NCBI RefSeq assembly: GCF_040546685.1
Contig: NZ_JBEPOH010000001.1
Location: 496,001-560,000 of the forward strand
Direction: 5' to 3'
Source of the DNA: Variovorax sp. OAS795
GTDB taxonomy: Bacteria > Pseudomonadota > Gammaproteobacteria > Burkholderiales > Burkholderiaceae_C
DNA length: 64,000 nucleotides
Numbering within the stretch: position 1 is the first letter of the stretch; each line of letters begins with the position of its first letter. The notes beneath the pieces are model-generated. The model was given only the letters and a program-made list of their open reading frames with translations. It was not told the origin of the DNA and ran no database searches. Positions 1-64,000 of the stretch are shown piece after piece. Made by a program: the position numbers and the translations under genes.

Positions 1-2273
1 GACTCCGCGCGTCCTTGGTCATCGACCGCGCGCAGCACATAGCGCCGGCCCGAGTCCGCGAGATCGGGCATCCAGGTGATGCCCTCGCCGGGCGCGGCGC
101 GGCCGATCAGCGCATCGTCCGCGAACCAGTAGATCGTCTGCGTGCCGGCCGCCGCTTCGGCGCGCAGCACCAGCGGCTCGGGCCTTTTCACGCGCAGCGT
201 GTGCCGCACGCCGCGCAGTGGCGAGGTGATGAGCGGCGCCGTCTCCGAAGACGCATTGCCTTTTTCGCAGCCATCGGCCGGCGGGCTTGCGCGCGGCAGC
301 CCGGCCTGCCGGAACAGCCGGCGCATGTCGCTGCCCCACTGCTCGACCACCTGCTGGCGCGCGTTCGGCTGCGGGCCGCAGACCACCTTGCCCGTGGTCT
401 CGTCGACCCATACCGCACGATGCAGGTTGCTGACCTGGATCGGCGACTTGCCGGCGATGAACCAGGTGCTCGTGCGCACCGGGCACAGCGCATCGGGCAG
501 GCCGCCCGTCGCAGCGCAGACCTCGACCTGGCGCAGGTCCGGAGGCTGCCGCGCGGCGATCTCGCCGGGATCGAGCCGCTCGGCGCGCAGCGCATCGACC
601 ATGCGCAGGAACAGCGGCGCAGCCGCATCGACGCCGACGAGCGCAGGGTTGCTGGTGCCGTCGAAATTGCCGACCCACACCACGAGCACATGGCGCCCGA
701 ACACGCCCGCGGTCCATGCATCGCGAAAGCCCCACGAGGTGCCCGTCTTCCACGCGATGGCCGGGCGAGCGGGCAAGGTGGTGTCGGGCCGCGGCGTGTG
801 GCGCAGCATGTCGAGCGTGATGAACGAGGCCTCTTCGCTCAACAAACGAAGCGGCTGGGCCGGCCGCTCGTCGGTCGCAGGCTGGGTGTAGCGCAGCGGC
901 TGCGAGATGCCGCCGTTGGCCAGCGTGGCATAGAGGCCCGCGAGCTCCTCGGGCGTGACCTCGCCGCCGCCGAGCACCAGCGCCAGCCCGTAGTGCGATT
1001 CGCTCTGCAGCTTGGAGACGCCCGCGAGCCGCATGAAGTCGTACAGCCCCGGCTTCGACAGCTTGGCCGCGACGGACACCGCGGGGATGTTGCGGCTGCG
1101 GATCAACGCCTCCTGCGCGGCGAGCGGTCCCGCAAAGCGATGGTCGAAATTCTCCGGCGTGTAGGGCCCGAAGGACGTGGGCGCGTCCTTCAGCATGGTC
1201 TTGGGATGCAGGAGCCCCTGGTCGAGCGCCAGCGCATAGATGAAGGGCTTGAGCGTGGAACCGGGCGAGCGCTTGGCCTGCGTGCCGTTGACCTGGCCCG
1301 CGATGGCGTCGTTGTGCCAGTCGGCCGAGCCGATCAAGGCGCGCACCTGCATGGTCGAGGCGTCGAGCAGCAGCGCGCTCGCATTGGTCATGCCCACGTC
1401 GGCATGTGCGCGCAGGTACTGGCCCATCACGCGTTCGAGCGTGGCCTGCATGCGCAGGTCGATGGTGGTGCGCACTTCCTGCACGCCGCGCTCCTGCGCG
1501 AGCAGCATGTCGGTGGCGTGCGGCGCAAGAAAGGGCAGGCTGCCGCGCGATTGCGCCGAGAGCGCGAGCTGCGCGTCGGGCGCATGCTGCCTCGCGGCCG
1601 GGTCGCGTTCGGCCCACAGCGCCCAGAGCCGCTCACGCGCCGATTGCAGTTCGGCATTGCGTCCGCGCTCGGCGATGCGCTTGACGGGGTTCTGCGGAAT
1701 CACCGCGAGCGTCAGCGCCTCGGGCAGGCTGAGCTTGGCGGCGTCCTTGCGAAAGTAGATGAGGCTCGCGGCCTGCACGCCTTCGATGTTGCCGCCATAG
1801 GGAGCGGTGTTGAGGTAGGCCTCGAGGATCTCGCGCTTGCTGAAGCGCGCCTCGAGCCAGAGTGCCGCGCCGATCTGCGCGACCTTGCCCACGGCCGTGC
1901 GGCTGTCGATGCCGTACACGCGCCGCGCGAGCTGCATCGTGAGCGTCGAGCCGCCCTGCCGGCGCTCGCCGCGCGCAATGCGCCATGCGCTTCGCGCCAG
2001 CGCGGCGGGGTTGACACCGGGGTGCGCGTGGAAGCGGCGGTCTTCATAGAGCAGCACCGCACCGACCAGCGTCGGCGAGATGCGCTCGAGCGGCACCCAG
2101 AGCCGGTATTGCTCGTCGCTTGCGAGGGTGAGGCGCAACAGCTCGCCGCCCTGCGCATACACGGCCCGCGAGCTGCCGACGGTTTGGATCAGTGGGGCGT
2201 GCGGCCAGAAGCGCAGCAGGGCCAACAGCATGGCCGCGGCTGCCAAGGCAAGCAGCGTCTTCCTCCCTCTCAC
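1..2273 (-). CDS. pbpC: Penicillin-binding protein 1C (3' end outside window)
   Basis: A bifunctional peptidoglycan synthase anchored in the inner membrane: glycosyltransferase (GT51) plus transpeptidase. The reading frame is open from a GTG at 2273 to the left edge (757 codons), so only the last few residues are missing. After a short hydrophobic N-terminus, GT51 motifs are visible (EDRRFHAHPG with the catalytic Glu, then RQGGSTLTMQLAR). Transpeptidase motifs follow: STLK (active-site Ser), SRN and KTGTS. A biPBP_C-type domain closes the protein. GTG is chosen because GGGAG lies just upstream and the hydrophobic N-terminus follows. It sits 55 bp behind the alpha-2-macroglobulin gene, a well-known bacterial pairing in which the macroglobulin is thought to protect the periplasm while PBP1C repairs the wall. 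An imperfect palindrome fills the gap. Confidence 0.95.
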   Translation of the reverse strand, partial: MRGRKTLLALAAAAMLLALLRFWPHAPLIQTVGSSRAVYAQGGELLRLTLASDEQYRLWVPLERISPTLVGAVLLYEDRRFHAHPGVNPAALARSAWRIARGERRQGGSTLTMQLARRVYGIDSRTAVGKVAQIGAALWLEARFSKREILEAYLNTAPYGGNIEGVQAASLIYFRKDAAKLSLPEALTLAVIPQNPVKRIAERGRNAELQSARERLWALWAERDPAARQHAPDAQLALSAQSRGSLPFLAPHATDMLLAQERGVQEVRTTIDLRMQATLERVMGQYLRAHADVGMTNASALLLDASTMQVRALIGSADWHNDAIAGQVNGTQAKRSPGSTLKPFIYALALDQGLLHPKTMLKDAPTSFGPYTPENFDHRFAGPLAAQEALIRSRNIPAVSVAAKLSKPGLYDFMRLAGVSKLQSESHYGLALVLGGGEVTPEELAGLYATLANGGISQPLRYTQPATDERPAQPLRLLSEEASFITLDMLRHTPRPDTTLPARPAIAWKTGTSWGFRDAWTAGVFGRHVLVVWVGNFDGTSNPALVGVDAAAPLFLRMVDALRAERLDPGEIAARQPPDLRQVEVCAATGGLPDALCPVRTSTWFIAGKSPIQVSNLHRAVWVDETTGKVVCGPQPNARQQVVEQWGSDMRRLFRQAGLPRASPPADGCEKGNASSETAPLITSPLRGVRHTLRVKRPEPLVLRAEAAAGTQTIYWFADDALIGRAAPGEGITWMPDLADSGRRYVLRAVDDQGRAE

Positions 2274-2277
2274 CGTG

Positions 2278-2311
2278 TTGCTCCCTCTCCCGCAAGCGGG
2301 AAAGGGAGCAA
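2278..2311. repeat. Imperfect palindrome between the A2M and pbpC genes
   Basis: Two 16-base arms (2278-2293 and 2296-2311) are inverted copies with one mismatch, separated by only two bases. The core reads CTCCCTCTCCCGC / GCGGGAAAGGGAG. In RNA it would fold into a long GC-rich hairpin that ends a few bases before the pbpC GTG and contains its only purine-rich ribosome-binding candidate. No T-run follows, so it is not a typical terminator. Similar CCCTCTCCCGC palindromes occur between genes in many betaproteobacterial genomes (from memory), so a REP-like dispersed element is likely. Confidence 0.6.
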
Positions 2312-2328
2312 GGCAGGCAATGCCTTGG

Positions 2329-5300
2329 TCACTTCGCCACCACCTGGAAGCGCGCCCCGGCCGAGCGCGAATACACGCGCCGGTCGTACATCGCCTCGCC
2401 GTACGCGGCCGGTACCACGAAGTCGCCCACGTTGGTCGCGCGCGCCTTGTAGGTCACTTCGAGCAGATCCTTGCCGACCGCGCCATAGAACACCACGCGG
2501 TCTTCGCGGATGTCGGCGTATTGCACCTTCCACGAGCCGCTGCCGCCCAGGCGCTTCTTCCAGATCGGCGCGTCGGCATCGGCTTCCTCGTTGTCGCCCA
2601 CGGCCTGCAGCACGGGCTCCAGTCCGCCGGGGAGCACGTCGACCAGCGCCACGTCGTTCAGCTGGGCGCGTTCCAGGCTGCGCACGCGCACCCGCACCGT
2701 GACCTCTTCGCCGAGCCTGGCCTTGGCGGTCGGGTTGCCCTTGGCATCGAGCACTTCATGGAAGATCTCCAGGCCCTGGTTCACCGGTGTCGTGGGCACG
2801 TTGCGTTCGAAGCCCTGTTCGGCCCAGCTGTAGTAGAGGTTGAAATCGCTGTCGTTCGACAGCTTGAGCTTCGCGGTGCCCGCCGGCACCGGAGCGCGCG
2901 TGATCGGGTTCACCGCGCCCAACGCAAGCGCCGCGGCCTGGCCTTGCGCGTTGACCGACTGCGCCGTGAGCTTGCCTTCGACGTTCTGCGCCACCGCTTC
3001 GAAGTAGGCATCGACCGCGAGCAGCATCGAGGCCGACGACAGGCTGTTGTACCAGCCGTCGCGCACCATGGCGCCCATGCCTTCCCACACCTGCGGCTTC
3101 AGTGTCTTCAGCCGGGACGGGAAGTGCCGGCCCACCAGGTGCAGCGTCATGCTGTCGTGCACCAGCGGGTCGTAGTAGGCGCCCCACACGTTGCGGCGCT
3201 GCTTCTTCTCGGCGCGGGCGAGCAGGTCGGACCACACGGGGTTGAGCAGTTCGGCCGCGACCTGCTCCTGCTTCACGAGCTGGTAGCTCGCGGCGAGGTA
3301 CGCGGCACCGAGGTCGTCGCTCCAGCCCGCAGTTTGTTTGTTGCGCCAGGCTTCGCGCAGGTTGGCCAGCGCGGCCGGCGCGATGATGCCCTGCCGCGTC
3401 AGCAGGTAGGCCGCCTGCGTGCGCTGGCGCCAGCCGTCGAGCGAGGCATCGCCGCTGCCGAGCCAGCCCTGCAGGTAGGTGTTGGCCTTTTGCAGCAGGT
3501 CCTGCGGCACCGGCAGCTTGTGGTCTTTGGCTTCGACCAGCAGGTGCACCGCGTAGAGCGTGGCAAAGGGATCGGGCCCGGCGCCGGGCCACAGCGCGAA
3601 GCCGCCATCGGCCGTCTGCCGTGCGCGCAGCTGCACGAGGTAGCGCTCGAAGGTCTTGCGCGCATCGGGCATCGGGCCTTGCTCGGCCGTGCGGCCGCGC
3701 GCCATCTCCTTGACGAGTTCGGGTCGCCCTGCCAGCAGCACGGCCGGGAAGGTCTGGCTCGTGATCTGCTCGGTGCAGCCGTGCGGATAGACCTCGAGGT
3801 ACTGCATGAGGCCGCTCGCAAAGGCCCAAGGTGCGGCCGACACCGCGACCTCGCTCCTGCGGAAGTTGGGATACAGCTCGGCCTTGCTGGACAGCTCGCC
3901 CGCGCGCTGGAAGCTGCCGGCCTGCACCAGCGTGACGAAAGGCGATGCGGGCCGCACGCTCACCTCGGTCGAGAGACGCGCGCTGAAGTTCTTGTGCGCC
4001 GAGGTGAACACCAGCGCCGACGAACCCAGCACCGCCTGCTCGCCGGGCTTGGCGCGCACATTGAACCTGGTGCTCGCTTCGCCGCGCTCGTTGACCTTGA
4101 GCGTTTGCGTGGCATCGCCCACCACTTCGAGCCCGCCCGATGCGGTGAGCGTGAGCGCAATGGGCGCGTCCTTGCCCGAGCCCACGATGTTGTTGGCGAG
4201 CCCCACGCCCACTTCGACCGTGTCGCCGGGCGCCATGGCGAGCGGTGCGTTGGGCAGGATCACCATGTCGCCGCGCACCACGGTGCGGGTGCTCTTGGCG
4301 GCGGTGGTCTCGTCGTTCACCGCGACGGCCATCACGCGCAGGCTGCCGTTGAAGCTCTCGGGCACGGTGTAGCTGAACTCGCGGCTGCCGTTCACATCCA
4401 CCAGCCCCGACCAATACGCCACCGGCTTGTCGCGCTTGCGCTTGAAGGGGTTCAGGTGCTTGCCGAGCTCGCCTTCGCCGTCACCGCCAGGTGCGGCGCC
4501 CTGCATGAGCTTCTTGAACTCGGGCAGGATCAGGTCGAGCGTCTGCAGGGTGCCGACTTCGAGCGCACGCTTCTGGAAGAAGTGCTTGAGCGGGTCGGGC
4601 GTCTTGTAGCGCGCCACCTGCAGGATGCCTTCGTCCACCGCGAACAGCACGGCACGCGTGGGCTTGTCGCTGGTGAGCTTCATCTTCACGGTCTGGCCGG
4701 GCTTCACGAGTTCGCTGCTGGTGAGCTGCAGGTTGGCCGTTCGCTTGGCCAGGCTGGTGGCAAAGGGCGCGACGCCGTACGACAGCGGGCTCATGTAGAC
4801 CTCGTCCGAGGCCGGATCGCGCACGAAGTGCACGTTGATGTAGCCGGTGCCTTCGAACTCCTTGGGCAGCGTGATCCTCTGCACCGACGCGGTCTTGTCG
4901 GTCTTGAACCACGCATGGGCGTAGACCTTGTCGCGCTCGATGGTGATCAGGCCGGCGCCCACGTAGGGCGCGCGGATGCTGACCTCGATCTCCTGGCCTG
5001 GCTCGTAGTCCTTGCGGTCCAGCGTGAGCTGCAGCTCGGCGTTGCGGTCGAGCGAACGCGAGACATTGGCGTTGCCCGCCACGCTGTATTCCACGCGGTT
5101 GAGTTCCAGGCCGTCGGCGTCGCGCACCACGTAGGCGAAGTTGCCCGGCACGGACGTGTTCAGCGCGAGTGTGTTGCCAGCCGCGGCAATGGCCAGCGGC
5201 TTTTCGTCGAGCACGATCTCCTTCTTGCGCGACTCGTAGCGGTAAAGGCCGTTGTCCTGCTTGACCAGCACCGACAACGCCTTGCGCTCCACGCGTTCGA

Positions 5301-8300
5301 TCTTCAGCTCGGCCACGGCGATCTTCTTCGCCTGCGGGTCGATCGCTATCACGCTGGCGTTGCGCGCGGCGCCCTTGCTCACGTAGCTGGTATCGCCATC
5401 GACCTTCACGCCCACGAGGTAGCCGAGGTCGCTCACCAGCGTCTGGGCTTCGGCCGAGACACTGCGCCCGCCCTCGGGCTCGAAGGCCTTGGCGAGCACG
5501 TGCACCTGGTAGGTTGCGGCATCGAAGCGCGAGAGGCGCAGGTCGAACTCGGCCTTGCCTTCGGTGCTGGTCTGCACGCTGCCCAGGTCATCCACCTGCT
5601 TCTCGGTGGCGCGCTGCGGATCGAAGAAGGCGTAGTCGGCGAACGCGCGGAACACCGGGAAGGCCGGGCTCAGCGTGAGCGTGCCCTCCACCTTGCGGTC
5701 GGGCGCGGGCGTGCCGAAGAGGTTCTGCACGTCGACCATCGCCTTCAGGTCCTTGGGATGGACCCAGCCCTCGGCCTTCTCGCTGCTGAGCCTGGCGACG
5801 ACCTTGGTGCGATCGGGCAGGAACTCCTGCACCTTGACCGTGGTGCTGCCGATCAGCAAGCCCTGCACGTCCGGGCTGCCGGGCGACGACTCGCGCGGTA
5901 GGTAGAGGTTGACGGTGTAGTTGCCGGTGGGCGACGTGTCCTGCGTCGCATGGCTTATTTCCGCTGCGCCACCGGGGCCGAGCTTGAGTTTTTCGCGCCG
6001 CACGCCGAGGCCGCGCGCGTCGATGATCTCGGCTTCGAGCGGCAGGTCGCGCAGCGACGTGCCCCAGTTGCCGGCCTTGACCATCATCGCGATGTGCATG
6101 GTGTCGCCCGGGCGGTAGATGCCGCGGTCGCTGAATACATAGGCCGTCATCTGGTTGGGCACGCCGGCCGCGCGAAGGCCGCCGACGTCGAAGCGCGAGA
6201 TGTCCAGCGTGCGGTCGCTGCGGTTGAACGGCAGGAAGCTCAGATCGCCATCCTTGCGCACCACCAGCACCACGGGCGCCTTCTCGCGCTGGTAGCCCGC
6301 GAGGTTGGGCAGCCGGGCTGCGCCGGTGGCGCCGGTCGCCTGCGACGCGACGATCATGCCGTTGCGGCCCCACACTTCGACCAGCGCACCGGCCACGGGC
6401 TGGCCGGTTGCAATGCTCTGCACGAACACGTCGCGCGTGCCGTCGAGCGACTTCTTCACGACGATGCCCAGGTCGGTGACGAGCACCAGGCGCTGGTCCT
6501 TCTTGTCTTCGGGGTTGCCGCTCTCCGGGTCGCCTTCGCCTTCGGACGACTGTTCCTGTTGTTCCTCTTCGGGCTGGGCCTGCGCCGCATCACCATCGGC
6601 CTTCTTCTTGGCCTTCGGGTCGTAGCCCTGCACCTTGAGCAGGAACACGCCGCGGCGATCGGCCACGTCGCTGCGCAGGTACTCGGCGAAGTCGACCGTT
6701 TCGTAGTGCGCCTTGCCGGCGGGAATGCTGAGCGGAATCTCCTTCTGGAAGCGGTCCACGAGGTTGTCCGATTGCAGGCCGCCATTGAACTGGGGATGCG
6801 CGAAGTCGCCATTGGTCTGCGTGACCAGGTGCTGCAGCTGCTGCGGCAGCAGGCGGCCGATCTCCAGGCGGATGCCCGGCAGGTCGCGCACCAGGATCGG
6901 CAGCTTGCGCTCGCCGGACAGTGCGAGCAGCGAGCCCTGGCTCATGATGGTGAGCTCGGGCGCAAAGGTCTTGAGCAGCTGCACCTCCTGCCGCGCGGCG
7001 CCGAGCTGGTAGCCGCCCGGCGTCTTGAGGCCCTTGGCCATGCGCACCAGCATGTAGCGGCCGCCTTCGGCTTGGGGCATGCGGAAGCTGACCATCTCGG
7101 TCACCTCGCGCTCGCTCGCAATCGGTTGCAGCGTGAGCTTCTTCGCGCGGCGCAGCACGGCGTCGGTGATCTTCGCGGGCTCGGCGGACCAGTCGAACTT
7201 CTCGTCCGGGTCGCCCTTGGCTTCCTCGGTGGCGGGCAGCAGCCAGGCCTGCACCACGCGCGCCATCTCGCGCTCGTGCACCGGCATCGACGCCGTGATG
7301 TGCATCACGTGCTCGGGCTCACCGTTCTCGCCGGTGACGATGGTGGGCTCGACGCTCGCGATCTCGAGGCTGAAGAGCCCGGGAATGTCGACGGCACGCG
7401 AGACGTCGCTGCGCACGCCCGGGCCGCCCTTCTGCGCGACCGCGCCGGCCGCGAGGCTGAGCACCACGGGACGCGTCTTCTCGGGGATGGGCAGCGGCTC
7501 GGACTGCAGGGTGGCGGCGAGCCTCAGCTTGTCGTAGCTGACCGTGAACTTCTCGCTCTTGCACTTGCCCACGCTGAAGAAGGAGGTGCCGCAGGCCTGG
7601 TCGTAAGTCAGCACCAGGCGCTTCTCGAACTCGGCCGTGTTCACCGGGTGCGAGAAGCTCATGCGAAAGAGGGCGCGGCGCACGTTGGCCTGCACCGGGT
7701 CCTGGTAGAACTCCGCACTCGCGATGCGCGCGCTGAACTCGGGCGAGGTGAACTCGTACTTGCGCAGCGCCATCTCGATGTGGGGCGCCAGCGCGTTGTT
7801 CGCAAGCTGCACCTTGTAGGGCTGTCCCACCGGCCAGTCCTGCGCGGGCAGGAATTCCAGCTTCTTCTGGCCGCTCCACGTCCAGCGCCCGGCAATGGCG
7901 GGTTCGATGGTGATGCCGGTCGCCTCCTGGCCAATGCGGGCGATCGGCGCCACCGAGGCCGAGAAGTTGATGACGAGCGGGTTCGGTCCCTTGTCGTTCT
8001 CGATCTGCGTGCGCGGCGGCGGCACGATCTGCGCGGTCGCGACCACGGGCTCGACACGGTCGGGCGTGAGGCCGTGCCACCATTTCAGCAGCTGCGGGCT
8101 GGCCAACCAGCCGGCCAACACGAGCAGCGCCAGCAACACCAGCCAGGCGAGCCGTTGCTGCAGCCAGCCGAGTCCGAAGAGAAGAAACGCGCCCACGATG
8201 CGCAGCCAGCCGGGTGGTCGCCATGAACCGATGAGTCCGCGGGCGAGCGGACGCAGGAAGCCGAGCGCACGGCCCAGCCCGGTGAAGAGCACGTCGCTGA

Positions 8301-8334
8301 GCGACGCGAGTTTTCGATTCGCAACCTGAAGCAT
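2329..8334 (-). CDS. Bacterial alpha-2-macroglobulin, thioester type
   Basis: A very large (2001 aa) periplasmic protease-trap protein. The N-terminus has two hydrophobic stretches (about residues 38-56 and 61-80), suggesting membrane anchoring. The rest shows the usual order: MG beta-sandwich domains, a charged low-complexity insert (about residues 575-610, rich in Glu, Gln and Lys), bait-region and MG domains, then the thioester domain with the motif HGCTEQ at about residue 1520. Cys and Gln of this motif form the internal thioester that captures proteases. Length is above the usual 1500-1900 aa. It lies directly upstream of pbpC on the same strand, the classical arrangement. The family role is defence of the cell envelope against host or predator proteases; the target here is unknown. 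Confidence 0.95.
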   Translation of the reverse strand: MLQVANRKLASLSDVLFTGLGRALGFLRPLARGLIGSWRPPGWLRIVGAFLLFGLGWLQQRLAWLVLLALLVLAGWLASPQLLKWWHGLTPDRVEPVVATAQIVPPPRTQIENDKGPNPLVINFSASVAPIARIGQEATGITIEPAIAGRWTWSGQKKLEFLPAQDWPVGQPYKVQLANNALAPHIEMALRKYEFTSPEFSARIASAEFYQDPVQANVRRALFRMSFSHPVNTAEFEKRLVLTYDQACGTSFFSVGKCKSEKFTVSYDKLRLAATLQSEPLPIPEKTRPVVLSLAAGAVAQKGGPGVRSDVSRAVDIPGLFSLEIASVEPTIVTGENGEPEHVMHITASMPVHEREMARVVQAWLLPATEEAKGDPDEKFDWSAEPAKITDAVLRRAKKLTLQPIASEREVTEMVSFRMPQAEGGRYMLVRMAKGLKTPGGYQLGAARQEVQLLKTFAPELTIMSQGSLLALSGERKLPILVRDLPGIRLEIGRLLPQQLQHLVTQTNGDFAHPQFNGGLQSDNLVDRFQKEIPLSIPAGKAHYETVDFAEYLRSDVADRRGVFLLKVQGYDPKAKKKADGDAAQAQPEEEQQEQSSEGEGDPESGNPEDKKDQRLVLVTDLGIVVKKSLDGTRDVFVQSIATGQPVAGALVEVWGRNGMIVASQATGATGAARLPNLAGYQREKAPVVLVVRKDGDLSFLPFNRSDRTLDISRFDVGGLRAAGVPNQMTAYVFSDRGIYRPGDTMHIAMMVKAGNWGTSLRDLPLEAEIIDARGLGVRREKLKLGPGGAAEISHATQDTSPTGNYTVNLYLPRESSPGSPDVQGLLIGSTTVKVQEFLPDRTKVVARLSSEKAEGWVHPKDLKAMVDVQNLFGTPAPDRKVEGTLTLSPAFPVFRAFADYAFFDPQRATEKQVDDLGSVQTSTEGKAEFDLRLSRFDAATYQVHVLAKAFEPEGGRSVSAEAQTLVSDLGYLVGVKVDGDTSYVSKGAARNASVIAIDPQAKKIAVAELKIERVERKALSVLVKQDNGLYRYESRKKEIVLDEKPLAIAAAGNTLALNTSVPGNFAYVVRDADGLELNRVEYSVAGNANVSRSLDRNAELQLTLDRKDYEPGQEIEVSIRAPYVGAGLITIERDKVYAHAWFKTDKTASVQRITLPKEFEGTGYINVHFVRDPASDEVYMSPLSYGVAPFATSLAKRTANLQLTSSELVKPGQTVKMKLTSDKPTRAVLFAVDEGILQVARYKTPDPLKHFFQKRALEVGTLQTLDLILPEFKKLMQGAAPGGDGEGELGKHLNPFKRKRDKPVAYWSGLVDVNGSREFSYTVPESFNGSLRVMAVAVNDETTAAKSTRTVVRGDMVILPNAPLAMAPGDTVEVGVGLANNIVGSGKDAPIALTLTASGGLEVVGDATQTLKVNERGEASTRFNVRAKPGEQAVLGSSALVFTSAHKNFSARLSTEVSVRPASPFVTLVQAGSFQRAGELSSKAELYPNFRRSEVAVSAAPWAFASGLMQYLEVYPHGCTEQITSQTFPAVLLAGRPELVKEMARGRTAEQGPMPDARKTFERYLVQLRARQTADGGFALWPGAGPDPFATLYAVHLLVEAKDHKLPVPQDLLQKANTYLQGWLGSGDASLDGWRQRTQAAYLLTRQGIIAPAALANLREAWRNKQTAGWSDDLGAAYLAASYQLVKQEQVAAELLNPVWSDLLARAEKKQRRNVWGAYYDPLVHDSMTLHLVGRHFPSRLKTLKPQVWEGMGAMVRDGWYNSLSSASMLLAVDAYFEAVAQNVEGKLTAQSVNAQGQAAALALGAVNPITRAPVPAGTAKLKLSNDSDFNLYYSWAEQGFERNVPTTPVNQGLEIFHEVLDAKGNPTAKARLGEEVTVRVRVRSLERAQLNDVALVDVLPGGLEPVLQAVGDNEEADADAPIWKKRLGGSGSWKVQYADIREDRVVFYGAVGKDLLEVTYKARATNVGDFVVPAAYGEAMYDRRVYSRSAGARFQVVAK

Positions 8335-8499
8335 GGAAGCTCCCCCGATGTTTTTGTTGGCGCCTGGCAGTCTGCTGGCGATCTGTGAAGAGACGGCGCT
8401 GTGTGTGAAGTCTGCGTGAAAACCGCACAGGCCCGCGCGGGGGCGCTACATCAATTCATGGTGCGTTGCGTTTGTCTGCGGCGCTGTTGTTCAGGGCGC

Positions 8500-8593
8500 G
8501 TGCACAGGTCACCGGGTACTCCCCTCCGCGAATGTCCCCCGGCTTCGCCTCCTCCTTTATTTCGCTGCGGGGAGCACCCGGCGCCCTGTGCAC
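8500..8593. repeat. Large imperfect inverted repeat in the gap 8335-8615
   Basis: The only structure I see in the 281-base gap between the A2M start and the SRPBCC stop. Arms of about 34 bases (8500-8533 and 8560-8593) match at roughly five bases in six; both ends carry GTGCACAGG or its complement, followed by a CCGGGT..CTCCCC core. The centre (about 8534-8559) is not palindromic. There is no transposase and no obvious target duplication. It resembles a non-autonomous palindromic intergenic repeat; whether other copies exist in the genome cannot be told from this window. Confidence 0.5.
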
Positions 8594-8615
8594 ACTAGGG
8601 GCGGCTGTCGTGCTG

Positions 8616-9122
8616 TCATGCCGCGTCACTCCCCCGTTGCAGTCGTTGCCACTCCACGACCTCGGCCGCATGCGCAGCCAGGAAGTCGCGCATGCGCCTG
8701 AAGCGCCGCTGCGTCTGCCGCGCAAAGATCCAAGCGACCACCGGCTCAAGCAGCCAACGCAATGGCTTCGGACCCGCCTCGATGGTGTAGACGTAGATCA
8801 GTACCGATCGGCCCGGTTGCGTGTCGCGGTGCCGCATCGACGCGGCCCAGCGGCTGAAGGGGAAGGATCGGCCGATCATCGAAGCCGCCGCCACATGCGG
8901 CCGGTCGAAGGTGACGAATCGCGTGCGCATCGACAGGGCGCGCAGCCATCCGCCACCGGTGTTCTCGGTTTCTGCGCCAACGAACGGACACGGTGCGCCG
9001 CCCACGACCCGGGCGTTGCCGACCAGCGAATCCCAGCGCGCACGCCAGACGTGATAGTGGAAGGCATCGAAGACCACCTCGGCCGGCGCCGGCATGTCGA
9101 ATTCAAAGCGCTGGTGTGCCAT
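8616..9122 (-). CDS. SRPBCC (START-like) family protein
   Basis: 168 aa. The N-terminus (FEFDMPAPAEVVFDAFHYHVWRARWDSLV) is the typical opening of SRPBCC/polyketide-cyclase folds, which make a hydrophobic ligand-binding cavity. No signal peptide is seen, so it is probably cytoplasmic or peripheral. The start at 9122 is well supported by AAGGGAGAGG just upstream. It is the last gene of the minus-strand run beginning with the SPFH gene at 15253. A hydrophobic stretch near residues 120-135 (LRWLLEPVVAWIFA) could bind membrane. The ligand is unknown; a lipid or polyamine-derived molecule would fit the neighbours, but that is speculation. Confidence 0.7.
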   Translation of the reverse strand: MAHQRFEFDMPAPAEVVFDAFHYHVWRARWDSLVGNARVVGGAPCPFVGAETENTGGGWLRALSMRTRFVTFDRPHVAAASMIGRSFPFSRWAASMRHRDTQPGRSVLIYVYTIEAGPKPLRWLLEPVVAWIFARQTQRRFRRMRDFLAAHAAEVVEWQRLQRGSDAA

Positions 9123-9264
9123 GGCCCCTCTCCCTTTCGTCCATCACATCGGTCACCATGCCCCATCGCACGAACTCGGGCTCGAACTCCGCAAGCGCAA
9201 GCAAACCGGCGCAGGCGTGCGCGCCGATGGGCAACGCATCGCCTCGTGCGAGCCGGCGGTTCAT
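9103..9264 (-). CDS. Possible small protein, 53 aa, coupled to its neighbours
   Basis: An ORF whose ATG overlaps the stop of the upstream FAD oxidoreductase (ATGA) and whose 3' end runs 20 bases into the SRPBCC gene. It fills the otherwise empty 138-base gap exactly. Composition is ordinary for this genome (Met-Asn-Arg-Arg start, an Ala/Leu-rich segment at residues 14-24, an acidic middle, no clear membrane span). There is no good Shine-Dalgarno, so translation would depend on coupling to the gene above. I do not recognise the sequence. It may be a genuine small protein or simply an open frame that carries the SRPBCC ribosome-binding site. Confidence 0.35.
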   Translation of the reverse strand: MNRRLARGDALPIGAHACAGLLALAEFEPEFVRWGMVTDVMDERERGHGTPAL

Positions 9265-10874
9265 GCAGCGCCCATGCCCGCCACATGCCCGCGCGTGAAG
9301 GCCTCCTCGAAGATCGAGTAGCCCGACCAGTCCGCATGCGCGAACGAGAGCCGGCCGGCGGCGACGCGGCCGCCTTGGGCCGCGCCGATGCGGGCCAGCA
9401 AACCCGGCGTGGGAATGGCCATGGCATGGCCATAGCGTGTGACCTCGATGCGTGTGGCGAGCGCGGGCAGGTCGGGGTGCGGTACCGACAGTTCCGCGAG
9501 AAGGTCGTCGCGCCAGCCGGTCCACGGGCGCTCCAGCAGCAGGCGGCGGCCATCGGCTCCGTCATGGCGGCTCGGGCCTAGCGGCCGATACCAGCTCAGG
9601 ACGGTGCCGCGCGGCGTGGGATCCAGCGACTGGTGGCGCGCATCCACGTACCCCAGGCCGCGCGTGCCGAACACCACGTTGTCCCAGCTCGGTGCGGCGC
9701 CCGCGCGGTCGGCGAGCGGCCCGCGCAGGTGCACGTTGGCGACCAGCCAGGGCGCGTAGCGCACATGCGCGGCGGCGCTGGCGAGCACGGAAGGCGGGTT
9801 CTCGACCACGCGCGCCGCAACGAACACGGGCAGCGCGACGATGCAGCGCTCGGCCTGCCAGCGGACCACCGATCGGGATGCGACATCCCACGCATCGACT
9901 TCGACACCGCCGCGCAGTTCGGCAATGCGGGTGACGACCTGGCCCGTGCGCAGCCGGTCACCGAGCGGCGTTGCCAGGCGCCGGGTGAGCCATCCGTTGC
10001 CTTCGGGCCAGGTGAGCACGCCGTCGCGCTCGGGGGTCGAATCGGCGCTGCCGCCCTTCGCATCGCCGGGCGCATGAAAGCCGTGGCGGCTTGCAAAATA
10101 GTGAATGCCGGCCCAGGCCGACACCTGCTCGATGCCCGCGCCGTAATCGTCGCGGCAGCAATAGTCGAGGTACCAGCGCAGCTGCACATCGCTGAAGCCT
10201 TCGTCGTCGAGCCAGCGCTCGAAGGGCAAGGCATCGAGCGCGAGCAGCTCGGGCGTCGGGGCCACGCGCAGCGTGGGGATGGCGAAGTGCGCCGCATGCT
10301 GCTGCGCATCGATCCGCTCGGCGAACTTGCGGTACTGGGCGTGCGTGCTGTCTCCCACGTCGTGCACGGGCAACAGGCCCTCCTGCCACTCGCCGCGAAA
10401 GAAAAGCCGCTCCTGGGGGCTGTGGCACAGGTGGCGTTCGTCGTATTCCCAGCGGCCCGCCACGCGCCGCCGCAGGCCGAGTTCTTCGAGCAGGTCCTGC
10501 ACTTCGGGTGCGTCGTCGTTGGGTACGGGCAGGTAGTGCGCACCGAGCGGGCAGGCGATGCCGTTGACCATGCCGCCGCGCGCGTTGCCGCCGGGCGTGT
10601 CCTCGAGTTCGAGCAGCGCGAAGTCCTCGATGCCCGACAGGCGCAGTGCACGCGCAGCCGCAAGGCCGGCCACGCCGCCGCCGGCAATCACCACGCGCGT
10701 GCGCTTCACTGCGGAAGGCGCCTGGCTCTTGAGTAAACCGTCGCGCATCGCATGGCCGCGTGCCACGTCGATGCCGGTGAAGCCACCTTCGATGGGAGGC
10801 ACCGGCGCCTCGCAGCCCGCCAGCGCGAGCGCGCCCGTCGCACCCGCCACGCCGAGAAAATCACGCCGTTGCAT
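9261..10874 (-). CDS. Tat-exported lipoprotein, FAD-dependent amine-oxidase-like
   Basis: 537 aa. The N-terminus has a twin-arginine motif (RRDFLGVAG) followed by a lipobox ending in LALAGC, which predicts export of the folded flavoprotein through Tat and lipid attachment. A Rossmann FAD motif follows at about residues 60-95 (VVIAGGGVAGLAAARAL, acidic residue at the end of strand 2, then PGGNARGG). This layout is typical of the NAD(P)-binding_8/amino-oxidase superfamily. The C-terminus (FAHADWSGYSIFEEAFTRG) matches the closing FAD-binding segment of that family. It lies 7 bases behind the aminopropyltransferase gene, so a polyamine or related amine is an attractive substrate. That is inference from context; the substrate is not known. 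Confidence 0.8.
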   Translation of the reverse strand: MQRRDFLGVAGATGALALAGCEAPVPPIEGGFTGIDVARGHAMRDGLLKSQAPSAVKRTRVVIAGGGVAGLAAARALRLSGIEDFALLELEDTPGGNARGGMVNGIACPLGAHYLPVPNDDAPEVQDLLEELGLRRRVAGRWEYDERHLCHSPQERLFFRGEWQEGLLPVHDVGDSTHAQYRKFAERIDAQQHAAHFAIPTLRVAPTPELLALDALPFERWLDDEGFSDVQLRWYLDYCCRDDYGAGIEQVSAWAGIHYFASRHGFHAPGDAKGGSADSTPERDGVLTWPEGNGWLTRRLATPLGDRLRTGQVVTRIAELRGGVEVDAWDVASRSVVRWQAERCIVALPVFVAARVVENPPSVLASAAAHVRYAPWLVANVHLRGPLADRAGAAPSWDNVVFGTRGLGYVDARHQSLDPTPRGTVLSWYRPLGPSRHDGADGRRLLLERPWTGWRDDLLAELSVPHPDLPALATRIEVTRYGHAMAIPTPGLLARIGAAQGGRVAAGRLSFAHADWSGYSIFEEAFTRGHVAGMGAA

Positions 10875-10881
10875 GCCGCGG

Positions 10882-12423
10882 CTAGTGCGTCATGACCTTG
10901 CCCCACTCTTGCTCATAGGTGGTGACAAGGGTCTGGTTGGAAAGGCGGTTCACTTCCGCCGGCACGCGCGCCATGTCGAGCGGAAAGTCGAACATCAGCG
11001 GCAATGTCGAAGGCGCCAGGAAGCGCAGGCCCGAAGGCAGCGCATCGGGCATCCGATAGGGCCGCCGGCTCGCGATGATGTAGCCCCATTCGCCGAAGCT
11101 CGGCACGTGGGCGTGATAGGGCGTGGCGCGCAGGCCGACCGATTCGATGGTGGCCGCCACGGTCCAGAAACTCTTGCGCGCGACGAGCGGCGAGGTGGTC
11201 TGGATCACCGCATAGCCGCTGGCGGAAAGGCGCTTTTCGAGCAGCCCGTAGAAGCTGTTGGTGTAGAGCTTGCCGATCGCGAAGTTGGTCGGGTCGGGAA
11301 AGTCGACCACGATCACGTCAAAAACATCCCCAGGCTGCTGCAGCCACTGGAACGCGTCCGTGTTGACGATCTTCACCTTCGGCGACGAGAGCGCATGCCC
11401 GTTGAGCGCCGCCAGGGTTTCATGGTCGGTGAAGAGCTTCGTCATGTTCGGGTCGAGCTCGACCAGCGTGACGGATTCGACCGAGGGGTACTTGAGGATC
11501 TCGCGCACCGCCATGCCGTCGCCGCCGCCGAGCACCGCGACTTTCTTCGGGGCGCCCTGCGCGGCCATGGCCGGGTGGACCAGCGCCTCGTGGTAGCGGT
11601 ACTCGTCGCGCTCGGCGAACTGCAGGTTCCCGTTCAGGAACAGGCGATGGCCCAGTTGGCCGCGCGTGACCACGATGCGCTGGTAGGGCGAGGTGGCGCT
11701 GAAGACGATGCGGTCCTGGTAGAACTTGTCTTCGGCCAGCGTGGTGATGTGGTCGGCCCAGACGAAGGCGCCGACGAGCGCAGCAAGCGCAAGAAAGCAC
11801 GCGAGCGCGTGGGCGCCGATGCGGCGCAGCTCATGCCGGAACAGCCACAGCGCCCACACGGCCACGGCCGCATTCATGATGCCGAACAGCAGCCCCGTGC
11901 GAATCATCCCGAGCTGCGGCACCAGGATGAGCGGAAACGCCACCGACACCGCGAGCGCGCCGAGGTAGTCGAAAGTGAGAACCTGCGACACCAGGTTCTT
12001 GAGCTGGATGTTGCGCTTGAGGATGCGCATCACGAGCGGAATCTCGAGCCCCACCAGCGTGCCGACCACCAGCACCAGCCCGTACAGCAGCAGCCGGAAC
12101 GCGCCGGGCACGTAGGCATTGGCGAGGAAAAGCAGGGCGGGAAGGGCGCCGCCGACAAGCGCCACGAGCAGCTCGATGCGCAAGAAATGGGCCGGCAGCT
12201 GGCGCTCGAAATAGCGCGAGAGCCAGGAGCCCACGCCCATGGCGAACAGGTAGGTGCCGATGATGGTGCTGAACTGCAGCACCGAATCGCCGAGCAGGTA
12301 GGAGCTCAGCGCGGCGGCGGTCAGTTCGTAGACCAGGCCGCATGCAGCGACCACGAACACGCTGGCGAGCAGCGCGATCTCGACGGGCTGCGGCCCGCGC
12401 GCATCGGTGGAACGCGCGGACAC
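10882..12423 (-). CDS. Membrane-fused polyamine aminopropyltransferase (spermidine synthase-like)
   Basis: About 513 aa. The first ~220 residues hold roughly seven hydrophobic segments (for example ALLASVFVVAACGLVYEL and LLLYGLVLVVGTLVGLEI). The C-terminal half is a spermidine-synthase methyltransferase-like fold: YQRIVV, then VAVLGGGDGMAVREILKY (SAM/dcSAM-binding loop), VELD, and the catalytic-type segment VVDFPDP. Soluble SpeE enzymes are about 285 aa and lack the membrane part. A TTG at 12441 overlaps the DUF350 stop, but GTG at 12423 has GGGGAGG five bases upstream and is preferred. The gene follows DUF350 and precedes an FAD oxidoreductase. No SAM decarboxylase (speD) is nearby, so the aminopropyl donor must come from elsewhere or the reaction differs. 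Confidence 0.88.
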   Translation of the reverse strand: MSARSTDARGPQPVEIALLASVFVVAACGLVYELTAAALSSYLLGDSVLQFSTIIGTYLFAMGVGSWLSRYFERQLPAHFLRIELLVALVGGALPALLFLANAYVPGAFRLLLYGLVLVVGTLVGLEIPLVMRILKRNIQLKNLVSQVLTFDYLGALAVSVAFPLILVPQLGMIRTGLLFGIMNAAVAVWALWLFRHELRRIGAHALACFLALAALVGAFVWADHITTLAEDKFYQDRIVFSATSPYQRIVVTRGQLGHRLFLNGNLQFAERDEYRYHEALVHPAMAAQGAPKKVAVLGGGDGMAVREILKYPSVESVTLVELDPNMTKLFTDHETLAALNGHALSSPKVKIVNTDAFQWLQQPGDVFDVIVVDFPDPTNFAIGKLYTNSFYGLLEKRLSASGYAVIQTTSPLVARKSFWTVAATIESVGLRATPYHAHVPSFGEWGYIIASRRPYRMPDALPSGLRFLAPSTLPLMFDFPLDMARVPAEVNRLSNQTLVTTYEQEWGKVMTH

Positions 12424-12437
12424 CGCCGCCTCCCCGC

Positions 12438-12656
12438 TCAATGGATCGCGGCTGCGACGATGACGCAGATGCCCAGGCTCATGGCGGCCACGACCATTCC
12501 GAGCGCCACGTTCTGCTTCTCGACGATCTCGCCCCAGAGGTCATAGGGCGTGAGCTTGTCGATGATGAGAAAGCAGAGCCAGAAGATCAGCACGCCAAGC
12601 AGCGCATACACGAGCGATCCGAGGACCACGCCCGGTTTCAGCCATTCAAATCCCAT
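12438..12656 (-). CDS. DUF350 family small membrane protein
   Basis: 72 aa with two hydrophobic helices (about residues 9-32 and 48-71) joined by a polar loop, the pattern of a single DUF350 unit (E. coli YjfL has repeated units). The start at 12656 has GGAGGT five bases upstream. Its stop overlaps the possible TTG start of the aminopropyltransferase, and only 59 bases separate it from the zinc-ribbon gene, so the genes are probably co-transcribed. Function of the family is unknown; genomic neighbourhoods link it to envelope-stress and PspA-type loci. Confidence 0.85.
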   Translation of the reverse strand: MGFEWLKPGVVLGSLVYALLGVLIFWLCFLIIDKLTPYDLWGEIVEKQNVALGMVVAAMSLGICVIVAAAIH

Positions 12657-12715
12657 GGGGACCTCCAGTCGTAGTAGCAGTAATAAGTGACATCAACGCG
12701 AACCTTCACCGTTCT

Positions 12716-14194
12716 TCATTTGTGGCCGCCGCCGCTCGAGTAGCCGCCGTACGACCCGCCGGAACTGCGCGATCCGCTGGACGAGCCGCTGCAGGTGCTC
12801 AGGATGACCAGCAGCACGATGACGACGATCACGATCAGGATGATGGTGCCGCAACCCAGGCCCGATGCGGCACTGACCGGCATCGCATCGCCGCGCACGA
12901 ACATGTCTTTCTTGTCGTCCAGCTTGAATGCGGCGGAGACCGCGCCGCTGTCCAGTTTGCTCCCGGAAGACCAGGTCAGCTCGTTGGCCGAGCGCTCCAT
13001 CGAGAGCAGCGCGGTGCCGTTGGCGAAGTCGCGGTTGAAGGTTTTCTGGCCGCGCTCCACCTGCCAGTAGAACTCGCCGGCCACGTAGGTGGTCTCGGCG
13101 TTGTAGGCGTACTGCTGGGTGTAGCGCTTGCCCAGGTAGGTGGCGCTGCTGCCGTTCTCGGCCATCACCGGCGCGCCGGTGGTCGGCTTGACCATGCTCC
13201 AGCCGTCCTCGGCGTCGACCAGGAAGCTGAAGCCGCGCTTCTTGTTGTACAGCAGGTATTCGTTCCAGCCGAAGTGCTCGTCGTCGCCGGGCTCCACGCC
13301 CATGCGGTGCTGGAATCCCACCACCTGCCACTGCGCGCCCTGCAGCTGGCCCATGCTGCCGATGGGGATGAGCGGCCGGACCGGCTCGTTCTGCTCGGCA
13401 TGCTTCAGCTCGCCGCCGATGCCTTGCGACAGGTCGATGATGCTGTTGCACGAGCCGCAGGTGATGCTCTTGCTGTCCGCCAGGTTGACCGAGACGGGCG
13501 CGCCACAGTTCGGGCAGTTGAAGGCGCGGCCCTTCTCGTCCTTGGCGGATTCGTCGCGCAACCCCGTGAGCTGCAGGTCTTCGAGCTGCACGGAGCGGCC
13601 CAGGTACGCGCCGGGCGGCTGGGTGCCGTAGTCGATGCTGAGCACCAGGCCCTTGTCGTTGCGCAGCTCGACCATGGGGAAGGGCCGGCCCAGCTCGGGC
13701 AGGTGCGGCAATTCGCCCTGGGCGGACAGCAGCGCCACCTGTTCGTTCGACGAAACGGTGTAGCTCTGGCCGTTGAACGCCGTGGTGGCGCCCACGCGCA
13801 GCTCGGTCGGCGGCGGCGCCTCGCGCTGCAGCTCGTAGGGCAGCGCGAAGACATAGGCGCCGTTGTCCTCGCTGAGGATGCCGGTGCGGTCGCCATCGAG
13901 CGCAGCGATCCATTCGGTCCAGCGCCCGCCCGGATTGCTGTACTGCAGCCGCCCGACGATGGTGAACGGCTGGTTCTGGATGCGGCCGGCGGCAAACAGC
14001 TGCAGCGGGCTGAAGTCGTCGAAAAGCTCCGCCATCTTGCCGATGCGCGCGAGCGTCTCGCCCTGGCGGACGACGGTGCTCTGGCAGTACGGGCAAACGG
14101 CGAAGGCCGATTGCGCCGACCTGAATTCGACCGGTGCGCCGCAGCCGGGGCAGGGCGCACGGTAGGCGCGCTCGGCGCCTGGTTGCTCAGCCAT
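12716..14194 (-). CDS. DUF4178 protein with two zinc ribbons and a C-terminal membrane anchor
   Basis: 492 aa. Two CxxC...CxxC zinc ribbons are visible: CPGCG..CPYC near the N-terminus (about residues 15-36) and CPNCG..CGSC near residues 232-255. Each is followed by a beta-rich region of the DUF4178 type. A strongly hydrophobic helix (GCGTIILIVIVVIVLLVILST, about 445-465) precedes a Ser/Gly-rich tail ending SSGGGHK. The layout predicts a tail-anchored protein with the ribbons in the cytoplasm. B. subtilis YdjG is a comparable zinc-ribbon membrane protein next to an SPFH gene. It starts 10 bases after the SPFH stop. The molecular role is unknown. Confidence 0.85.
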   Translation of the reverse strand: MAEQPGAERAYRAPCPGCGAPVEFRSAQSAFAVCPYCQSTVVRQGETLARIGKMAELFDDFSPLQLFAAGRIQNQPFTIVGRLQYSNPGGRWTEWIAALDGDRTGILSEDNGAYVFALPYELQREAPPPTELRVGATTAFNGQSYTVSSNEQVALLSAQGELPHLPELGRPFPMVELRNDKGLVLSIDYGTQPPGAYLGRSVQLEDLQLTGLRDESAKDEKGRAFNCPNCGAPVSVNLADSKSITCGSCNSIIDLSQGIGGELKHAEQNEPVRPLIPIGSMGQLQGAQWQVVGFQHRMGVEPGDDEHFGWNEYLLYNKKRGFSFLVDAEDGWSMVKPTTGAPVMAENGSSATYLGKRYTQQYAYNAETTYVAGEFYWQVERGQKTFNRDFANGTALLSMERSANELTWSSGSKLDSGAVSAAFKLDDKKDMFVRGDAMPVSAASGLGCGTIILIVIVVIVLLVILSTCSGSSSGSRSSGGSYGGYSSGGGHK

Positions 14195-14203
14195 TGCCGG
14201 TGC

Positions 14204-15253
14204 TTAGACCAGCTTCTTGAGCAGCTCCGCCTTCTTGGCGTCGAATTCTTCCTGCGTGAGGATGCCCTTGGTCTTGAGCTCGCCGAGCTTCTCGAGCGTG
14301 GTCATCACGTCGGCCGGGCTCACGACCGCCACGGCAGGCTGCTGCTGGGTCGCCGCCGCCTGGGCTGCCGCGTTCGGGCTCAGGCCCTGCGCGAGGTTCT
14401 GCGCCAGCACCTGGCCCAGCGCCACCCCGGCGCCCAGGCCCATGGCGTCGCCCGCGATGCCGCCGCCACCGCCCGCGCCCTCGGCGAACTTGGGGATCGC
14501 CTGCGCCGTCTGGTACTGCATGAACTTGCCCATGTCGTTGCCGACCATGCCCATGCCGATCTTCTGGTCGAGGATCTTCTGCAGCTCTTCGGGCAGCGAG
14601 ACGTTCTGGACCGTGATGTTCTCGAGCTTGATGCCGATCTTCTCGAACTCGGGCACCAGCTGCGCCGCCAGCGCCTGCGCAAACTGGATCTGGTTGGCCG
14701 CGAGGTCGAGGAAGGGCACGCCGCTGGCGGCGATGGCATTGCTGATGTTCTGCAGCACCAGGCCGCGCAGCTGGCCGTCGAGGTCGGCCACGCTGTAGAT
14801 CTCGCGCGTGCCGGAGATCTCCGTGTGGAACAGCTTGGCGTCTCCGATGCGGAAGCTGTAGTTGCCGAAGGCGCGCAGGCGCACGGCACCGAAGTCCTTG
14901 TCGCGGATGGTGATGGGCTGCGGCGTGCCCCACTTCTGGTCGACCTGCTGGCGCGTGCTGAAGAAGTAGACGTCGCTCTTGAACGGGGACTCGAACAGCT
15001 TGTCCCAGTTCTTCAGGTACGTGAGCACGGGCAGGGTCTGCGTCGTGAGCTTGTACATGCCGGGGCCGAACACGTCGGCCACCTGGCCTTCGTTGACGAA
15101 CACCGCCACCTGCGACTCGCGCACGGTGAGCGAGGCGCCGTTCTGGATTTCCATCTCGGCCATCGGGAACCGCCAGGCCAGCGTGCCGTCGCCGGTCTCG
15201 GTCCACTGGATGATGTCGATGAACTGTTTCTTGATGAAATCCATCAGGGCCAT
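14204..15253 (-). CDS. SPFH-domain protein with C-terminal SHOCT motif (YdjI-like)
   Basis: 349 aa. The N-terminal two thirds form an SPFH/band-7-like domain of the 'virion core protein' type (MALMDFIKKQFIDIIQW, ESQVAVFVNEGQ, GPGMYKL, IRDKDFGAVRLRAFGNYSF). A Gly/Ala-rich linker follows (about 255-310), then a SHOCT helix pair (LEKLGELKTKGILTQEEFDAKKAELLKKL). Such proteins assemble on membranes as scaffolds; B. subtilis YdjI recruits a PspA protein. An upstream in-frame ATG at 15298 exists, but 15253 has GAGGAG at good spacing and matches the family N-terminus. It is the first gene of the minus-strand run, divergent from maeB across about 165 bases. Confidence 0.88.
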   Translation of the reverse strand: MALMDFIKKQFIDIIQWTETGDGTLAWRFPMAEMEIQNGASLTVRESQVAVFVNEGQVADVFGPGMYKLTTQTLPVLTYLKNWDKLFESPFKSDVYFFSTRQQVDQKWGTPQPITIRDKDFGAVRLRAFGNYSFRIGDAKLFHTEISGTREIYSVADLDGQLRGLVLQNISNAIAASGVPFLDLAANQIQFAQALAAQLVPEFEKIGIKLENITVQNVSLPEELQKILDQKIGMGMVGNDMGKFMQYQTAQAIPKFAEGAGGGGGIAGDAMGLGAGVALGQVLAQNLAQGLSPNAAAQAAATQQQPAVAVVSPADVMTTLEKLGELKTKGILTQEEFDAKKAELLKKLV

Positions 15254-15372
15254 GGCCGCTCCTCGTCGATTTTTTTGGGAGCGTACATATTGCCACATCG
15301 TCTTGACGGGCCGTCATGCTTTTGGCAGGGTAAATCTCCGCCATGCGGCCTATGGCTTCCCGGGCCGAGGTC

Positions 15373-15378
15373 TACAAT
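15373..15378 (+). promoter_or_regulatory. Candidate -10 element of maeB
   Basis: TACAAT, one mismatch from the sigma-70 consensus, 39 bases upstream of the maeB ATG. No convincing -35 box is seen at the proper distance, so this is only a candidate. Confidence 0.35.
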
Positions 15379-15417
15379 CGGCGCCCCCAGAAGAAGCGCC
15401 ACCAGGAGCAACGGTTC

Positions 15418-17760
15418 ATGTCCGATTCGACGACCTCATCGACCCCCACGCCCGAAGACAAGCGCGCCGAACTGCGCCGCGCCGCCCTCGAGTACCACGA
15501 GCTCCCGGTGCCGGGCAAGATTGCCATCGCGGCCACCAAGCAGATGGTCAACCAGCGCGACCTGTCGCTGGCCTATTCGCCCGGCGTGGCTGCGCCCTGC
15601 GAGGAGATCGTCAAGGACCCGGCCAACGCCTTCAAGTACACGGCGCGCGGCAACCTGGTGGCGGTGATCACCAACGGCACCGCGGTGCTGGGCCTGGGCG
15701 ACATCGGCCCGCTCGCCGCCAAGCCGGTGATGGAAGGCAAGGGCGTGCTGTTCAAGAAGTTCGCCGGTGTCGACGTGTTCGACATCGAGATCGACGAGAA
15801 AGACCCGGCCAAGCTGGTCGAGGTGATCGCCGCGCTGGAGCCGACCTTCGGCGCCATCAACCTGGAAGACATCAAGGCCCCCGACTGCTTCTACGTGGAG
15901 CGCGAGCTGCGCAAGCGCATGAAGATCCCGGTCTTCCATGACGACCAGCACGGCACGGCCATCACCGTGGCGGCGGCCATGCTCAACGGCCTCAAGGTCG
16001 CGGGCAAGGACATCGGCGAGGTCAAGCTGGTCACTTCCGGCGCGGGCGCCGCGGCGCTGGCCTGCCTGAACCTGCTGCTGAAGGTGGGCCTGAAGCGCGA
16101 GAACGTGTTCGTGACCGACCTGGCCGGCGTGGTCTACGAAGGCCGCGAAGAGCTCATGGACGACGACAAGCGCCAGTACATGCAGAAAACCACCGCGCGC
16201 ACGCTGGCCGAGGTGATCGATGGTGCCGACGTGTTCCTGGGCCTGTCGGCCGGTGGCGTGCTCAAGCCCGCCATGGTGGCAAAGATGGCGCCCAAGCCCG
16301 TGATCTTCGCGCTGGCCAACCCCAACCCGGAGATCGCGCCCGAGGACGCCCATGCCGTGCGCCCCGACGTGATCATGGCCACGGGCCGCACCGACTACCC
16401 GAACCAGGTCAACAACGTCCTGTGCTTCCCGTACATCTTCCGCGGCGCGCTCGATTCGGGCGCCACCACGATCACCGACGAGATGGAAATTGCCGCGGTG
16501 CGCGCGATTGCCGATCTGGCCCAGGCCGAGCAGAGCGAGCGCGTGGCTGCCGCCTACGTCGGCGAAAAGCTGTCTTTCGGGCCTGAATACCTGATCCCGA
16601 AGCCCTTCGATCCGCGCTTGATGATGAAGATCGCGCCCGCGGTGGCCAAGGCCGCCGAGGAAAGCGGCGTGGCATCGCGCCCGATCAAGGACATGGACGC
16701 CTACCGCGACCGCCTGCAGAGCTTCGTCTACGCCTCGGGCACCACGATGAAGCCGATCTTCGACGCCGCCAAGCGGGCGCAGAAGAAGCGCGTGGCCTAT
16801 TGCGAGGGCGAGGAAGAGCGCGTGCTGCGCGCCGCCCAGATCGTGGTCGACGAGGGCATTGCCCGCCCGACGCTGATCGGCCGACCGGCCATCATCGCCC
16901 AGCGCATCGAGAAGTTCGGCCTGCGGCTGAAGGAAGAGCTCGACTACGACATCGTCAACGTCGAGCAGGACCACCGCTACCGCGATTTCTGGCAGACCTA
17001 CCACCGCATGACCGAGCGCAAGGGCCAGACGGTGCAGACCGCCAAGATCGAGATGCGCCGACGCCTGACGCTGATCGGCGCCATGCTGCTGCACAAGGAC
17101 GAGGTCGACGGCATGATCTGCGGCACCTGGGGCACCACGCTGATCCACCTGCACTACATCGACCAGGTGATCGGCAAGCGCCCCGGCGGTTGCGAGAGCA
17201 CCCCGCAGGACGTGCCGGTGTACGCCTGCATGAACGGCCTCCTTTTGCCCGACCGCCAGGTGTTCCTGGTGGACACCCACGTCAACTACGACCCTTCGCC
17301 CGAGGAACTGGCCGAGATCACGACCATGGCGGCCGAGGAAATGATGCGTTTCGGGCTCAAGCCCAAGGCGGCGCTGCTCTCGCATTCCAACTTCGGCACC
17401 AGCAACGAGCCCAGCGCCATCAAGATGCGCAAGACCCTCGACCTGCTGCGCGTGCAGGCGCCCTGGCTCGAAGTGGACGGCGAAATGCACGGCGACGTGG
17501 CCTTGGACAGCAAGCAGCGGGCGGTCGTCATGCCGCACAGCGCGCTGGCGGGCGATGCCAATCTGCTGGTATTCCCGAACATCGACGCGGCCAACATTTC
17601 TTACAACCTGCTTAAAACTGCAGCAGGTGGAAACATCGCCATCGGCCCGGTGCTTCTGGGCGCGGCCAAACCTGTGCACATTCTCACGGCCAGCGCAACG
17701 GTTCGGCGCATCGTGAACATGACGGCTTTGACGGTTGCCGACGCGAACGCAGAACGATAA
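15418..17760 (+). CDS. maeB: NADP-dependent malic enzyme with phosphotransacetylase-like domain
   Basis: 780 aa. Converts malate to pyruvate and CO2 while reducing NADP, in the cytoplasm. The N-terminal malic domain ([23 protein letters not shown], the metal-binding segment [10 protein letters not shown]) is followed by the nucleotide-binding domain ([16 protein letters not shown]). The C-terminal ~330 residues (from about 450) resemble phosphotransacetylase and in this family act as a regulatory domain responding to acetyl-CoA rather than as an active enzyme. Length is typical of MaeB-type enzymes. The ATG at 15418 is preferred over upstream in-frame codons because AGGAG lies nine bases before it and MSDS.. 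matches family N-termini. Transcribed alone. Confidence 0.95.
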
Positions 17761-17939
17761 GCCGTTCCGGGAGAGTGGACGCCCACTTTAGCCGCCACTC
17801 GCCATCTTTCGCACTGCTCAAACTTTGGGCAGTCGCTTGCTATTTTCGCCAGCGTGGTGCACACTCGCGGGCTTGAATTTGCGGGTTAACCCCAAGGTTG
17901 ATCGCCGATTCGAATCCCGCTCTTTTCTTGTGGTGCCCC

Positions 17940-18353
17940 ATGGCGGCTTACGCCTCGATCACGTCCTCAGTCACTAAGTTTGCGCTCACCGGCTTTCTGC
18001 TGGCGGCGTTGGCGACCGGGGCCGAGGCTCGCCGCGATTGGTTCGGCGCCGGAAAGCCCGCCCAGGATTCGATAGCACTGTCCGAACTGCCGGTACAGGG
18101 CCAGCGAACCTACGAAGCCATTCTGAGCGGCGGCCCCTTCCGACATGAAAAGGACGGCACGGTATTTGGCAATCGCGAGCGTCTCTTGCCGCCAGCGCGG
18201 CGCGGTCATTACCGCGAGTACACGGTGGCAACGCCCGGCTCGCGTGATCGCGGGGCACGGCGCATTGTCTGCGGCGGCGAACAGCGCACCACACCCGAGG
18301 CCTGCTGGTACACGGCAGACCACTACGCGAGTTTCAGACGGATTGCACCATGA
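17940..18353 (+). CDS. Secreted barnase/RNase T1-family ribonuclease
   Basis: 137 aa. A signal peptide is visible (hydrophobic core FALTGFLLAALA, likely cleavage after AEA at about residue 29). The mature part is about 108 aa, the size of barnase or RNase Sa. Family catalytic residues can be placed: Glu in HYREYTV, Arg in RDRGARRIV and His in TADHYASF. Two cysteines (in VCGG and ACWY) may form a disulphide. It cleaves single-stranded RNA; export would make it extracellular or periplasmic. The ATG at 17940 has no clear Shine-Dalgarno; a TTG at 17898 would add 14 residues. The barstar start overlaps its stop. Confidence 0.88.
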   Translation: MAAYASITSSVTKFALTGFLLAALATGAEARRDWFGAGKPAQDSIALSELPVQGQRTYEAILSGGPFRHEKDGTVFGNRERLLPPARRGHYREYTVATPGSRDRGARRIVCGGEQRTTPEACWYTADHYASFRRIAP

Positions 18354-18829
18354 GCGATGACAACGACTTGAGCGGCGCCCCCAAGCGCCCCGAAGAAATG
18401 ATGATGACTATGGAAAGACCAGCGGAGATGACACTATCCCTTCGTGCCGTACGCCCGAACATCGTGCAGTCGATTCGTGCGTTCCGCGTGAACGACCTGC
18501 AGGAAGCAGCGAACGCAGCGGGCCAGCATTTCCTGTACGCCAACCTGGGCAACGCCCAGACCAAGCAGGACGTTCTCGACCTGATCGCGCAGCAGTTCAC
18601 CTTTCCGGCGCACTTCGGCAAGAATTTCGACGCGCTGTACGACTGCATGACCGACCCGTTGCATAAATCGGGCCCGCAGCCCGGTTTCGTGATCGTGCTC
18701 GAGCAGATCCCGGCCAACGCCAAGTTCGACAAGGAAGCACGCGAGCAGCTGCTCGACATCTTCCGCGACGCCTCCGACTACTGGGGGGACCGAAAAGTCC
18801 CGTTCCGGTGCTTCTATTCTTTTCTGTAG
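18350..18829 (+). CDS. Barstar-family ribonuclease inhibitor
   Basis: 159 aa cytoplasmic inhibitor of the RNase encoded immediately upstream. Its ATG overlaps the RNase stop (ATGA), so translation is probably coupled. The barstar domain covers about residues 55-155 with the family signature FPAHFGKNFDALYDCMTD and acidic residues that would block the RNase active site. The first ~45 residues (MSDDNDLSGAPKRPEEMMMTMERPAE) are an extension absent from classical 90-aa barstar. Later methionines at about residues 17-20 could also serve as starts. This is a nuclease-immunity pair rather than a classical type II toxin-antitoxin because the nuclease is exported. Confidence 0.9.
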   Translation: MSDDNDLSGAPKRPEEMMMTMERPAEMTLSLRAVRPNIVQSIRAFRVNDLQEAANAAGQHFLYANLGNAQTKQDVLDLIAQQFTFPAHFGKNFDALYDCMTDPLHKSGPQPGFVIVLEQIPANAKFDKEAREQLLDIFRDASDYWGDRKVPFRCFYSFL

Positions 18830-19069
18830 CCCGTTCTGCACACACCAGCCAAGCAGAACGGGCGAACGAGGCTCAGCCGAACGGCGCAGCACTCGATGGC
18901 ATCGAAATCAACGGCGGCACAGCTGCCGCGGCAACCGGCACGGAGCCTGAGGGCGAAAAAATGCCGACCGACAAACTGGTCGACGTTTCGCCGCTCGCAT
19001 TGCGCATGAGCAGCCCCTTCAACGCGGGGTACTGGCTGGCAGCAGCTTGACGCTCGCCCAAGCGAGATA

Positions 19070-19098
19070 AAAAAGCCCGTTTTCGACGGGCTTTTTTT
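19070..19098. terminator. Bidirectional intrinsic terminator between barstar and rsmA
   Basis: A perfect 7-bp stem AGCCCGT / ACGGGCT with a 5-base loop, flanked by an A-run on the left and seven T on the right. It can end transcription of both convergent genes. The gap 18830-19069 otherwise holds only a weak open frame. Confidence 0.85.
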
Positions 19099-19867
19099 AT
19101 TTGGGCGCCGGCGGAACGGCCTGGGCCAGCGCGACGTACTCGGCCACCGGCACTTCCTCGGCCCGGCGCTGGGCATCGAATTCCCCGGCAAAGCCATGCT
19201 CCTCGAGCCACTTGCCGAGGGTGTGTCGCATGATCTTGCGGCGCTGGCTGAACGCGACCTGGACAATCTCGCCGAGGCGGGCGGCGTCGACGGCCGGCGG
19301 CTGGGCCAGCGGCACCATCCGGACCACGGCGCTGTCGACGCGCGGGGGCGGCTCGAAACTTTCGGGCGGCACGAACAGCACGTTTTCCATCCGGTAGCGC
19401 CACTGCAGCATCACGCTCAGGCGGCTGTAGTCGGACGTGGCGGGCCTGGCCACCATGCGGTCGATCACTTCCTTTTGCAGCATGAAGTGCTGGTCGGCGA
19501 TCAGGTGAGCAGAGCCCAGCAGGTGGAACAGGATGGGTGTGGAGATGTTGTAGGGCAGGTTGCCGACCACGCGCAACGGCGTTGCAAACCTGGCGGCGAG
19601 CTCGGCGAAATCGACCTTGAGCACGTCGGATTCGATGACGTCGAGCTGCGGATGCTCGCGCAGGCGCCTGGCCAGATCGCGGTCGAGCTCGATGACCGTG
19701 AGGCGCCCGAGCCGCTCGACCAGCGGCTGCGTGAGTGCCGCCAGGCCCGGGCCGATCTCCACCATGGCATCGCCAGGCTGCGGCGCGATCTCGTGCACGA
19801 TCGCATCGATGATGCCGCCGTCGGACAGGAAGTGCTGCCCGAACCGTTTCCTGGCGATATGGGCCAT
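19097..19867 (-). CDS. rsmA: 16S rRNA (adenine1518/1519-N6)-dimethyltransferase
   Basis: 256 aa. Dimethylates two adjacent adenines in the 3' hairpin of 16S rRNA during late 30S assembly, using SAM. Motifs: [10 protein letters not shown] at the N-terminus, SAM-binding [11 protein letters not shown] (about 36-46), IELDRDLA, and the catalytic NLPYNIST (about 103-110). Normal length. The gene overlaps the last base of surA and completes an lptD-surA-rsmA order like that of many proteobacteria, except that pdxA is missing between surA and rsmA. Confidence 0.97.
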
Positions 19868-21273
19868 CAGGACTGGGGCGGCTCGCGGTATTCGACGTAG
19901 GCGCGCGCGCGCACTTCCTGCACCCAGGTGGTGAAGGCCTCTTCGACCCGCTTCTCGCGCAGCACGGCGCGCGCGGCTTCGCGCTGCTCGGTCTGGGTGA
20001 GCTTGGCTTCGCGGCGGCCGACCACCTGGATCAGGTGAACGCCAAAGCGGGACACCACGGGGTCGCTGATCTGGCCGGGTGCGAGGCGGTCCATGGCTTC
20101 CTCGAACTCGGGCACGAACTGGCCGGGACGCGACCAGCCCAGGTCGCCGCCTTCCTTGGCGCTCGCGTCCTGGGAGTTGTCGCGTGCAAGGCCGGCGAAA
20201 TCGGCCGTGCCGGCCTGCAGGCGGCGCTTGAATTCCGCGAGCTGCGCAACGGCCTGCGCAGCAGTGCGCTTGGGGTCGTTGAGCAGCAGGATGTGGCGCA
20301 CCTGCGTCTGGGTGACGGTGGCATCCGCGCCGACCTGGGCCTTGGCCAGCACCTTGAGCACATGGAAGCCGGCACCCGAACGGATGGGCCCGGCAATGCC
20401 GTTGACCGCGGTCGACTGCGTGGCTTCGACGAACAGCGACGGATAGCGGTCGGCGCTGCGCATGCCGATGGCGCCGCCGTTGGCGCGGTCGGGCGAGTCG
20501 GAGTTGTCCTGCACCAGCTTGGCGAAGTCTTCGCCCGAACGGGCGCGCTGCGCGAGGCCCTGGGCGCGCTGCTGCAGGGTGGCGATCTGTGCGGCCGTTG
20601 CGTTCTCGGGCACGGCGACCAGCAGCTGGGCGAGGTTGATGTTCTGCAGCGCAGCATCCCTGGAGGGAGAGTTACGCTGGTCCCGCAGGTATTCGTCGGC
20701 CTCGGCGTCGCTGATCTTGACCTTCGCCTCGACTTCGCGGTCGCGCAGCCGCGTGAGCAGCAACTGGTCGCGCAGGTCGTTGCGGAATTCGCGCGGCGAG
20801 ATGCCTTCGGCCACCACGCGGCGGCGCAGCTCTTCGACCGTGATCTGGTTCTGCCGCGCCACGGTCTGTTCGGCCTGGTCGATGGCGACGTCGTCCACCT
20901 TGATGCCGTTTTCCTTGGCCAGCTGGAGCTGGGCGCGCTCTGAGATCAGGCGCTCGAGCACGAGCCGGGTGAGCTCGGGACGGGGAACGCGCTCGGCCTC
21001 GGCGTTTTCGCGGATGAGGCGCGTGACGCGCGACTGCACCTCGGTGTTGGTGATGGGCTCGGAGTTGACCAGTGCGACGATGTACTCGGCCGAGCGCTGC
21101 ACCGGTGCAGCGGCCGAGGGCGCGGGCCGCGCCGGCGGGGGCGCAAGGCGCGGTCCGGCACGCATGATGTCCGTGATGCCGCTGCCGCCACCGGGCCGCA
21201 GGCCCTGTGCGCCGGACGATGCGGCCAGCGCCGCAAGGCAGCCGAGGGTAAGGATGGATCGGATGTGTTTCAT
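19867..21273 (-). CDS. surA: Periplasmic chaperone/peptidyl-prolyl isomerase SurA
   Basis: 468 aa. Assists folding and delivery of outer membrane proteins, including LptD encoded just upstream. A signal peptide is visible (cleavage probably near SSGAQG), then a proline/alanine-rich linker, the SurA N-terminal chaperone domain (about 60-190) and two parvulin domains (about 205-310 and 325-430; the second shows the typical [10 protein letters not shown] and [17 protein letters not shown]). Start at 21273 precedes a good signal sequence. It lies 17 bases downstream of lptD and overlaps rsmA by one base, so the three are probably one operon. Confidence 0.95.
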
Positions 21274-21290
21274 GGCGTTGCTCGGTCGTC

Positions 21291-23873
21291 TCAGTCGTAA
21301 TTGGTGAAGCGGCTCGGCCCTTCGGTGGGCTGGCGAAGAGGCTGGTAGCGCTGGATGTTTTGCCGCAGCGCCTGCATCGGGCTCGACCCGATGCTGGAGA
21401 AGCCGACGAATTCAAGCTGGAACATGATGCGTGTGTTGGCCGTCACCTGACCGGTCGTGATGCGCTGGAGCACCACGCGTCCGATCCAGCAGCAGCCGTC
21501 GTACTCGAAGCCGAGCACGCCGTCCGTGAGTTTCCGGTCCTGCAGGCTGTAGTTGAGGCGCCCGACCGCATACCACCGTCCGCCGCCCTGGCCCTTGCCT
21601 GGGCCCAGGTCCTTGCCCTTGTCGCCCCACAGGTCGTTGAGCGGCCATTGCCAGCCCACGTCGAACGACTTGTTGCCGTCCGTGGCGGTGGGGGTGGTGG
21701 GCGCCTGGTAGCGGAAGGCCGCGCTCAGGTTGTGGTACGGCTCGGGGTTGTAGCGCGCGCTGATGGCCGCGCGCTCCGACTTGCGGGTGTCGGGGTTGTA
21801 CTGGACGACCGTGTCCAGGCTCCACTTGGGCGTCCAGTTGATCTGTGCGCCCACCAGCAGGTCGCTCGCCCGGTCGGTCACGGGCACGCCGCCCGGCAGC
21901 GTGACCTTCTGGTCGCTGAAGCGCAGCCGCTGCGCAATACCGAAGCGCGCCGCCTCGGCGCCAGTGTCGGGGTCGATCAGGCGCGAGGTCACGCCAAGCG
22001 TGAGCGTGTTGGTGTCGGAGATGCGGTCGTTGCCCGAGAACGCATTCTCGGTATAGATGGTCGCAAAGCTGAAATCGTTGGCGGCCGAATCGTAGTTCGG
22101 CAGCATGCTCTGGTTGCGGTACGGCGTGTAGACGTAGTAGGCCCGCGGTTCCAGCGTCTGGCGGAAGGCGCGGCCGAAGTAGTTCGCGTCGCGTTCGAAG
22201 ATCAGGCCGCTGTCGAGGCTGAAGGTCGGTATCGTCCGGTTGCTCGAGGTCGGGAAGAAGTACAGCGAATTGCCGTTGTAGGGCACGCCGTTGACGTACG
22301 TGATGCCGTTGACGGTGAGCTTCGGAATGTCCGACTGCGGCAGGTAGTAGTTGTACGAAGCCGCGTTCAGCTGCAGCTTCGGAATCACGAAGGAGCTCGG
22401 CGTGATGAACGGCCGGCTGATGGAGGCCACGGCAAAGGCGCGGTCGCCGTCGGGCTGCGACTGCTGGGTGGCGTCGAAGCCGGGCTGGCCGCTCAGGATG
22501 GTGTTGACGCGAAACCGCGTGTAGTCGAGGTTCAGCCCGACGTCGAAGCCGTGCCAGTCGTACTTGGCGTAGTTGGCCGTGATCTGCGGCATGCGGTCGT
22601 ACGACGGCACGAGCGGCGCCAGCGAATACTGCAGTGTCTGGTAGCGCATGGTGCGCACCATGCCGCTCCAGTCGCCCTTGCCCCAGTTGAGCGCCGCTTC
22701 GTTCGGCAGCTGGCGCTGCGACAGCGTGGGCGTGCGCGTGAAGTCGCGCCAGTAGTCGTCGTCGCTGACGCGGTTGATGTTGATGTTGGCCGACAGCGAG
22801 TCCAGGCCCAGCGCCTTGGCATCGAAGTCTTGGTGGTGATTGGCCCAGATGCCCCAGCGCTTGCTGCTGGGCGGCGGGCCGAAGGTCAGGGCCGACGCCT
22901 GGATTTCACCGTTGGCGAGCTGCTGCAATTGCGCACTGCGCGCTTCGTTGTAGCGCTGCCCGACGAGACGGTCGCTGCCCATCAGGTCCAGCCGGATGCT
23001 GCCGCTGTACTCTTTCTCGAGATAGCGGAATTCCGTGCCCAGGTTGAGGCCGCGCTTGCTCATCAGCGTGGGCGTGATGGTGGCGTCCCGGTTGGGGGCG
23101 ATGTTCCAGTAGTAGGGCTGCGAGATCTCGATGCCGTTGGTGTTGTCGACACCGACGGTCGGCGGCAGCAGGCCGCTCTTGCGTTCGTTCGACAGCGGGA
23201 AGCTGACGCTCGGAATCGGTGGCGTGCTGATGCCCATGAAGCTCAGGCGCGCATCGGTCGCCACGCCGACGTTTTCCTCGGTGTCGGTGGTCATGGTGGC
23301 GGCGGTCAGCAGCCACGCGGGCATCCAGCCCGGATAGTCTTCGCGGCGGCAGGTGGTGTAGGTGGCGCTGCGGGCCACCGACACCTTGCTGTCGACGAAA
23401 TCGATGCGCTGCGCCTCGCCGTGCCCGCCGTTGGCGAGGAAGGAGTAGCGCACGTTGTTGAAAAAGCCCTCGAAGGTCTCGAGCTTGAGTTCGAGCTCCG
23501 GGCCTTCGTACACATTGCCCGCCTGGTTGACCCGCACGTTGCCGCGCGCCTTGGCGCGGTCGTCGGGCTGGTAGTACTCGAGGCGGTCGGCGGTGATGGC
23601 CACTTCGCCGCGCCGCAGCGTGGCATTGCCTTCGACCACGGTTTCCAGGTCCTGGCGGCCCGACAGCCGGTCGCCCGTGATCAGGCTCGGCAGCTGGCCG
23701 CGTTCATTGGCCGGCAGCGTTTCGGTCAGCTGCGGCGTGCGCTTGAGCACGAGCGGGCCATCGAGGCCGCCCGCCGGCTGCGCGGACGCGCCGTGCGCAT
23801 GCAGCAGCGCCAGCGACAACACGGCCAGTGGCAGGGGCGGGCCGGAACGCCGCGCGGCAACGCGTCGGCTCAT
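21291..23873 (-). CDS. lptD: LPS-assembly outer membrane protein LptD
   Basis: 860 aa from the ATG at 23873. Inserts lipopolysaccharide into the outer leaflet. The N-terminus MSRRVAARRSG plus hydrophobic LAVLSLALLHAHGASA is a signal peptide. An OstA-like N-terminal domain follows (EGNATLRRGEVAITADRLEYYQPDDRAKARGNV), then the long beta-barrel domain. Cysteines at TTCRRED and near the C-terminus (DGCCWIGR) are candidates for the interdomain disulphides the family needs. A longer frame begins at a TTG at 23948, but its extra 25 residues do not look like a signal peptide. Divergent from amgK. Confidence 0.95.
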   Translation of the reverse strand: MSRRVAARRSGPPLPLAVLSLALLHAHGASAQPAGGLDGPLVLKRTPQLTETLPANERGQLPSLITGDRLSGRQDLETVVEGNATLRRGEVAITADRLEYYQPDDRAKARGNVRVNQAGNVYEGPELELKLETFEGFFNNVRYSFLANGGHGEAQRIDFVDSKVSVARSATYTTCRREDYPGWMPAWLLTAATMTTDTEENVGVATDARLSFMGISTPPIPSVSFPLSNERKSGLLPPTVGVDNTNGIEISQPYYWNIAPNRDATITPTLMSKRGLNLGTEFRYLEKEYSGSIRLDLMGSDRLVGQRYNEARSAQLQQLANGEIQASALTFGPPPSSKRWGIWANHHQDFDAKALGLDSLSANININRVSDDDYWRDFTRTPTLSQRQLPNEAALNWGKGDWSGMVRTMRYQTLQYSLAPLVPSYDRMPQITANYAKYDWHGFDVGLNLDYTRFRVNTILSGQPGFDATQQSQPDGDRAFAVASISRPFITPSSFVIPKLQLNAASYNYYLPQSDIPKLTVNGITYVNGVPYNGNSLYFFPTSSNRTIPTFSLDSGLIFERDANYFGRAFRQTLEPRAYYVYTPYRNQSMLPNYDSAANDFSFATIYTENAFSGNDRISDTNTLTLGVTSRLIDPDTGAEAARFGIAQRLRFSDQKVTLPGGVPVTDRASDLLVGAQINWTPKWSLDTVVQYNPDTRKSERAAISARYNPEPYHNLSAAFRYQAPTTPTATDGNKSFDVGWQWPLNDLWGDKGKDLGPGKGQGGGRWYAVGRLNYSLQDRKLTDGVLGFEYDGCCWIGRVVLQRITTGQVTANTRIMFQLEFVGFSSIGSSPMQALRQNIQRYQPLRQPTEGPSRFTNYD

Positions 23874-24107
23874 CCAGCCACCCGCAAGGTCGTTCCGCAG
23901 AAGGCCCGCAGCCGCCCCGAGGGGGACTGCAAGTGCACAAGGTGCCAAGCGTGGAGGCTTTGGATCGTAGGCATCGGTCAGGAACGAAGGATCGTCGGGA
24001 GGACGGCGCGGCAGGCCGGCAGGTTGCAGGAGCCGGCGGCAACCCTGTTCGACCGGGGAGGACCGCAGGAGTTGCCGCGCCAGGCGGATTTGTAGAATCG
24101 ATTATCC

Positions 24108-25245
24108 ATGACAGCACCCCCGCTCCCGGCTTCCGGGCCCACCCCCTCCGCAGAGCCCATCGTCTGGGCCGATCCGGAGCGCGCCGCAGCCTTCCAGCAA
24201 TGGCTCGCCGGCATCGCCGCCGCGCACCGCCTGCTGCCCGCCACCGTGCGGCTTGCCTCCGCCGATGCAAGCTTTCGCCGGTATTTCCGGATCGACACCG
24301 CCGAGCCCGGCGGCACCCGCATCGTGATGGACGCGCCGCCGGACAAGGAGAACAGCGAGCCCTTCGTGCAAATCGCCCGCTTGATGGCCGATGCGGGCGT
24401 GACCGCGCCGCGCGTGCTCGAATGGGACAAGCCCGGCGGCTTCCTGCTGCTCGAGGACCTTGGCCGCCAGACCATGCTCGACGTGATCGATCCGGCCCAT
24501 CCGGACGCGAGCCGCCCGCCTCTACGACCAGGCCATCGACGCTTTGATCCGCTGGCAACTGGCCTCGCGCCCCGGCGTGCTGCCGCCCTACGACCGCACG
24601 CTGCTCGAGCGGGAGCTCGCGCTCTTTCCCGAGTGGTACATCGGCCGCCACCGCGGCATCGCCGTGGAAGGCAAGCTCAAGGAGCGGCTGGAACGCAGCT
24701 TCAGGCTCATCGTGGAGAGCAACCTGGCCTCGCCGAGCGTCTACGTGCACCGCGACTTCATGCCGCGCAATCTCATGGTCAATGTGGCCCCCACGCTCGC
24801 CGCCTCGGGGCGGCCCGGCGGCGGCCCGGGAGGCCCTCTCGGCGTGCTCGACTTCCAGGACGCGGTCTACGGCCCGATCACCTACGACATCGCGAGCCTG
24901 ATGCGCGACGCCTTCCTGAGCTGGGACGAGGAGTTCGTGCTCGACGTGACGATCCGCTACTGGGAGGCCGCCCGCAGGGCCAAGCTGCCGGTGGATGCGG
25001 ATTTCGGCGCCTTCTACCGCTCGGTCGAATGGATGGGGCTGCAGCGCCACCTCAAGGTGGCCGGCATCTTCGCCCGCCTGACGCTGCGGGACGGCAAGCC
25101 CCGCTACCTGGCCGACGCACCCCGGTTCATCGCCTACATCCGCTCCACGGCCAGCCGCTACATGGAACTGACGCCGCTCTTGCGCGTGATCGATGAAATC
25201 GAAGGCAGCTCGGCGCTCACCGGCTTCGCCTACGGCAGGGTCTAG
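24108..25245 (+). pseudogene. amgK: Anomeric MurNAc/GlcNAc kinase AmgK, frameshifted
   Basis: A phosphotransferase-fold sugar kinase of the peptidoglycan recycling route that bypasses de novo UDP-MurNAc synthesis. The 5' part (24108 to about 24512) encodes the N-lobe (DASFRRYFRID, VMDAPPDKENSEPFV, LLLEDLGRQTML). The 3' part, in the next frame, encodes the C-lobe with the Brenner motif VHRDFMPRNLM and the metal-binding LDFQDAVYG. Removing one C near 24513 restores one frame of about 379 codons (AGC-GCC-CGC-CTC-TAC). It lies divergently next to lptD, as amgK does in pseudomonads; the usual partner murU is not adjacent. The shift is either a real mutation or a sequencing error; the next gene has the same kind of defect. 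Confidence 0.85.
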
Positions 25246-25981
25246 ATGCCCCGCTTCCATTGCCCGGTGCCACTTGTGGCGGGTGCCACCTTCGCGCTGC
25301 CGCCCGGCGCCGCGCGCCACGTCCAGGTGCTGCGGATGCAACCCGGCGACGCGCTCACGCTGTTCGACGGTTCGGGCGGCGAATACGAGGCCACCGTCGA
25401 GCGCATGGGGCGCAGCGACGTCTCGGTGACGCTGGGTGCCCACGCGCCTGCGGAGCGCGAGGCCGGTCGCCCGGTGCATCTCGCAGTCGGCATGCCCGCC
25501 AACGAGCGCATGGACTGGCCTGGTCGAGAAAGCCACCGAACTGGGTGTCGCCAGCATCCAGCCGCTGGCGACGGCCCACGGCGTGCTGCGGCTCTCGGGC
25601 GAGCGCGCCGAGAAGAAAAGGGCGCACTGGGAGGCGATTGCCATTGCAGCCTGCGAGCAATGCGGCCGCAACCGCGTGCCGGTGATCCATCCGGTGCGGC
25701 CGTTTGCCAACCCCGCGGCCTGGATCGATGCGGCCAACGGCGGTGCCGCGCTGCGCCTTGTGCTGAGCCTCGCGGAAGGCACGCGGCGCCTGGCCGACGC
25801 GACGACATCGGCACCGCGAGACGGCAGCGTGCTGGTGCTGAGCGGCCCTGAAGGCGGCCTGAGCGGCGCCGAGGAGCAGGAGGCGCTGGCGAACGGCTTT
25901 GCGCCCGTCACCCTGGGTCCGCGCGTGCTGCGCGCCGAAACGGCGGCGCTCGCCGCATTGATGTCGCTCGCCGGTCCGTAG
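25246..25981 (+). pseudogene. rsmE: 16S rRNA m3U1498 methyltransferase RsmE, frameshifted
   Basis: Methylates N3 of U1498 in 16S rRNA; a SPOUT-fold (trefoil knot) enzyme. The first 91 codons (MPRFHCPVPLVAGATF.., PUA-like domain, up to ERMDW) are in one frame. From about 25520 the protein continues in the next frame with VEKATELGVASIQPL and the C-terminal knot motifs LSGPEGGLSGAEEQEA and LGPRVLRAETAALAAL. Dropping one C at about 25519 (TGG-CTG-GTC-GAG) rejoins both parts into about 245 codons, the normal length. It begins immediately after the amgK stop. All key motifs remain, so the break is recent or an assembly error. Confidence 0.87.
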
Positions 25982-26049
25982 CCATGTTTTCCAGAGGCGT
26001 GCGTGCCTCGCCCATTCGCCACGACAGACAAGAGAAGGATCTCCACGCC

Positions 26050-27414
26050 ATGCTTCGTTCGCCACGCGCCCTCCGGCTCGCTCCCCTTTCGGCCCTCGTG
26101 CTGGCCATGTTCTGCGCCGTGCAGGTCGCACAGGCCCAGAACGCCGCCGTCGCACCGACGCCCGCGCAGGTCGCTCCCGAGGTCGACAAGGCCTTCATGC
26201 AGTTGATGGCGGCGCCTGCGGTCCAGAAGCTGCTCGACGCGGTCAAGGCCGACCACGAGCGTTCGGTCGAAGACCTGAAGATGCTGACCGAGATCGAGGC
26301 ACCGCCGTTCAAGGAACAAAAGCGCGCCGAAGCCTTTCTCGCACGCATGAAGGCACTGGGCCTCGCCGACGCGAAGATCGACGCCGAGGGCAATGTGGTC
26401 GGGCTGCGCAAGGGCACGGGCAACGGGCCCAAGCTGTTGATCTCGGCCCACCTGGACACCGTGTTTCCCGCCGGCACCGACGTGAAGGTCAAGGAGCACG
26501 ACGGCAAGCTGCATGCGCCCGGCATTGCCGACGACACGCGCGGCCTGTCGGTGCTGCTGTCCTGGCTCAAGGTGCTCAACGACAACAAGGTGCAGACGGT
26601 GGGCGACCTGCTGTTCGTCGCCAATGTCGGCGAGGAAGAGCTCGGCAACCTGCGCGGCATGAAGGCCATCTTCCGCGACCACCTCGACATCGACGGCATG
26701 GTGGGGCTGGAGCCCTCGCCGGACGGCAACGTGCTGATCCTCGGCACCGCGAGCCACCGCTACGAGGTCACCTTCAAGGGGCCGGGCGGCCACAGCTTCG
26801 CGGCGTTCGGCCAGGTGCCCAGCGCGATCCACGGCATGGGCCGTGCCATTGCCAAGATCGCCGAGGTGCGCACGCCGAGCTTCCCGAAGACCACGTTCAC
26901 CGTCGGCACGGTGGGCGGCGGCACCTCGGTGAACACCATCGCGCCCGACGCGCGCATGGCCGTCGACATCCGATCGGACGACATGGCCTCGCTGCTCGAG
27001 ACGGAAAAGAAGATCCTCGCCGCCATCGACGAGGCAGTGGCCGAGGAGAACAAGCGCTGGAACGTCGGCACGCTGAGCGCGAGCCACAAGCTGATCGGCG
27101 ATCGGCCCGGCGGCCGGACGCCTTCGGATTCGGTGATGGTGGAAGCCGCCATCCGCGCCAACACCGCCTTCGGCCACAAGACGCTTTTGCGCGGCGGCAG
27201 CACCGATGCCAACGTGCCGATGTCGTACGGCATTCCGGCCGTCATCGTGGGCGGCGGCGGCAAGTCCACCGGCTTTCATGCCCTGAGCGAGTCGATCGAC
27301 GTGACAGACGCATGGAAAGGGGCGCAGAATTCTCTCGTCACGGTGCTCGGCCTGGTCGGCGTGCAAGGGGTCAGCCCCGCATTGCTGCCCAAACGCCCGG
27401 CACGTACCCGGTAA
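26050..27414 (+). CDS. Secreted M20-family metallopeptidase
   Basis: 454 aa. A signal peptide is visible (LAPLSALVLAMFCAVQVAQA), so the enzyme acts in the periplasm or outside. Zinc-site motifs of the M20/M28 clan are present: SAHLDTVF, GIADDTRG, GEEELGN (catalytic and ligand Glu), and a late His in GFHALSES. A dimerisation insert lies in the middle (residues about 250-350). The M20 family removes residues from peptides or cleaves N-acyl amino acids; this substrate is unknown. An upstream in-frame ATG at 25984 is possible, but 26050 places the signal peptide correctly and has AGAAGGA upstream. Confidence 0.85.
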   Translation: MLRSPRALRLAPLSALVLAMFCAVQVAQAQNAAVAPTPAQVAPEVDKAFMQLMAAPAVQKLLDAVKADHERSVEDLKMLTEIEAPPFKEQKRAEAFLARMKALGLADAKIDAEGNVVGLRKGTGNGPKLLISAHLDTVFPAGTDVKVKEHDGKLHAPGIADDTRGLSVLLSWLKVLNDNKVQTVGDLLFVANVGEEELGNLRGMKAIFRDHLDIDGMVGLEPSPDGNVLILGTASHRYEVTFKGPGGHSFAAFGQVPSAIHGMGRAIAKIAEVRTPSFPKTTFTVGTVGGGTSVNTIAPDARMAVDIRSDDMASLLETEKKILAAIDEAVAEENKRWNVGTLSASHKLIGDRPGGRTPSDSVMVEAAIRANTAFGHKTLLRGGSTDANVPMSYGIPAVIVGGGGKSTGFHALSESIDVTDAWKGAQNSLVTVLGLVGVQGVSPALLPKRPARTR

Positions 27415-27517
27415 TTTGTCACACAGCAGGGTTTTTGTCGGTTCATCAACAACCGGCTCGCGGTCGGTTTGCACCGGAAAATGCGAGCGGTTCTGTCACA
27501 CACCAAGGAAATTGGCC

Positions 27518-27970
27518 ATGGGTTTGCTCGATTCGGTACTCGGTCAGGTGCTTGGAGGCGCGGGCCAGCAGCAGCAGCCCCAAGGCGGCGGAATGGGGGA
27601 TCTTGGCGGACTGGCCGGCGCGCTCGGCGGGCTGCTTGCGAACAACGGCAGCGAGGGAGGCCTGGGAGGGCTGGTGTCGAAGTTCGAGCAAGCGGGCATG
27701 GGCGATGTGATCGGCTCCTGGATCGGCAAGGGAGAAAACCAGCCGGTCTCCGAAGGACAGCTGCAGGATGCGTTGGGCGGCGACACCATCGCCAACATCG
27801 CTTCCAGGCTCGGCATCAATGCGCAAACGCTGCTGCCCATGCTGGCGACGCTGCTGCCGGTTCTCATCGACCGCCTCACGCCGCATGGCAAGGTGCCGGA
27901 GCAGGGGCTCGGCGACCAGAACGATCTGCTGGGTTCACTCGGCGGCCTGCTGCAAAACAGGCAACCGTAG
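27518..27970 (+). CDS. YidB-family (DUF937) protein
   Basis: 150 aa. Starts MGLLDSVLGQVLGG, followed by a Gln/Gly-rich stretch and a Gly/Leu-rich region, then a helical domain (SEGQLQDALGGDTIANIASRLGINAQTLLPMLATLLPVLID) typical of the DUF937/YidB family. AAGGAA lies seven bases before the ATG. No signal peptide. Function of the family is unknown. Free-standing: 103 bases behind the peptidase and followed by a terminator. Confidence 0.85.
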   Translation: MGLLDSVLGQVLGGAGQQQQPQGGGMGDLGGLAGALGGLLANNGSEGGLGGLVSKFEQAGMGDVIGSWIGKGENQPVSEGQLQDALGGDTIANIASRLGINAQTLLPMLATLLPVLIDRLTPHGKVPEQGLGDQNDLLGSLGGLLQNRQP

Positions 27971-27994
27971 GCACATTCGCCCAGAGGGATTCCG

Positions 27995-28018
27995 GCGCCC
28001 GCAAGGGTGCTTTTTTTT
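27995..28018 (+). terminator. Intrinsic terminator after the yidB-like gene
   Basis: A 6-bp stem GCGCCC / GGGTGC (one G-U pair) with loop GCAA, followed by eight T. Confidence 0.75.
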
Positions 28019-28101
28019 GCCCCCCATTCCGGCTGGCGCGCCAGAGGCGAATCGCGTAGAACCGGAGCCTCCATGCCGCAACGCGCCTTCGCAGCCTTTC
28101 C

Positions 28102-29277
28102 ATGAACCGCAACCTCTGGCTGCTCGCCATCTGCCAGGGCCTGTTCCTGACCAACAACGTCACCTTCATCGCCATCAACGGGCTGGTGGGCCTGGGCATT
28201 GCGCCGCAAGGCTGGATGGCCACGCTGCCGGTCATGGGCTACGTGGTGGGCGGTGCGCTCACCACCGGGCTGGTGGCGCGCACGCAGCAGCGCTTCGGGC
28301 GCCGCGGATCGTTCCAGATCGGCCTGGCCGTCGGGTTCGGATCGGCCTTGCTGTGCGCCTTCGCCGCGATCTCGAAGAACTTCTGGCTGCTTTGCTTCGC
28401 CACGGTGGTGGCGGGCTACTACAACGCCAATGCCGGGCTCTACCGCTTTGCGGCCGCCGAGCTTGCGGCGCCGGCCTGGCGCGAGAAGGCGGTGTCGCTG
28501 GTGATGGCCGGCGGGCTGATCGGCGCGGTGGCCGGGCCGAACCTGGCGGCCGCCACGCGCGAAGTGTTCGCGGTGCCGTTCGCGGGCGCCTACATCGCAC
28601 TGGCGGCAGTGGCGCTGCTGTCGATGGGCGTGATGCGCTTCATCGAATTTCCCGCCACGCTGACCCGCCAGCAGGCGCTGGGCGGACGGCCGCTGTCCGA
28701 AATCATGCGCCAGCCGGTCTTCATCGTGGCGGCCGCGGCGGGCGCGCTGGGCTTTGGCGTGATGAACCTGCTGATGGCGGCCACGCCGATCGCCATGCAG
28801 ATCTGCAGCCTGCCGTTCTCGGACGCCGCGCTGGTGCTCGAATGGCATGTGATCGGCATGTTCGCACCGGGCTTTTTCACTGGCCACCTGATCCGCCGCT
28901 TCGGCGCGCTGCCGGTGATGGGCGTCGGGCTCGCGCTCAACTTCTGCTGCATCGCGGTGGCGCTGTCGGGCGTGGAACTGCAGCACTTTCTGGTGGCGCT
29001 GTTCCTCCTGGGCGTGGGCTGGAATTTCCTGTTCACCGGCAGCACCACGCTCTCGCTCACGGCCTACACGGCGGAGGAGCGCGATCGCGCGCAGGGGGCC
29101 CTGAATTTCTGCGTGTTCGCGACGGTGGCGTTGACCTCGTTCGCCTCGGGCGTCCTGGTGACGACCCAGGGCTGGCAGCTGCTGAACTACGGCTCGCTGG
29201 TGCCGGTGGTGCTGCTGGGCGCGGCGCTGCTTTGGCTCGCGCAGACGCGGCGCCGCGAGGCGGCCGCCAACGCCTGA
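28102..29277 (+). CDS. MFS transporter
   Basis: 391 aa inner-membrane permease with about 12 hydrophobic helices. The loop after helix 2 reads RTQQRFGRRGSFQIG, a variant of the MFS signature, and GLIGAVAGPNLAA lies in helix 5. The N-terminus lacks a signal peptide, as expected. No adjacent regulator or enzyme suggests a substrate. Its 3' end meets the alpha/beta hydrolase gene head-on after only 8 bases. Confidence 0.88.
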   Translation: MNRNLWLLAICQGLFLTNNVTFIAINGLVGLGIAPQGWMATLPVMGYVVGGALTTGLVARTQQRFGRRGSFQIGLAVGFGSALLCAFAAISKNFWLLCFATVVAGYYNANAGLYRFAAAELAAPAWREKAVSLVMAGGLIGAVAGPNLAAATREVFAVPFAGAYIALAAVALLSMGVMRFIEFPATLTRQQALGGRPLSEIMRQPVFIVAAAAGALGFGVMNLLMAATPIAMQICSLPFSDAALVLEWHVIGMFAPGFFTGHLIRRFGALPVMGVGLALNFCCIAVALSGVELQHFLVALFLLGVGWNFLFTGSTTLSLTAYTAEERDRAQGALNFCVFATVALTSFASGVLVTTQGWQLLNYGSLVPVVLLGAALLWLAQTRRREAAANA

Positions 29278-29285
29278 GGGGCGGT

Positions 29286-30149
29286 TCAGCCCGGCGGAAA
29301 GCGCTTGTCGAGCCAGCGCTGCAATGTGGCGAACACCGTCCCGGCCTCCAGCTCATTGAATATCTCGTGGTACAGGGCTTCGAAGCAATGCGCTTCGACC
29401 TTGCCGGTGGCTGCGGCCGCCGCGGCAAAGTCGCGGCTGGCGGCCGGCCGCACGAGATGGTCGTCGCCCGCATAGATCAACAACGTGGGCACTGGCCAGC
29501 GCGCTGCGGCTTGCTGCACCGTGCGCCCTTCGTGCGCGAGAAAGCGCGCGAGCCGCCCGCCGATGCGGTCGTGCGTGAGCGGATCGTCCCGGTAGGCCCG
29601 CACGACGGCAGGGTCATGCGAAAGACAGTTGTCGTCCAGCCCGTTGCCGACCCGCAGGTTGGGCGCAAGGCGCGGCAACACCGCGAGCAGCACCTTCTGG
29701 AATCCGTTCAGGCCCGGATCGAGCCCCGGCGACGAGAGCACCAGCGCATCGACCGGCCGCACGCCGCGCGCCACCAGGCTGGCAGCGACCAGCCCGCCCA
29801 GGCTGTGGCCCAGCAGCACCAGCGGCACGCCGGGGTTCTCGCAGCGCGCGTCGTCGATCACCAGCGCGAGGTCGTCGACCAGGCGCAGTTCAGTGGGCAG
29901 GCCGCCCCGGGCGCCGGACGATTCGCCGTGGCCGTGGTGGTCGTGCGCCCACACCGCGAAGCCCCAATCCTGCAGGCGCTTCGCCAGTGCGTCATAGCGG
30001 CCGGCGTGCTCCCCCAGGCCATGGACCAGCACCACCACGGCGCGCACGGGGCCGCTGGCGGAGAAGCGGCGCAGCGACAGCGTCTCGCCGTCGGGCGTGG
30101 ACAGCAAAGCGCGCTGCAGCGACCGCGGCTCCGGCGCGGCGCCGGTCAA
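29286..30149 (-). CDS. Alpha/beta hydrolase, monoacylglycerol lipase type
   Basis: 287 aa. Typical serine hydrolase of the lysophospholipase/monoglyceride lipase group: VVLVHGLGEHAGRYDALAKRL (oxyanion region), WAHDHHGHGESSG, the nucleophile elbow GHSLGG, and the catalytic Asp and His in LIYAGDDHLV and EALYHEIFNE. No signal peptide. Translation most likely starts at the TTG at 30149, which overlaps the stop of the M20 peptidase gene (TTGA), giving coupled translation; no ATG exists in the frame at a sensible place. Confidence 0.88.
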   Translation of the reverse strand: MTGAAPEPRSLQRALLSTPDGETLSLRRFSASGPVRAVVVLVHGLGEHAGRYDALAKRLQDWGFAVWAHDHHGHGESSGARGGLPTELRLVDDLALVIDDARCENPGVPLVLLGHSLGGLVAASLVARGVRPVDALVLSSPGLDPGLNGFQKVLLAVLPRLAPNLRVGNGLDDNCLSHDPAVVRAYRDDPLTHDRIGGRLARFLAHEGRTVQQAAARWPVPTLLIYAGDDHLVRPAASRDFAAAAAATGKVEAHCFEALYHEIFNELEAGTVFATLQRWLDKRFPPG

Positions 30150-31657
30150 GCGGCGACCGGCTCCGCGGCCACGGCGCGATGCGCAGCCGGCAAGGCCGCG
30201 ATCACTTCGGCCACCGCGGCCGTGAGCTTCTTGGCATAGGGCACATGCAGGAACTCGTTGGGCCCGTGCGCATTGCTCTTGGGGCCGAGCACGCCGCAGA
30301 CCATCATCTGCGCCTTCGGGAAGCCGGCGCTCAGCATGTTCATCAGCGGGATGGTGCCGCCCTGGCCGATGTAGCCGCAGGAGGCGCCGAAGTGCGCCTG
30401 CGACGCCTTGTTGAGCGCTTCCTCGAACCACGGCGTGATCGCGGGCGCGTTCCAGCCGGTGGCGCCGCCGCCGCTCTCGAAAGTCACGCGCGCCTGGTAG
30501 GGCGCGTTGTCCTCGAGCAGCGCCTTCAGCTTCTGCACCGCCTCGGCCGCATCGACCAGCGGCGGCAGGCGCAGCGACAGCTTGAACGCGGTGTAGGGAC
30601 GCAGCACGTTGCCCGCGTCCTTCAGCGCCGGAAAGCCCTCTGCGCCGGTGACCGACAGCGTGGGCTTCCAGGTGCGATTCAGCAGCGCTTCCACCGGATC
30701 CGTGGTGGTCGGGAGCGCGAACATGGTCGAGCCGCCGCAGTCGTAGTGCGCCCACGGGAAGCGCTTGTAGACCTCTTCGCCCAGGATTGCTGCGGTGGCC
30801 TTGGCCTGCGCCAGCCGGTCGGCCGGAACTTCGCAGTGGAAGCTCGCGGGCAGCAGGCGGCCGGTGGCGCTGTCCTCGAGCCGGTCGAGCACCTGCCGCA
30901 TGATGCGGAAGCTCGAAGGCACCAGGCCCGACGCGTCGCCGGAGTGGATGCCTTCGGTCAGCACCTCGACCTTCAGCGTGCCGCTGGCCATGCCGCGCAG
31001 CGATGTGGTGAGCCACAGCTGGTCGTAGTTGCCGGCGCCGGAGTCCAGGCAGATCACCAGTTCGACGTTGCCCAGCCGCGGGCGCAGCGCATCGACATAC
31101 GGGAGCAGGTCGTAGGAGCCGCTTTCCTCGCAGGTCTCGATGAGCCCGACGATGCGCGGGTGCGCCGCGCCCTGGCTCTTCAGCGCCTGCAGCGCGGCGA
31201 CGCTGGCGTAGACCGCGTAGCCGTCGTCGGCACCGCCGCGGCCGTACAGGAGGCCGTTCTCGTACTTGGGCGTCCAGGGGCCGAGGTCGTTGCGCCAGCC
31301 GGTGAATTCGGGCTGCTTGTCGAGGTGGCCGTACATCAGCACCGTCTCGCCCATGTCGGTGCCGGTGGAGGGCACTTCGAAGAACAGCACCGGCGTGCGG
31401 CCTTCCAGGCGCACGATCTCCAGCTTCAGCCCCTCGACCTTCTGCGCCTCGACCCAGGCGGCCGCATTGCGCAGCACGGTTTCCAGGTAGCCGTTGGCCG
31501 ACCAGTCCTTGTCGAAACCGGGCGACTTGGCGGGGATGGCGATGTAGTCGGTCAGCTGCCTGACGATGTCGCCGTCCCAACGGGCGCTGACGTCGGACAG
31601 GGCGCGCTCGGCGTCGAGCGTTGCGGCGGGCATTTCGCGGTGCAGGGGGGCGTTCAT
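30146..31657 (-). CDS. M20-family dipeptidase/peptidase
   Basis: 503 aa cytoplasmic metallopeptidase. Motifs: LMYGHLDKQPEFTGW (first zinc His and catalytic Asp), GRGGADDGYA (bridging Asp), IETCEESGS (catalytic Glu pair), and a late His in NAHGPNEFLHVP. A dimerisation lid lies between about residues 220 and 400. The ATG at 31657 has GGAGAA seven bases upstream; longer open frames upstream are non-coding. Forms an operon with the downstream hydrolase through overlapping stop and start. Exact substrate unknown, probably small peptides. Confidence 0.9.
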   Translation of the reverse strand: MNAPLHREMPAATLDAERALSDVSARWDGDIVRQLTDYIAIPAKSPGFDKDWSANGYLETVLRNAAAWVEAQKVEGLKLEIVRLEGRTPVLFFEVPSTGTDMGETVLMYGHLDKQPEFTGWRNDLGPWTPKYENGLLYGRGGADDGYAVYASVAALQALKSQGAAHPRIVGLIETCEESGSYDLLPYVDALRPRLGNVELVICLDSGAGNYDQLWLTTSLRGMASGTLKVEVLTEGIHSGDASGLVPSSFRIMRQVLDRLEDSATGRLLPASFHCEVPADRLAQAKATAAILGEEVYKRFPWAHYDCGGSTMFALPTTTDPVEALLNRTWKPTLSVTGAEGFPALKDAGNVLRPYTAFKLSLRLPPLVDAAEAVQKLKALLEDNAPYQARVTFESGGGATGWNAPAITPWFEEALNKASQAHFGASCGYIGQGGTIPLMNMLSAGFPKAQMMVCGVLGPKSNAHGPNEFLHVPYAKKLTAAVAEVIAALPAAHRAVAAEPVAA

Positions 31658-31747
31658 CGGGGGTTCTCCGCGGGTGACGAAAGATCGCATTTTGCGCCTG
31701 CGCGCGACCCCGCGTAGAGTGCGGGCGATCTCAACCCGGAGCGCAAT

Positions 31748-32545
31748 GTGAGCAAGGCAGCATCGACTCGGACCAGGACGGATATCAAGGTGGGCATCGG
31801 CGGCTGGACCTACGAGCCCTGGCGCGACAACTTCTATCCCAAGGGGCTCGCGCAGGCCAAGGAACTGCGCTATGCGAGCCGCAAGGTGAGCGCCATCGAG
31901 ATCAACGGCACCTACTACAGCACCTTCAAGCCCGAGACCTTCCGCAAATGGCACGACGAGGTGCCCGACGACTTCGTGTTCTCGATGAAGGCGTCGCGCT
32001 TCGCCACCAACCGCAAGCTGCTGGCCACCGCCGGAGACTCGATCAAGCGCTTCATCGAGAGCGGCGTGGTGGAGCTGGGCGACAAGCTCGGGCCGATCGT
32101 CTGGCAGTTCATGCCCACCAAGCAGTTCGACCCCGAGGACTTCGAGGCCTTCCTGCAGCTGCTGCCGAAGAAGGAGGGCAGCCGCGCGCTGCGGCACGTC
32201 ATGGACGTCCGGCACGAGAGCTTCATCACGCCCGCGTACCGGGCGCTCGCGAAAAAATACAAGGTGTCGACCGTGTTCACCGACGCCGACAAGTTTCCCT
32301 CGTTCGAGGAGCCCGAAGGCGACTTCGCCTATGCGCGGCTCATGATGGCCGACGCCAAGCTCAAGACCGGCTATGCACCGAAGGCGCTCGACAGCTGGGC
32401 CGAACGCGCGCAGCAATGGGCAGGCTCGCCCAAGAAGCGCCAGGTGTTCGTCTACTTCATCAATGGCGCCAAAGAAAAAGCACCGGCCGCGGCCGGTGCC
32501 TTGCTGGAGCGCCTGGGTTGGGAGCCGCCCGAAGAGGCGGCCTGA
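31748..32545 (+). CDS. DUF72 family protein
   Basis: 265 aa, TIM-barrel-like DUF72 protein. Signature stretches: KVGIGGWTYEPWRDNFYPKG, INGTYYSTFKPETFRKWHDEVP, FSMKASRF, and RHVMDVRHESF. Start is a GTG at 31748 with GGAG seven bases upstream; an overlapping ATG is followed at once by a stop. Biochemical function of the family is not established. Divergent from the M20 peptidase across 90 bases and convergent with the bactofilin gene. Confidence 0.88.
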   Translation: MSKAASTRTRTDIKVGIGGWTYEPWRDNFYPKGLAQAKELRYASRKVSAIEINGTYYSTFKPETFRKWHDEVPDDFVFSMKASRFATNRKLLATAGDSIKRFIESGVVELGDKLGPIVWQFMPTKQFDPEDFEAFLQLLPKKEGSRALRHVMDVRHESFITPAYRALAKKYKVSTVFTDADKFPSFEEPEGDFAYARLMMADAKLKTGYAPKALDSWAERAQQWAGSPKKRQVFVYFINGAKEKAPAAAGALLERLGWEPPEEAA

Positions 32546-32563
32546 GCCGGGAAAGCCCGCCGG

Positions 32564-33079
32564 TCAGGCTGCGGCTTGCAGCGACGTCTTCGCGCCGAAG
32601 CTGATTTCGCCTGACAACTGGCCGCCTTCCTCGATCACGATCTTGCCGTAGCGGATCTTGCCGGTGACCTTGCCGGTCGAATGAATCACGAGCTTTTCGC
32701 GCACGGTGAGGTTGCCGTCGAACACGCCGCGGATTTCGGCGATGTCGATTTCGGCCGAGCCCTTGAATTCGCCCTGTTCGGCGATCTGCATCAGGCGCGA
32801 ATCCATGGTCGCCTCGACGAGGCCTTCGACCACGAGCGTGTCGCAGTCGGTGATCTCGACGCCCTTGAGCTTGATGTTGGGGCCGACGGTGAGCTTGCTG
32901 CCGCCTTCCTTGGCGGGTGCGCTGGCCGGGGCCAGGCCGCCTTGCTGGGCGCCCAGTGACGACGGATTGACGGGCGAACCCGAGAGATTGGTCCCCGAGC
33001 CCACCAGCGGTGCGGGGCGAGAGGTCAGCGAGTCGGTGTCACGATCACGCTTGCCGAAAAAGGGGGACTGTGTAGCCAA
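32564..33079 (-). CDS. Bactofilin
   Basis: About 171 aa. A disordered Ser/Pro-rich N-terminus is followed by the bactofilin beta-helix (about residues 65-165: GVEITDCDTLVVEGLVEA, GSAEIDIAEIRGVFDGNLTV, HSTGKVTGKIRYGKIVIEEGGQLSGEI). Bactofilins polymerise without nucleotide and act as membrane-associated scaffolds for cell shape or polarity. The best start is a TTG at 33079, with GAGGAG seven bases upstream; the in-frame ATG at 33133 lacks a ribosome-binding site. The usual M23 peptidase partner is not next door. Confidence 0.9.
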   Translation of the reverse strand: MATQSPFFGKRDRDTDSLTSRPAPLVGSGTNLSGSPVNPSSLGAQQGGLAPASAPAKEGGSKLTVGPNIKLKGVEITDCDTLVVEGLVEATMDSRLMQIAEQGEFKGSAEIDIAEIRGVFDGNLTVREKLVIHSTGKVTGKIRYGKIVIEEGGQLSGEISFGAKTSLQAAA

Positions 33080-33215
33080 TGGGGAGCTCCTCGACAAAGG
33101 GGCTATCGTAAGAACCCCCTTGCGAACTGCCACACTTCATTGCGCAAGATTGGTAACTGAATAAATCGCACCGCCGCCCGACAATGGCGCTTTCCAGTGC
33201 CTGCGGCCTCGCAAG

Positions 33216-34139
33216 ATGACACGCTCGAACACCGCCCCTGCTGCCCGGACCCTTGCCATTTCCTCGACCATCGATGCGCGCTTCGACAAGCCGGCGAGCG
33301 GCTGGCGGCGCAGCCTGTTCACGGTCATCTTCGAGGCGGACACGCGCGCGGGCCTGATGTTCGACCTGGCGTTGATCGCGGTGATCGTGACCAGCGTGCT
33401 GGTGGTGATCCTCGACAGCGTGCAGTCGATCCGCGAGCAATGGCGGCCCCTGTTCAACGTGCTCGAATGGGTGTTCACCATCCTGTTCACGCTCGAATAC
33501 ATTGCGCGGCTCGCCTGCGTGAACAAGCCGCTGCGCTATGCGCTGAGCTTCTACGGCGTGATCGACCTTCTGGCATTGCTGCCGACATTCCTGGTGGCGT
33601 TCGCGCCCGAGCTCGCCTACCTGATCGACGTGCGCATTCTCCGGCTGCTGCGCGTGTTCCGCATCTTCAAGCTGTCGCGCTACTCGGTGGAGTATCGCGC
33701 GCTGGTTTCCGCCGTTGCCGCGAGCCGCAGGAAGATCACGGTGTTCGTGGGCTTCGTGATGCTCGTGGTGCTGGTGATGGGCACGCTGATGTACGTGGTG
33801 GAAGGCCCGGTGCACGGCTTCACCAGCATTCCCGTGGCCATCTACTGGGCCATCTCGACCATGGCCACGGTGGGCTTCGGCGATCTGGTGCCAAAGACGG
33901 ACCTCGGCCGGGCCATCGCTTCCGTGATGATGCTGCTGGGCTGGGGCGTGCTGGCTGTGCCGACGGGCATCGTCACCGCCGAGATGGCACGGCGCGGTCC
34001 CGACGACGATGTGGCACTGGCGATCGCGCCGCGCGGCGTGCTGGCGATGACGCCCACGCCAGCAGCGGTGCCCGCGCGCCGGCTTACACCTGCAGCCAGG
34101 CGGCGCGCCCTTGCGCAGCATCGTCGAGGCGGGCGATGA
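33216..34139 (+). CDS. Voltage-gated-like potassium channel / ion transporter
   Basis: 307 aa with six membrane segments and a pore loop carrying the K+ selectivity filter TVGFGD (about residue 218). The charged helix ILRLLRVFRIFKLSRYS resembles an S4 voltage sensor. A basic C-terminal tail follows. The last 56 bases overlap the 3' end of the convergent YigZ gene at 34084, which is unusual but leaves both reading frames intact. Role: potassium flux or membrane potential. Confidence 0.88.
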   Translation: MTRSNTAPAARTLAISSTIDARFDKPASGWRRSLFTVIFEADTRAGLMFDLALIAVIVTSVLVVILDSVQSIREQWRPLFNVLEWVFTILFTLEYIARLACVNKPLRYALSFYGVIDLLALLPTFLVAFAPELAYLIDVRILRLLRVFRIFKLSRYSVEYRALVSAVAASRRKITVFVGFVMLVVLVMGTLMYVVEGPVHGFTSIPVAIYWAISTMATVGFGDLVPKTDLGRAIASVMMLLGWGVLAVPTGIVTAEMARRGPDDDVALAIAPRGVLAMTPTPAAVPARRLTPAARRRALAQHRRGGR

Positions 34140-34674
34140 AGGCGGCGGCGTCGGGCTCGGGCAACGTGAGGGTGAAGTGCACCGCATCGCCATGCCGCAC
34201 CTCGACGAGCGCGGCCCCTGCCACGGCCGCGATCTCGCGCCGCACCAGCCCCTCGAGCGCATAGGGCACCGCGCATTGCAGCAGCCGCTGGCGCACGAGC
34301 GGAACCAGCGTGGCGCCCAGGCAGGCCTGCGCCACGGCGTCGGTGTAGGCCCGCACCAGCCCGCCCGCACCCAGCTTGATGCCGCCGAAATACCGCACCA
34401 CCGTTGCGAGCACGCCTTCGAGCTGCTGGTGCCGCAGCACCTCGAGCATCGGGCGCCCGGCAGTGCCGCCGGGCTCGCCGTCGTCGTTGGCGGCCGATTG
34501 GCCGCCCGCCATGAGCGCCCAGCAGACATGCGCGGCGGCCGGGTGTTCGTTGCGCAGCGACGCGACGACCGCCAGTGCCGCGGCCCGGTCGGCCACCGGC
34601 TGCACGCAGCCGATGAAGCGGCTTTTCCTGATCAGCAACTCGCTGTGCGCGGGCTGCAAAAGCGTGAAGCTCAT
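34084..34674 (-). CDS. yigZ: YigZ/IMPACT family protein
   Basis: 196 aa. N-terminal IMPACT/UPF0029 domain with the signature DDGEPGGTAGRPMLEVL and VVRYFGGIKLGAGGLVRAY, then a ferredoxin-like C-terminal domain. The bacterial protein is of uncertain function. ATG at 34674 matches family N-termini (SFTLLQPAHSELLIRKSRFIGC). It lies 34 bases downstream of metW on the same strand, and its 3' end overlaps the potassium channel gene. Confidence 0.9.
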   Translation of the reverse strand: MSFTLLQPAHSELLIRKSRFIGCVQPVADRAAALAVVASLRNEHPAAAHVCWALMAGGQSAANDDGEPGGTAGRPMLEVLRHQQLEGVLATVVRYFGGIKLGAGGLVRAYTDAVAQACLGATLVPLVRQRLLQCAVPYALEGLVRREIAAVAGAALVEVRHGDAVHFTLTLPEPDAAAFIARLDDAAQGRAAWLQV

Positions 34675-34708
34675 GGAGCGGCCGTCGTCAGTGCCGACGC
34701 GGAACCGC

Positions 34709-35296
34709 TCAGCGCTCCCGCTCGAACTTGAACACTGCCGTCCCGGCGCGCGCGTTGGGCAGCCAGCGCACGCCGCGGCCTTCCTGCACGCCGAAGGCAT
34801 CGAGCACGCGCAGGCTGTTCTTTTGCGCCAGCACCTCGAAGTCCTTGAAGGTGCCGACCCGGATGTTCGGCGTGTCGTACCACTGGTAGGGCAGGCGGCG
34901 CGTCACCGGCATGCGGCCGCGCGCAATGCTGATGCGGTTCGGCCAATGCGCGAAGTTGGGAAAGGCGACGATGCCGATGCGCCCCACGCGCGCCGTTTCG
35001 CGCAGCATGATCTCGGCGTTGCGCAGGTGCTGCAGCGTGTCGATCTGCAGCACCACGTCGAAGGTGGCGTCGTCGAACACCGCCAGGCCCTCGTCGAGGT
35101 TCAGCTGGATCACGTCGACGCCGCGGCGGATGCACTGCAGCACGTTGCCATCGGCGATCTCGACGCCGTAGCCGGTGCAGCCGCGTTCGCGCTGCAGCAG
35201 GTCGAGCATGGCGCCGTCGCCGCAGCCCAGGTCGAGCACGCGCGAGCCTTCGGGCACCAGGTTGGCGATCAGGCGCTGGGTTTCGATATCGCTCAT
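34709..35296 (-). CDS. metW: Methionine biosynthesis protein MetW
   Basis: 195 aa class I SAM-dependent methyltransferase fold ([15 protein letters not shown] at about residues 20-34). MetW is found beside metX in many alpha-, beta- and gammaproteobacteria and is required with it for homoserine acylation in several species. Its ATG overlaps the metX stop by four bases, so the two are translationally coupled. Confidence 0.95.
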
Positions 35297-36471
35297 CGTG
35301 CGCTCCCTTCAGCCTGGATCTCGTGCGCCACCCGCTCGAAGTAGGACCGCACCACGCCCATGTAGCGCACGTCGTCGAGCAGGAAGGCATCGTGCCCGTG
35401 CGGAGCGTCGATCTCGGCGTAGCTCACGTTGCGGCGGTTGTCGAGCAGCGCCTTGACGAGTTCGCGGCTGCGCGCGGGCGAGAAGCGCCAGTCGGTCTTG
35501 AAACTCACGAGCAGGAACTTGGCCGTGGCCTCGGCGAGGGCCGCGCTGAGGTTGCCGCCATGGCCGCGCGCGGGGTCGAAATAATCGAGCGCGCGCGTGA
35601 TCAGCAGGTAGGTGTTGGCGTCGAAGTATTCGCTGAACTTGTCGCCCTGGTAGCGCAGGTAGCTTTCGATCTGGAACTCGACTTCCTGCGTCGAATAGCG
35701 GTAGTCCAGTCCGGCCGCCTCGCCCTCGACCGCGCTGCGCAGGATGCGTCCGAACTTCTCGTTCATGACGTCGTCGCTCAGGTAGGTGATGTGGCCGATC
35801 ATCCGCGCGATGCGCAGGCCCCGCTTGGGAATCACGCCGTGGTCGTAGAAATGGCCGCCATGAAAATCGGGGTCGGTGACGATGGCGCGGCGCGCGACTT
35901 CGTTGAAGGCGATGTTCTCGGCCGTGAGGTTGGGCGCGCTGGCCACCACCACGGCGTGGCGCACGCGGGCGGGATAGCGCAGCGTCCACGACAGCGCCTG
36001 CATGCCGCCCAGGCTGCCGCCCATCACGGCCGCGAGCGTGCGGATGCCGAGCGCGTCGAGCAGCGCGGCCTGCGCATCGACCCAGTCCTCCACCGTGACC
36101 ACCGGGAAATCGGCGCCGTAGACCCGGCCGGTGGCCGGGTTCACATGCATCGGCCCGGTCGAGCCGAAGCAGGAACCGAGGTTGTTCACGCCGATCACGA
36201 AGAAGCGGTCGGTGTCCACCGGCTTGCCCGGCCCGACCATGTTGTCCCACCAGCCTTCGGACCTGGGCTGCCCTTCGTAGGTGCCCGCGACATGGTGCGA
36301 GGCGTTGAGGGCGTGGCACACCAGCACCGCATTGCTGCGCCCGGCGTTCAGGGTGCCGTAGGTTTCGTAGGCCAGCGTGTAGCTGCCGAGCGACGCGCCG
36401 CTGCGCAGGGCCAGCGGGCCTGCGAACTGCATCGACTGCGGGGAGACGACCAATGGAGGTGACGACGACAT
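35293..36471 (-). CDS. metX: Homoserine O-acyltransferase MetX
   Basis: About 392 aa alpha/beta-hydrolase-fold enzyme that acylates homoserine as the first committed step to methionine. The nucleophile sits in [12 protein letters not shown] (about residue 160), the catalytic His in [22 protein letters not shown] is a family hallmark. Betaproteobacterial MetX proteins often use succinyl-CoA; sequence alone does not settle the donor here. The start is uncertain: ATG at 36471 is only six bases after the T-run of the leader terminator and has no Shine-Dalgarno, and a later ATG at 36432 is possible. A SAM-II-like riboswitch lies upstream. Confidence 0.95.
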
Positions 36472-36476
36472 CAATG

Positions 36477-36510
36477 AAAAAACCCGGCCTCGCCAAAAAC
36501 GAGCCGGGTT
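36477..36510 (-). terminator. Leader terminator of the metX riboswitch
   Basis: On the minus strand AACCCGGCTCG pairs with CGAG-G-CCGGGTT (11 bp with one bulge, loop TTTTTGG) and is followed by six T. It sits between the SAM-II-like aptamer and the metX start, placed to stop transcription into metX when the aptamer is bound. Confidence 0.8.
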
Positions 36511-36522
36511 GTCTCCAACTGA

Positions 36523-36574
36523 CTGTCTTTAGCTGAATTTATAAAGCGCCCGCAAGCTGTAGCAAATCGGCGCA
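36523..36574 (-). ncRNA. SAM-II-like riboswitch upstream of metX
   Basis: Read on the minus strand, the segment has P1 arms GCGCC and GGCGC enclosing GATTTG....GCTTGCG, followed by the A-rich TATAAATTC and AGCTAAAG. This order and spacing agree closely with the SAM-II (metA-motif) consensus GAUUU..UUGC..AUAAAU..AGCUAAA, a pseudoknot that binds S-adenosylmethionine. SAM-II aptamers usually precede metA, metX or metC, matching the gene here. High SAM should lower metX-metW expression, probably through the terminator immediately downstream. Not confirmed by a covariance model. Confidence 0.85.
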
Positions 36575-36580
36575 GGAGGC

Positions 36581-36586
36581 AGTATA
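36581..36586 (-). promoter_or_regulatory. -10 element of the metX leader
   Basis: TATACT on the minus strand, one base from TATAAT. It lies seven bases before the first base of the aptamer stem, placing the transcript start right at the riboswitch. The -35 region is not conserved. Confidence 0.55.
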
Positions 36587-36598
36587 TCGCCCGCCGGC

Positions 36599-37162
36599 CT
36601 ACCAGCCGACGATCATCACGATGCCGAGCACCAGGAAGATCGCGGCCGAGATGCCGTGCACGAGCTTGATCGGCACCCGCTTCACGATCCTGTCGCCGAA
36701 CCAGACCACGGGGGCGTTGGCCAGCATCATGCCGAGCGTGGTGCCGGCCACCACCCAGAGGTAGGCCTCGGTGAACCGCGCGGCCAGCATCACGGTCGCG
36801 ATCTGGGTCTTGTCGCCCATCTCGGCCAGGAAGAACGCGATGAGCGTGGTGCCGAAGACGCCGTAGTGCGAGGCGGCAGGCGCATCGTCCTCGTCGAGTT
36901 TGTCGGGAATCAGCATCCACGCGGCCATGGCGACGAATGAACCGCCCAGGATCCAGCGCAGGACCTCGGGGCCGAGCCAGTGGGTGATGTAGTTGCCGAC
37001 TGCGCCCGCCAGGGCGTGATTGACGATGGTGGCGGCGAAGATGCCGAGCACGATCGGCCAGGGTCTTCTGAAACGCGCGGCCAGCAAGAGGGCCAGCAAT
37101 TGGGTCTTGTCGCCCATTTCGGCGAGCGCGACCACCCCGGTTGCAACGAGAAAAGCTTCCAT
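36599..37162 (-). CDS. TMEM165/GDT1 (UPF0016) family cation exporter, probably Mn2+
   Basis: 187 aa inner-membrane protein with about six helices and two inverted repeats, each with the family signature E-x-G-D-K-T (ALAEMGDKTQLL and FLAEMGDKTQIA). Bacterial members export manganese. That role is strongly supported by the yybP-ykoY riboswitch in its leader, which senses Mn2+. The ATG at 37162 is far more plausible than the upstream open frame, which runs through the riboswitch. AAGGAA lies 12 bases before the start and may be masked by a leader hairpin. Confidence 0.92.
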   Translation of the reverse strand: MEAFLVATGVVALAEMGDKTQLLALLLAARFRRPWPIVLGIFAATIVNHALAGAVGNYITHWLGPEVLRWILGGSFVAMAAWMLIPDKLDEDDAPAASHYGVFGTTLIAFFLAEMGDKTQIATVMLAARFTEAYLWVVAGTTLGMMLANAPVVWFGDRIVKRVPIKLVHGISAAIFLVLGIVMIVGW

Positions 37163-37181
37163 GAGAAAGAGAGGTTCCTTG

Positions 37182-37239
37182 GGCCGAAGGACGCAATTGA
37201 CCGTGCAACACCTTCGGCCATATTCCCGAAGTTGCACGG
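37182..37239 (-). promoter_or_regulatory. Alternative hairpins downstream of the Mn2+ riboswitch
   Basis: Two mutually exclusive stems. One pairs 37231-37239 with 37201-37209 (nine perfect pairs, CCGTGCAAC type). The other pairs 37211-37219 with 37182-37190 (nine perfect pairs, GGCCGAAGG type). The second would sit directly against the ribosome-binding site. This is an expression-platform layout. Confidence 0.65.
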
Positions 37240-37350
37240 TCAAAGGTCTCGCCAGGTGAATCACTGCACGCGCCATGTCCCGAGTGGGGCAGGACAAGTC
37301 TGTTGACGCGGGCCCTTCTCGCGGTGGAAGGCGGCTACTCCCCAATGACC
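37238..37350 (-). ncRNA. yybP-ykoY (Mn2+) riboswitch
   Basis: On the minus strand the conserved blocks occur in order: P1 GGTCA, GGGGAGTAGCC, then GCGTCAACAGACT, and finally GGCGAGACCTTTG followed by the P1 partner TGACC. These are the invariant parts of the yybP-ykoY aptamer, which binds Mn2+ where two helical legs meet. It lies in the 5' leader of a TMEM165-family exporter. Binding is expected to switch the exporter on. Confidence 0.93.
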
Positions 37351-37356
37351 GGCGGG

Positions 37357-37362
37357 ATTGTA
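37357..37362 (-). promoter_or_regulatory. -10 element of the Mn2+ riboswitch transcript
   Basis: TACAAT on the minus strand, six bases before the first base of aptamer helix P1. No good -35 is seen. Confidence 0.5.
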
Positions 37363-37453
37363 CCTGCCACGCCCGCCTTGCCCGCGGGGCTGGGTGAGCG
37401 TGCGCTTGCTTTCCCTGGTTTTTGAAGCCCTACAGGAAGCAGCAAAATCCTGC

Positions 37454-37480
37454 TTGCATTTCGCATATTTCACCCATAAT
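37454..37480 (+). promoter_or_regulatory. Candidate promoter of the RRM gene
   Basis: TTGCAT (37454-37459) and CATAAT (37475-37480) with a short 15-base spacer in an AT-rich patch. It would give an untranslated leader of about 130 bases, in keeping with cold-induced RRM genes. I see nothing else in 37363-37617 beyond this leader. Confidence 0.4.
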
Positions 37481-37617
37481 GCACGAGCCTCCCTCTTCAT
37501 TTTGCCGGGAGGAAGTTCGGTGATCGGTCAGTTTCGCGCGACTCGACGGCTCTATGGTTGAGTGATGCTTTCGGGACTCCATCGCTTTTCTTGCTATGTG
37601 TTTATAGGAGTCCCTTG

Positions 37618-38244
37618 ATGGGCAACAAACTGTACGTCGGCAACCTGCCCTACTCGGTGCGCGACGGTGATCTCGAACAGGCTTTTGGACAATTCGGCTC
37701 GGTGACCAGTGCCAAGGTCATGATGGAACGCGACACGGGCCGCTCGAAGGGCTTTGGCTTCGTCGAAATGGGCAGCGACGCGGAAGCGCAGGCCGCGATC
37801 AACGGCATGAACGGCCAGCCCCTGGGCGGCCGCAGCGTCGTCGTCAATGAAGCACGCCCGATGGAAGCGCGTCCCCCGCGCAGCGGCGGCTACGGCGGCG
37901 GCGGTGGTGGTTATGGCGGTGGTGGTGGCGGTGGCTACGGCGGTGGAGGTGGCGGCTACGGAGGTGGCGGGGATCGCAGCGGCGGCGGTGGCGGCTACGG
38001 AGGTGGCGGGGATCGCAGCGGCGGCGGTGGCGGCTACGGCGGCGGTGGCGGCGATCGCAGCGGCGGTGGTGGTGGCCGCTCCGGCGGTGGCGGCGGCTAC
38101 GGCGGCGGTGGTGGTGGCCGCAGTGGCGGCGGCGGCGGTGGTGGCGACGGCGGTTTCCGCAGCCCCTACGGCGCGGGCCCCCGCGGCGGTGGCCGCTCCG
38201 GCGGTGGCGGCGGGTATGGCGGCGGTGGAAACAGCGGCTACTGA
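37618..38244 (+). CDS. Glycine-rich RRM RNA-binding protein
   Basis: 208 aa. One RRM (residues 1-80) with RNP2 KLYVGNLPYSV and RNP1 SKGFGFVEM, followed by about 120 residues made almost entirely of Gly with Tyr, Arg, Ser and Asp (GGYGGGG, DRSGGGG units). Such proteins are RNA chaperones, often cold-induced, and the tail can drive self-association. The ATG at 37618 has AGGAG seven bases upstream; an upstream frame from 37558 lacks family similarity. The tail is longer than in typical bacterial Rbp proteins and contains tandem DNA repeats. Confidence 0.93.
   Translation: MGNKLYVGNLPYSVRDGDLEQAFGQFGSVTSAKVMMERDTGRSKGFGFVEMGSDAEAQAAINGMNGQPLGGRSVVVNEARPMEARPPRSGGYGGGGGGYGGGGGGGYGGGGGGYGGGGDRSGGGGGYGGGGDRSGGGGGYGGGGGDRSGGGGGRSGGGGGYGGGGGGRSGGGGGGGDGGFRSPYGAGPRGGGRSGGGGGYGGGGNSGY
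37951..38028 (+). repeat. Two identical 39-bp tandem repeats in the RRM gene
   Basis: Bases 37951-37989 and 37990-38028 are identical and encode a 13-residue unit (Gly-Gly-Tyr-Gly-Gly-Gly-Gly-Asp-Arg-Ser plus Gly). A third, diverged 42-bp copy follows. The period is a multiple of three, so copy number can change without a frameshift. Confidence 0.85.
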
Positions 38245-38270
38245 GCCCCGCGCGCGAGCGCACTGAGGCA

Positions 38271-38295
38271 AAAGGCTCCTTCGGGAGCCTTTTTC
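38271..38295. terminator. Intrinsic terminator between the RRM and SDR genes
   Basis: A 9-bp perfect stem AAAGGCTCC / GGAGCCTTT with a TTCG tetraloop, followed by T's on the plus strand and preceded by A's, so it may serve both convergent genes. Confidence 0.9.
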
Positions 38296-38329
38296 ATTGG
38301 GGGCAATCGCTGCGCCGGCCGCGCAAGGC

Positions 38330-39112
38330 TCAGCTTTCGCCGCTGCGCTTCTTGCGTCCGCGGCCCTGCACGCCGCGGTCGAGCACGGCGTTCGGCAGCA
38401 TGCGCATCAGCTTTGCGATCACGCCCATCTGCCACGGGATCACGCGGTAGCTGGTACCGGCCTCGATGGCGCGCAGCGCCTGCGCCGCAAAGTCGTCGGC
38501 ATTCATGAGAAAGGGCATGCCGTAGCGGTTGCCCTGGGTCAGCGGCGTGTCGATGTAGCCCGGGCACAGCGTGACGACCTTGACGCCGCTGTCGTACAGC
38601 TCGCCGCGCAGGCTCTCGCAGTACGCGACCACGCCGGCCTTGCTCGCGCAATAGGCCCCGTGCCCCGGAAGACCCCGGATGGATGCCACGCTCGCGATGC
38701 CGACCAGCCGGCCGCTGCCGCGTTGCCGCATGGCCGCCACGAAGGGGTGGAAAGTGGCCATCAGGCCCACGTTGTTGGTGGCGAAGGTCCGGGCCATCAC
38801 GTCGATGTCCTCGCGCTCCGCCGTGTCGACGCCCACGCTGATGCCGGCGTTGGCGATCACCACGTCGGGCAGGCCCTGGCGTTCGATGCAGGCGGCGGCG
38901 GCGGAAAGGATGCTCTCCGTCTGGGCCACGTCCGCGCCATAAATCTGGTAGCGGGCTGGATCCAGCTGGCGGGCGGTGGCCCAGGCTTCGATCTCCCCCG
39001 TGCGCCGCGCGACCAGCGCCAGCCGGTAGCCTGCCTGGTAGAAGCGCGCGGCCAGGGCCTGGCCGATGCCGCTCGATGCGCCCGTGATGAAGACCAGCGG
39101 CGATGTGCTCAT
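38330..39112 (-). CDS. Short-chain dehydrogenase/reductase
   Basis: 260 aa classical SDR: cofactor loop TGASSGIG, NAG in VVIANAGISVG, catalytic Ser in GIASVASI and YxxxK in YCASKAG. The C-terminus is basic (RGRKKRSGES). No substrate can be inferred. It lies 32 bases downstream of lptC on the same strand, so it may be read through from the kdsD-kdsC-lptC operon, in the place where lptA would normally be expected. The ATG at 39112 is chosen over 39148 because MSTSPLVFITGAS is the normal family N-terminus. Confidence 0.9.
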   Translation of the reverse strand: MSTSPLVFITGASSGIGQALAARFYQAGYRLALVARRTGEIEAWATARQLDPARYQIYGADVAQTESILSAAAACIERQGLPDVVIANAGISVGVDTAEREDIDVMARTFATNNVGLMATFHPFVAAMRQRGSGRLVGIASVASIRGLPGHGAYCASKAGVVAYCESLRGELYDSGVKVVTLCPGYIDTPLTQGNRYGMPFLMNADDFAAQALRAIEAGTSYRVIPWQMGVIAKLMRMLPNAVLDRGVQGRGRKKRSGES

Positions 39113-39144
39113 GCGCGTGAAGTCTTCCGGCTGGCGTGTGTTTT

Positions 39145-39789
39145 TCAACGCGGTTTGCCCGCCGCGGCCGCCGCGGAGGGAATCAGCACGCCGCGCACCC
39201 GGCCGGTGAGGTTGGCGACGCCGCTCAGGTTGTCGTAGTCGAGGTTGTCGGCGGTGAACTGGTCGGTTCCGCGGATGAGCGTGACCGGCTTGTTCGATGT
39301 CACACGCTCGGTATCGAGGAAGGCGTGCAGGAAGTCGCCGCGGAATTCCAGCCGCGGCGTGCCCTTGCCGGTCGGCCCCACGACGGGATCGCGGATGACG
39401 ATGGCGTTGCCGAAGAGCTGGATCTCGCTGCCATCGGAGTTCGACACGCCCCGGTTGGCCGTGGCGTGGGTGGTGTAGCCCTGAGGGGAAACCGAGCGCA
39501 TGCGCACGTTGTCGACCTCGACGGTGTCGGTATCGGGGTAGTGGCGGCCTTCCTTGCCGTGCAGCTCGCTGCGCAGGTCGCCGTTGGGCAGGAAGTTCTT
39601 GATCACGAAGTTGCGCATGAAATAGTCGGGCTCATGCGTGGGCGCGGCCTTGGCGGTGGGTTCGAGCAACTTGGGTGCGTTGCGCACCAGCCAGTAGGTG
39701 CCGAGCGCCACCGCGGCCGTGAGGATGATGGGCAGGTAGATCGTGCCGCGATCGAGCACGTCGCGCACAAGGTTCCAGGCGCCCTTCAT
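39145..39789 (-). CDS. lptC: LPS export protein LptC
   Basis: 214 aa. A single N-terminal membrane helix (YLPIILTAAVALGTYWLV) anchors a periplasmic beta-jellyroll (about 55-195; DYFMRNFVIKNFLPNGDLRSELHG) that passes lipopolysaccharide from LptBFG to LptA. The ATG overlaps the kdsC stop by four bases. Length is close to the E. coli protein (191 aa). Confidence 0.93.
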   Translation of the reverse strand: MKGAWNLVRDVLDRGTIYLPIILTAAVALGTYWLVRNAPKLLEPTAKAAPTHEPDYFMRNFVIKNFLPNGDLRSELHGKEGRHYPDTDTVEVDNVRMRSVSPQGYTTHATANRGVSNSDGSEIQLFGNAIVIRDPVVGPTGKGTPRLEFRGDFLHAFLDTERVTSNKPVTLIRGTDQFTADNLDYDNLSGVANLTGRVRGVLIPSAAAAAGKPR

Positions 39790-40334
39790 TGCCTGGGACC
39801 CCGGGCGGTATCGAGGAGGCGGCTGTACTGGCCGGAGGCCGTTAGCAACAGGTCGCAGAATTCGCGCGCCGCGCCTTCGCCGCCGCGTGCGCGGGTGACG
39901 TAGTTGACGGCGTCGCGCACCTCGAAGTGCGCATTGGCCGGCGCCGCCGAGAAGCCGGCGCGCGCCAGCACCGGCAGGTCGGGCCAGTCGTCGCCGATCG
40001 CAGCCGCCTGGTGCCAGCCGAAGCCCAGTTGCCCCAGCATGGCTTCGGCCGCGGGCAGCTTGTCTTCGGTGCCGTAGCGCACATGCTCGATGCCCAGCGC
40101 CTCGAGCCGCACGCGCAGCGGCTTCGAGTCGCGCCCGGTGATCACCGCGGGCGTGATGCCGGCCAGGCGCAGCAGCTTGAGGCCGTAGCCGTCGAGGATG
40201 CTGAAGCGCTTGAGCGTTTCGCCATGCTCGGTGAAATACACGCCGCCGTCGGTCAGCACGCCGTCGATGTCGAAGAAGGCGATGCGCACGTCCTGCGCGG
40301 CGAGCAAGGTCTCGGCCTGGAAGTCGAGCGGCAT
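39786..40334 (-). CDS. kdsC: 3-deoxy-D-manno-octulosonate 8-phosphate phosphatase
   Basis: 182 aa HAD-family phosphatase that releases Kdo from Kdo 8-phosphate. Catalytic motif FDIDGVLTDGG near the N-terminus, the lysine-containing region EDKLPAAEAML and the metal-binding GDDWPDLPVL are present. Lacks a cap domain, as expected for the C0 tetrameric group. Overlaps kdsD by one base and lptC by four. Confidence 0.95.
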   Translation of the reverse strand: MPLDFQAETLLAAQDVRIAFFDIDGVLTDGGVYFTEHGETLKRFSILDGYGLKLLRLAGITPAVITGRDSKPLRVRLEALGIEHVRYGTEDKLPAAEAMLGQLGFGWHQAAAIGDDWPDLPVLARAGFSAAPANAHFEVRDAVNYVTRARGGEGAAREFCDLLLTASGQYSRLLDTARGPRQ

Positions 40335-41332
40335 CAGATGACCTTCGCGCGCATCAGGTCGTTGATGCTGAGCGCGCCGATCAGCTGCCCCGCGGCATCG
40401 ACGATGAGCACGCTGGTGATGCGGTGCTCTTCCATCAGCTCGGCCGCCTCGACCGCCAGCGCGTCGGCGCGCAGCGTGCGCGGGCCGGGATGCATCACGT
40501 CGGCGGCCGTCAGGCCGCGCAGGTCGCCGCCGGTCTCGACCTGGCGGCGCAGGTCGCCGTCGGTGAAGATGCCGATGGCCCGGCCTTCGGCATCGACCAC
40601 CGCCGTGGCGCCCAGGCCCTTGGAGCTCATCTCGCGCATCAGTTCGCTCAGCGAGGCGGTGGGCGCGACGCGGGGCACTTCGTCGCCCGAGCGCATCACG
40701 TCGGCCACGTGGGTGAGCAGCTTGCGGCCCAGCGCGCCGCCGGGGTGGGAGCGTGCGAAGTCTTCGGAGCCGAAGCCGCGCGCATCGAGCAGCGCCACCG
40801 CCAGCGCGTCGCCCATCGCCATCTGGGCGGTAGTGCTCGCGGTGGGGGCGAGGTTCAGCGGGCAGGCCTCCTTGGCAACGCCGGCGTCGATCACGATGTC
40901 GGCGTGGCGCGCCAGGGTGGAATCGATGCGGCCGGTCATGGCGATCAGCGGCACGCCCTGGCGCTTGACCACCGGCAGGATCACGGTGAGCTCGTCGACC
41001 TCGCCGCTGTTGGAGATGGCCAGCACCAGGTCGACCGGCTTGATCATGCCGAGATCGCCATGGCTGGCCTCGGCCGGGTGGACGAACATGGCGGGCGTTC
41101 CCGTGGAGGCGAGGGTGGCGGCGATCTTGCGGCCCACATGGCCGCTCTTGCCCATGCCCATGACGACCACGCGCCCGCGCACTTCGAGGACCTTGCGCAC
41201 GGCGTCGACAAAGCTCGGGCCGACGCGCGCCTTGAGGCCGAGCACCGCGTCGGACTCGATGTCGAAGGTGGCTCGCGCGCGCGCAAGAATCGCGTCGGCG
41301 TCGACCACGGGGGGCAGGGGAGCAGAACTCAT
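40334..41332 (-). CDS. kdsD: D-arabinose 5-phosphate isomerase
   Basis: 332 aa. Converts ribulose 5-phosphate to arabinose 5-phosphate, the first step to Kdo. N-terminal SIS domain (VMGMGKSGHVGRKIAATLAS, AISNSGEVDEL) followed by two CBS domains (about 205-260 and 275-330; GIFTDGDLRRQ, GALSINDLMRA). Normal length. First gene of the kdsD-kdsC-lptC operon and divergent from the CPA2 antiporter. Confidence 0.95.
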   Translation of the reverse strand: MSSAPLPPVVDADAILARARATFDIESDAVLGLKARVGPSFVDAVRKVLEVRGRVVVMGMGKSGHVGRKIAATLASTGTPAMFVHPAEASHGDLGMIKPVDLVLAISNSGEVDELTVILPVVKRQGVPLIAMTGRIDSTLARHADIVIDAGVAKEACPLNLAPTASTTAQMAMGDALAVALLDARGFGSEDFARSHPGGALGRKLLTHVADVMRSGDEVPRVAPTASLSELMREMSSKGLGATAVVDAEGRAIGIFTDGDLRRQVETGGDLRGLTAADVMHPGPRTLRADALAVEAAELMEEHRITSVLIVDAAGQLIGALSINDLMRAKVI

Positions 41333-41419
41333 CGCCGGATTTTACGGGGCGCCCGGTTTGGCCGGCCATGGTGCGAAAGCGGCCCGCGCGAGGCATGGAC
41401 ATTGCTCTAGCATCAGACC

Positions 41420-43405
41420 ATGTCTTCGTTCGATCTCACGCTGATGTATTTGCTGGCCGCGGTGATCGGCGTGGTGGTCTGCCGCTCGCTGAAACTGCCG
41501 CCGATGCTGGGCTATCTCACGGCCGGCATTCTCATCGGCCCGCATGCGCTGGCATTGGCGCAGAACTCCGAAGCCATACGCCACCTGGGCGAGTTCGGCG
41601 TGGTGTTCCTGATGTTCGTGATCGGGCTGGAGTTCAGCCTGCCCAAGCTGCGGGCCATGCGCAAGCACGTGTTCGGCCTGGGCCTGCTGCAGGTGCTGCT
41701 GACGATGACCATCGCCACCGCCGGAGCGCTGCTGATCGCCTCCCAGCTCCCGCCGGCCTGGCGGCTCGGGTGGCAGACGGCGCTGGCCCTGTCGGGCGCG
41801 CTGACCATGAGCAGCACCGCCATCGTCGTCAAGCTGATGGCCGAGCGGCTCGAGCTGGAAAGCGAACACGGCCGGCGCGTGATGGGCGTGCTGCTGTTCC
41901 AGGATCTGGCCGTGGTGCCGCTGCTGGTGCTGATCCCGGCGCTCGGCGCACCGCCCGAAGCGCTGGCCAAGGCCATCGGCTTCGCGATGGTGAAGGCCAC
42001 CTTGCTGATCGGCGTGCTGCTCTACGGGGGGCCGCGCATCATGCGGTGGTGGCTCACGCTGGTGGCCCGCCGGCGCAGCGAAGAGCTTTTCATCCTGAAC
42101 GTGCTGCTGATCACGCTCGGCCTGGCCTGGCTGACCGAACTGGCCGGGCTGAGCCTGGCGCTGGGTGCCTTCATCGCCGGCATGCTGGTTTCGGAGACCG
42201 AATACAAGCACCAGGTCGAAACCGACATCCGGCCTTTCCACGACGTGCTGCTGGGCCTGTTCTTCATCACGGTCGGCATGTCGCTCGACTGGCACATCGT
42301 GGTGGACCGCTGGGCGCTGGTGGCCGTGCTGCTGCTGCTGCCGCTCGCGTTCAAGCTCGCGCTGGTGACGGTGCTGGCGCGGCTCCTGGGCGCCACCTCG
42401 GGCGTGTCGCTGCGCACCGGCCTCTACCTGGCGCAGGCCGGCGAGTTCGGATTCGTGCTGCTGGCGCTGGCGCAGGAGCGCAGCCTGCTGCCGCCCTGGC
42501 TGGCCAATCCGGTGCTGGCCTCGATGGTGCTGTCGATGCTGGCCACGCCGTTCATCGTGATGTACACCAACGCCATCGTGCGCAAGCTGGTGGCGAGCGA
42601 CTGGCTCCAGCAGTCGCTGCAGATGACCAGCATCGCGCGCAAGACCATCAACACCGCGCAGCACGTGATCATCTGCGGCTACGGCCGCTGCGGGCAGAAC
42701 CTGGCCCGCATCCTGGAGCATGAGGGCATTCCGTACATGGCGCTGGACCTCGACCCCGACCGTGTGCGGCAGGCGGCGGCGGCCGGCGACTCGGTGGTGT
42801 TCGGCGACGCGGCGCGCCTGCAGGCGCTGATGGCCGCGGGCCTGGCGCGCGCCAGTGCCGTGGTCGTGACCTATCTCGACGTGCCGGGCGCCATGAAGGT
42901 GCTGGCCAACACCCGCGCCCATGCGCCCCAGGTGCCGGTGATCGTGCGCACGCAGGACGACCACGACCTGGAAAAGCTGCAGGCCGCCGGGGCGACCGAA
43001 GTGGTGCCCGAGGCCATCGAGGGTTCGCTGATGCTCGCGAGCCATGCGCTCGCGCTCGTGGGCGTGCCGATGCGGCGCGTGATCCGCGTGGTGCAGGACC
43101 AGCGCGACGCGCGCTACAACCTGCTGCGCGGCTACTTCCACGGCGCCGACGACGACAACGCCGACGAGATCGACCACGAGCGGCTCAACACCTTCACGCT
43201 CACACCGGGCGCGCGCGCGGTGGGGCAGACGCTGGCAAGGGTGGCACTGGAACCGCTGGGCGTGCGGGTTGCCAGCCTGCGGCGCCAGAACGGCCAGGCC
43301 CAGGTGCTGACCCAGGATACGGTGCTGAGCGACGGCGACACCCTGGTGCTGTCCGGCAAGCCGGCGGCGCTGGCGGTTGCCATCGAGCGGCTGCAAAAAG
43401 GCTAG
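41420..43405 (+). CDS. CPA2-family cation:proton antiporter with RCK domains
   Basis: 661 aa. About 12 membrane helices form the Na+/H+-exchanger fold (residues 1-385; VFLMFVIGLEFSLPKLR is typical of the Kef/Yba branch). A TrkA_N/RCK domain follows (HVIICGYGRCGQNLARILEH, about 415-530), then a TrkA_C domain (about 575-655). It moves K+ or Na+ against H+ under control of NAD(H) or nucleotides. Similar to KefB/KefC/YbaL; which is the true counterpart cannot be told, and no KefF/KefG partner is adjacent. Confidence 0.9.
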   Translation: MSSFDLTLMYLLAAVIGVVVCRSLKLPPMLGYLTAGILIGPHALALAQNSEAIRHLGEFGVVFLMFVIGLEFSLPKLRAMRKHVFGLGLLQVLLTMTIATAGALLIASQLPPAWRLGWQTALALSGALTMSSTAIVVKLMAERLELESEHGRRVMGVLLFQDLAVVPLLVLIPALGAPPEALAKAIGFAMVKATLLIGVLLYGGPRIMRWWLTLVARRRSEELFILNVLLITLGLAWLTELAGLSLALGAFIAGMLVSETEYKHQVETDIRPFHDVLLGLFFITVGMSLDWHIVVDRWALVAVLLLLPLAFKLALVTVLARLLGATSGVSLRTGLYLAQAGEFGFVLLALAQERSLLPPWLANPVLASMVLSMLATPFIVMYTNAIVRKLVASDWLQQSLQMTSIARKTINTAQHVIICGYGRCGQNLARILEHEGIPYMALDLDPDRVRQAAAAGDSVVFGDAARLQALMAAGLARASAVVVTYLDVPGAMKVLANTRAHAPQVPVIVRTQDDHDLEKLQAAGATEVVPEAIEGSLMLASHALALVGVPMRRVIRVVQDQRDARYNLLRGYFHGADDDNADEIDHERLNTFTLTPGARAVGQTLARVALEPLGVRVASLRRQNGQAQVLTQDTVLSDGDTLVLSGKPAALAVAIERLQKG

Positions 43406-43455
43406 GTCACCGTCGACGCCGACCGAGCACGGAGCGCCCGCGGCCGGCTGGCGGA

Positions 43456-44400
43456 TCAGTTGATCAGCGTGGGATTGCGCTTTTCTTCTTCGAGCCGCTG
43501 CTGCCGGCGCACGGCCTCGCATTGCGCGTGCGGCTTGTATTCGGGCTTGGCGCATTGCGCGGCCATGCACTGGGCCTTGGCGATGAAGTTGCGGTCGCCG
43601 CAGAGGGCCAGAGGATCGGCGGAGGCCGGGGCGGCCTGGGACGGCGGTGGCGTTGTTGCGGCGGCGGCCGGTGCGGACTCCGACGCACCGGGTTGCGGTG
43701 CTGCCGGGGTTGCCGGCTTGCGCGGCTTGCTGGCGGCGGTCGATGGCGGCTTGAGGTTGGTCGCGGTCGCGGCAGGGCCCTGCGGCGTGGCGTCCGGCGG
43801 AGGCGGCATCTCCACCGGGGCAGGAGGTTCCGGCACGGCCGCCATCGCCGGCTCGGGCAAAGGCGGGGGCGCTGCGGGAGCCGCGGCCGGCGCCGGGGCT
43901 TCGGCTTCCTCGGCCGGCTTGTCGGTCCCGTAGCCATGCCAGCCGGCCACGATCATGAGCAGCGCCGCGACGAGCAACAGCAGCCACAGCCAGTTGACCC
44001 GCGCGTGCCACGGCTTTGGGGCCGCCACGCGGGGAGCCCGCGGCGTCCTGGGCCTGGGCGCTTTCCTGGCCCTGGGCTCGCGAGGCGGCGAAGCCGGGCG
44101 CCTCAGGCGGGCGAGGGCAGCCATGATGGATTTCTCGTCCCCCGGCAATGCGGCGCCTGCAGTCGCCATGGCTGCGGCCGGCATCCCGCTACCGAAAAGC
44201 CCTCCGGGAATGGCGGGTGCACGCAGCTGCGCCGGCGCCGTGGTGGCCCACTCGCGATCCAACCTGCTGTCCGGACCGTTCGACGACGGGATTGATGCGG
44301 CGCCGGCCGCCAGCTTGCCGCCGCAGTGCTTGCAGAAATTCGCGCCCTCGCGGTTTTCCGTGCTGCATGCCGGACAGATCAAGGCCATTGCGACTGACAT
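43456..44400 (-). CDS. Zinc-ribbon membrane protein with Pro/Ala-rich tail
   Basis: 314 aa, not a named family. An N-terminal double CxxC ribbon (CPACSTEN...FCKHCGG) is followed by a basic segment, one membrane helix (VNWLWLLLLVAALLMIVAGW, about 136-155), a long Pro/Ala-rich spacer, and a C-terminal cysteine cluster (LCGDRNFIAKAQCMAAQCAKPEYKPHAQCEAV). Predicted topology: ribbon in the cytoplasm, Cys-rich tail in the periplasm. The layout recalls cell-envelope sensors but no function is assigned. Start could be 44400 or the Met at 44388. Confidence 0.75.
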   Translation of the reverse strand: MSVAMALICPACSTENREGANFCKHCGGKLAAGAASIPSSNGPDSRLDREWATTAPAQLRAPAIPGGLFGSGMPAAAMATAGAALPGDEKSIMAALARLRRPASPPREPRARKAPRPRTPRAPRVAAPKPWHARVNWLWLLLLVAALLMIVAGWHGYGTDKPAEEAEAPAPAAAPAAPPPLPEPAMAAVPEPPAPVEMPPPPDATPQGPAATATNLKPPSTAASKPRKPATPAAPQPGASESAPAAAATTPPPSQAAPASADPLALCGDRNFIAKAQCMAAQCAKPEYKPHAQCEAVRRQQRLEEEKRNPTLIN

Positions 44401-44489
44401 CTACGAAAAACGGGGGACGATGGTTGGGGAACGGACCCGGCGCGCTGCCAAGCTCCGCGTTGCAGGCGAAAACGGCGAGCCGGGTGCTG

Positions 44490-44951
44490 TCAGGTGACGG
44501 CGACGCGCTTGGACCGGTGCGCCATGCGCTTGGCGATCACCGCACCGAGGCCCATCGCAACCTCGAGCGCGAGGTTGGGCTGCCGGTTCGACATTTCGGA
44601 GAAACGGACGGCCGTGAGGCGCCAGACACGGCCGGCGCCGGTAACCACCACGTGCGCCGAATGCGGTTCGCGCGAGAAGAAGGAACCTTCGCCCACCACC
44701 GACCCCGGCATGAGCACGGCCAGCTTCATCTGGTCCTTGCTGCTCACGCGGTGCACGCTGATGGCGCCGCTCTCGAGAAAATACACCGAGCGGTCGTGCG
44801 TGCCCTGCTCCATGAGGACGTCGCCGACCCCCGTCGTGATGGGCTGCAGGTAGCCCGCCAGGGTTTCCCACTGCTGTACGTTGAGCGTCAACGCGAAGGC
44901 GTCGTTGCTGGTGTTGTCCGCGATGGCGCGGCTCAGGTTCTGGATGGACAT
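44490..44951 (-). CDS. Cyclic-nucleotide-binding-domain protein
   Basis: 153 aa consisting almost only of a cNMP-binding/CAP-like beta-barrel (about 25-130; GDVLMEQGTHDRSVYFLESGAISVHR, GSVVGEGSFFSREPHSAHVVVTGAGRVWRL). No helix-turn-helix follows, so it is not a Crp-type transcription factor on its own; it may be a sensor or adaptor. Ligand unknown. Monocistronic as far as can be seen. Confidence 0.85.
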   Translation of the reverse strand: MSIQNLSRAIADNTSNDAFALTLNVQQWETLAGYLQPITTGVGDVLMEQGTHDRSVYFLESGAISVHRVSSKDQMKLAVLMPGSVVGEGSFFSREPHSAHVVVTGAGRVWRLTAVRFSEMSNRQPNLALEVAMGLGAVIAKRMAHRSKRVAVT

Positions 44952-45043
44952 GTGCTTTTCTCGACCCCCGCATCTGTGCCGAAGTATCCGCGAAGGGCGC
45001 GGTTCTCGGCTACAACTCTTTACGTTTTTCGGGCCGGCTGTCT

Positions 45044-46453
45044 CTATTTACCGATACAGAAGCGCGAAAAGATGACGCCCAGCAAGTCGTCGGCGCCGAA
45101 CTCCCCGGTGATTTCGTTCAGCGCGTTCTGCGCCAGGCGCAGTTCCTCGGCCAGCAGGTCGAGCATTTGCGCCTGTGCCGCCAGGTGGCTCCCGGCCAAC
45201 CGCAGGTGGGTGTCGACACGGGCCAGCGCCTGCACATGGCGCGCGCGAGCCAGGTAGACGCCTTCGGGTACGGCCTGCCAGCCGGCCATGGCCAGCAGCT
45301 GCTCGCGCAGGGCCTCGATGCCGAGGCCCGTCCTGGCGGACAAGGCGATGCCTTCGGCTATACCGGCCATGGGGGCGGCGTCCTGCTTGTTCCAGACATC
45401 GAGCACCGGCACGCTGGCGGGCAGCTTCTGCCGCAGGCTGCGCAGGATCCCGGCGTCGGCCGCGGCGTAGTCGGGCAGGCTCGCACGCGTGAGGTCGTGC
45501 AGGAAGAGGACCGCGTCGGCGCTCTCGATCTGGCCCCATGCGCGCGCCACGCCGATCTGCTCCACCTCGTCGCTGCTTTCGCGCAGGCCCGCCGTGTCGG
45601 CCACGTGCAGCGGCACGCCGTGGATCTGGATGGTTTGCGACACCACGTCGCGCGTGGTGCCCGCCACCGCGCTCACGATGGCCAGTTCGGCGCCGGCCAG
45701 TGCATTGAGGAGCGAACTCTTGCCCGCGTTGGGCTGGCCCGCGATCACCACCTTGATGCCTTCGCGGAGCAGCGCGCCCTGCTTGGCGCGCTGCTGCACC
45801 GCAGCCAGCTGCGCCTGCAACCTGGCGAGTTGGCCCGCCGCATCGGCCTTCTGCAGAAAGTCGATCTCCTCTTCCGGGAAATCGAGCGTGGCCTCGACCA
45901 GCATGCGCAGGTGGATGAGCGCGTCGCGCAGCGTGTGGATCTCGCGCGAGAAAGCGCCCGAGAGCGAGCGCCCGGCGCTGCGCGCGGCCGCCTCGGTGCT
46001 GGCGTCGATCAGGTCGGCGATGGCCTCTGCCTGGGCCAGGTCGATCTTGCCGTTCAGGAAGGCGCGCTGGCTGAACTCGCCCGGCTCGGCCACGCGCAGT
46101 CCCGGCAGGCGTGGCTTGCCGGTGGCCGGATCGGGTTCGGCGGCGGCTTCGAGGCAGCGCGCCAGCAAAAGCTGCAGCACCACCGCGCCGCCGTGGGCCT
46201 GCAGCTCGAGCACGTCCTCCCCGGTGAACGAATGGGGCGAGGGAAAGTGGATCGCCAGCCCATGGTCGACCGGCTCGCCGGCCGCATCGCGAAAGGGAAG
46301 GTAGGTGGCTTCGCGCGGCTTCAGCGGCCGGCCGCAGAGCGCGTCGATCAGCGGTGCGAGCCGGGCGCCGGACACCCGGACGATGCCCACCGCGCCGCGC
46401 CCCGAAGCAGTGGCGATGGCGGCGATGGGATCGGTGGTGCGGGCGAAGGTCAT
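45044..46453 (-). CDS. mnmE: tRNA modification GTPase MnmE
   Basis: 469 aa. With MnmG it makes the 5-aminomethyl group on wobble U34 of several tRNAs. N-terminal folate-binding domain ([23 protein letters not shown]), helical domain, inserted G domain ([24 protein letters not shown]) and the catalytic C-terminal CIGK. The ATG at 46453 matches family N-termini; upstream frame is non-coding. It follows yidC across a terminator, the usual order near bacterial origins. Confidence 0.97.
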
Positions 46454-46481
46454 GGGAGCACGATTCTTCCAGCAAAAAGGA

Positions 46482-46505
46482 AAAGGGCCGCGGATGCGGC
46501 CCTTT
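46482..46505 (-). terminator. Intrinsic terminator between yidC and mnmE
   Basis: A 10-bp perfect stem AAAGGGCCGC / GCGGCCCTTT with a 4-base loop. On the minus strand it is followed by TTCCTTTTT. It separates the rpmH-rnpA-yidD-yidC operon from mnmE. Confidence 0.8.
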
Positions 46506-46526
46506 GCGTGGTGGCGGAGGCTGCGC

Positions 46527-48212
46527 TTACTTGCCCAGCACACCCAGCCGCTTGTTGATGAACCACTGCTGCGCGATCGACAGCACGTTGTTCGTGATCC
46601 AGTACAGCACCAGGCCGGCCGGGAAGAAGATGAACATCACGCTGAACGCGAGCGGCATGATCCACATCAGCTTGGCCTGCATCGGATCCGGCGGCGTCGG
46701 GTTGAGCCAGGTCTGGAACAGCGAGGTGAGCGTCATCACGACCGGCAGGATGTACCAGGGATCGGGCGCCGAGAGGTCGGTGATCCAGCCGATCCACGGT
46801 GCGTGGCGCATCTCGACCGACGACAGCAGCACCCAGTAGAGCGCGATGAACACCGGGATCTGGATCACGATCGGGAAGCAGCCGCCCATCGGGTTGACCT
46901 TCTCGCTCTTGTAGATGCGCATCATCTCCTGCTGCATTTCCTGCGGCTTGTCCTTCAGCCGCTCGCGCATTTCCATGATCTTGGGGTTGATGGCCTTCAT
47001 CTTGGCCATGCTCGCGTACGCCTTGGCGTTGAGCCAGTAGAAGGCCGCCTTCAGCAGCACCACCAGCGCCACGATGGCCCAGCCCCAGTTCCCCAGGATG
47101 CCGTGCAGCTGGTTCAGCAGCCAGTACAGGGGCTTGGAGATGATCGCGAAGATGCCGTAGTCCTTGACCAGGTCCAGGCCCGGTGCAATGGCTTCGAGCT
47201 TCTTCTCTTCCTCGGGGCCGGCGAACAGCGCGCTGTTGACCACCTGCGTCTGGCCCGGGGCGATCTTCGGCAGCGTGGCCACCATGGCCACGGTGTAGAG
47301 GTTGTCGCCCAGGTCCTTCACGCGGAATTCACGCCGGAGCTGTTCGCTGGCCGGGTCGCCCTTGAGCAGCCAGGCCGACACGAAGTAGTGCTGCACCATG
47401 GCGATCCAGCCGTCGTTGGCGGGAGGCGGCGGCTCGATCTTGCCCTTGGAGATGTCCTTGAAGTCGAGCTTGTGGAACTTCTTCTCGTTGGTATAGGCCG
47501 CCGGGCCGGTGAAGGTGTTGGTGCCGAACATGGTGCCGGCCGCCACGGTGCCGTGGCGCAGCAGCTGCATGTAGAGCTGGGCGTCGCGCGGCTGGTCGCT
47601 CACGTTGACGACTTCATGGCGCACGCCGATGGTGTACTCGCCGCGCTTGAACAGGTAGGTCTTGACGTACTTCAGGCCGCCCGAAGGCGCGCTCTCGAAG
47701 CTCACCTCGAGCGTGTTCTGGCCTTCGGCCATTTCGCGCGGCCCGGCCTTCGGCGTCATCGGCGTCAGGTGGTTGGGAAAGGCTTCGCCGGTCTGGCTCA
47801 AGAGGCCGGTCTGGGCCACGTAGCGGGTGGCGGCCGAGTCGTTCTCGAACAGCACCACGTGCTTGGTGCGGTCGGCCTCTTCGTACTTCAGCAGTTCGAG
47901 GTAGTTGACCGTCGCGCCTTCGCTGTCGATCACGGCCTTGAACAGGTCGGTCGTGACGTTGACGCGCTCGCGCGGCGCGGCCGGTGCGGCTTGCGCCGGC
48001 ACGGCTGCGGGGCTGCCGCCGGCGGCGGACGCGGTCGGCACGCCGTTGGCGGTGGCCGGCGTGCCGCCTGCCGGCGCAGAGGCCACGGCAGCCGGCTTGC
48101 TCGACGGCAGGAAGGTCGGCTTGTTGCCGTTGAATACCTGCCATTGGTCCCACAGCAGCACCAGCGAGAAACCAAAAATCACCCACAGGATCGTGCGGCG
48201 TATATCGTTCAT
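46527..48212 (-). CDS. yidC: Membrane protein insertase YidC
   Basis: 561 aa. Inserts proteins into the inner membrane with or without SecYEG. N-terminal signal anchor ([24 protein letters not shown]), an Ala/Pro-rich linker, a large periplasmic P1 domain (about 90-340) and the conserved five-helix core ([21 protein letters not shown] to WFINKRL). The start at 48212 overlaps the yidD stop (ATGA). Confidence 0.97.
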
Positions 48213-48496
48213 GACGAAGACTTCTTGTCGGAGGAGAGAAGAGACGAAAACAGCGAGCCTGGCTTGCCAGTGCGACGCGGTGATTTCGGTGGAACCGGAT
48301 CGTGCCCGCCCTGGCACCAGGGCTGGCAGCGCACGATGCGGTGCAGGGTGAGGTAGCTGCCCTTGAGGGCGCCGTGCACTTCGAGCGCCTCGATCGAATA
48401 GAGGGAGCAGGTCGGCTCGAAGCGGCACGACTGCCCGAGCCAGGGGCTCAGGAGCAGGCGATAGCCTTTCACGAGGCCGATCAGCAGGCGCTTCAT
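48209..48496 (-). CDS. yidD: Membrane protein insertion efficiency factor YidD
   Basis: 95 aa. Short amphipathic protein with the family signature LLSPWLGQSCRFEPTCSLYSIEALEVHG and three conserved cysteines. Assists YidC-dependent insertion. Overlaps both rnpA (upstream) and yidC (downstream) by four bases. Confidence 0.95.
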   Translation of the reverse strand: MKRLLIGLVKGYRLLLSPWLGQSCRFEPTCSLYSIEALEVHGALKGSYLTLHRIVRCQPWCQGGHDPVPPKSPRRTGKPGSLFSSLLSSDKKSSS

Positions 48497-48885
48497 GGTG
48501 AAGATGCGGCAGAGCGCGCGGCCCGCGCCAGCAGTTGCTGGAGCTCGGCGCGCACGGCCGCCTTGAGCTTGTCCGAAGAGGCGCTCACGAATTCCTTGCG
48601 GTCAAAACCCGCGCGCAGCCGCACCACGTGCGCCGCACGCGGCAAGCCGGCATCGGGTGTGGCACTCACGGTGTAGATCTGGCGCTTGATGGCGTTGCGC
48701 GTGACTGCGCGGCGCGCCCAGCGCTTGGGCACCATGGCGCCCACCCAGACATCGTCCGACGCGAACAAAGGCTGCGCGCTCGACGAATCGAGCGCGCAGC
48801 GATGCAATGCGAAGTGAGCAGTGCGCGCCACGGTGGCACCTGCGAGGACGGCCTGGAATTGCGCGCGGGTCTTGAGCCGCTGCAT
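48493..48885 (-). CDS. rnpA: Ribonuclease P protein component
   Basis: 130 aa basic protein subunit that binds the 5' leader of pre-tRNA and assists RNase P RNA. Family features: LKTRAQFQAVL at the N-terminus and the RNR-like RAVTRNAIKRQIY. The open frame extends upstream through rpmH, but the first 99 codons there do not look like RnpA; ATG at 48885 fits the family. Confidence 0.95.
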   Translation of the reverse strand: MQRLKTRAQFQAVLAGATVARTAHFALHRCALDSSSAQPLFASDDVWVGAMVPKRWARRAVTRNAIKRQIYTVSATPDAGLPRAAHVVRLRAGFDRKEFVSASSDKLKAAVRAELQQLLARAARSAASSP

Positions 48886-48983
48886 GGGAACCGCACCGCT
48901 TGCGCCGTTGCTGGTCGGGCCAGGTGAACTGGCGGCGAAAGCTGGCGCTGGCGGCTCGGCGGCTGGCAACGGCAGGACTGCCG

Positions 48984-49118
48984 TCAGACGGCCAGGCGCT
49001 TGCGGCCCTTGGCGCGGCGTGCGTTGATGACGGCACGGCCGCCACGGGTCTTCATGCGGACCAGAAAGCCGTGGGTACGGGCGCGGCGGACTTTGGAAGC
49101 TTGGTAAGTGCGTTTCAT
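48984..49118 (-). CDS. rpmH: Ribosomal protein bL34
   Basis: 44 aa, very basic ([18 protein letters not shown] at the N-terminus, ending KGRKRLAV), exactly the family length. Part of the large subunit near the exit tunnel. First gene of the rpmH-rnpA-yidD-yidC operon and divergent from dnaA. Confidence 0.98.
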
Positions 49119-49438
49119 GATGAGATTTCCTGCTGATTCCCCCGATATGCACGCCGGCCCTTAGGAAGCCATGAAGGCCCAATGGGACATGCGAGCGCTG
49201 GGAGCGTTTTTCGGATGGCCCCCGAAAGACGCAATGAGGTTTTCAGGGAAACCCGCAATTATCGCAAACATTCGGCCCATCACCAAACATCGAGTAACTT
49301 TGCGGGCCTTTGCGGGATGCACCCGGGGATGTGGATAAGGTTTTGACAAGTTAGAATGCGGGCCGCCTTGCAGCAGAGAATATCCACAATACATATACCA
49401 AAAAATGGCCGAGGGACTCACCACTTTTTCAAGCACCC
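49119..49438. other. Probable replication origin region (rpmH-dnaA gap)
   Basis: 320 bases between rpmH and dnaA with no gene. It holds one perfect DnaA box, TGTGGATAA (49330-49338), and one 8-of-9 match in the other orientation, ATATCCACA (49380-49388), both close to dnaA. A TTGACA lies at 49343-49348 but has no matching -10. The rnpA-rpmH-dnaA-dnaN-gyrB order, with genes pointing away on both sides, is typical of oriC. Two boxes are few for a complete origin; they may also serve dnaA autoregulation. Confidence 0.6.
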
Positions 49439-50818
49439 ATGTCGACTGACGGCATCGGTGAGAGCCTCTGGCAGGCTTGTGTCGACCAGCTCGCGCAGGA
49501 GCTGTCCGAGCAGCAATTCAACACCTGGATCAAGCCACTGACGGCGCAGGTCGCGGACGACCTTTCGCGCATGACGGTGTTCGTTGCCAACCGCTTCAAG
49601 CTCGACTGGATCCGGGCCCAGTACGCCGGCAAGATCGCCGCCATGGCCGAGAAGATGTACGGCCAGCCCGTGGCAGTTGAGTTAGCGCTCGCTCCGCGCG
49701 AAGCGCCCGTCCGCTCGACACCCGTAGCCGTGCTGGCCGAGACCGACGTGCCGCGCGACGTGGCCGGGCCCGGTGAAGAGCCGGCCGCGGCGGGCTTCAA
49801 GAACCGCCTCAATTCGGGCCTGACATTCGACACCCTGGTGGAGGGTACGGCCAACCGCATGGCGCGCGCCGCGGCCATGCACGTGGCCGGCATGCCGGGC
49901 CACCTGTACAACCCGCTGTTCATCTATGGCGGCGTCGGCCTGGGCAAGACCCACCTGATGCACGCCGTGGGCAACCGGCTGCTCGCCGACCGGCCGGATT
50001 CCAAAGTTCTCTACATCCATGCCGAGCAGTTCGTCTCGGATGTGGTCAAGGCCTATCAGCGCAAGACTTTCGACGAGTTCAAGGAGCGCTACCACTCGCT
50101 CGACCTGCTGCTGATCGACGACGTGCAGTTCTTCGCCAACAAGGACCGGACGCAGGAAGAATTCTTCAATGCGTTCGAAGCCCTGCTGGCCAAGAAGTCG
50201 CACATCGTGATGACCAGCGACACCTACCCGAAGGGCCTGGCCGACATCCACGAGCGGCTGGTCTCGCGCTTCGATTCGGGCCTGACGGTGGCCATCGAGC
50301 CGCCCGAACTCGAGATGCGCGTGGCCATCCTGATCAACAAGGCACGCGCCGAATCGGCCGAAATGCCCGAAGAAGTGGCCTTCTTCGTCGCCAAGAACGT
50401 GCGCTCCAACGTGCGCGAGCTCGAAGGCGCGCTGCGCAAGATCCTGGCGTACTCCCGCTTCAACCAGAAAGAGATCTCCATCGCCCTGGCGCGCGAGGCG
50501 CTGCGCGACCTGCTGTCGATCCAGAACCGGCAGATCTCGGTCGAGAACATCCAGAAGACGGTGGCCGACTACTACAAGATCAAGGTCGCCGACATGTACA
50601 GCAAGAAGCGGCCGGCCAGCATCGCGCGGCCGCGGCAGATCGCGATGTACCTGGCCAAGGAGCTCACGCAAAAGAGCCTGCCCGAGATCGGCGAGCTGTT
50701 CGGCGGGCGCGACCACACCACGGTGCTGCATGCGGTGCGCAAGATTTCGGGCGAGCGCCAGCAGCTCACCGAACTCAACCAGCAGCTGCACGTGCTGGAG
50801 CAAACGCTCAAGGGCTGA
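49439..50818 (+). CDS. dnaA: Chromosomal replication initiator DnaA
   Basis: 459 aa AAA+ ATPase that binds DnaA boxes and opens the origin. Domain I ([22 protein letters not shown]), a variable domain II, domain III with Walker [10 protein letters not shown] and Walker [11 protein letters not shown], and domain IV with the DNA-binding signature [13 protein letters not shown]. First of the dnaA-dnaN-gyrB series. Confidence 0.99.
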
Positions 50819-50906
50819 CAGCAATGTCACCAGGAATGCGCCTCGCAACAGCGGAGAATGGCGTCTTACAAGCGGATTCAAAGAGATAAGAGAAGAGGAA
50901 GAAGAC

Positions 50907-52013
50907 ATGATCGTTTTGAAGGCAACCCAAGACAAAGTCCTCGCTGCGCTGCAATCGGTGGCGGGCATCGTGGAACGGCGCCATACGCTGCCGATCCTGG
51001 CCAATGTGCTGATCCGCAAGACCGGCGGACAGCTGCAGCTGACCACCAGCGACCTCGAGATCCAGATCCGCACCACGGCCGAGCTCGGCGGCGATGAAGG
51101 CAGCTTCACCACCACCATCGGCGCGCGCAAGCTCATCGACATCCTGCGCACCATGCCGGCCGACCAGACCGTGAGCCTCGAATCGAGCGCAAGCAAGCTG
51201 GTGCTCAAGGGCGGCAAGAGCCGCTTCACGCTGCAGTCATTGCCGGCCGAAGACTTCCCGCTGGTGCAGGAGGCCGCCAACTTCGGTCCCGTGTTCAGCG
51301 TGCCGCAAAAGACGCTCAAAGACCTGCTCTCGCAGGTCTCGTTCGCCATGGCGGTGCACGACATCCGCTACTACCTGAACGGCATCCTGTTCGTGGCCGA
51401 GGGCAAGCAGCTGAGCCTGGTCGCCACCGACGGCCACCGCCTGGCGTTCTCGTCGGCCACGCTCGACGTGGAAGTGCCGCGCCAGGAAGTCATTCTTCCG
51501 CGCAAGACCGTGCTCGAGATGCAGCGCCTGCTGTCGGACGCCGAAGGCGCCATCGAAATGCAGTTTGCCAACAACCAGGCCAAGTTCAGCTTCGGCGGCA
51601 TGGAGTTCGTCACCAAGCTGGTCGAGGGCAAGTTCCCCGACTACAACCGCGTGATTCCCAAGAACCACAAGAACAGCGTCACGCTGGGCCGCGCGCCGCT
51701 GTTGGCCAGCCTGCAGCGCACCGCCATCCTGACGAGCGAGAAGTTCAAGGGCGTGCGCCTGAACATCGAGCCGGGCCTGCTGCGCATCGCATCGAACAAC
51801 GCCGAGCAGGAAGAAGCGCAGGACGAACTCGACATCGACTACGGCGGCGACGCCATCGAGATCGGCTTCAACGTCACCTACCTGATCGATGCCCTGTCCA
51901 ACATGGACCAGGACATGGTGAAGCTGGACCTGGCCGACTCCAACAGCTCCGCCCTTTTGACCATCCCCGAGAACGCATCCTTCAAATACGTCGTGATGCC
52001 GATGCGGATCTAG
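50907..52013 (+). CDS. dnaN: DNA polymerase III beta subunit (sliding clamp)
   Basis: 368 aa, three-domain clamp that tethers the replicative polymerase to DNA. Begins MIVLKATQDKVLAALQSVAGIVERRHTLPIL; ends FKYVVMPMRI, the typical C-terminus. AGAGGAAG precedes the ATG at 50907. It follows dnaA by 88 bases. Confidence 0.98.
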   Translation: MIVLKATQDKVLAALQSVAGIVERRHTLPILANVLIRKTGGQLQLTTSDLEIQIRTTAELGGDEGSFTTTIGARKLIDILRTMPADQTVSLESSASKLVLKGGKSRFTLQSLPAEDFPLVQEAANFGPVFSVPQKTLKDLLSQVSFAMAVHDIRYYLNGILFVAEGKQLSLVATDGHRLAFSSATLDVEVPRQEVILPRKTVLEMQRLLSDAEGAIEMQFANNQAKFSFGGMEFVTKLVEGKFPDYNRVIPKNHKNSVTLGRAPLLASLQRTAILTSEKFKGVRLNIEPGLLRIASNNAEQEEAQDELDIDYGGDAIEIGFNVTYLIDALSNMDQDMVKLDLADSNSSALLTIPENASFKYVVMPMRI

Positions 52014-52045
52014 CAGACAGAAAACACAGCGCCTTGCGCAGACAG

Positions 52046-52063
52046 CCCGCGGCCCTCCGCGGG
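52046..52063 (+). terminator. GC-rich hairpin between dnaN and gyrB
   Basis: A perfect 7-bp stem CCCGCGG / CCGCGGG with a CCCT loop, followed only by TTT. A weak terminator or attenuator at best. Confidence 0.4.
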
Positions 52064-52135
52064 TTTGCGCTTTCAAGAGGCCGGAAAAACAGGCTCCTCG
52101 AGCCCGCCAATTCCCGTGAACGCCGTGAGAGATAG

Positions 52136-54772
<2,637 letters not shown>

Positions 54773-54808
54773 AGGCAGGCAACGACTGAGCGGCCGGTGA
54801 TCCGGCCC

Positions 54809-55075
54809 TCAGATCGACCGCCGCACCTTGCCTCCGGGGCTGGCGCCCTGCATCAGCTGCGCCACGCGGGCCAGCCCGCCGGTCCCGCTGGCGGCCCGGC
54901 CGACCAGCGCACCGCCGGCCGCACCGGCCAGCACGCGGCGAAGCAGCGAACGGCTGCTTCCCGCCTTCAGCAGCAGCAACAGGCCGGCCCCGAGGACCGC
55001 GAGGTGCTCGCCCGGAACGCCGGGGCGGCGCGCGTCCATCTTCTTGAGTGCCTCGATCTTCGATCCGATGGTCAT
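54809..55075 (-). CDS. Small hydrophobic protein of unknown function
   Basis: 88 aa. Begins MTIGSKIEALKKMDARRPGVPGEH, then a hydrophobic stretch (LAVLGAGLLLLLKA) and a Gly/Ala-rich, basic second half (LLRRVLAGAAGGALVGRAASG). AGGAG lies seven bases before the ATG. Likely membrane-associated. I do not recognise a family. Confidence 0.6.
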   Translation of the reverse strand: MTIGSKIEALKKMDARRPGVPGEHLAVLGAGLLLLLKAGSSRSLLRRVLAGAAGGALVGRAASGTGGLARVAQLMQGASPGGKVRRSI

Positions 55076-55374
55076 TGGAAGCTCCTTTTCTGTACGGCCT
55101 CCTTGATAACCAACGGGGCGGCGCACCGCTGTAGGTGCCCGTCGCGTGCGCCGCGTCGGATCGCGCGCACATGGCACCCGTCTCAGGGTTTCCACAGGGG
55201 AAGCGTTACAAAGCGGCTTGGAGCGCCGACCCGGGCCGCCCGCGAGCTATTAAAACAATAGCGTTCAGTGCGTTGCCGAGGATCGTTCCTCGTAAACGCT
55301 ATATCTAGCCCGACTCTTGCTAAGCAAAATCCTCGACGGAATTCACGTCACCCATGATCGAGGACATCGAAGCA
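55076..55374. other. 299-base gap with two nested palindromes
   Basis: No gene seen. It contains a GCTATT...AATAGC hairpin (55247-55262) and a two-step inverted repeat (55258-55302: outer ATAGCGTT / AACGCTAT, inner CGAGGA / TCCTCG with loop TCGT). They share a few bases, so only one can form at a time. The first resembles short GCTATT palindromes frequent between genes of Comamonadaceae (from memory). Confidence 0.5.
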
Positions 55375-55893
55375 ATGAACCTTATGCGTCTCCGGCAGCC
55401 GATGGCTGCATTGGCACTGGGCGGCACAGCAGCATTCTTCGGCGCGATGGCGACATCGGCCCATGCGTTTTCCAACCCGCCCATCCAGATGGCGCAGGGC
55501 GTCGAATACATGTGCGGAGGCACGAGCAAGGACGAAGCCGCGTTCATGCAGATGGTCTCGCCGCGCTGGGCGGCCACGCTGGAGTTCGGCGTCAACGACA
55601 GCACGCAGAAGGCCAGTTTCCCGATGCGGGCGGCAGTGCAGGTGCGCGAGAAGTACACCGGGCGTGCGGTGATGGAGGCGCAGTCGCAAGGCCCCTACAT
55701 GCTCGCGCGGCTCGACCCGGGCGCCTACGACGTGAACGTCACGCTCGGCGGCCTCACGCAGACGCAAACGCTGACGGTGATCGCGGGCGTGCCGGCCCGC
55801 GCCGTGTTCATGTGGCCGTCGAATTTCGACATGGCCTCCGTGCTGCCGCCTGCCGCGCAGACACAGGCGCTGGCGCAAACCTCGGCCCGCTGA
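55375..55893 (+). CDS. Secreted protein, tandem paralogue 1
   Basis: 172 aa. A signal peptide is seen (LRQPMAALALGGTAAFFGAMATSAHA). The mature part starts NPPIQMAQGVEYMCGG and contains a beta-sandwich-like domain (MRAAVQVREKYTGRAVMEAQSQGPYMLARLDPGAYDVNVTLGG), which resembles carboxypeptidase-regulatory-like folds used to bind or stabilise surface partners. An alternative ATG at 55354 would add seven polar residues. Closely related to the next gene. Function unknown. Confidence 0.75.
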   Translation: MNLMRLRQPMAALALGGTAAFFGAMATSAHAFSNPPIQMAQGVEYMCGGTSKDEAAFMQMVSPRWAATLEFGVNDSTQKASFPMRAAVQVREKYTGRAVMEAQSQGPYMLARLDPGAYDVNVTLGGLTQTQTLTVIAGVPARAVFMWPSNFDMASVLPPAAQTQALAQTSAR

Positions 55894-56011
55894 GCCATCG
55901 CCTGCGGCCCCCCGTGCGGGGCCCGGATCCTTGTTAAGCCTTGCCTAAGCCGTGCGCCGCACAGTGGCGCCGTGGCGTCCCGCCACGCACACGCAAGCAA
56001 GGATCCAGACC

Positions 56012-56512
56012 ATGACCGCCCCCCGGATTTCATCGCCCAAGCGGCGCGCACCTGCGGCTGCCGCCGTGCTGTGCAGCGCCGCTTTTTCCTTTTTTGCGGC
56101 GATGGCGCCGGCCTCTGCCACGGTCAACCCGCCGATCCGCATGACGCACGGCATCGAATACATGAGCGGCGGCATCGGCAGCGACGAAGCCGAGCTGATG
56201 AAAACGGTGGCGCCGCGCTGGCCGGCCACGTTCGAGTTCGCGATCAAGGACCACAAGGGTGCCGACTTCGCATCGGATGTCCGCGTGACGGTGCGCGACG
56301 CCCAGGGCACAGTGCTGCTCGACCACGTCGCGTCGGAAGGCCCACTCATGGTGGCCCGGCTGGACCCGGGTACCTACGAAGTGGAGGCTCGCTTGCGTGG
56401 CAATACGCTCAAGCAAACGCTCCGAGTCCTGCCGGGCGCGCCCGCGCGGATGGCATTTCTGTGGCCAACAGGCACCGACATGGCCTCGGCGGGCACGCAC
56501 GCGGTGCAGTGA
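56012..56512 (+). CDS. Secreted protein, tandem paralogue 2
   Basis: 166 aa. A signal peptide is visible (core AAAAVLCSAAFSFFAAMAPASA). The mature part repeats the pattern of the preceding gene: NPPIRMTHGIEYMSGGIGSDEAELMKTVAPRWPATFEF, then a regulatory-like beta domain ending GTYEVEARLRGNTLKQTLRV. The shared sites are NPPI-M--G-EYM-GG---DEA--M--V-PRW-AT. Tandem duplication is evident; divergence is high, so it is old. Function unknown. Confidence 0.75.
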   Translation: MTAPRISSPKRRAPAAAAVLCSAAFSFFAAMAPASATVNPPIRMTHGIEYMSGGIGSDEAELMKTVAPRWPATFEFAIKDHKGADFASDVRVTVRDAQGTVLLDHVASEGPLMVARLDPGTYEVEARLRGNTLKQTLRVLPGAPARMAFLWPTGTDMASAGTHAVQ

Positions 56513-56599
56513 TCCTGTTGCCTGAACCGGCGCCCGACGGCCGGGGCGCCGGTCCTGAATTGCTTCATCGCGGGCAGCGCCCGCTATCCGGTTGGCTCG

Positions 56600-56618
56600 C
56601 GCTATAGAAAAAATAGCG
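56600..56618. repeat. CGCTAT/ATAGCG palindrome
   Basis: A perfect 6-bp inverted repeat with a 7-base A-rich loop (AGAAAAA) in the gap before the metallophosphoesterase gene. Similar in type to the palindromes at 55247-55302. Confidence 0.5.
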
Positions 56619-56702
56619 TGAGGCGGCCCGGGCATGTTCTTGAATGCACGGCACGCGCCTTGCAGATACCCTGTCCCGGGTCACCCCGTCCCCATCGCCC
56701 CC

Positions 56703-57890
56703 ATGCCGATACGTCCCCTGAGCGTTCTCACCGCGCTCTTGCATGCCTATATAGCGCTGCGCCTCGTGCCTGCGCTCGCCATGCTCACGCCCGTGTGGCC
56801 GCTCGCCGTGGCGGCCCTTGCCATCTCGGCCACCACCATTCCGCTGCCCTTTGTCTCGCGCCTCACGGGGGCCCGCCCTGCGCTTGGCAACACGCTCAAG
56901 TGGGTCGGCCTGATCAGCATGGGCTGGTTTTCTTCGATGTTCGTCTTGACGCTGGTGCGCGACGCCGGCCTGCTGCTCGCCTGGCTGGCCAGTGCGCTGG
57001 GCGGCCTGCAGGTGCGCTGGGACATGTGGCTGCCATGGACAGCGCTGGCGGTGCTGGCAATGGCCACGGGCAGCTCGCTGATCGGCTTCATCAACGCGCG
57101 TCGCACCGCGGGCGTGAAGCGCGTCGACGTTCCCATCCGCGGCCTGCCGCCGGCGCTCGAGGGCTTCACCATCGCGCAGCTCAGCGACATCCACGTGGGA
57201 CCGACGATCCGCAGTGCCTACATCCAGCGCATCGTCGACGCGGTGAACCGGCTCGGCGCCGACGCCATCGCGATCACCGGCGACCTGGTGGACGGCACGG
57301 TGGCCGAGCTGCGCGAGCACATCGCGCCGTTGGCGGGCCTGCGTGCGCGCCACGGCACGTTCGTCGTCACGGGCAATCATGAGTATTACGCCGGTGCCCA
57401 CGCGTGGATCGACGAACTGCGCCGGCTCGGCCTCAAGGTGCTGCTCAACGAGCATGTGGTGCTGCAGACGCGCAACGTGCGCGGCGCGCAGAACGACGAA
57501 GAACTGTTTGAAAGCCAGCTGGTGCTGGCCGGCGTGACCGACTACACCGCGGGGCATTTCGACGCCGCGCATGAAAGCGACCCCCATCTGGCGCTGTTCG
57601 ATGCGCCTCCGCTGGTGCACACGCGGGTGCTGCTCGCGCACCAGCCGCGCAGCGCGCCGCTCGCGGCCCAGGCCGGCTACCAGCTGCAGTTGTCGGGCCA
57701 CACGCATGGCGGCCAGTTCTTTCCGTGGAACCTGTTCGTGCCGATGCAGCAGCCGTTCACCGCGGGGCTGCATCGGCTGCACGACATGTGGATCTACGTG
57801 AGCCGCGGCACCGGCTACTGGGGACCGCCGAAGCGCTTTGGGGCGCCGTCGGAGATCACGCTGCTGACGCTGGTGCCCGCGCGCGGCTGA
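56703..57890 (+). CDS. Membrane-anchored metallophosphoesterase
   Basis: 395 aa. About four hydrophobic helices in the first 130 residues, then a calcineurin-like phosphoesterase domain: QLSDIHVGPT, TGDLVDGT, GNHEYY, LLAHQP, and SGHTHGGQFFP, which supply the metal ligands. Resembles YkuE/UDP-2,3-diacylglucosamine-hydrolase-like proteins in layout, but the substrate is unknown. ATG at 56703 is preferred over 56634. Confidence 0.85.
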   Translation: MPIRPLSVLTALLHAYIALRLVPALAMLTPVWPLAVAALAISATTIPLPFVSRLTGARPALGNTLKWVGLISMGWFSSMFVLTLVRDAGLLLAWLASALGGLQVRWDMWLPWTALAVLAMATGSSLIGFINARRTAGVKRVDVPIRGLPPALEGFTIAQLSDIHVGPTIRSAYIQRIVDAVNRLGADAIAITGDLVDGTVAELREHIAPLAGLRARHGTFVVTGNHEYYAGAHAWIDELRRLGLKVLLNEHVVLQTRNVRGAQNDEELFESQLVLAGVTDYTAGHFDAAHESDPHLALFDAPPLVHTRVLLAHQPRSAPLAAQAGYQLQLSGHTHGGQFFPWNLFVPMQQPFTAGLHRLHDMWIYVSRGTGYWGPPKRFGAPSEITLLTLVPARG

Positions 57891-57902
57891 CCGCGCAGCG
57901 GG

Positions 57903-58400
57903 TCAGCCGCGCAGCTCGGCCAGGCGCCGGGCGTTCGAGGTGGCGGCGGCATGGATCGGCTTCAGTCCCTGCCGCGCAATACGCACTGCGGCGCCCGAGA
58001 GCTGGCCGGCCGAGCCCGCCGCGCGCGCGGTGGCCTTCATGAAAGCATCGCTGCGCACCGCGGCCTGCGCGGGCGTGATGCTGCCCGCCATCGAGAAAAA
58101 TGCACCCGCGCTCTGGAACCACTGCTGCAGCGCGCGGTTCGCCAGCGAGACGTGGCTGCTGTGCCATTGACGGGCCATGGCGGCGCCCGATTCACCCGCC
58201 GCGGCGAGCTTTTCATCGCCCATGAGCTGGAACTCGGCGAGATCGGCCGCACTGGGCGTGAGCCCCGCCTTGGCCATGCGCTCGGTGCGCATCTGGATCA
58301 CGGAGCCCGCGGACACCAGCATCTCGTGGGTCTTGAGGGCCAGGTCGACCCACAGCATCAGGGGGTTGGCCAGGCGGGCCGCGGAGGTGAGGGACGACAT
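57903..58400 (-). CDS. Phasin-like polyhydroxyalkanoate granule protein
   Basis: 165 aa, helical, without signal peptide. Sequence (LMLWVDLALKTHEMLVSAGSVIQMRTERMA..., QWFQSAGAFFSMAGSITPAQAAVRSDAF) is of the phasin type: amphipathic helices that coat PHA granules. A near-perfect palindrome of PhaR-operator style lies 52 bases upstream of the ATG and supports the call. Similarity to phasins is moderate. Confidence 0.6.
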   Translation of the reverse strand: MSSLTSAARLANPLMLWVDLALKTHEMLVSAGSVIQMRTERMAKAGLTPSAADLAEFQLMGDEKLAAAGESGAAMARQWHSSHVSLANRALQQWFQSAGAFFSMAGSITPAQAAVRSDAFMKATARAAGSAGQLSGAAVRIARQGLKPIHAAATSNARRLAELRG

Positions 58401-58451
58401 GGGAGGCGATCTGAGGATGGAAACGAGTACCACTATAGGCCGTCATCGGCC

Positions 58452-58474
58452 GTTTTGCTGCACTGCAACAAAAC
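58452..58474. promoter_or_regulatory. Palindromic operator candidate (PhaR-like)
   Basis: GTTTTGCTGCA, one central C, then TGCAACAAAAC: 10 of 11 positions inverted. The TGC-rich core with AT flanks is the type of site bound by the PHA-responsive repressor PhaR. It sits between the phasin-like gene and the ybhN operon, in position to block a phasin promoter. The regulator gene is not in the window. Confidence 0.5.
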
Positions 58475-58551
58475 TGAACGCGAATTGTTGGACAAGTCTT
58501 GCATTCGACACGGAAATGGCGCTCAAAAAGGCCGCGCGGCACCTATCGCTT

Positions 58552-59520
58552 CTATCGCGCAGCCGGCTTGGCGCGCCACCGCCGGGCGCGCAGCTCCGTG
58601 ACAAAGTAGGCCAGCGTGGCCACGCCCAGCGGCAAGAGGTAGTAGAGGCCGCGGTAGACCAGCAGCACCCCCAGCAGCCTGCCTTGCGGCACCTGGTCCG
58701 AAAGCAGCGCGATGAACACCGCCTCCAGCACGCCAAGGCCAGCGGGCACATGGGTGATGACGCCGGCGACCGCGGCCACGAGCAGCACCGCGAGCACCGA
58801 GTGGTACGCCACCTGGCCCTGCAACAGCACCCAGATCACGCTGCCGATCACCGACCAGTTGAGGCATGACAACGCCAGCTGGAGCAGCGCCATGCGCAGC
58901 GCCGGAACCTTGAACGAGTGGCGGCGTATGCGAAAGACGTGTCCGCTGGCGAAGGCGCACAGCACCAGGTAGGCGGCCGCCAGCAGCAGTAGCACCGCGC
59001 CCAGGATGCGCAGGCCCGCGTTGCCGATCCTCCATCCGGCCGGCAGCTCCAGCGGCCAGAAGCAGAAGACCGCGCCCGCCACCGCCAGGTAGCCGAGCCA
59101 GTTGGTGAGCATGCTGAAGCCCAGCACGCGCGTGATGATTCCATTGGAAAGCCCCAGCCGCGAATAGAGCCGGTAGCGGAAGGCCACCCCGCCCACCAGC
59201 GAACCCAGGTTGAGGTTGAAGGCGTAGCTGATGAAAGTCACGCCCATCACCGTGGCGGCATTGAGCGGATGCCGCGTGAGATGCCTCCCGAGCAGGTCAT
59301 AGGTGCTGTAGATCGCAAAGCTGCCCGCGGCCAGCGCACCCGCCAGCAGCAGCGTGGTGGCCGGCAGCGCGCGCATGGCGTCGAACACCTCCTGCCAGTC
59401 GATGGCCCGTGCCTGGTTCACCAGCAGCCAGGCGATCAGGCCGAAAAAGCCCCACGCCGCGGCACGGCGTACCCAGGGCCACCAGGGCCGGCGCGCGAGC
59501 CGTGCGCCGAGGGTCTTCAT
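58552..59520 (-). CDS. ybhN: YbhN-type UPF0104 / lysyl-PG synthase-like membrane protein
   Basis: 322 aa inner-membrane protein with about eight helices and the UPF0104 signature (FISYAFNLNLGSLVGGVAFRYRLYSRLGLS; THVPAGLGVLEAVFI). It corresponds to the membrane half of MprF, which flips lipids, without the aminoacyl-transferase domain. In E. coli ybhN follows clsB (ybhO) and ybhP, as here. The ATG overlaps the clsB stop (ATGA). Confidence 0.88.
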   Translation of the reverse strand: MKTLGARLARRPWWPWVRRAAAWGFFGLIAWLLVNQARAIDWQEVFDAMRALPATTLLLAGALAAGSFAIYSTYDLLGRHLTRHPLNAATVMGVTFISYAFNLNLGSLVGGVAFRYRLYSRLGLSNGIITRVLGFSMLTNWLGYLAVAGAVFCFWPLELPAGWRIGNAGLRILGAVLLLLAAAYLVLCAFASGHVFRIRRHSFKVPALRMALLQLALSCLNWSVIGSVIWVLLQGQVAYHSVLAVLLVAAVAGVITHVPAGLGVLEAVFIALLSDQVPQGRLLGVLLVYRGLYYLLPLGVATLAYFVTELRARRWRAKPAAR

Positions 59521-60797
59521 GCCACTTCCGTCGGGGTGACGGCGTCCTTGCCGTTCTTCTGGCTGTTCTTCTCGCGTTGTTCGCGCCTTTCGGCCAGGGC
59601 GACGACCTCGGCGGGCGTCAGGCGGGGCACCTGGCGCGGCAGCCAGCCGAGCCACGACGGATACCAGCGCAGGAAGTGGAAGATGAAGAAGCTGCGCACC
59701 AGCCGCCAGCCGCTCCATCCGCTTTCCAGGTCGGCCTCGCCGATCTGCTTGCAGCTCTCGCGCATGAGCCGGTCCATGCGCTCCCACATCAACTGGTTGA
59801 AGGCCCGGTCGCGCGCGATCACGTTGGCCTCGAGGTTGAGCGACAGGCTCAGCGGATCGAGATTGCTCGAGCCGACGGTGGACCACTGGTCGTCCATCAG
59901 CGCGATCTTCGCATGCAGCGGGCGGTCGCAGTATTCGAAGATGCGAACGCCTGCATGCAGCAGGTGGTGGTAGAGCATGCTCGCGGCGGTCTTGACGATC
60001 GGCATGTCGGGCTCGCCCTGCAGGATCAGCCGCACGTCGACGCCGCGCCGCGCCGCACGGCGCAGTTCCTTGATGAGCCGGTAGCCCGGGAAGAAATAGG
60101 CGTTGGCAATGACGATGCGCTGGCGCGCGGCGCGGATCGCCGCGAGGTAGTGGCGCTCGATGTCGTTGGTGTGGCGGCGGTTGTCGCGCGAGACGAAGAT
60201 CGCCTCCGTCTCGCCGACCGCTTCGCGCTCGACCGGGGGCGCCCGCTTGAGGCGGCGGCGGAACCAGCGCGGCCCCTTGTCGCCGAGGGCAATGGCGCGC
60301 AGCACGAACTGGTGGATCTGCGCCACGATGGGGCCGCGCAGCTCCACCGCGTAGTCCTGCTTGGCCTTCGGGCCGAAATCCATCAGGTGGTCGGCCGAAT
60401 AGTTGATGCCACCGACGAAGGCGAGCTCGCCGTCGACCACGACGATCTTGCGGTGCATGCGCCGGAACACGTTGAGGCGCTGGCCCAGGATGCGCTTGCC
60501 GGGATCGAACACGCGCATGCGCACGCCGACCGAGGTCAGCCCCTCGATGTATTCGCGCGAAAGATCCGGCGAGCCGAAGCCATCGACCAGCACGTCGATC
60601 TTGACGCCGCGCTGCGCCGCCGCGCGCATGGCCGCGTGCAGCGCCAGGCCCACCTTGTCTTCGAACAGGATGAAGGTCTCGATGATGACTTCGCGCTTGG
60701 CCTCGCGAATCGCGTCGAACACGCGCGGGAAGAACTCCTCGCCGTTCTCCAGCAGCGCAATGCGATTGCCACCGACCCAGCGGCCGCCGCTATCCAT
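59517..60797 (-). CDS. clsB: Cardiolipin synthase B
   Basis: 426 aa phospholipase-D-type enzyme making cardiolipin. Two HxK(x)4D motifs are visible: HRKIVVVDGELAFVGGINY and HAKIALMDDQWSTVGSSNLD. No large N-terminal membrane region, as in ClsB rather than ClsA. The ATG at 60797 has AAGGGAG six bases upstream and is preferred over the Met five codons earlier. Middle gene of a ybhP-clsB-ybhN operon. Confidence 0.93.
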   Translation of the reverse strand: MDSGGRWVGGNRIALLENGEEFFPRVFDAIREAKREVIIETFILFEDKVGLALHAAMRAAAQRGVKIDVLVDGFGSPDLSREYIEGLTSVGVRMRVFDPGKRILGQRLNVFRRMHRKIVVVDGELAFVGGINYSADHLMDFGPKAKQDYAVELRGPIVAQIHQFVLRAIALGDKGPRWFRRRLKRAPPVEREAVGETEAIFVSRDNRRHTNDIERHYLAAIRAARQRIVIANAYFFPGYRLIKELRRAARRGVDVRLILQGEPDMPIVKTAASMLYHHLLHAGVRIFEYCDRPLHAKIALMDDQWSTVGSSNLDPLSLSLNLEANVIARDRAFNQLMWERMDRLMRESCKQIGEADLESGWSGWRLVRSFFIFHFLRWYPSWLGWLPRQVPRLTPAEVVALAERREQREKNSQKNGKDAVTPTEVA

Positions 60798-60882
60798 GGC
60801 GGCTCCCTTCATTGCCCGTCCGGACGGACGATGGCGGTGGCGGCGCGAAATGAACTGCGCGGAGCATGGGCGTGGTCCATCT

Positions 60883-61665
60883 TCACAGATCGATGTTCGC
60901 CACCAGCGGCGCATGGTCCGACAGGTGGGACCACGGCTTGCGCGGCAGCACCACGGGTTCGTGCACGCCCGCGTTGCGCACGTAGATGCGGTCGAGCGAC
61001 AGCAAGGGAAAGCGCGCAGGAAAAGTCTTGGCGGCCGATCCGTTCGCATGCAGGAACACCTCGCGCAGCGCGGCGCCTTCCTCCAGCACACGGTGCGCGC
61101 GGCCGCGCCAGTCGTTGAAGTCGCCCGCAACGATCAGCGGCGCATCGGCTGGCACCTCGTCGCGCACGATGTGGCAAAGCAGCTCCAGCTGCTGCTGGCG
61201 GTGCGCCTCGGCCAGGCCCAGGTGGGCACAGATGGCATGCACGTCGACCGTGCGGCCCGGCAGGCGCAGCACGCAATGCAGCAAGCCCCGCTTTTCAGGC
61301 CCGGCGACGGAAATGTCGTGGTTGCGGTAGTGCACGATCGGAAACTTGGACAACACAGCGTTGCCGTGGTGCCCCCTCGGATACACCGCGTTGCGGCCGT
61401 ACGCGAACTGCGGCCACATGGTGTCGGCAAGGAACTCGTAGTGCGGCGCCTCGGGCCAGTTGTTCACCTTGCGCGAGTGGCGCGAATGCGTGCCGAGGAC
61501 CTCCTGCAGAAACACCACGTCGGCTCCCACCGTGCGCACCGCGTCCCGAAGCTCCGGGAGGATGAACTTGCGGTTGAGCGCGGTGAACCCCTTGTGGGTG
61601 TTCACCGTCATGACCTTGAGCGAGGTCGGCGCCGCCGAGGGCAGGGGAATCGGGGAAGAAGACAT
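60883..61665 (-). CDS. ybhP: Endonuclease/exonuclease/phosphatase family protein (YbhP)
   Basis: 260 aa. EEP-fold metal-dependent hydrolase: [16 protein letters not shown] (metal-binding Glu), [21 protein letters not shown] (Asp/Asn) and the late SDHAPLVA. No signal peptide. In E. coli ybhP precedes clsB; this arrangement suggests a lipid phosphate or nucleic acid substrate, still unresolved. Confidence 0.88.
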
Positions 61666-61701
61666 CGGTCCTGTGGTTGTACGTTGCCGCGCCCTCCGCG
61701 C

Positions 61702-61760
61702 CTGTAGGAACGCGCCACCTTCTTCTCCGCCTTTCGCTCGCGGACGGCCGGCTCCTACAG
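61702..61760. repeat. REP-like inverted repeat
   Basis: CTGTAGGA (61702-61709) is inverted as TCCTACAG (61753-61760), with GC-rich flanks, and a related TCCTAC follows at 61801. It lies in the gap between ybhP and the next secreted protein, where no gene is seen. Confidence 0.4.
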
Positions 61761-61880
61761 CCAGGCCTGCCGCCCCCCGACAAGGCCGGCCTTCGGGCCC
61801 TCCTACGGTGATTTCAGGCCGAAGGAAACGGCCGAACCGCCATCCCTTCCGATCCTCGATCCAAGCAAAAGGAAAGCACC

Positions 61881-62309
61881 ATGAAGCAACGCATCCTTCA
61901 CGCCACGCTGCTGGCCGGCCTGATGGCCACGGCCAGCGCCGCCATGGCACAAGCCACCTCGATTCCCGCCCAGCCCGACCCGGCCGTGGGCGGCCAGGCC
62001 AGCACGCAGACGCCTTCCGGCGTGCCCAACCCGCCGCAGCGCCCGGACAACAGCATGCCGGCGTCGCGCGAAGCCGTGAAGGCCGAGGCGCGCGCCCACA
62101 ACCGCAACAACGTCAACAACCCGGTGCCCAAGGGCGAGGCCAGCACCACAGTGAACGCGCAGCCCAATGCCATGCCGCGGCCCACGGGCGAGATGTCGCG
62201 TGCCGAAGTGAGCCAGCAGGCCCGCAAGACCAAGCCCCAGTTCGGCCAGCGCGGCGAACGCCCGGACGTGCCGACCAACCCGACCGAGAAGACCGGGACG
62301 CCGCAGTAG
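61881..62309 (+). CDS. Secreted hydrophilic protein of unknown function
   Basis: 142 aa. A signal peptide is obvious ([25 protein letters not shown]). The mature part is polar, Pro/Asn/Gln-rich and probably disordered ([29 protein letters not shown]). AAAGGAAAG precedes the ATG. No family recognised. A strong terminator follows. Confidence 0.75.
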
Positions 62310-62320
62310 CGCACTGACGA

Positions 62321-62357
62321 AAAAAAGCCCGCGATGCCTGGTGCATCGCGGGCTTTC
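62321..62357. terminator. Intrinsic terminator, bidirectional
   Basis: A perfect 12-bp stem AGCCCGCGATGC / GCATCGCGGGCT with loop CTGGT, A-run before and TTT after. Serves the secreted protein gene and possibly the convergent Spy-like gene. Confidence 0.88.
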
Positions 62358-62386
62358 TATCGTTCGCGCCTCGGGGGCGCCTTCGC

Positions 62387-62947
62387 TCAGCTCTTTGCCG
62401 GCGCGGTGTGGCCGCCGTGGCCGTGATGGCCGCGATGCCCGTGCATGCCGGCATGCACCGTTTCAGCGTCGAAGGTCTTCTGCTGCTCGGGCGTCAGCGC
62501 GGCATAGAAGGTCTTGGTCGCTTCGGCGCGCTTGGCGAACCTGGCACTGCGCTCGGCCTGGCGGGCCTGCATGCGCTCCAGGCGCTCGGGCGTGGTGAGC
62601 TTGGCAAATTCCGCGCGGTCCATGCGCTGCGGGCGGGCACCGGCGGGCGGCTGGCTGGCCGAGGAGAAACTGGCCCATGCGCTTTCCTGCGCGGCGGTCA
62701 GCTTGAGCTTTTCCTTCAGTGCGGCCAGGCGCTTGGCGCGATGCTCGTTCATGCGTTCCATGCGCTCGGCCGGGTCCATGCGCTTGTGCTGTGCCTTGGA
62801 TGCCGTGCCGTCGGCCGGGGCCACCGCGGCGGGCGGGGTCGACGCAGCGCCCGGCGCCGTCGGGGCCTGCGCAAAGGCGGCGGAAGAAGCGAGGGCGGCC
62901 GACCCGAGAAGGCTGGCCCAGACGATGCGTTGGCGAAGAGAGATCAT
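62387..62947 (-). CDS. Spy/CpxP-like periplasmic LTXXQ protein
   Basis: 186 aa. A signal peptide (IVWASLLGSAALASSAAFAQA), a Pro/Ala-rich linker, then a helical region with two LTxxQ-type motifs (LKLTAAQESAWASF and ALTPEQQKTFDAE) as in the Spy/CpxP chaperone family. The His/Gly-rich tail (HAGMHGHRGHHGHGGH) may bind metal. Probably an envelope stress protein. ATG at 62947 places the signal peptide correctly. Confidence 0.85.
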   Translation of the reverse strand: MISLRQRIVWASLLGSAALASSAAFAQAPTAPGAASTPPAAVAPADGTASKAQHKRMDPAERMERMNEHRAKRLAALKEKLKLTAAQESAWASFSSASQPPAGARPQRMDRAEFAKLTTPERLERMQARQAERSARFAKRAEATKTFYAALTPEQQKTFDAETVHAGMHGHRGHHGHGGHTAPAKS

Positions 62948-63093
62948 GATGAAAAGTGCTTCCTTTCGAAGAAGCCTGCCGCCAAGGGGCAGCAGGTGAA
63001 GCGAAGTGTGGAAGGCCTGTGTATCGCCCAAGTGAGCCGGGAGTGAGCCTGCGTAAAGAATCATGAACGGCCAGGGTCGCGCGCCCGCCGGGC

Positions 63094-64000
63094 CTACTTG
63101 GGACGGGGCGGCCGCAGCCCGCGATCGGGTGCCTGGAGCTTGCCCGAGCGCAGTTCGCCCACTGCCAGCGCGACCGCACGGGCCGCGTTGCGCACTTCTT
63201 CCTGCACGTCTTCATCGGCATCGAGGCTGTCGTGGCTGCTTGCATAGGGCTCGTAGTAGCCGATGTAGCGGTCCAGCCGCGCCTGGGCGCCCGCATCGAC
63301 CAGGCCCATCCAGTCGAGCCAGTCCGACAGGTTGCGGCGCAGGCTCTCGACCCCGGCCACGTCGCCGTGCACCACGAGCCCATAGGCCCGCCCGCCCAGG
63401 TGCTTGGGATAGCCCCAGCCCTCGAGTTCGAGGGCCTTGGCTTCGTCGGGCTTCTTGCCGTGGGTGCTGGTGGGATCGGGGTTGCCGCCATCGGCGCACA
63501 CCAGCCGGTCGGCCATGAGCTTGAGCGGACTCGCGGATTGGTACCAGTGCGTGGGCGTGAAAAGCATGACGCCGTGCGCCGCGGTCCAGCGCTCGTAGAT
63601 CTCGTTCATCCAGTCGCCGGTCTGGCGCAGGGAATGGTTCGGATAGCAGCTGCACGGCCAGTGGCACAGCGGCATGGCGGTGGAGACACATCCCTTGCAG
63701 GGGTGGATATGCCGCCCGTACTCGGAAGTGAGCATGCTCAGGTCGAGCACGTCGACGTCGATGCCGCAGCCGTCGAGCACTTCCTTCGCGAGCTGCACGA
63801 GCCGCCACGTCTTGGAGATTTCACCGGGGCAGGTGCCGTCGTTGCGCGGTGACCCGTTGACCAGCAGCACGCGCGACCGCGTCTGCGGATTGCGCCAGGC
63901 GGCCTGCGCGGCGTCGATGCGCGCCTTGGCTTCGAGCCAATCAACTGAAAGTTCGTACTCGGGATCGGCATAGCCCGGGCCGGCCTTGCGCGTGACGGGT
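63094..64000 (-). CDS. NADPH-dependent FMN reductase/flavodoxin-family protein (5' end outside window)
   Basis: The frame is open from 63094 to the right edge, about 302 residues. The flavodoxin-like fold is seen from RVLLVNGSPRNDGTCPGEISKTW (phosphate-binding loop) through TPTHWYQSASPLKLMADRL. A cysteine-rich stretch (CKGC...C...CSC, about 60 residues into the fold) is unusual and may bind metal. An N-terminal extension (EYELSVDWLEAKARIDAAQAAW) precedes the fold and continues out of the window, so the true start is not visible. GTG at 63870 would cut this extension and is not preferred. Confidence 0.85.
   Translation of the reverse strand, partial: PVTRKAGPGYADPEYELSVDWLEAKARIDAAQAAWRNPQTRSRVLLVNGSPRNDGTCPGEISKTWRLVQLAKEVLDGCGIDVDVLDLSMLTSEYGRHIHPCKGCVSTAMPLCHWPCSCYPNHSLRQTGDWMNEIYERWTAAHGVMLFTPTHWYQSASPLKLMADRLVCADGGNPDPTSTHGKKPDEAKALELEGWGYPKHLGGRAYGLVVHGDVAGVESLRRNLSDWLDWMGLVDAGAQARLDRYIGYYEPYASSHDSLDADEDVQEEVRNAARAVALAVGELRSGKLQAPDRGLRPPRPK

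Follow-up and report, generated by a model that had tools for sequence, protein, structure and literature searches.

Clusters of an AdoMet decarboxylase (class 1b or class 2), an MFS-SpdSyn fusion and DUF350 were reportedly described by Li et al. in 2019, where SPFH, ZnR-DUF4178 and Tat-FAD partners are said not to have been the focus. The locus analysed here resembles these clusters in pairing an AdoMet decarboxylase with a membrane SpeE and DUF350. Operons of PspA, 7TM-SpeE, DUF350 and DUF4178 have also been described, with AAN56744, AAN56746 and AAN56747 as examples (PMC11237479, mSystems 2024). The same paper contains a band-7-SHOCT variant with an AdoMet decarboxylase and a polyamine oxidase. 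This variant is placed in another group, that of the ATP-grasp (glutathionylspermidine-synthetase-like) operons, and the text mentions neither 7TM-SpeE nor DUF4178 for it.

Gene set and comparison with described operons

The window analysed is a stretch of 64,000 nucleotides from Variovorax sp. OAS795. Open reading frames and Pfam/NCBIfam matches placed all six genes of the original prediction on its minus strand, and their common direction, domains and spacings were borne out. The features are as follows.

14204..15253, minus strand: SPFH/Band_7_1 protein with C-terminal SHOCT, 349 aa (PF13421, E 9e-78; PF09851)
12716..14194, minus strand: tandem zinc-ribbon and DUF4178 protein, 492 aa (PF13785 in two stretches; alignment)
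14084..14152, minus strand: first zinc ribbon, Cys15, 18, 34 and 37 (sequence)
13448..13516, minus strand: second zinc ribbon, Cys227, 230, 246 and 249 (invariant in 30 aligned rows)
12438..12656, minus strand: DUF350 membrane protein, 72 aa (PF03994, E 6e-14)
10882..12441, minus strand: SpeE-like aminopropyltransferase with seven N-terminal membrane helices, 519 aa, TTG start (PF01564, E 4e-36)
11752..12384, minus strand: seven-helix membrane domain of SpeE, residues 20-230 (hydropathy)
11056..11715, minus strand: catalytic core of SpeE, residues 243-462, cysteine-free (alignment)
9261..10874, minus strand: Tat-exported FAD protein of the amine-oxidase superfamily, likely a lipoprotein, 537 aa (PF01593, E 1e-16)
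10812..10874, minus strand: twin-arginine signal and lipobox ending at Cys21, residues 1-21 (N-terminus of the FAD protein)
9103..9264, minus strand: remnant ORF, 53 aa, overlapping the FAD stop (not core)
8616..9122, minus strand: SRPBCC protein, Polyketide_cyc2 (PF10604, E 5e-7; lineage-restricted neighbour, not core)

From SPFH to SRPBCC the gaps between the genes are, in order, 9, 59, -4, 7 and 138 bases. In a simple scan sigma-70-like sites numbered 0 (0.8 expected) and terminator-like sites 9 (3.5 expected), one of them at the SpeE/FAD junction (10875-10862) and another at 9222-9209. The start of the SPFH protein is the conserved MALMDF, which is identical in three loci of relatives (L057, L065, L079). 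Hydropathy revealed two hydrophobic stretches in the DUF350 protein. The description of the second gene as a tail-anchored double zinc-ribbon protein had to be corrected in part. The zinc ribbons stand, and one C-terminal helix is predicted at residues 448-467 (AlphaFold2 mean pLDDT of the protein 75.4); the protein consists of two tandem zinc-ribbon and DUF4178 units.

With the CesT/Tir-PspA operon of PMC11237479 the window shares 7TM-SpeE, DUF350 and DUF4178. In contrast to that operon, PspA is missing, DUF4178 is doubled and carries zinc ribbons, and the FAD gene is additional. The likeness to the band-7/SHOCT variant lies in band-7 and SHOCT replacing PspA-CesT/Tir, and in the AdoMet decarboxylase, the amine-oxidase-type FAD protein and DUF350. 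SpeD, however, is located outside the cluster here, and where the variant has a "2TM" segment before SHOCT, hydropathy revealed only a weakly hydrophobic Gly/Ala stretch around residues 268-275. No ATP-grasp ligase was found among the six cluster genes. The B. subtilis ydjF operon, as presented in the same paper, likewise combines a band-7 protein with a double zinc-ribbon membrane protein, but it has a YpeB-related domain and a TPM protein where the window has DUF4178 and SpeE and no PspA. This kind of cluster is already published, and the window combines both arrangements given in PMC11237479.

The original prediction had noted a link to PspA-type loci without a PspA gene. The absence holds genome-wide: a search of the entire genome with PF04012 gave 0 matches, although it was positive in 9 of 14 control genomes; together with the published PSP operons it supports the link. 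The five genes from SPFH to FAD are in our view probably a PspA-less, band-7/SHOCT form of the PSP-linked AdoMet-decarboxylase/7TM-SpeE operons. The placement is less firm than it would otherwise be because PMC11237479 puts the band-7/SHOCT variant in the ATP-grasp group.

Conservation of the core genes

It had been suggested to look for the same gene order in other genomes. The 80 closest loci, the best of 544, were compared, and 76 of them carry the core of SPFH-SHOCT, ZnR-DUF4178, DUF350, 7TM-SpeE and Tat-FAD in this order, which supports the view of the genes as a functional unit. Since the titles of these loci are mostly Variovorax and Acidovorax, the figure describes conservation among close relatives. 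Three of the four loci without the full set have little sequence upstream of SpeE (L050, L076 and L078, with only 0.15, 2.5 and 0.7 kb); in L080 10 kb upstream are present and the other core genes are absent. In some Acidovorax and related loci the order survives inserts of 1.4-7.5 kb. Negative SpeE-FAD gaps among the 80 loci are artefacts of local alignment. The conserved order is more than chance.

Two members of the predicted cluster did not hold. The SRPBCC gene is present in only 7 of the 80 loci and belongs to a variable tail. The possible small gene matches the C-terminal end of a gene of relatives (~375 aa, Sacchrp_dh_NADP), and the window is short of ~970 bp at this site relative to them. 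This small ORF is evidently the remnant of a saccharopine-dehydrogenase-like gene after a ~970-bp deletion.

Parts of the five-gene set recur in 26 more distant genomes, where single genes of four loci (L101, L103, L113, L114) were assigned by Pfam and the rest by HMMs, trained on close relatives of the window, or by phmmer. Conservation of the core is weaker here. Among five other loci of the window's family, SPFH is at the locus in two (L092, L098), DUF350 and DUF4178 in four and FAD in all five. Of the 26 distant loci seven contain SPFH, ten PspA, none both and nine neither; mutual exclusion gives p 0.017, a value from few, related loci and HMMs built on close relatives. The FAD gene is absent from the ten PspA-type loci and from the SPFH-type locus L103; the wider system thus does not depend on it.

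SpeD, membrane SpeE and the FAD protein

A single SpeD is encoded just outside the window, 14.5 kb from SpeE (G000:C1:492022-492375). It contains SHLCIHTWPE and a downstream cysteine, which we take to be the AdoMet-decarboxylase motif residues. In a sample of 249 genomes, class 1 AdoMet decarboxylase was found in 22 of 27 genomes with membrane SpeE vs 47 of 222 without (Fisher 9e-10, uncorrected for kinship). Class 2 fills three of the five class 1 gaps, and both classes are absent in 2 of 26 genomes. Among the genomes sampled from the window's family, SpeD is present in all six SpeE-positive ones and in neither of two SpeE-negative ones; in two of the six (G142, G229) SpeD occurs only as a fusion with a soluble SpeE. 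SpeD also lies within the fetched region of six of seven SPFH-type loci. This co-occurrence of AdoMet decarboxylase with membrane SpeE is new here.

The SpeE protein passed the cut-off of NF002956, membrane polyamine aminopropyltransferase (689.9 bits, cut-off 472), and failed that of TIGR00417, spermidine synthase (148.5 bits, cut-off 249.55). Its nearest PDB entries by sequence are 1uir, a polyamine aminopropyltransferase of T. thermophilus, and thermospermine synthase. The fusion is the only strong SpeE of the genome; a second PF01564 match is weak. In the alignment of membrane SpeE proteins, six of the seven helices are present in 27/27 rows and the seventh in 26/27. The density of lysine and arginine is higher on the face of loops 2-3, 4-5 and 6-7 (27/27 rows with padded and 24/27 with unpadded loops). 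By the positive-inside rule loop charge is related to the side of the membrane, and this bias therefore predicts the C-terminus outside. The catalytic core is cysteine-free in 24/27 membrane SpeE vs 0/22 soluble SpeE, the latter being 20 picked below-cut-off matches plus three SpeD-SpeE fusions minus L165, a wrong-frame ORF. Within the same membrane proteins 3 cysteines occur in 6153 core residues vs 58 in 5907 residues of the membrane domain. Seven helices, positive loops on one face and a nearly cysteine-free catalytic domain together predict a periplasmic active site, on the same face as the Tat-exported FAD protein.

The acidic residues Asp308 (GGGDG), Asp380 and Asp383 are kept, with GGG[DE]G and DxxDP in 27/27 rows. 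In contrast, Pro382 and Phe449 are found in all 27 membrane proteins where the soluble enzymes have Thr (21/22) and Tyr (22/22). We take the position of Phe449 to be the acceptor-site Tyr of the P-x-Y motif in soluble SpeE. As judged from these alignments, the acceptor-site residues are invariantly unlike those of soluble SpeE, and a free polyamine as the product appears doubtful. Given that its active site is predicted at the periplasmic side of the inner membrane, SpeE may modify the envelope rather than carry out ordinary spermidine synthesis.

The FAD protein meets the family cut-off of PF01593 and has an amine-oxidase fold. Twin arginines are present in 31 of 34 rows and the lipobox pattern in 28, three rows being cut at the N-terminus; the protein contains several cysteines. 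Flavin amine oxidases have a conserved active-site lysine. Two HMMER alignments extend to this site, and in both the lysine falls on Asn380, a column with Asn in 31, Ala in 2 and Ser in 1 of 34 rows. The FAD protein may possibly be without the amine-oxidase lysine.

Proposed function and its alternatives

We tentatively propose a mechanism that runs from SpeD to the scaffold and, taken as a whole, falls somewhat short of an even chance. SpeD would make decarboxylated AdoMet in the cytosol, and the donor would pass the inner membrane via the 7TM domain, DUF350 or both. The predicted periplasmic SpeE domain would then transfer the aminopropyl group, the acceptor being not putrescine but a constituent of the envelope. 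On the same face, the FAD lipoprotein would oxidise either this product or an amine related to it. On the inner face, SPFH-SHOCT may form a scaffold with the tail-anchored ZnR-DUF4178 protein, a role suggested by their replacing PspA with CesT/Tir of the sister operons. The more specific version, in which exported decarboxylated AdoMet serves to aminopropylate a lipid head group, LPS, peptidoglycan or a lipoprotein, followed in SPFH-type loci by FAD oxidation, is possible, though we would not expect it to be right. In favour of the mechanism, the fungal NHMT taken up below is a published example of a 7TM SpeE-fold enzyme that works in the ER on secreted proteins. An AdoMet-type enzyme in the periplasm is unusual, which counts against the mechanism.

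The fusion could instead be an ordinary spermidine (or thermospermine-like) synthase that is anchored in the membrane, has its active site in the cytosol and is served by SpeD. We consider this rather unlikely, although the fusion is the only strong SpeE of the genome, SpeD carries its motif and cysteine, the three aspartates are retained, and the nearest structures and the NCBIfam name are those of aminopropyltransferases. The loop charges and cysteine data place the catalytic domain outside, the acceptor site differs in 27/27 rows, and two genomes additionally encode a SpeD-SpeE fusion. Furthermore, in a 2019 study such membrane fusions reportedly failed to replace E. coli SpeE. The original prediction, in which the membrane is the site of both the synthesis of a polyamine and its oxidation by the FAD protein, was retained in part; such oxidation could, for example, tune surface polyamines or yield an aldehyde or peroxide under envelope stress. 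Pfam, NCBIfam and PDB sequence matches support enzymes of polyamine-related superfamilies, and the genes behave as a unit; the doubtful free polyamine product, the alignment of the lysine to Asn380 and the appearance of phytoene desaturase, renalase and protoporphyrinogen oxidase in the same fold-match lists make this reading improbable. A modification of the envelope that depends on decarboxylated AdoMet is likelier, if unproven.

Modification of proteins or peptides, in which exported proteins would be alkylated at the N-terminus or on a side chain, has a parallel in the fungal NHMT, a 7TM SpeE-fold methyltransferase of the ER that modifies secreted proteins and, like the fusion, carries its SpeE-fold domain after seven helices (PMC10349129). 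We regard this as distinctly improbable here. NHMT has Ile at the acid of GxG(D/E)G that binds decarboxylated AdoMet, but membrane SpeE has Asp in 27/27 rows, which points to decarboxylated AdoMet, and according to that paper, homologues of the NHMT 7TM domain were found only in fungi. That the genes are mere neighbours is very hard to reconcile with an order that outlasts inserts among the closest loci and a set that recurs in part in distant genomes, even though SpeD is separate, the set is interrupted by inserts in several loci of Acidovorax and relatives, and two terminator-like sites lie at or past the SpeE/FAD junction.

In summary, the kind of operon is already in print, and the cluster itself is a further combination of known parts. 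If the SpeE-fold domain faces the periplasm, it becomes possible to test directly what these fusions aminopropylate, since candidates would then be sought among constituents of the envelope instead of cytosolic polyamines. A periplasmic domain would also account for the company of SpeE with membrane-stress scaffolds and an exported FAD enzyme. If periplasmic aminopropyl transfer is real, decarboxylated AdoMet would be used outside the cytoplasm, and PspA/SPFH stress scaffolds would be linked to a new modification of the envelope.

Five genes in conserved order

The six genes of the original prediction were found on the minus strand at 8616..15253, with domains assigned by Pfam and, for SpeE (an aminopropyltransferase-like protein fused to seven membrane helices), also by NCBIfam. 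Intergenic gaps in this run were 9, 59, -4, 7 and 138 bases. The protein predicted to be a double zinc ribbon does contain zinc ribbons, but is better described as two units of zinc ribbon plus DUF4178 with one membrane helix after them. The FAD protein starts with a twin-arginine signal, with RR in 31/34 aligned rows and a lipobox pattern in 28/34 (three rows were cut at the N-terminus). The window SpeE was 96% identical to its counterparts in named Variovorax loci, which points to a Variovorax or a near relative as the source. A second, weak PF01564 match without the GGGDG motif was seen in the window's genome (L002, G000:C1:4705730-4705987).

The same gene order was searched for in other genomes, a check proposed with the original prediction. 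Close relatives were the best 80 of 544 SpeE relatives from a contig scan, by title mostly Variovorax and Acidovorax. The order SPFH, DUF4178, DUF350, SpeE, FAD was kept on one strand in 76 of these 80 loci. Three loci without the full set (L050, L076 and L078) had just 0.15, 2.5 and 0.7 kb of sequence upstream of SpeE. Locus L080 had 10 kb upstream of SpeE without other core genes, which counts against conservation.

The DUF350–SpeE interval was 1.4–7.5 kb in 10/76 loci and the SpeE–FAD interval about 5 kb in 10/79. Between DUF350 and SpeE, Pfam (run on L083 only) assigned ORFs in L083:2690-8189 to a DNA methylase (N6_N4_Mtase) and to ResIII, a type III restriction-like protein. This interval resembles a site at which defence-like genes insert. 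Similar ORFs were seen at the same place in L057 and L081. The content of the longer SpeE–FAD interval was checked in two of the 10 loci (L079:11683-16047 and L065:11658-16405), revealing a hybrid MHYT/PAS sensor kinase (L079) and, tested in L065, a response regulator of the HD type. The gene order outlasts these insertions and is therefore good evidence that the five genes form a unit. The gene cluster is real and conserved among close relatives.

The variable tail

In close relatives, a gene of about 375 aa with a Sacchrp_dh_NADP domain (Pfam-tested in L009) lies between FAD and SRPBCC, followed by what we take from sequence to be DoxX-like and DUF2269-like genes. Alignment revealed that about 970 bp are missing from the window between 9260 and 9259 compared with L008 and L009; at 8615/8611, a further stretch of about 900 bp is missing compared with L009. 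Because of these two gaps, the window has lost the saccharopine-dehydrogenase-like gene along with two genes for small membrane proteins. The possible small gene proposed originally is the tail of the lost Sacchrp_dh_NADP gene. A GC-rich stretch at 8456-8600 recurs near L009:15644-15904 and is possibly a repeat element adjoining the second deletion.

SRPBCC had been counted as a cluster member. It was found in only 7/80 loci, with FAD and at least 4.5 kb of sequence beyond it available in 57/80, and it is dropped from the cluster; SRPBCC and its neighbours after FAD are a variable tail. Just downstream, window 8334-2329 and L087:13937-11970 presumably encode an alpha-2-macroglobulin-like protein and a penicillin-binding protein 1C.

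Membrane SpeE and its proposed donor supply

In the phylum sample, 27 of 249 genomes, the window's own included, had a SpeE above the cut-off of NF002956, the NCBIfam model of membrane polyamine aminopropyltransferase. The solved structures closest to the window SpeE by sequence are aminopropyltransferases. Asp308, Asp380 and Asp383 were kept in all 27 membrane SpeE, as were Pro382 (Thr in 21/22 soluble SpeE) and Phe449 (Tyr in 22/22). Hydropathy gave seven helices and no eighth helix at 132-160 in any of the 27 rows. K+R density was higher on the face of loops 2-3, 4-5 and 6-7 in 27/27 rows when each loop was padded by 4 residues, and in 24/27 unpadded. Under the positive-inside rule, this bias predicts that the C-terminal catalytic domain lies outside. 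The catalytic core had no cysteine in 24/27 membrane SpeE versus 0/22 soluble SpeE, and the same membrane proteins had 58 cysteines in 5907 membrane-domain residues versus 3 in 6153 core residues. This depletion is an independent sign that agrees with a catalytic domain outside. As described in PMC10349129, a fungal 7TM enzyme of SpeE fold acts on secreted proteins.

The window's genome has one SpeD (AdoMet decarboxylase, the donor-making enzyme), just outside the window, 12.2 kb from the near end of the cluster and 14.5 kb from SpeE. In its sequence we see what we take to be the serine, histidine and cysteine motifs of these enzymes. Class 1 SpeD was present in 22/27 genomes with membrane SpeE versus 47/222 without (Fisher 9e-10, not corrected for kinship). 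Three of the five class 1-lacking genomes with membrane SpeE (L159, L160 and L161, distant) had a class 2 AdoMet decarboxylase (PF01536); two of the 27 had neither class. The sole SpeD of G142 and G229 is a fusion to soluble SpeE, which counts against an exclusive pairing of SpeD with membrane SpeE. In L148, L152 and L005, SpeD and a soluble SpeE after it share one open frame (448, 451 and 410 aa, respectively), and the genomes of L148 and L152 have membrane SpeE as well. At L087:8010-10515, SpeD directly precedes genes that, from sequence, are presumably sugar-nucleotidyltransferase-like and aminopeptidase P-like. A 2019 study is reported to have found that AdoMet decarboxylases were functional, that spermidine was absent and that the fusion did not complement.

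SPFH, PspA and published operons

In the 26 other SpeE loci, the search covered between about 7 and 19.5 kb each. SPFH of the window's type was found in 7 and PspA in 10, both in none and neither in 9. FAD was present in 9/26, among them 6 of the 7 SPFH loci and none of the 10 PspA loci. Of the five same-family loci in this set, only 2 had SPFH at the locus, 4 had DUF350 and DUF4178, and 5 had FAD. As originally predicted, PspA is absent, and this holds for the window's whole genome; it was also not found in 5/7 SPFH-type genomes. The DUF4178 HMM matched two separate ORFs in each of L099, L100, L104 and L106; the window's tandem protein may therefore be a gene fusion.

The relevant passages of a 2024 mSystems paper on PspA-linked envelope-stress systems (PMC11237479) describe a CesT/Tir-PspA operon with 7TM-SpeE, DUF350, DUF4178 and a lipoprotein. 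The PspA-type locus L114 (SpeD, CesT/Tir, PspA, DUF4178, DUF350, small genes, SpeE) reads like the operons of the second group in that paper. Under the ATP-grasp group they describe a variant with band-7/SHOCT instead of the PspA dyad, plus AdoMet decarboxylase and polyamine oxidase; its text there does not mention 7TM-SpeE or DUF4178. The 2019 study is cited there for aminopropylation of other substrates. Since the window joins features of both operon types so described, the cluster is classed as a variant of the published operon kind. Within the searches named, the new points are the predicted SpeE topology with the cysteine evidence, the residues at the putative acceptor site that differ invariantly from soluble SpeE, the tally of SPFH against PspA loci, in which FAD goes with SPFH, and the origin assigned to the small ORF. 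In the proposed joint pathway, making and then oxidising a free polyamine is one of several readings only, but the idea of a joint function stands.
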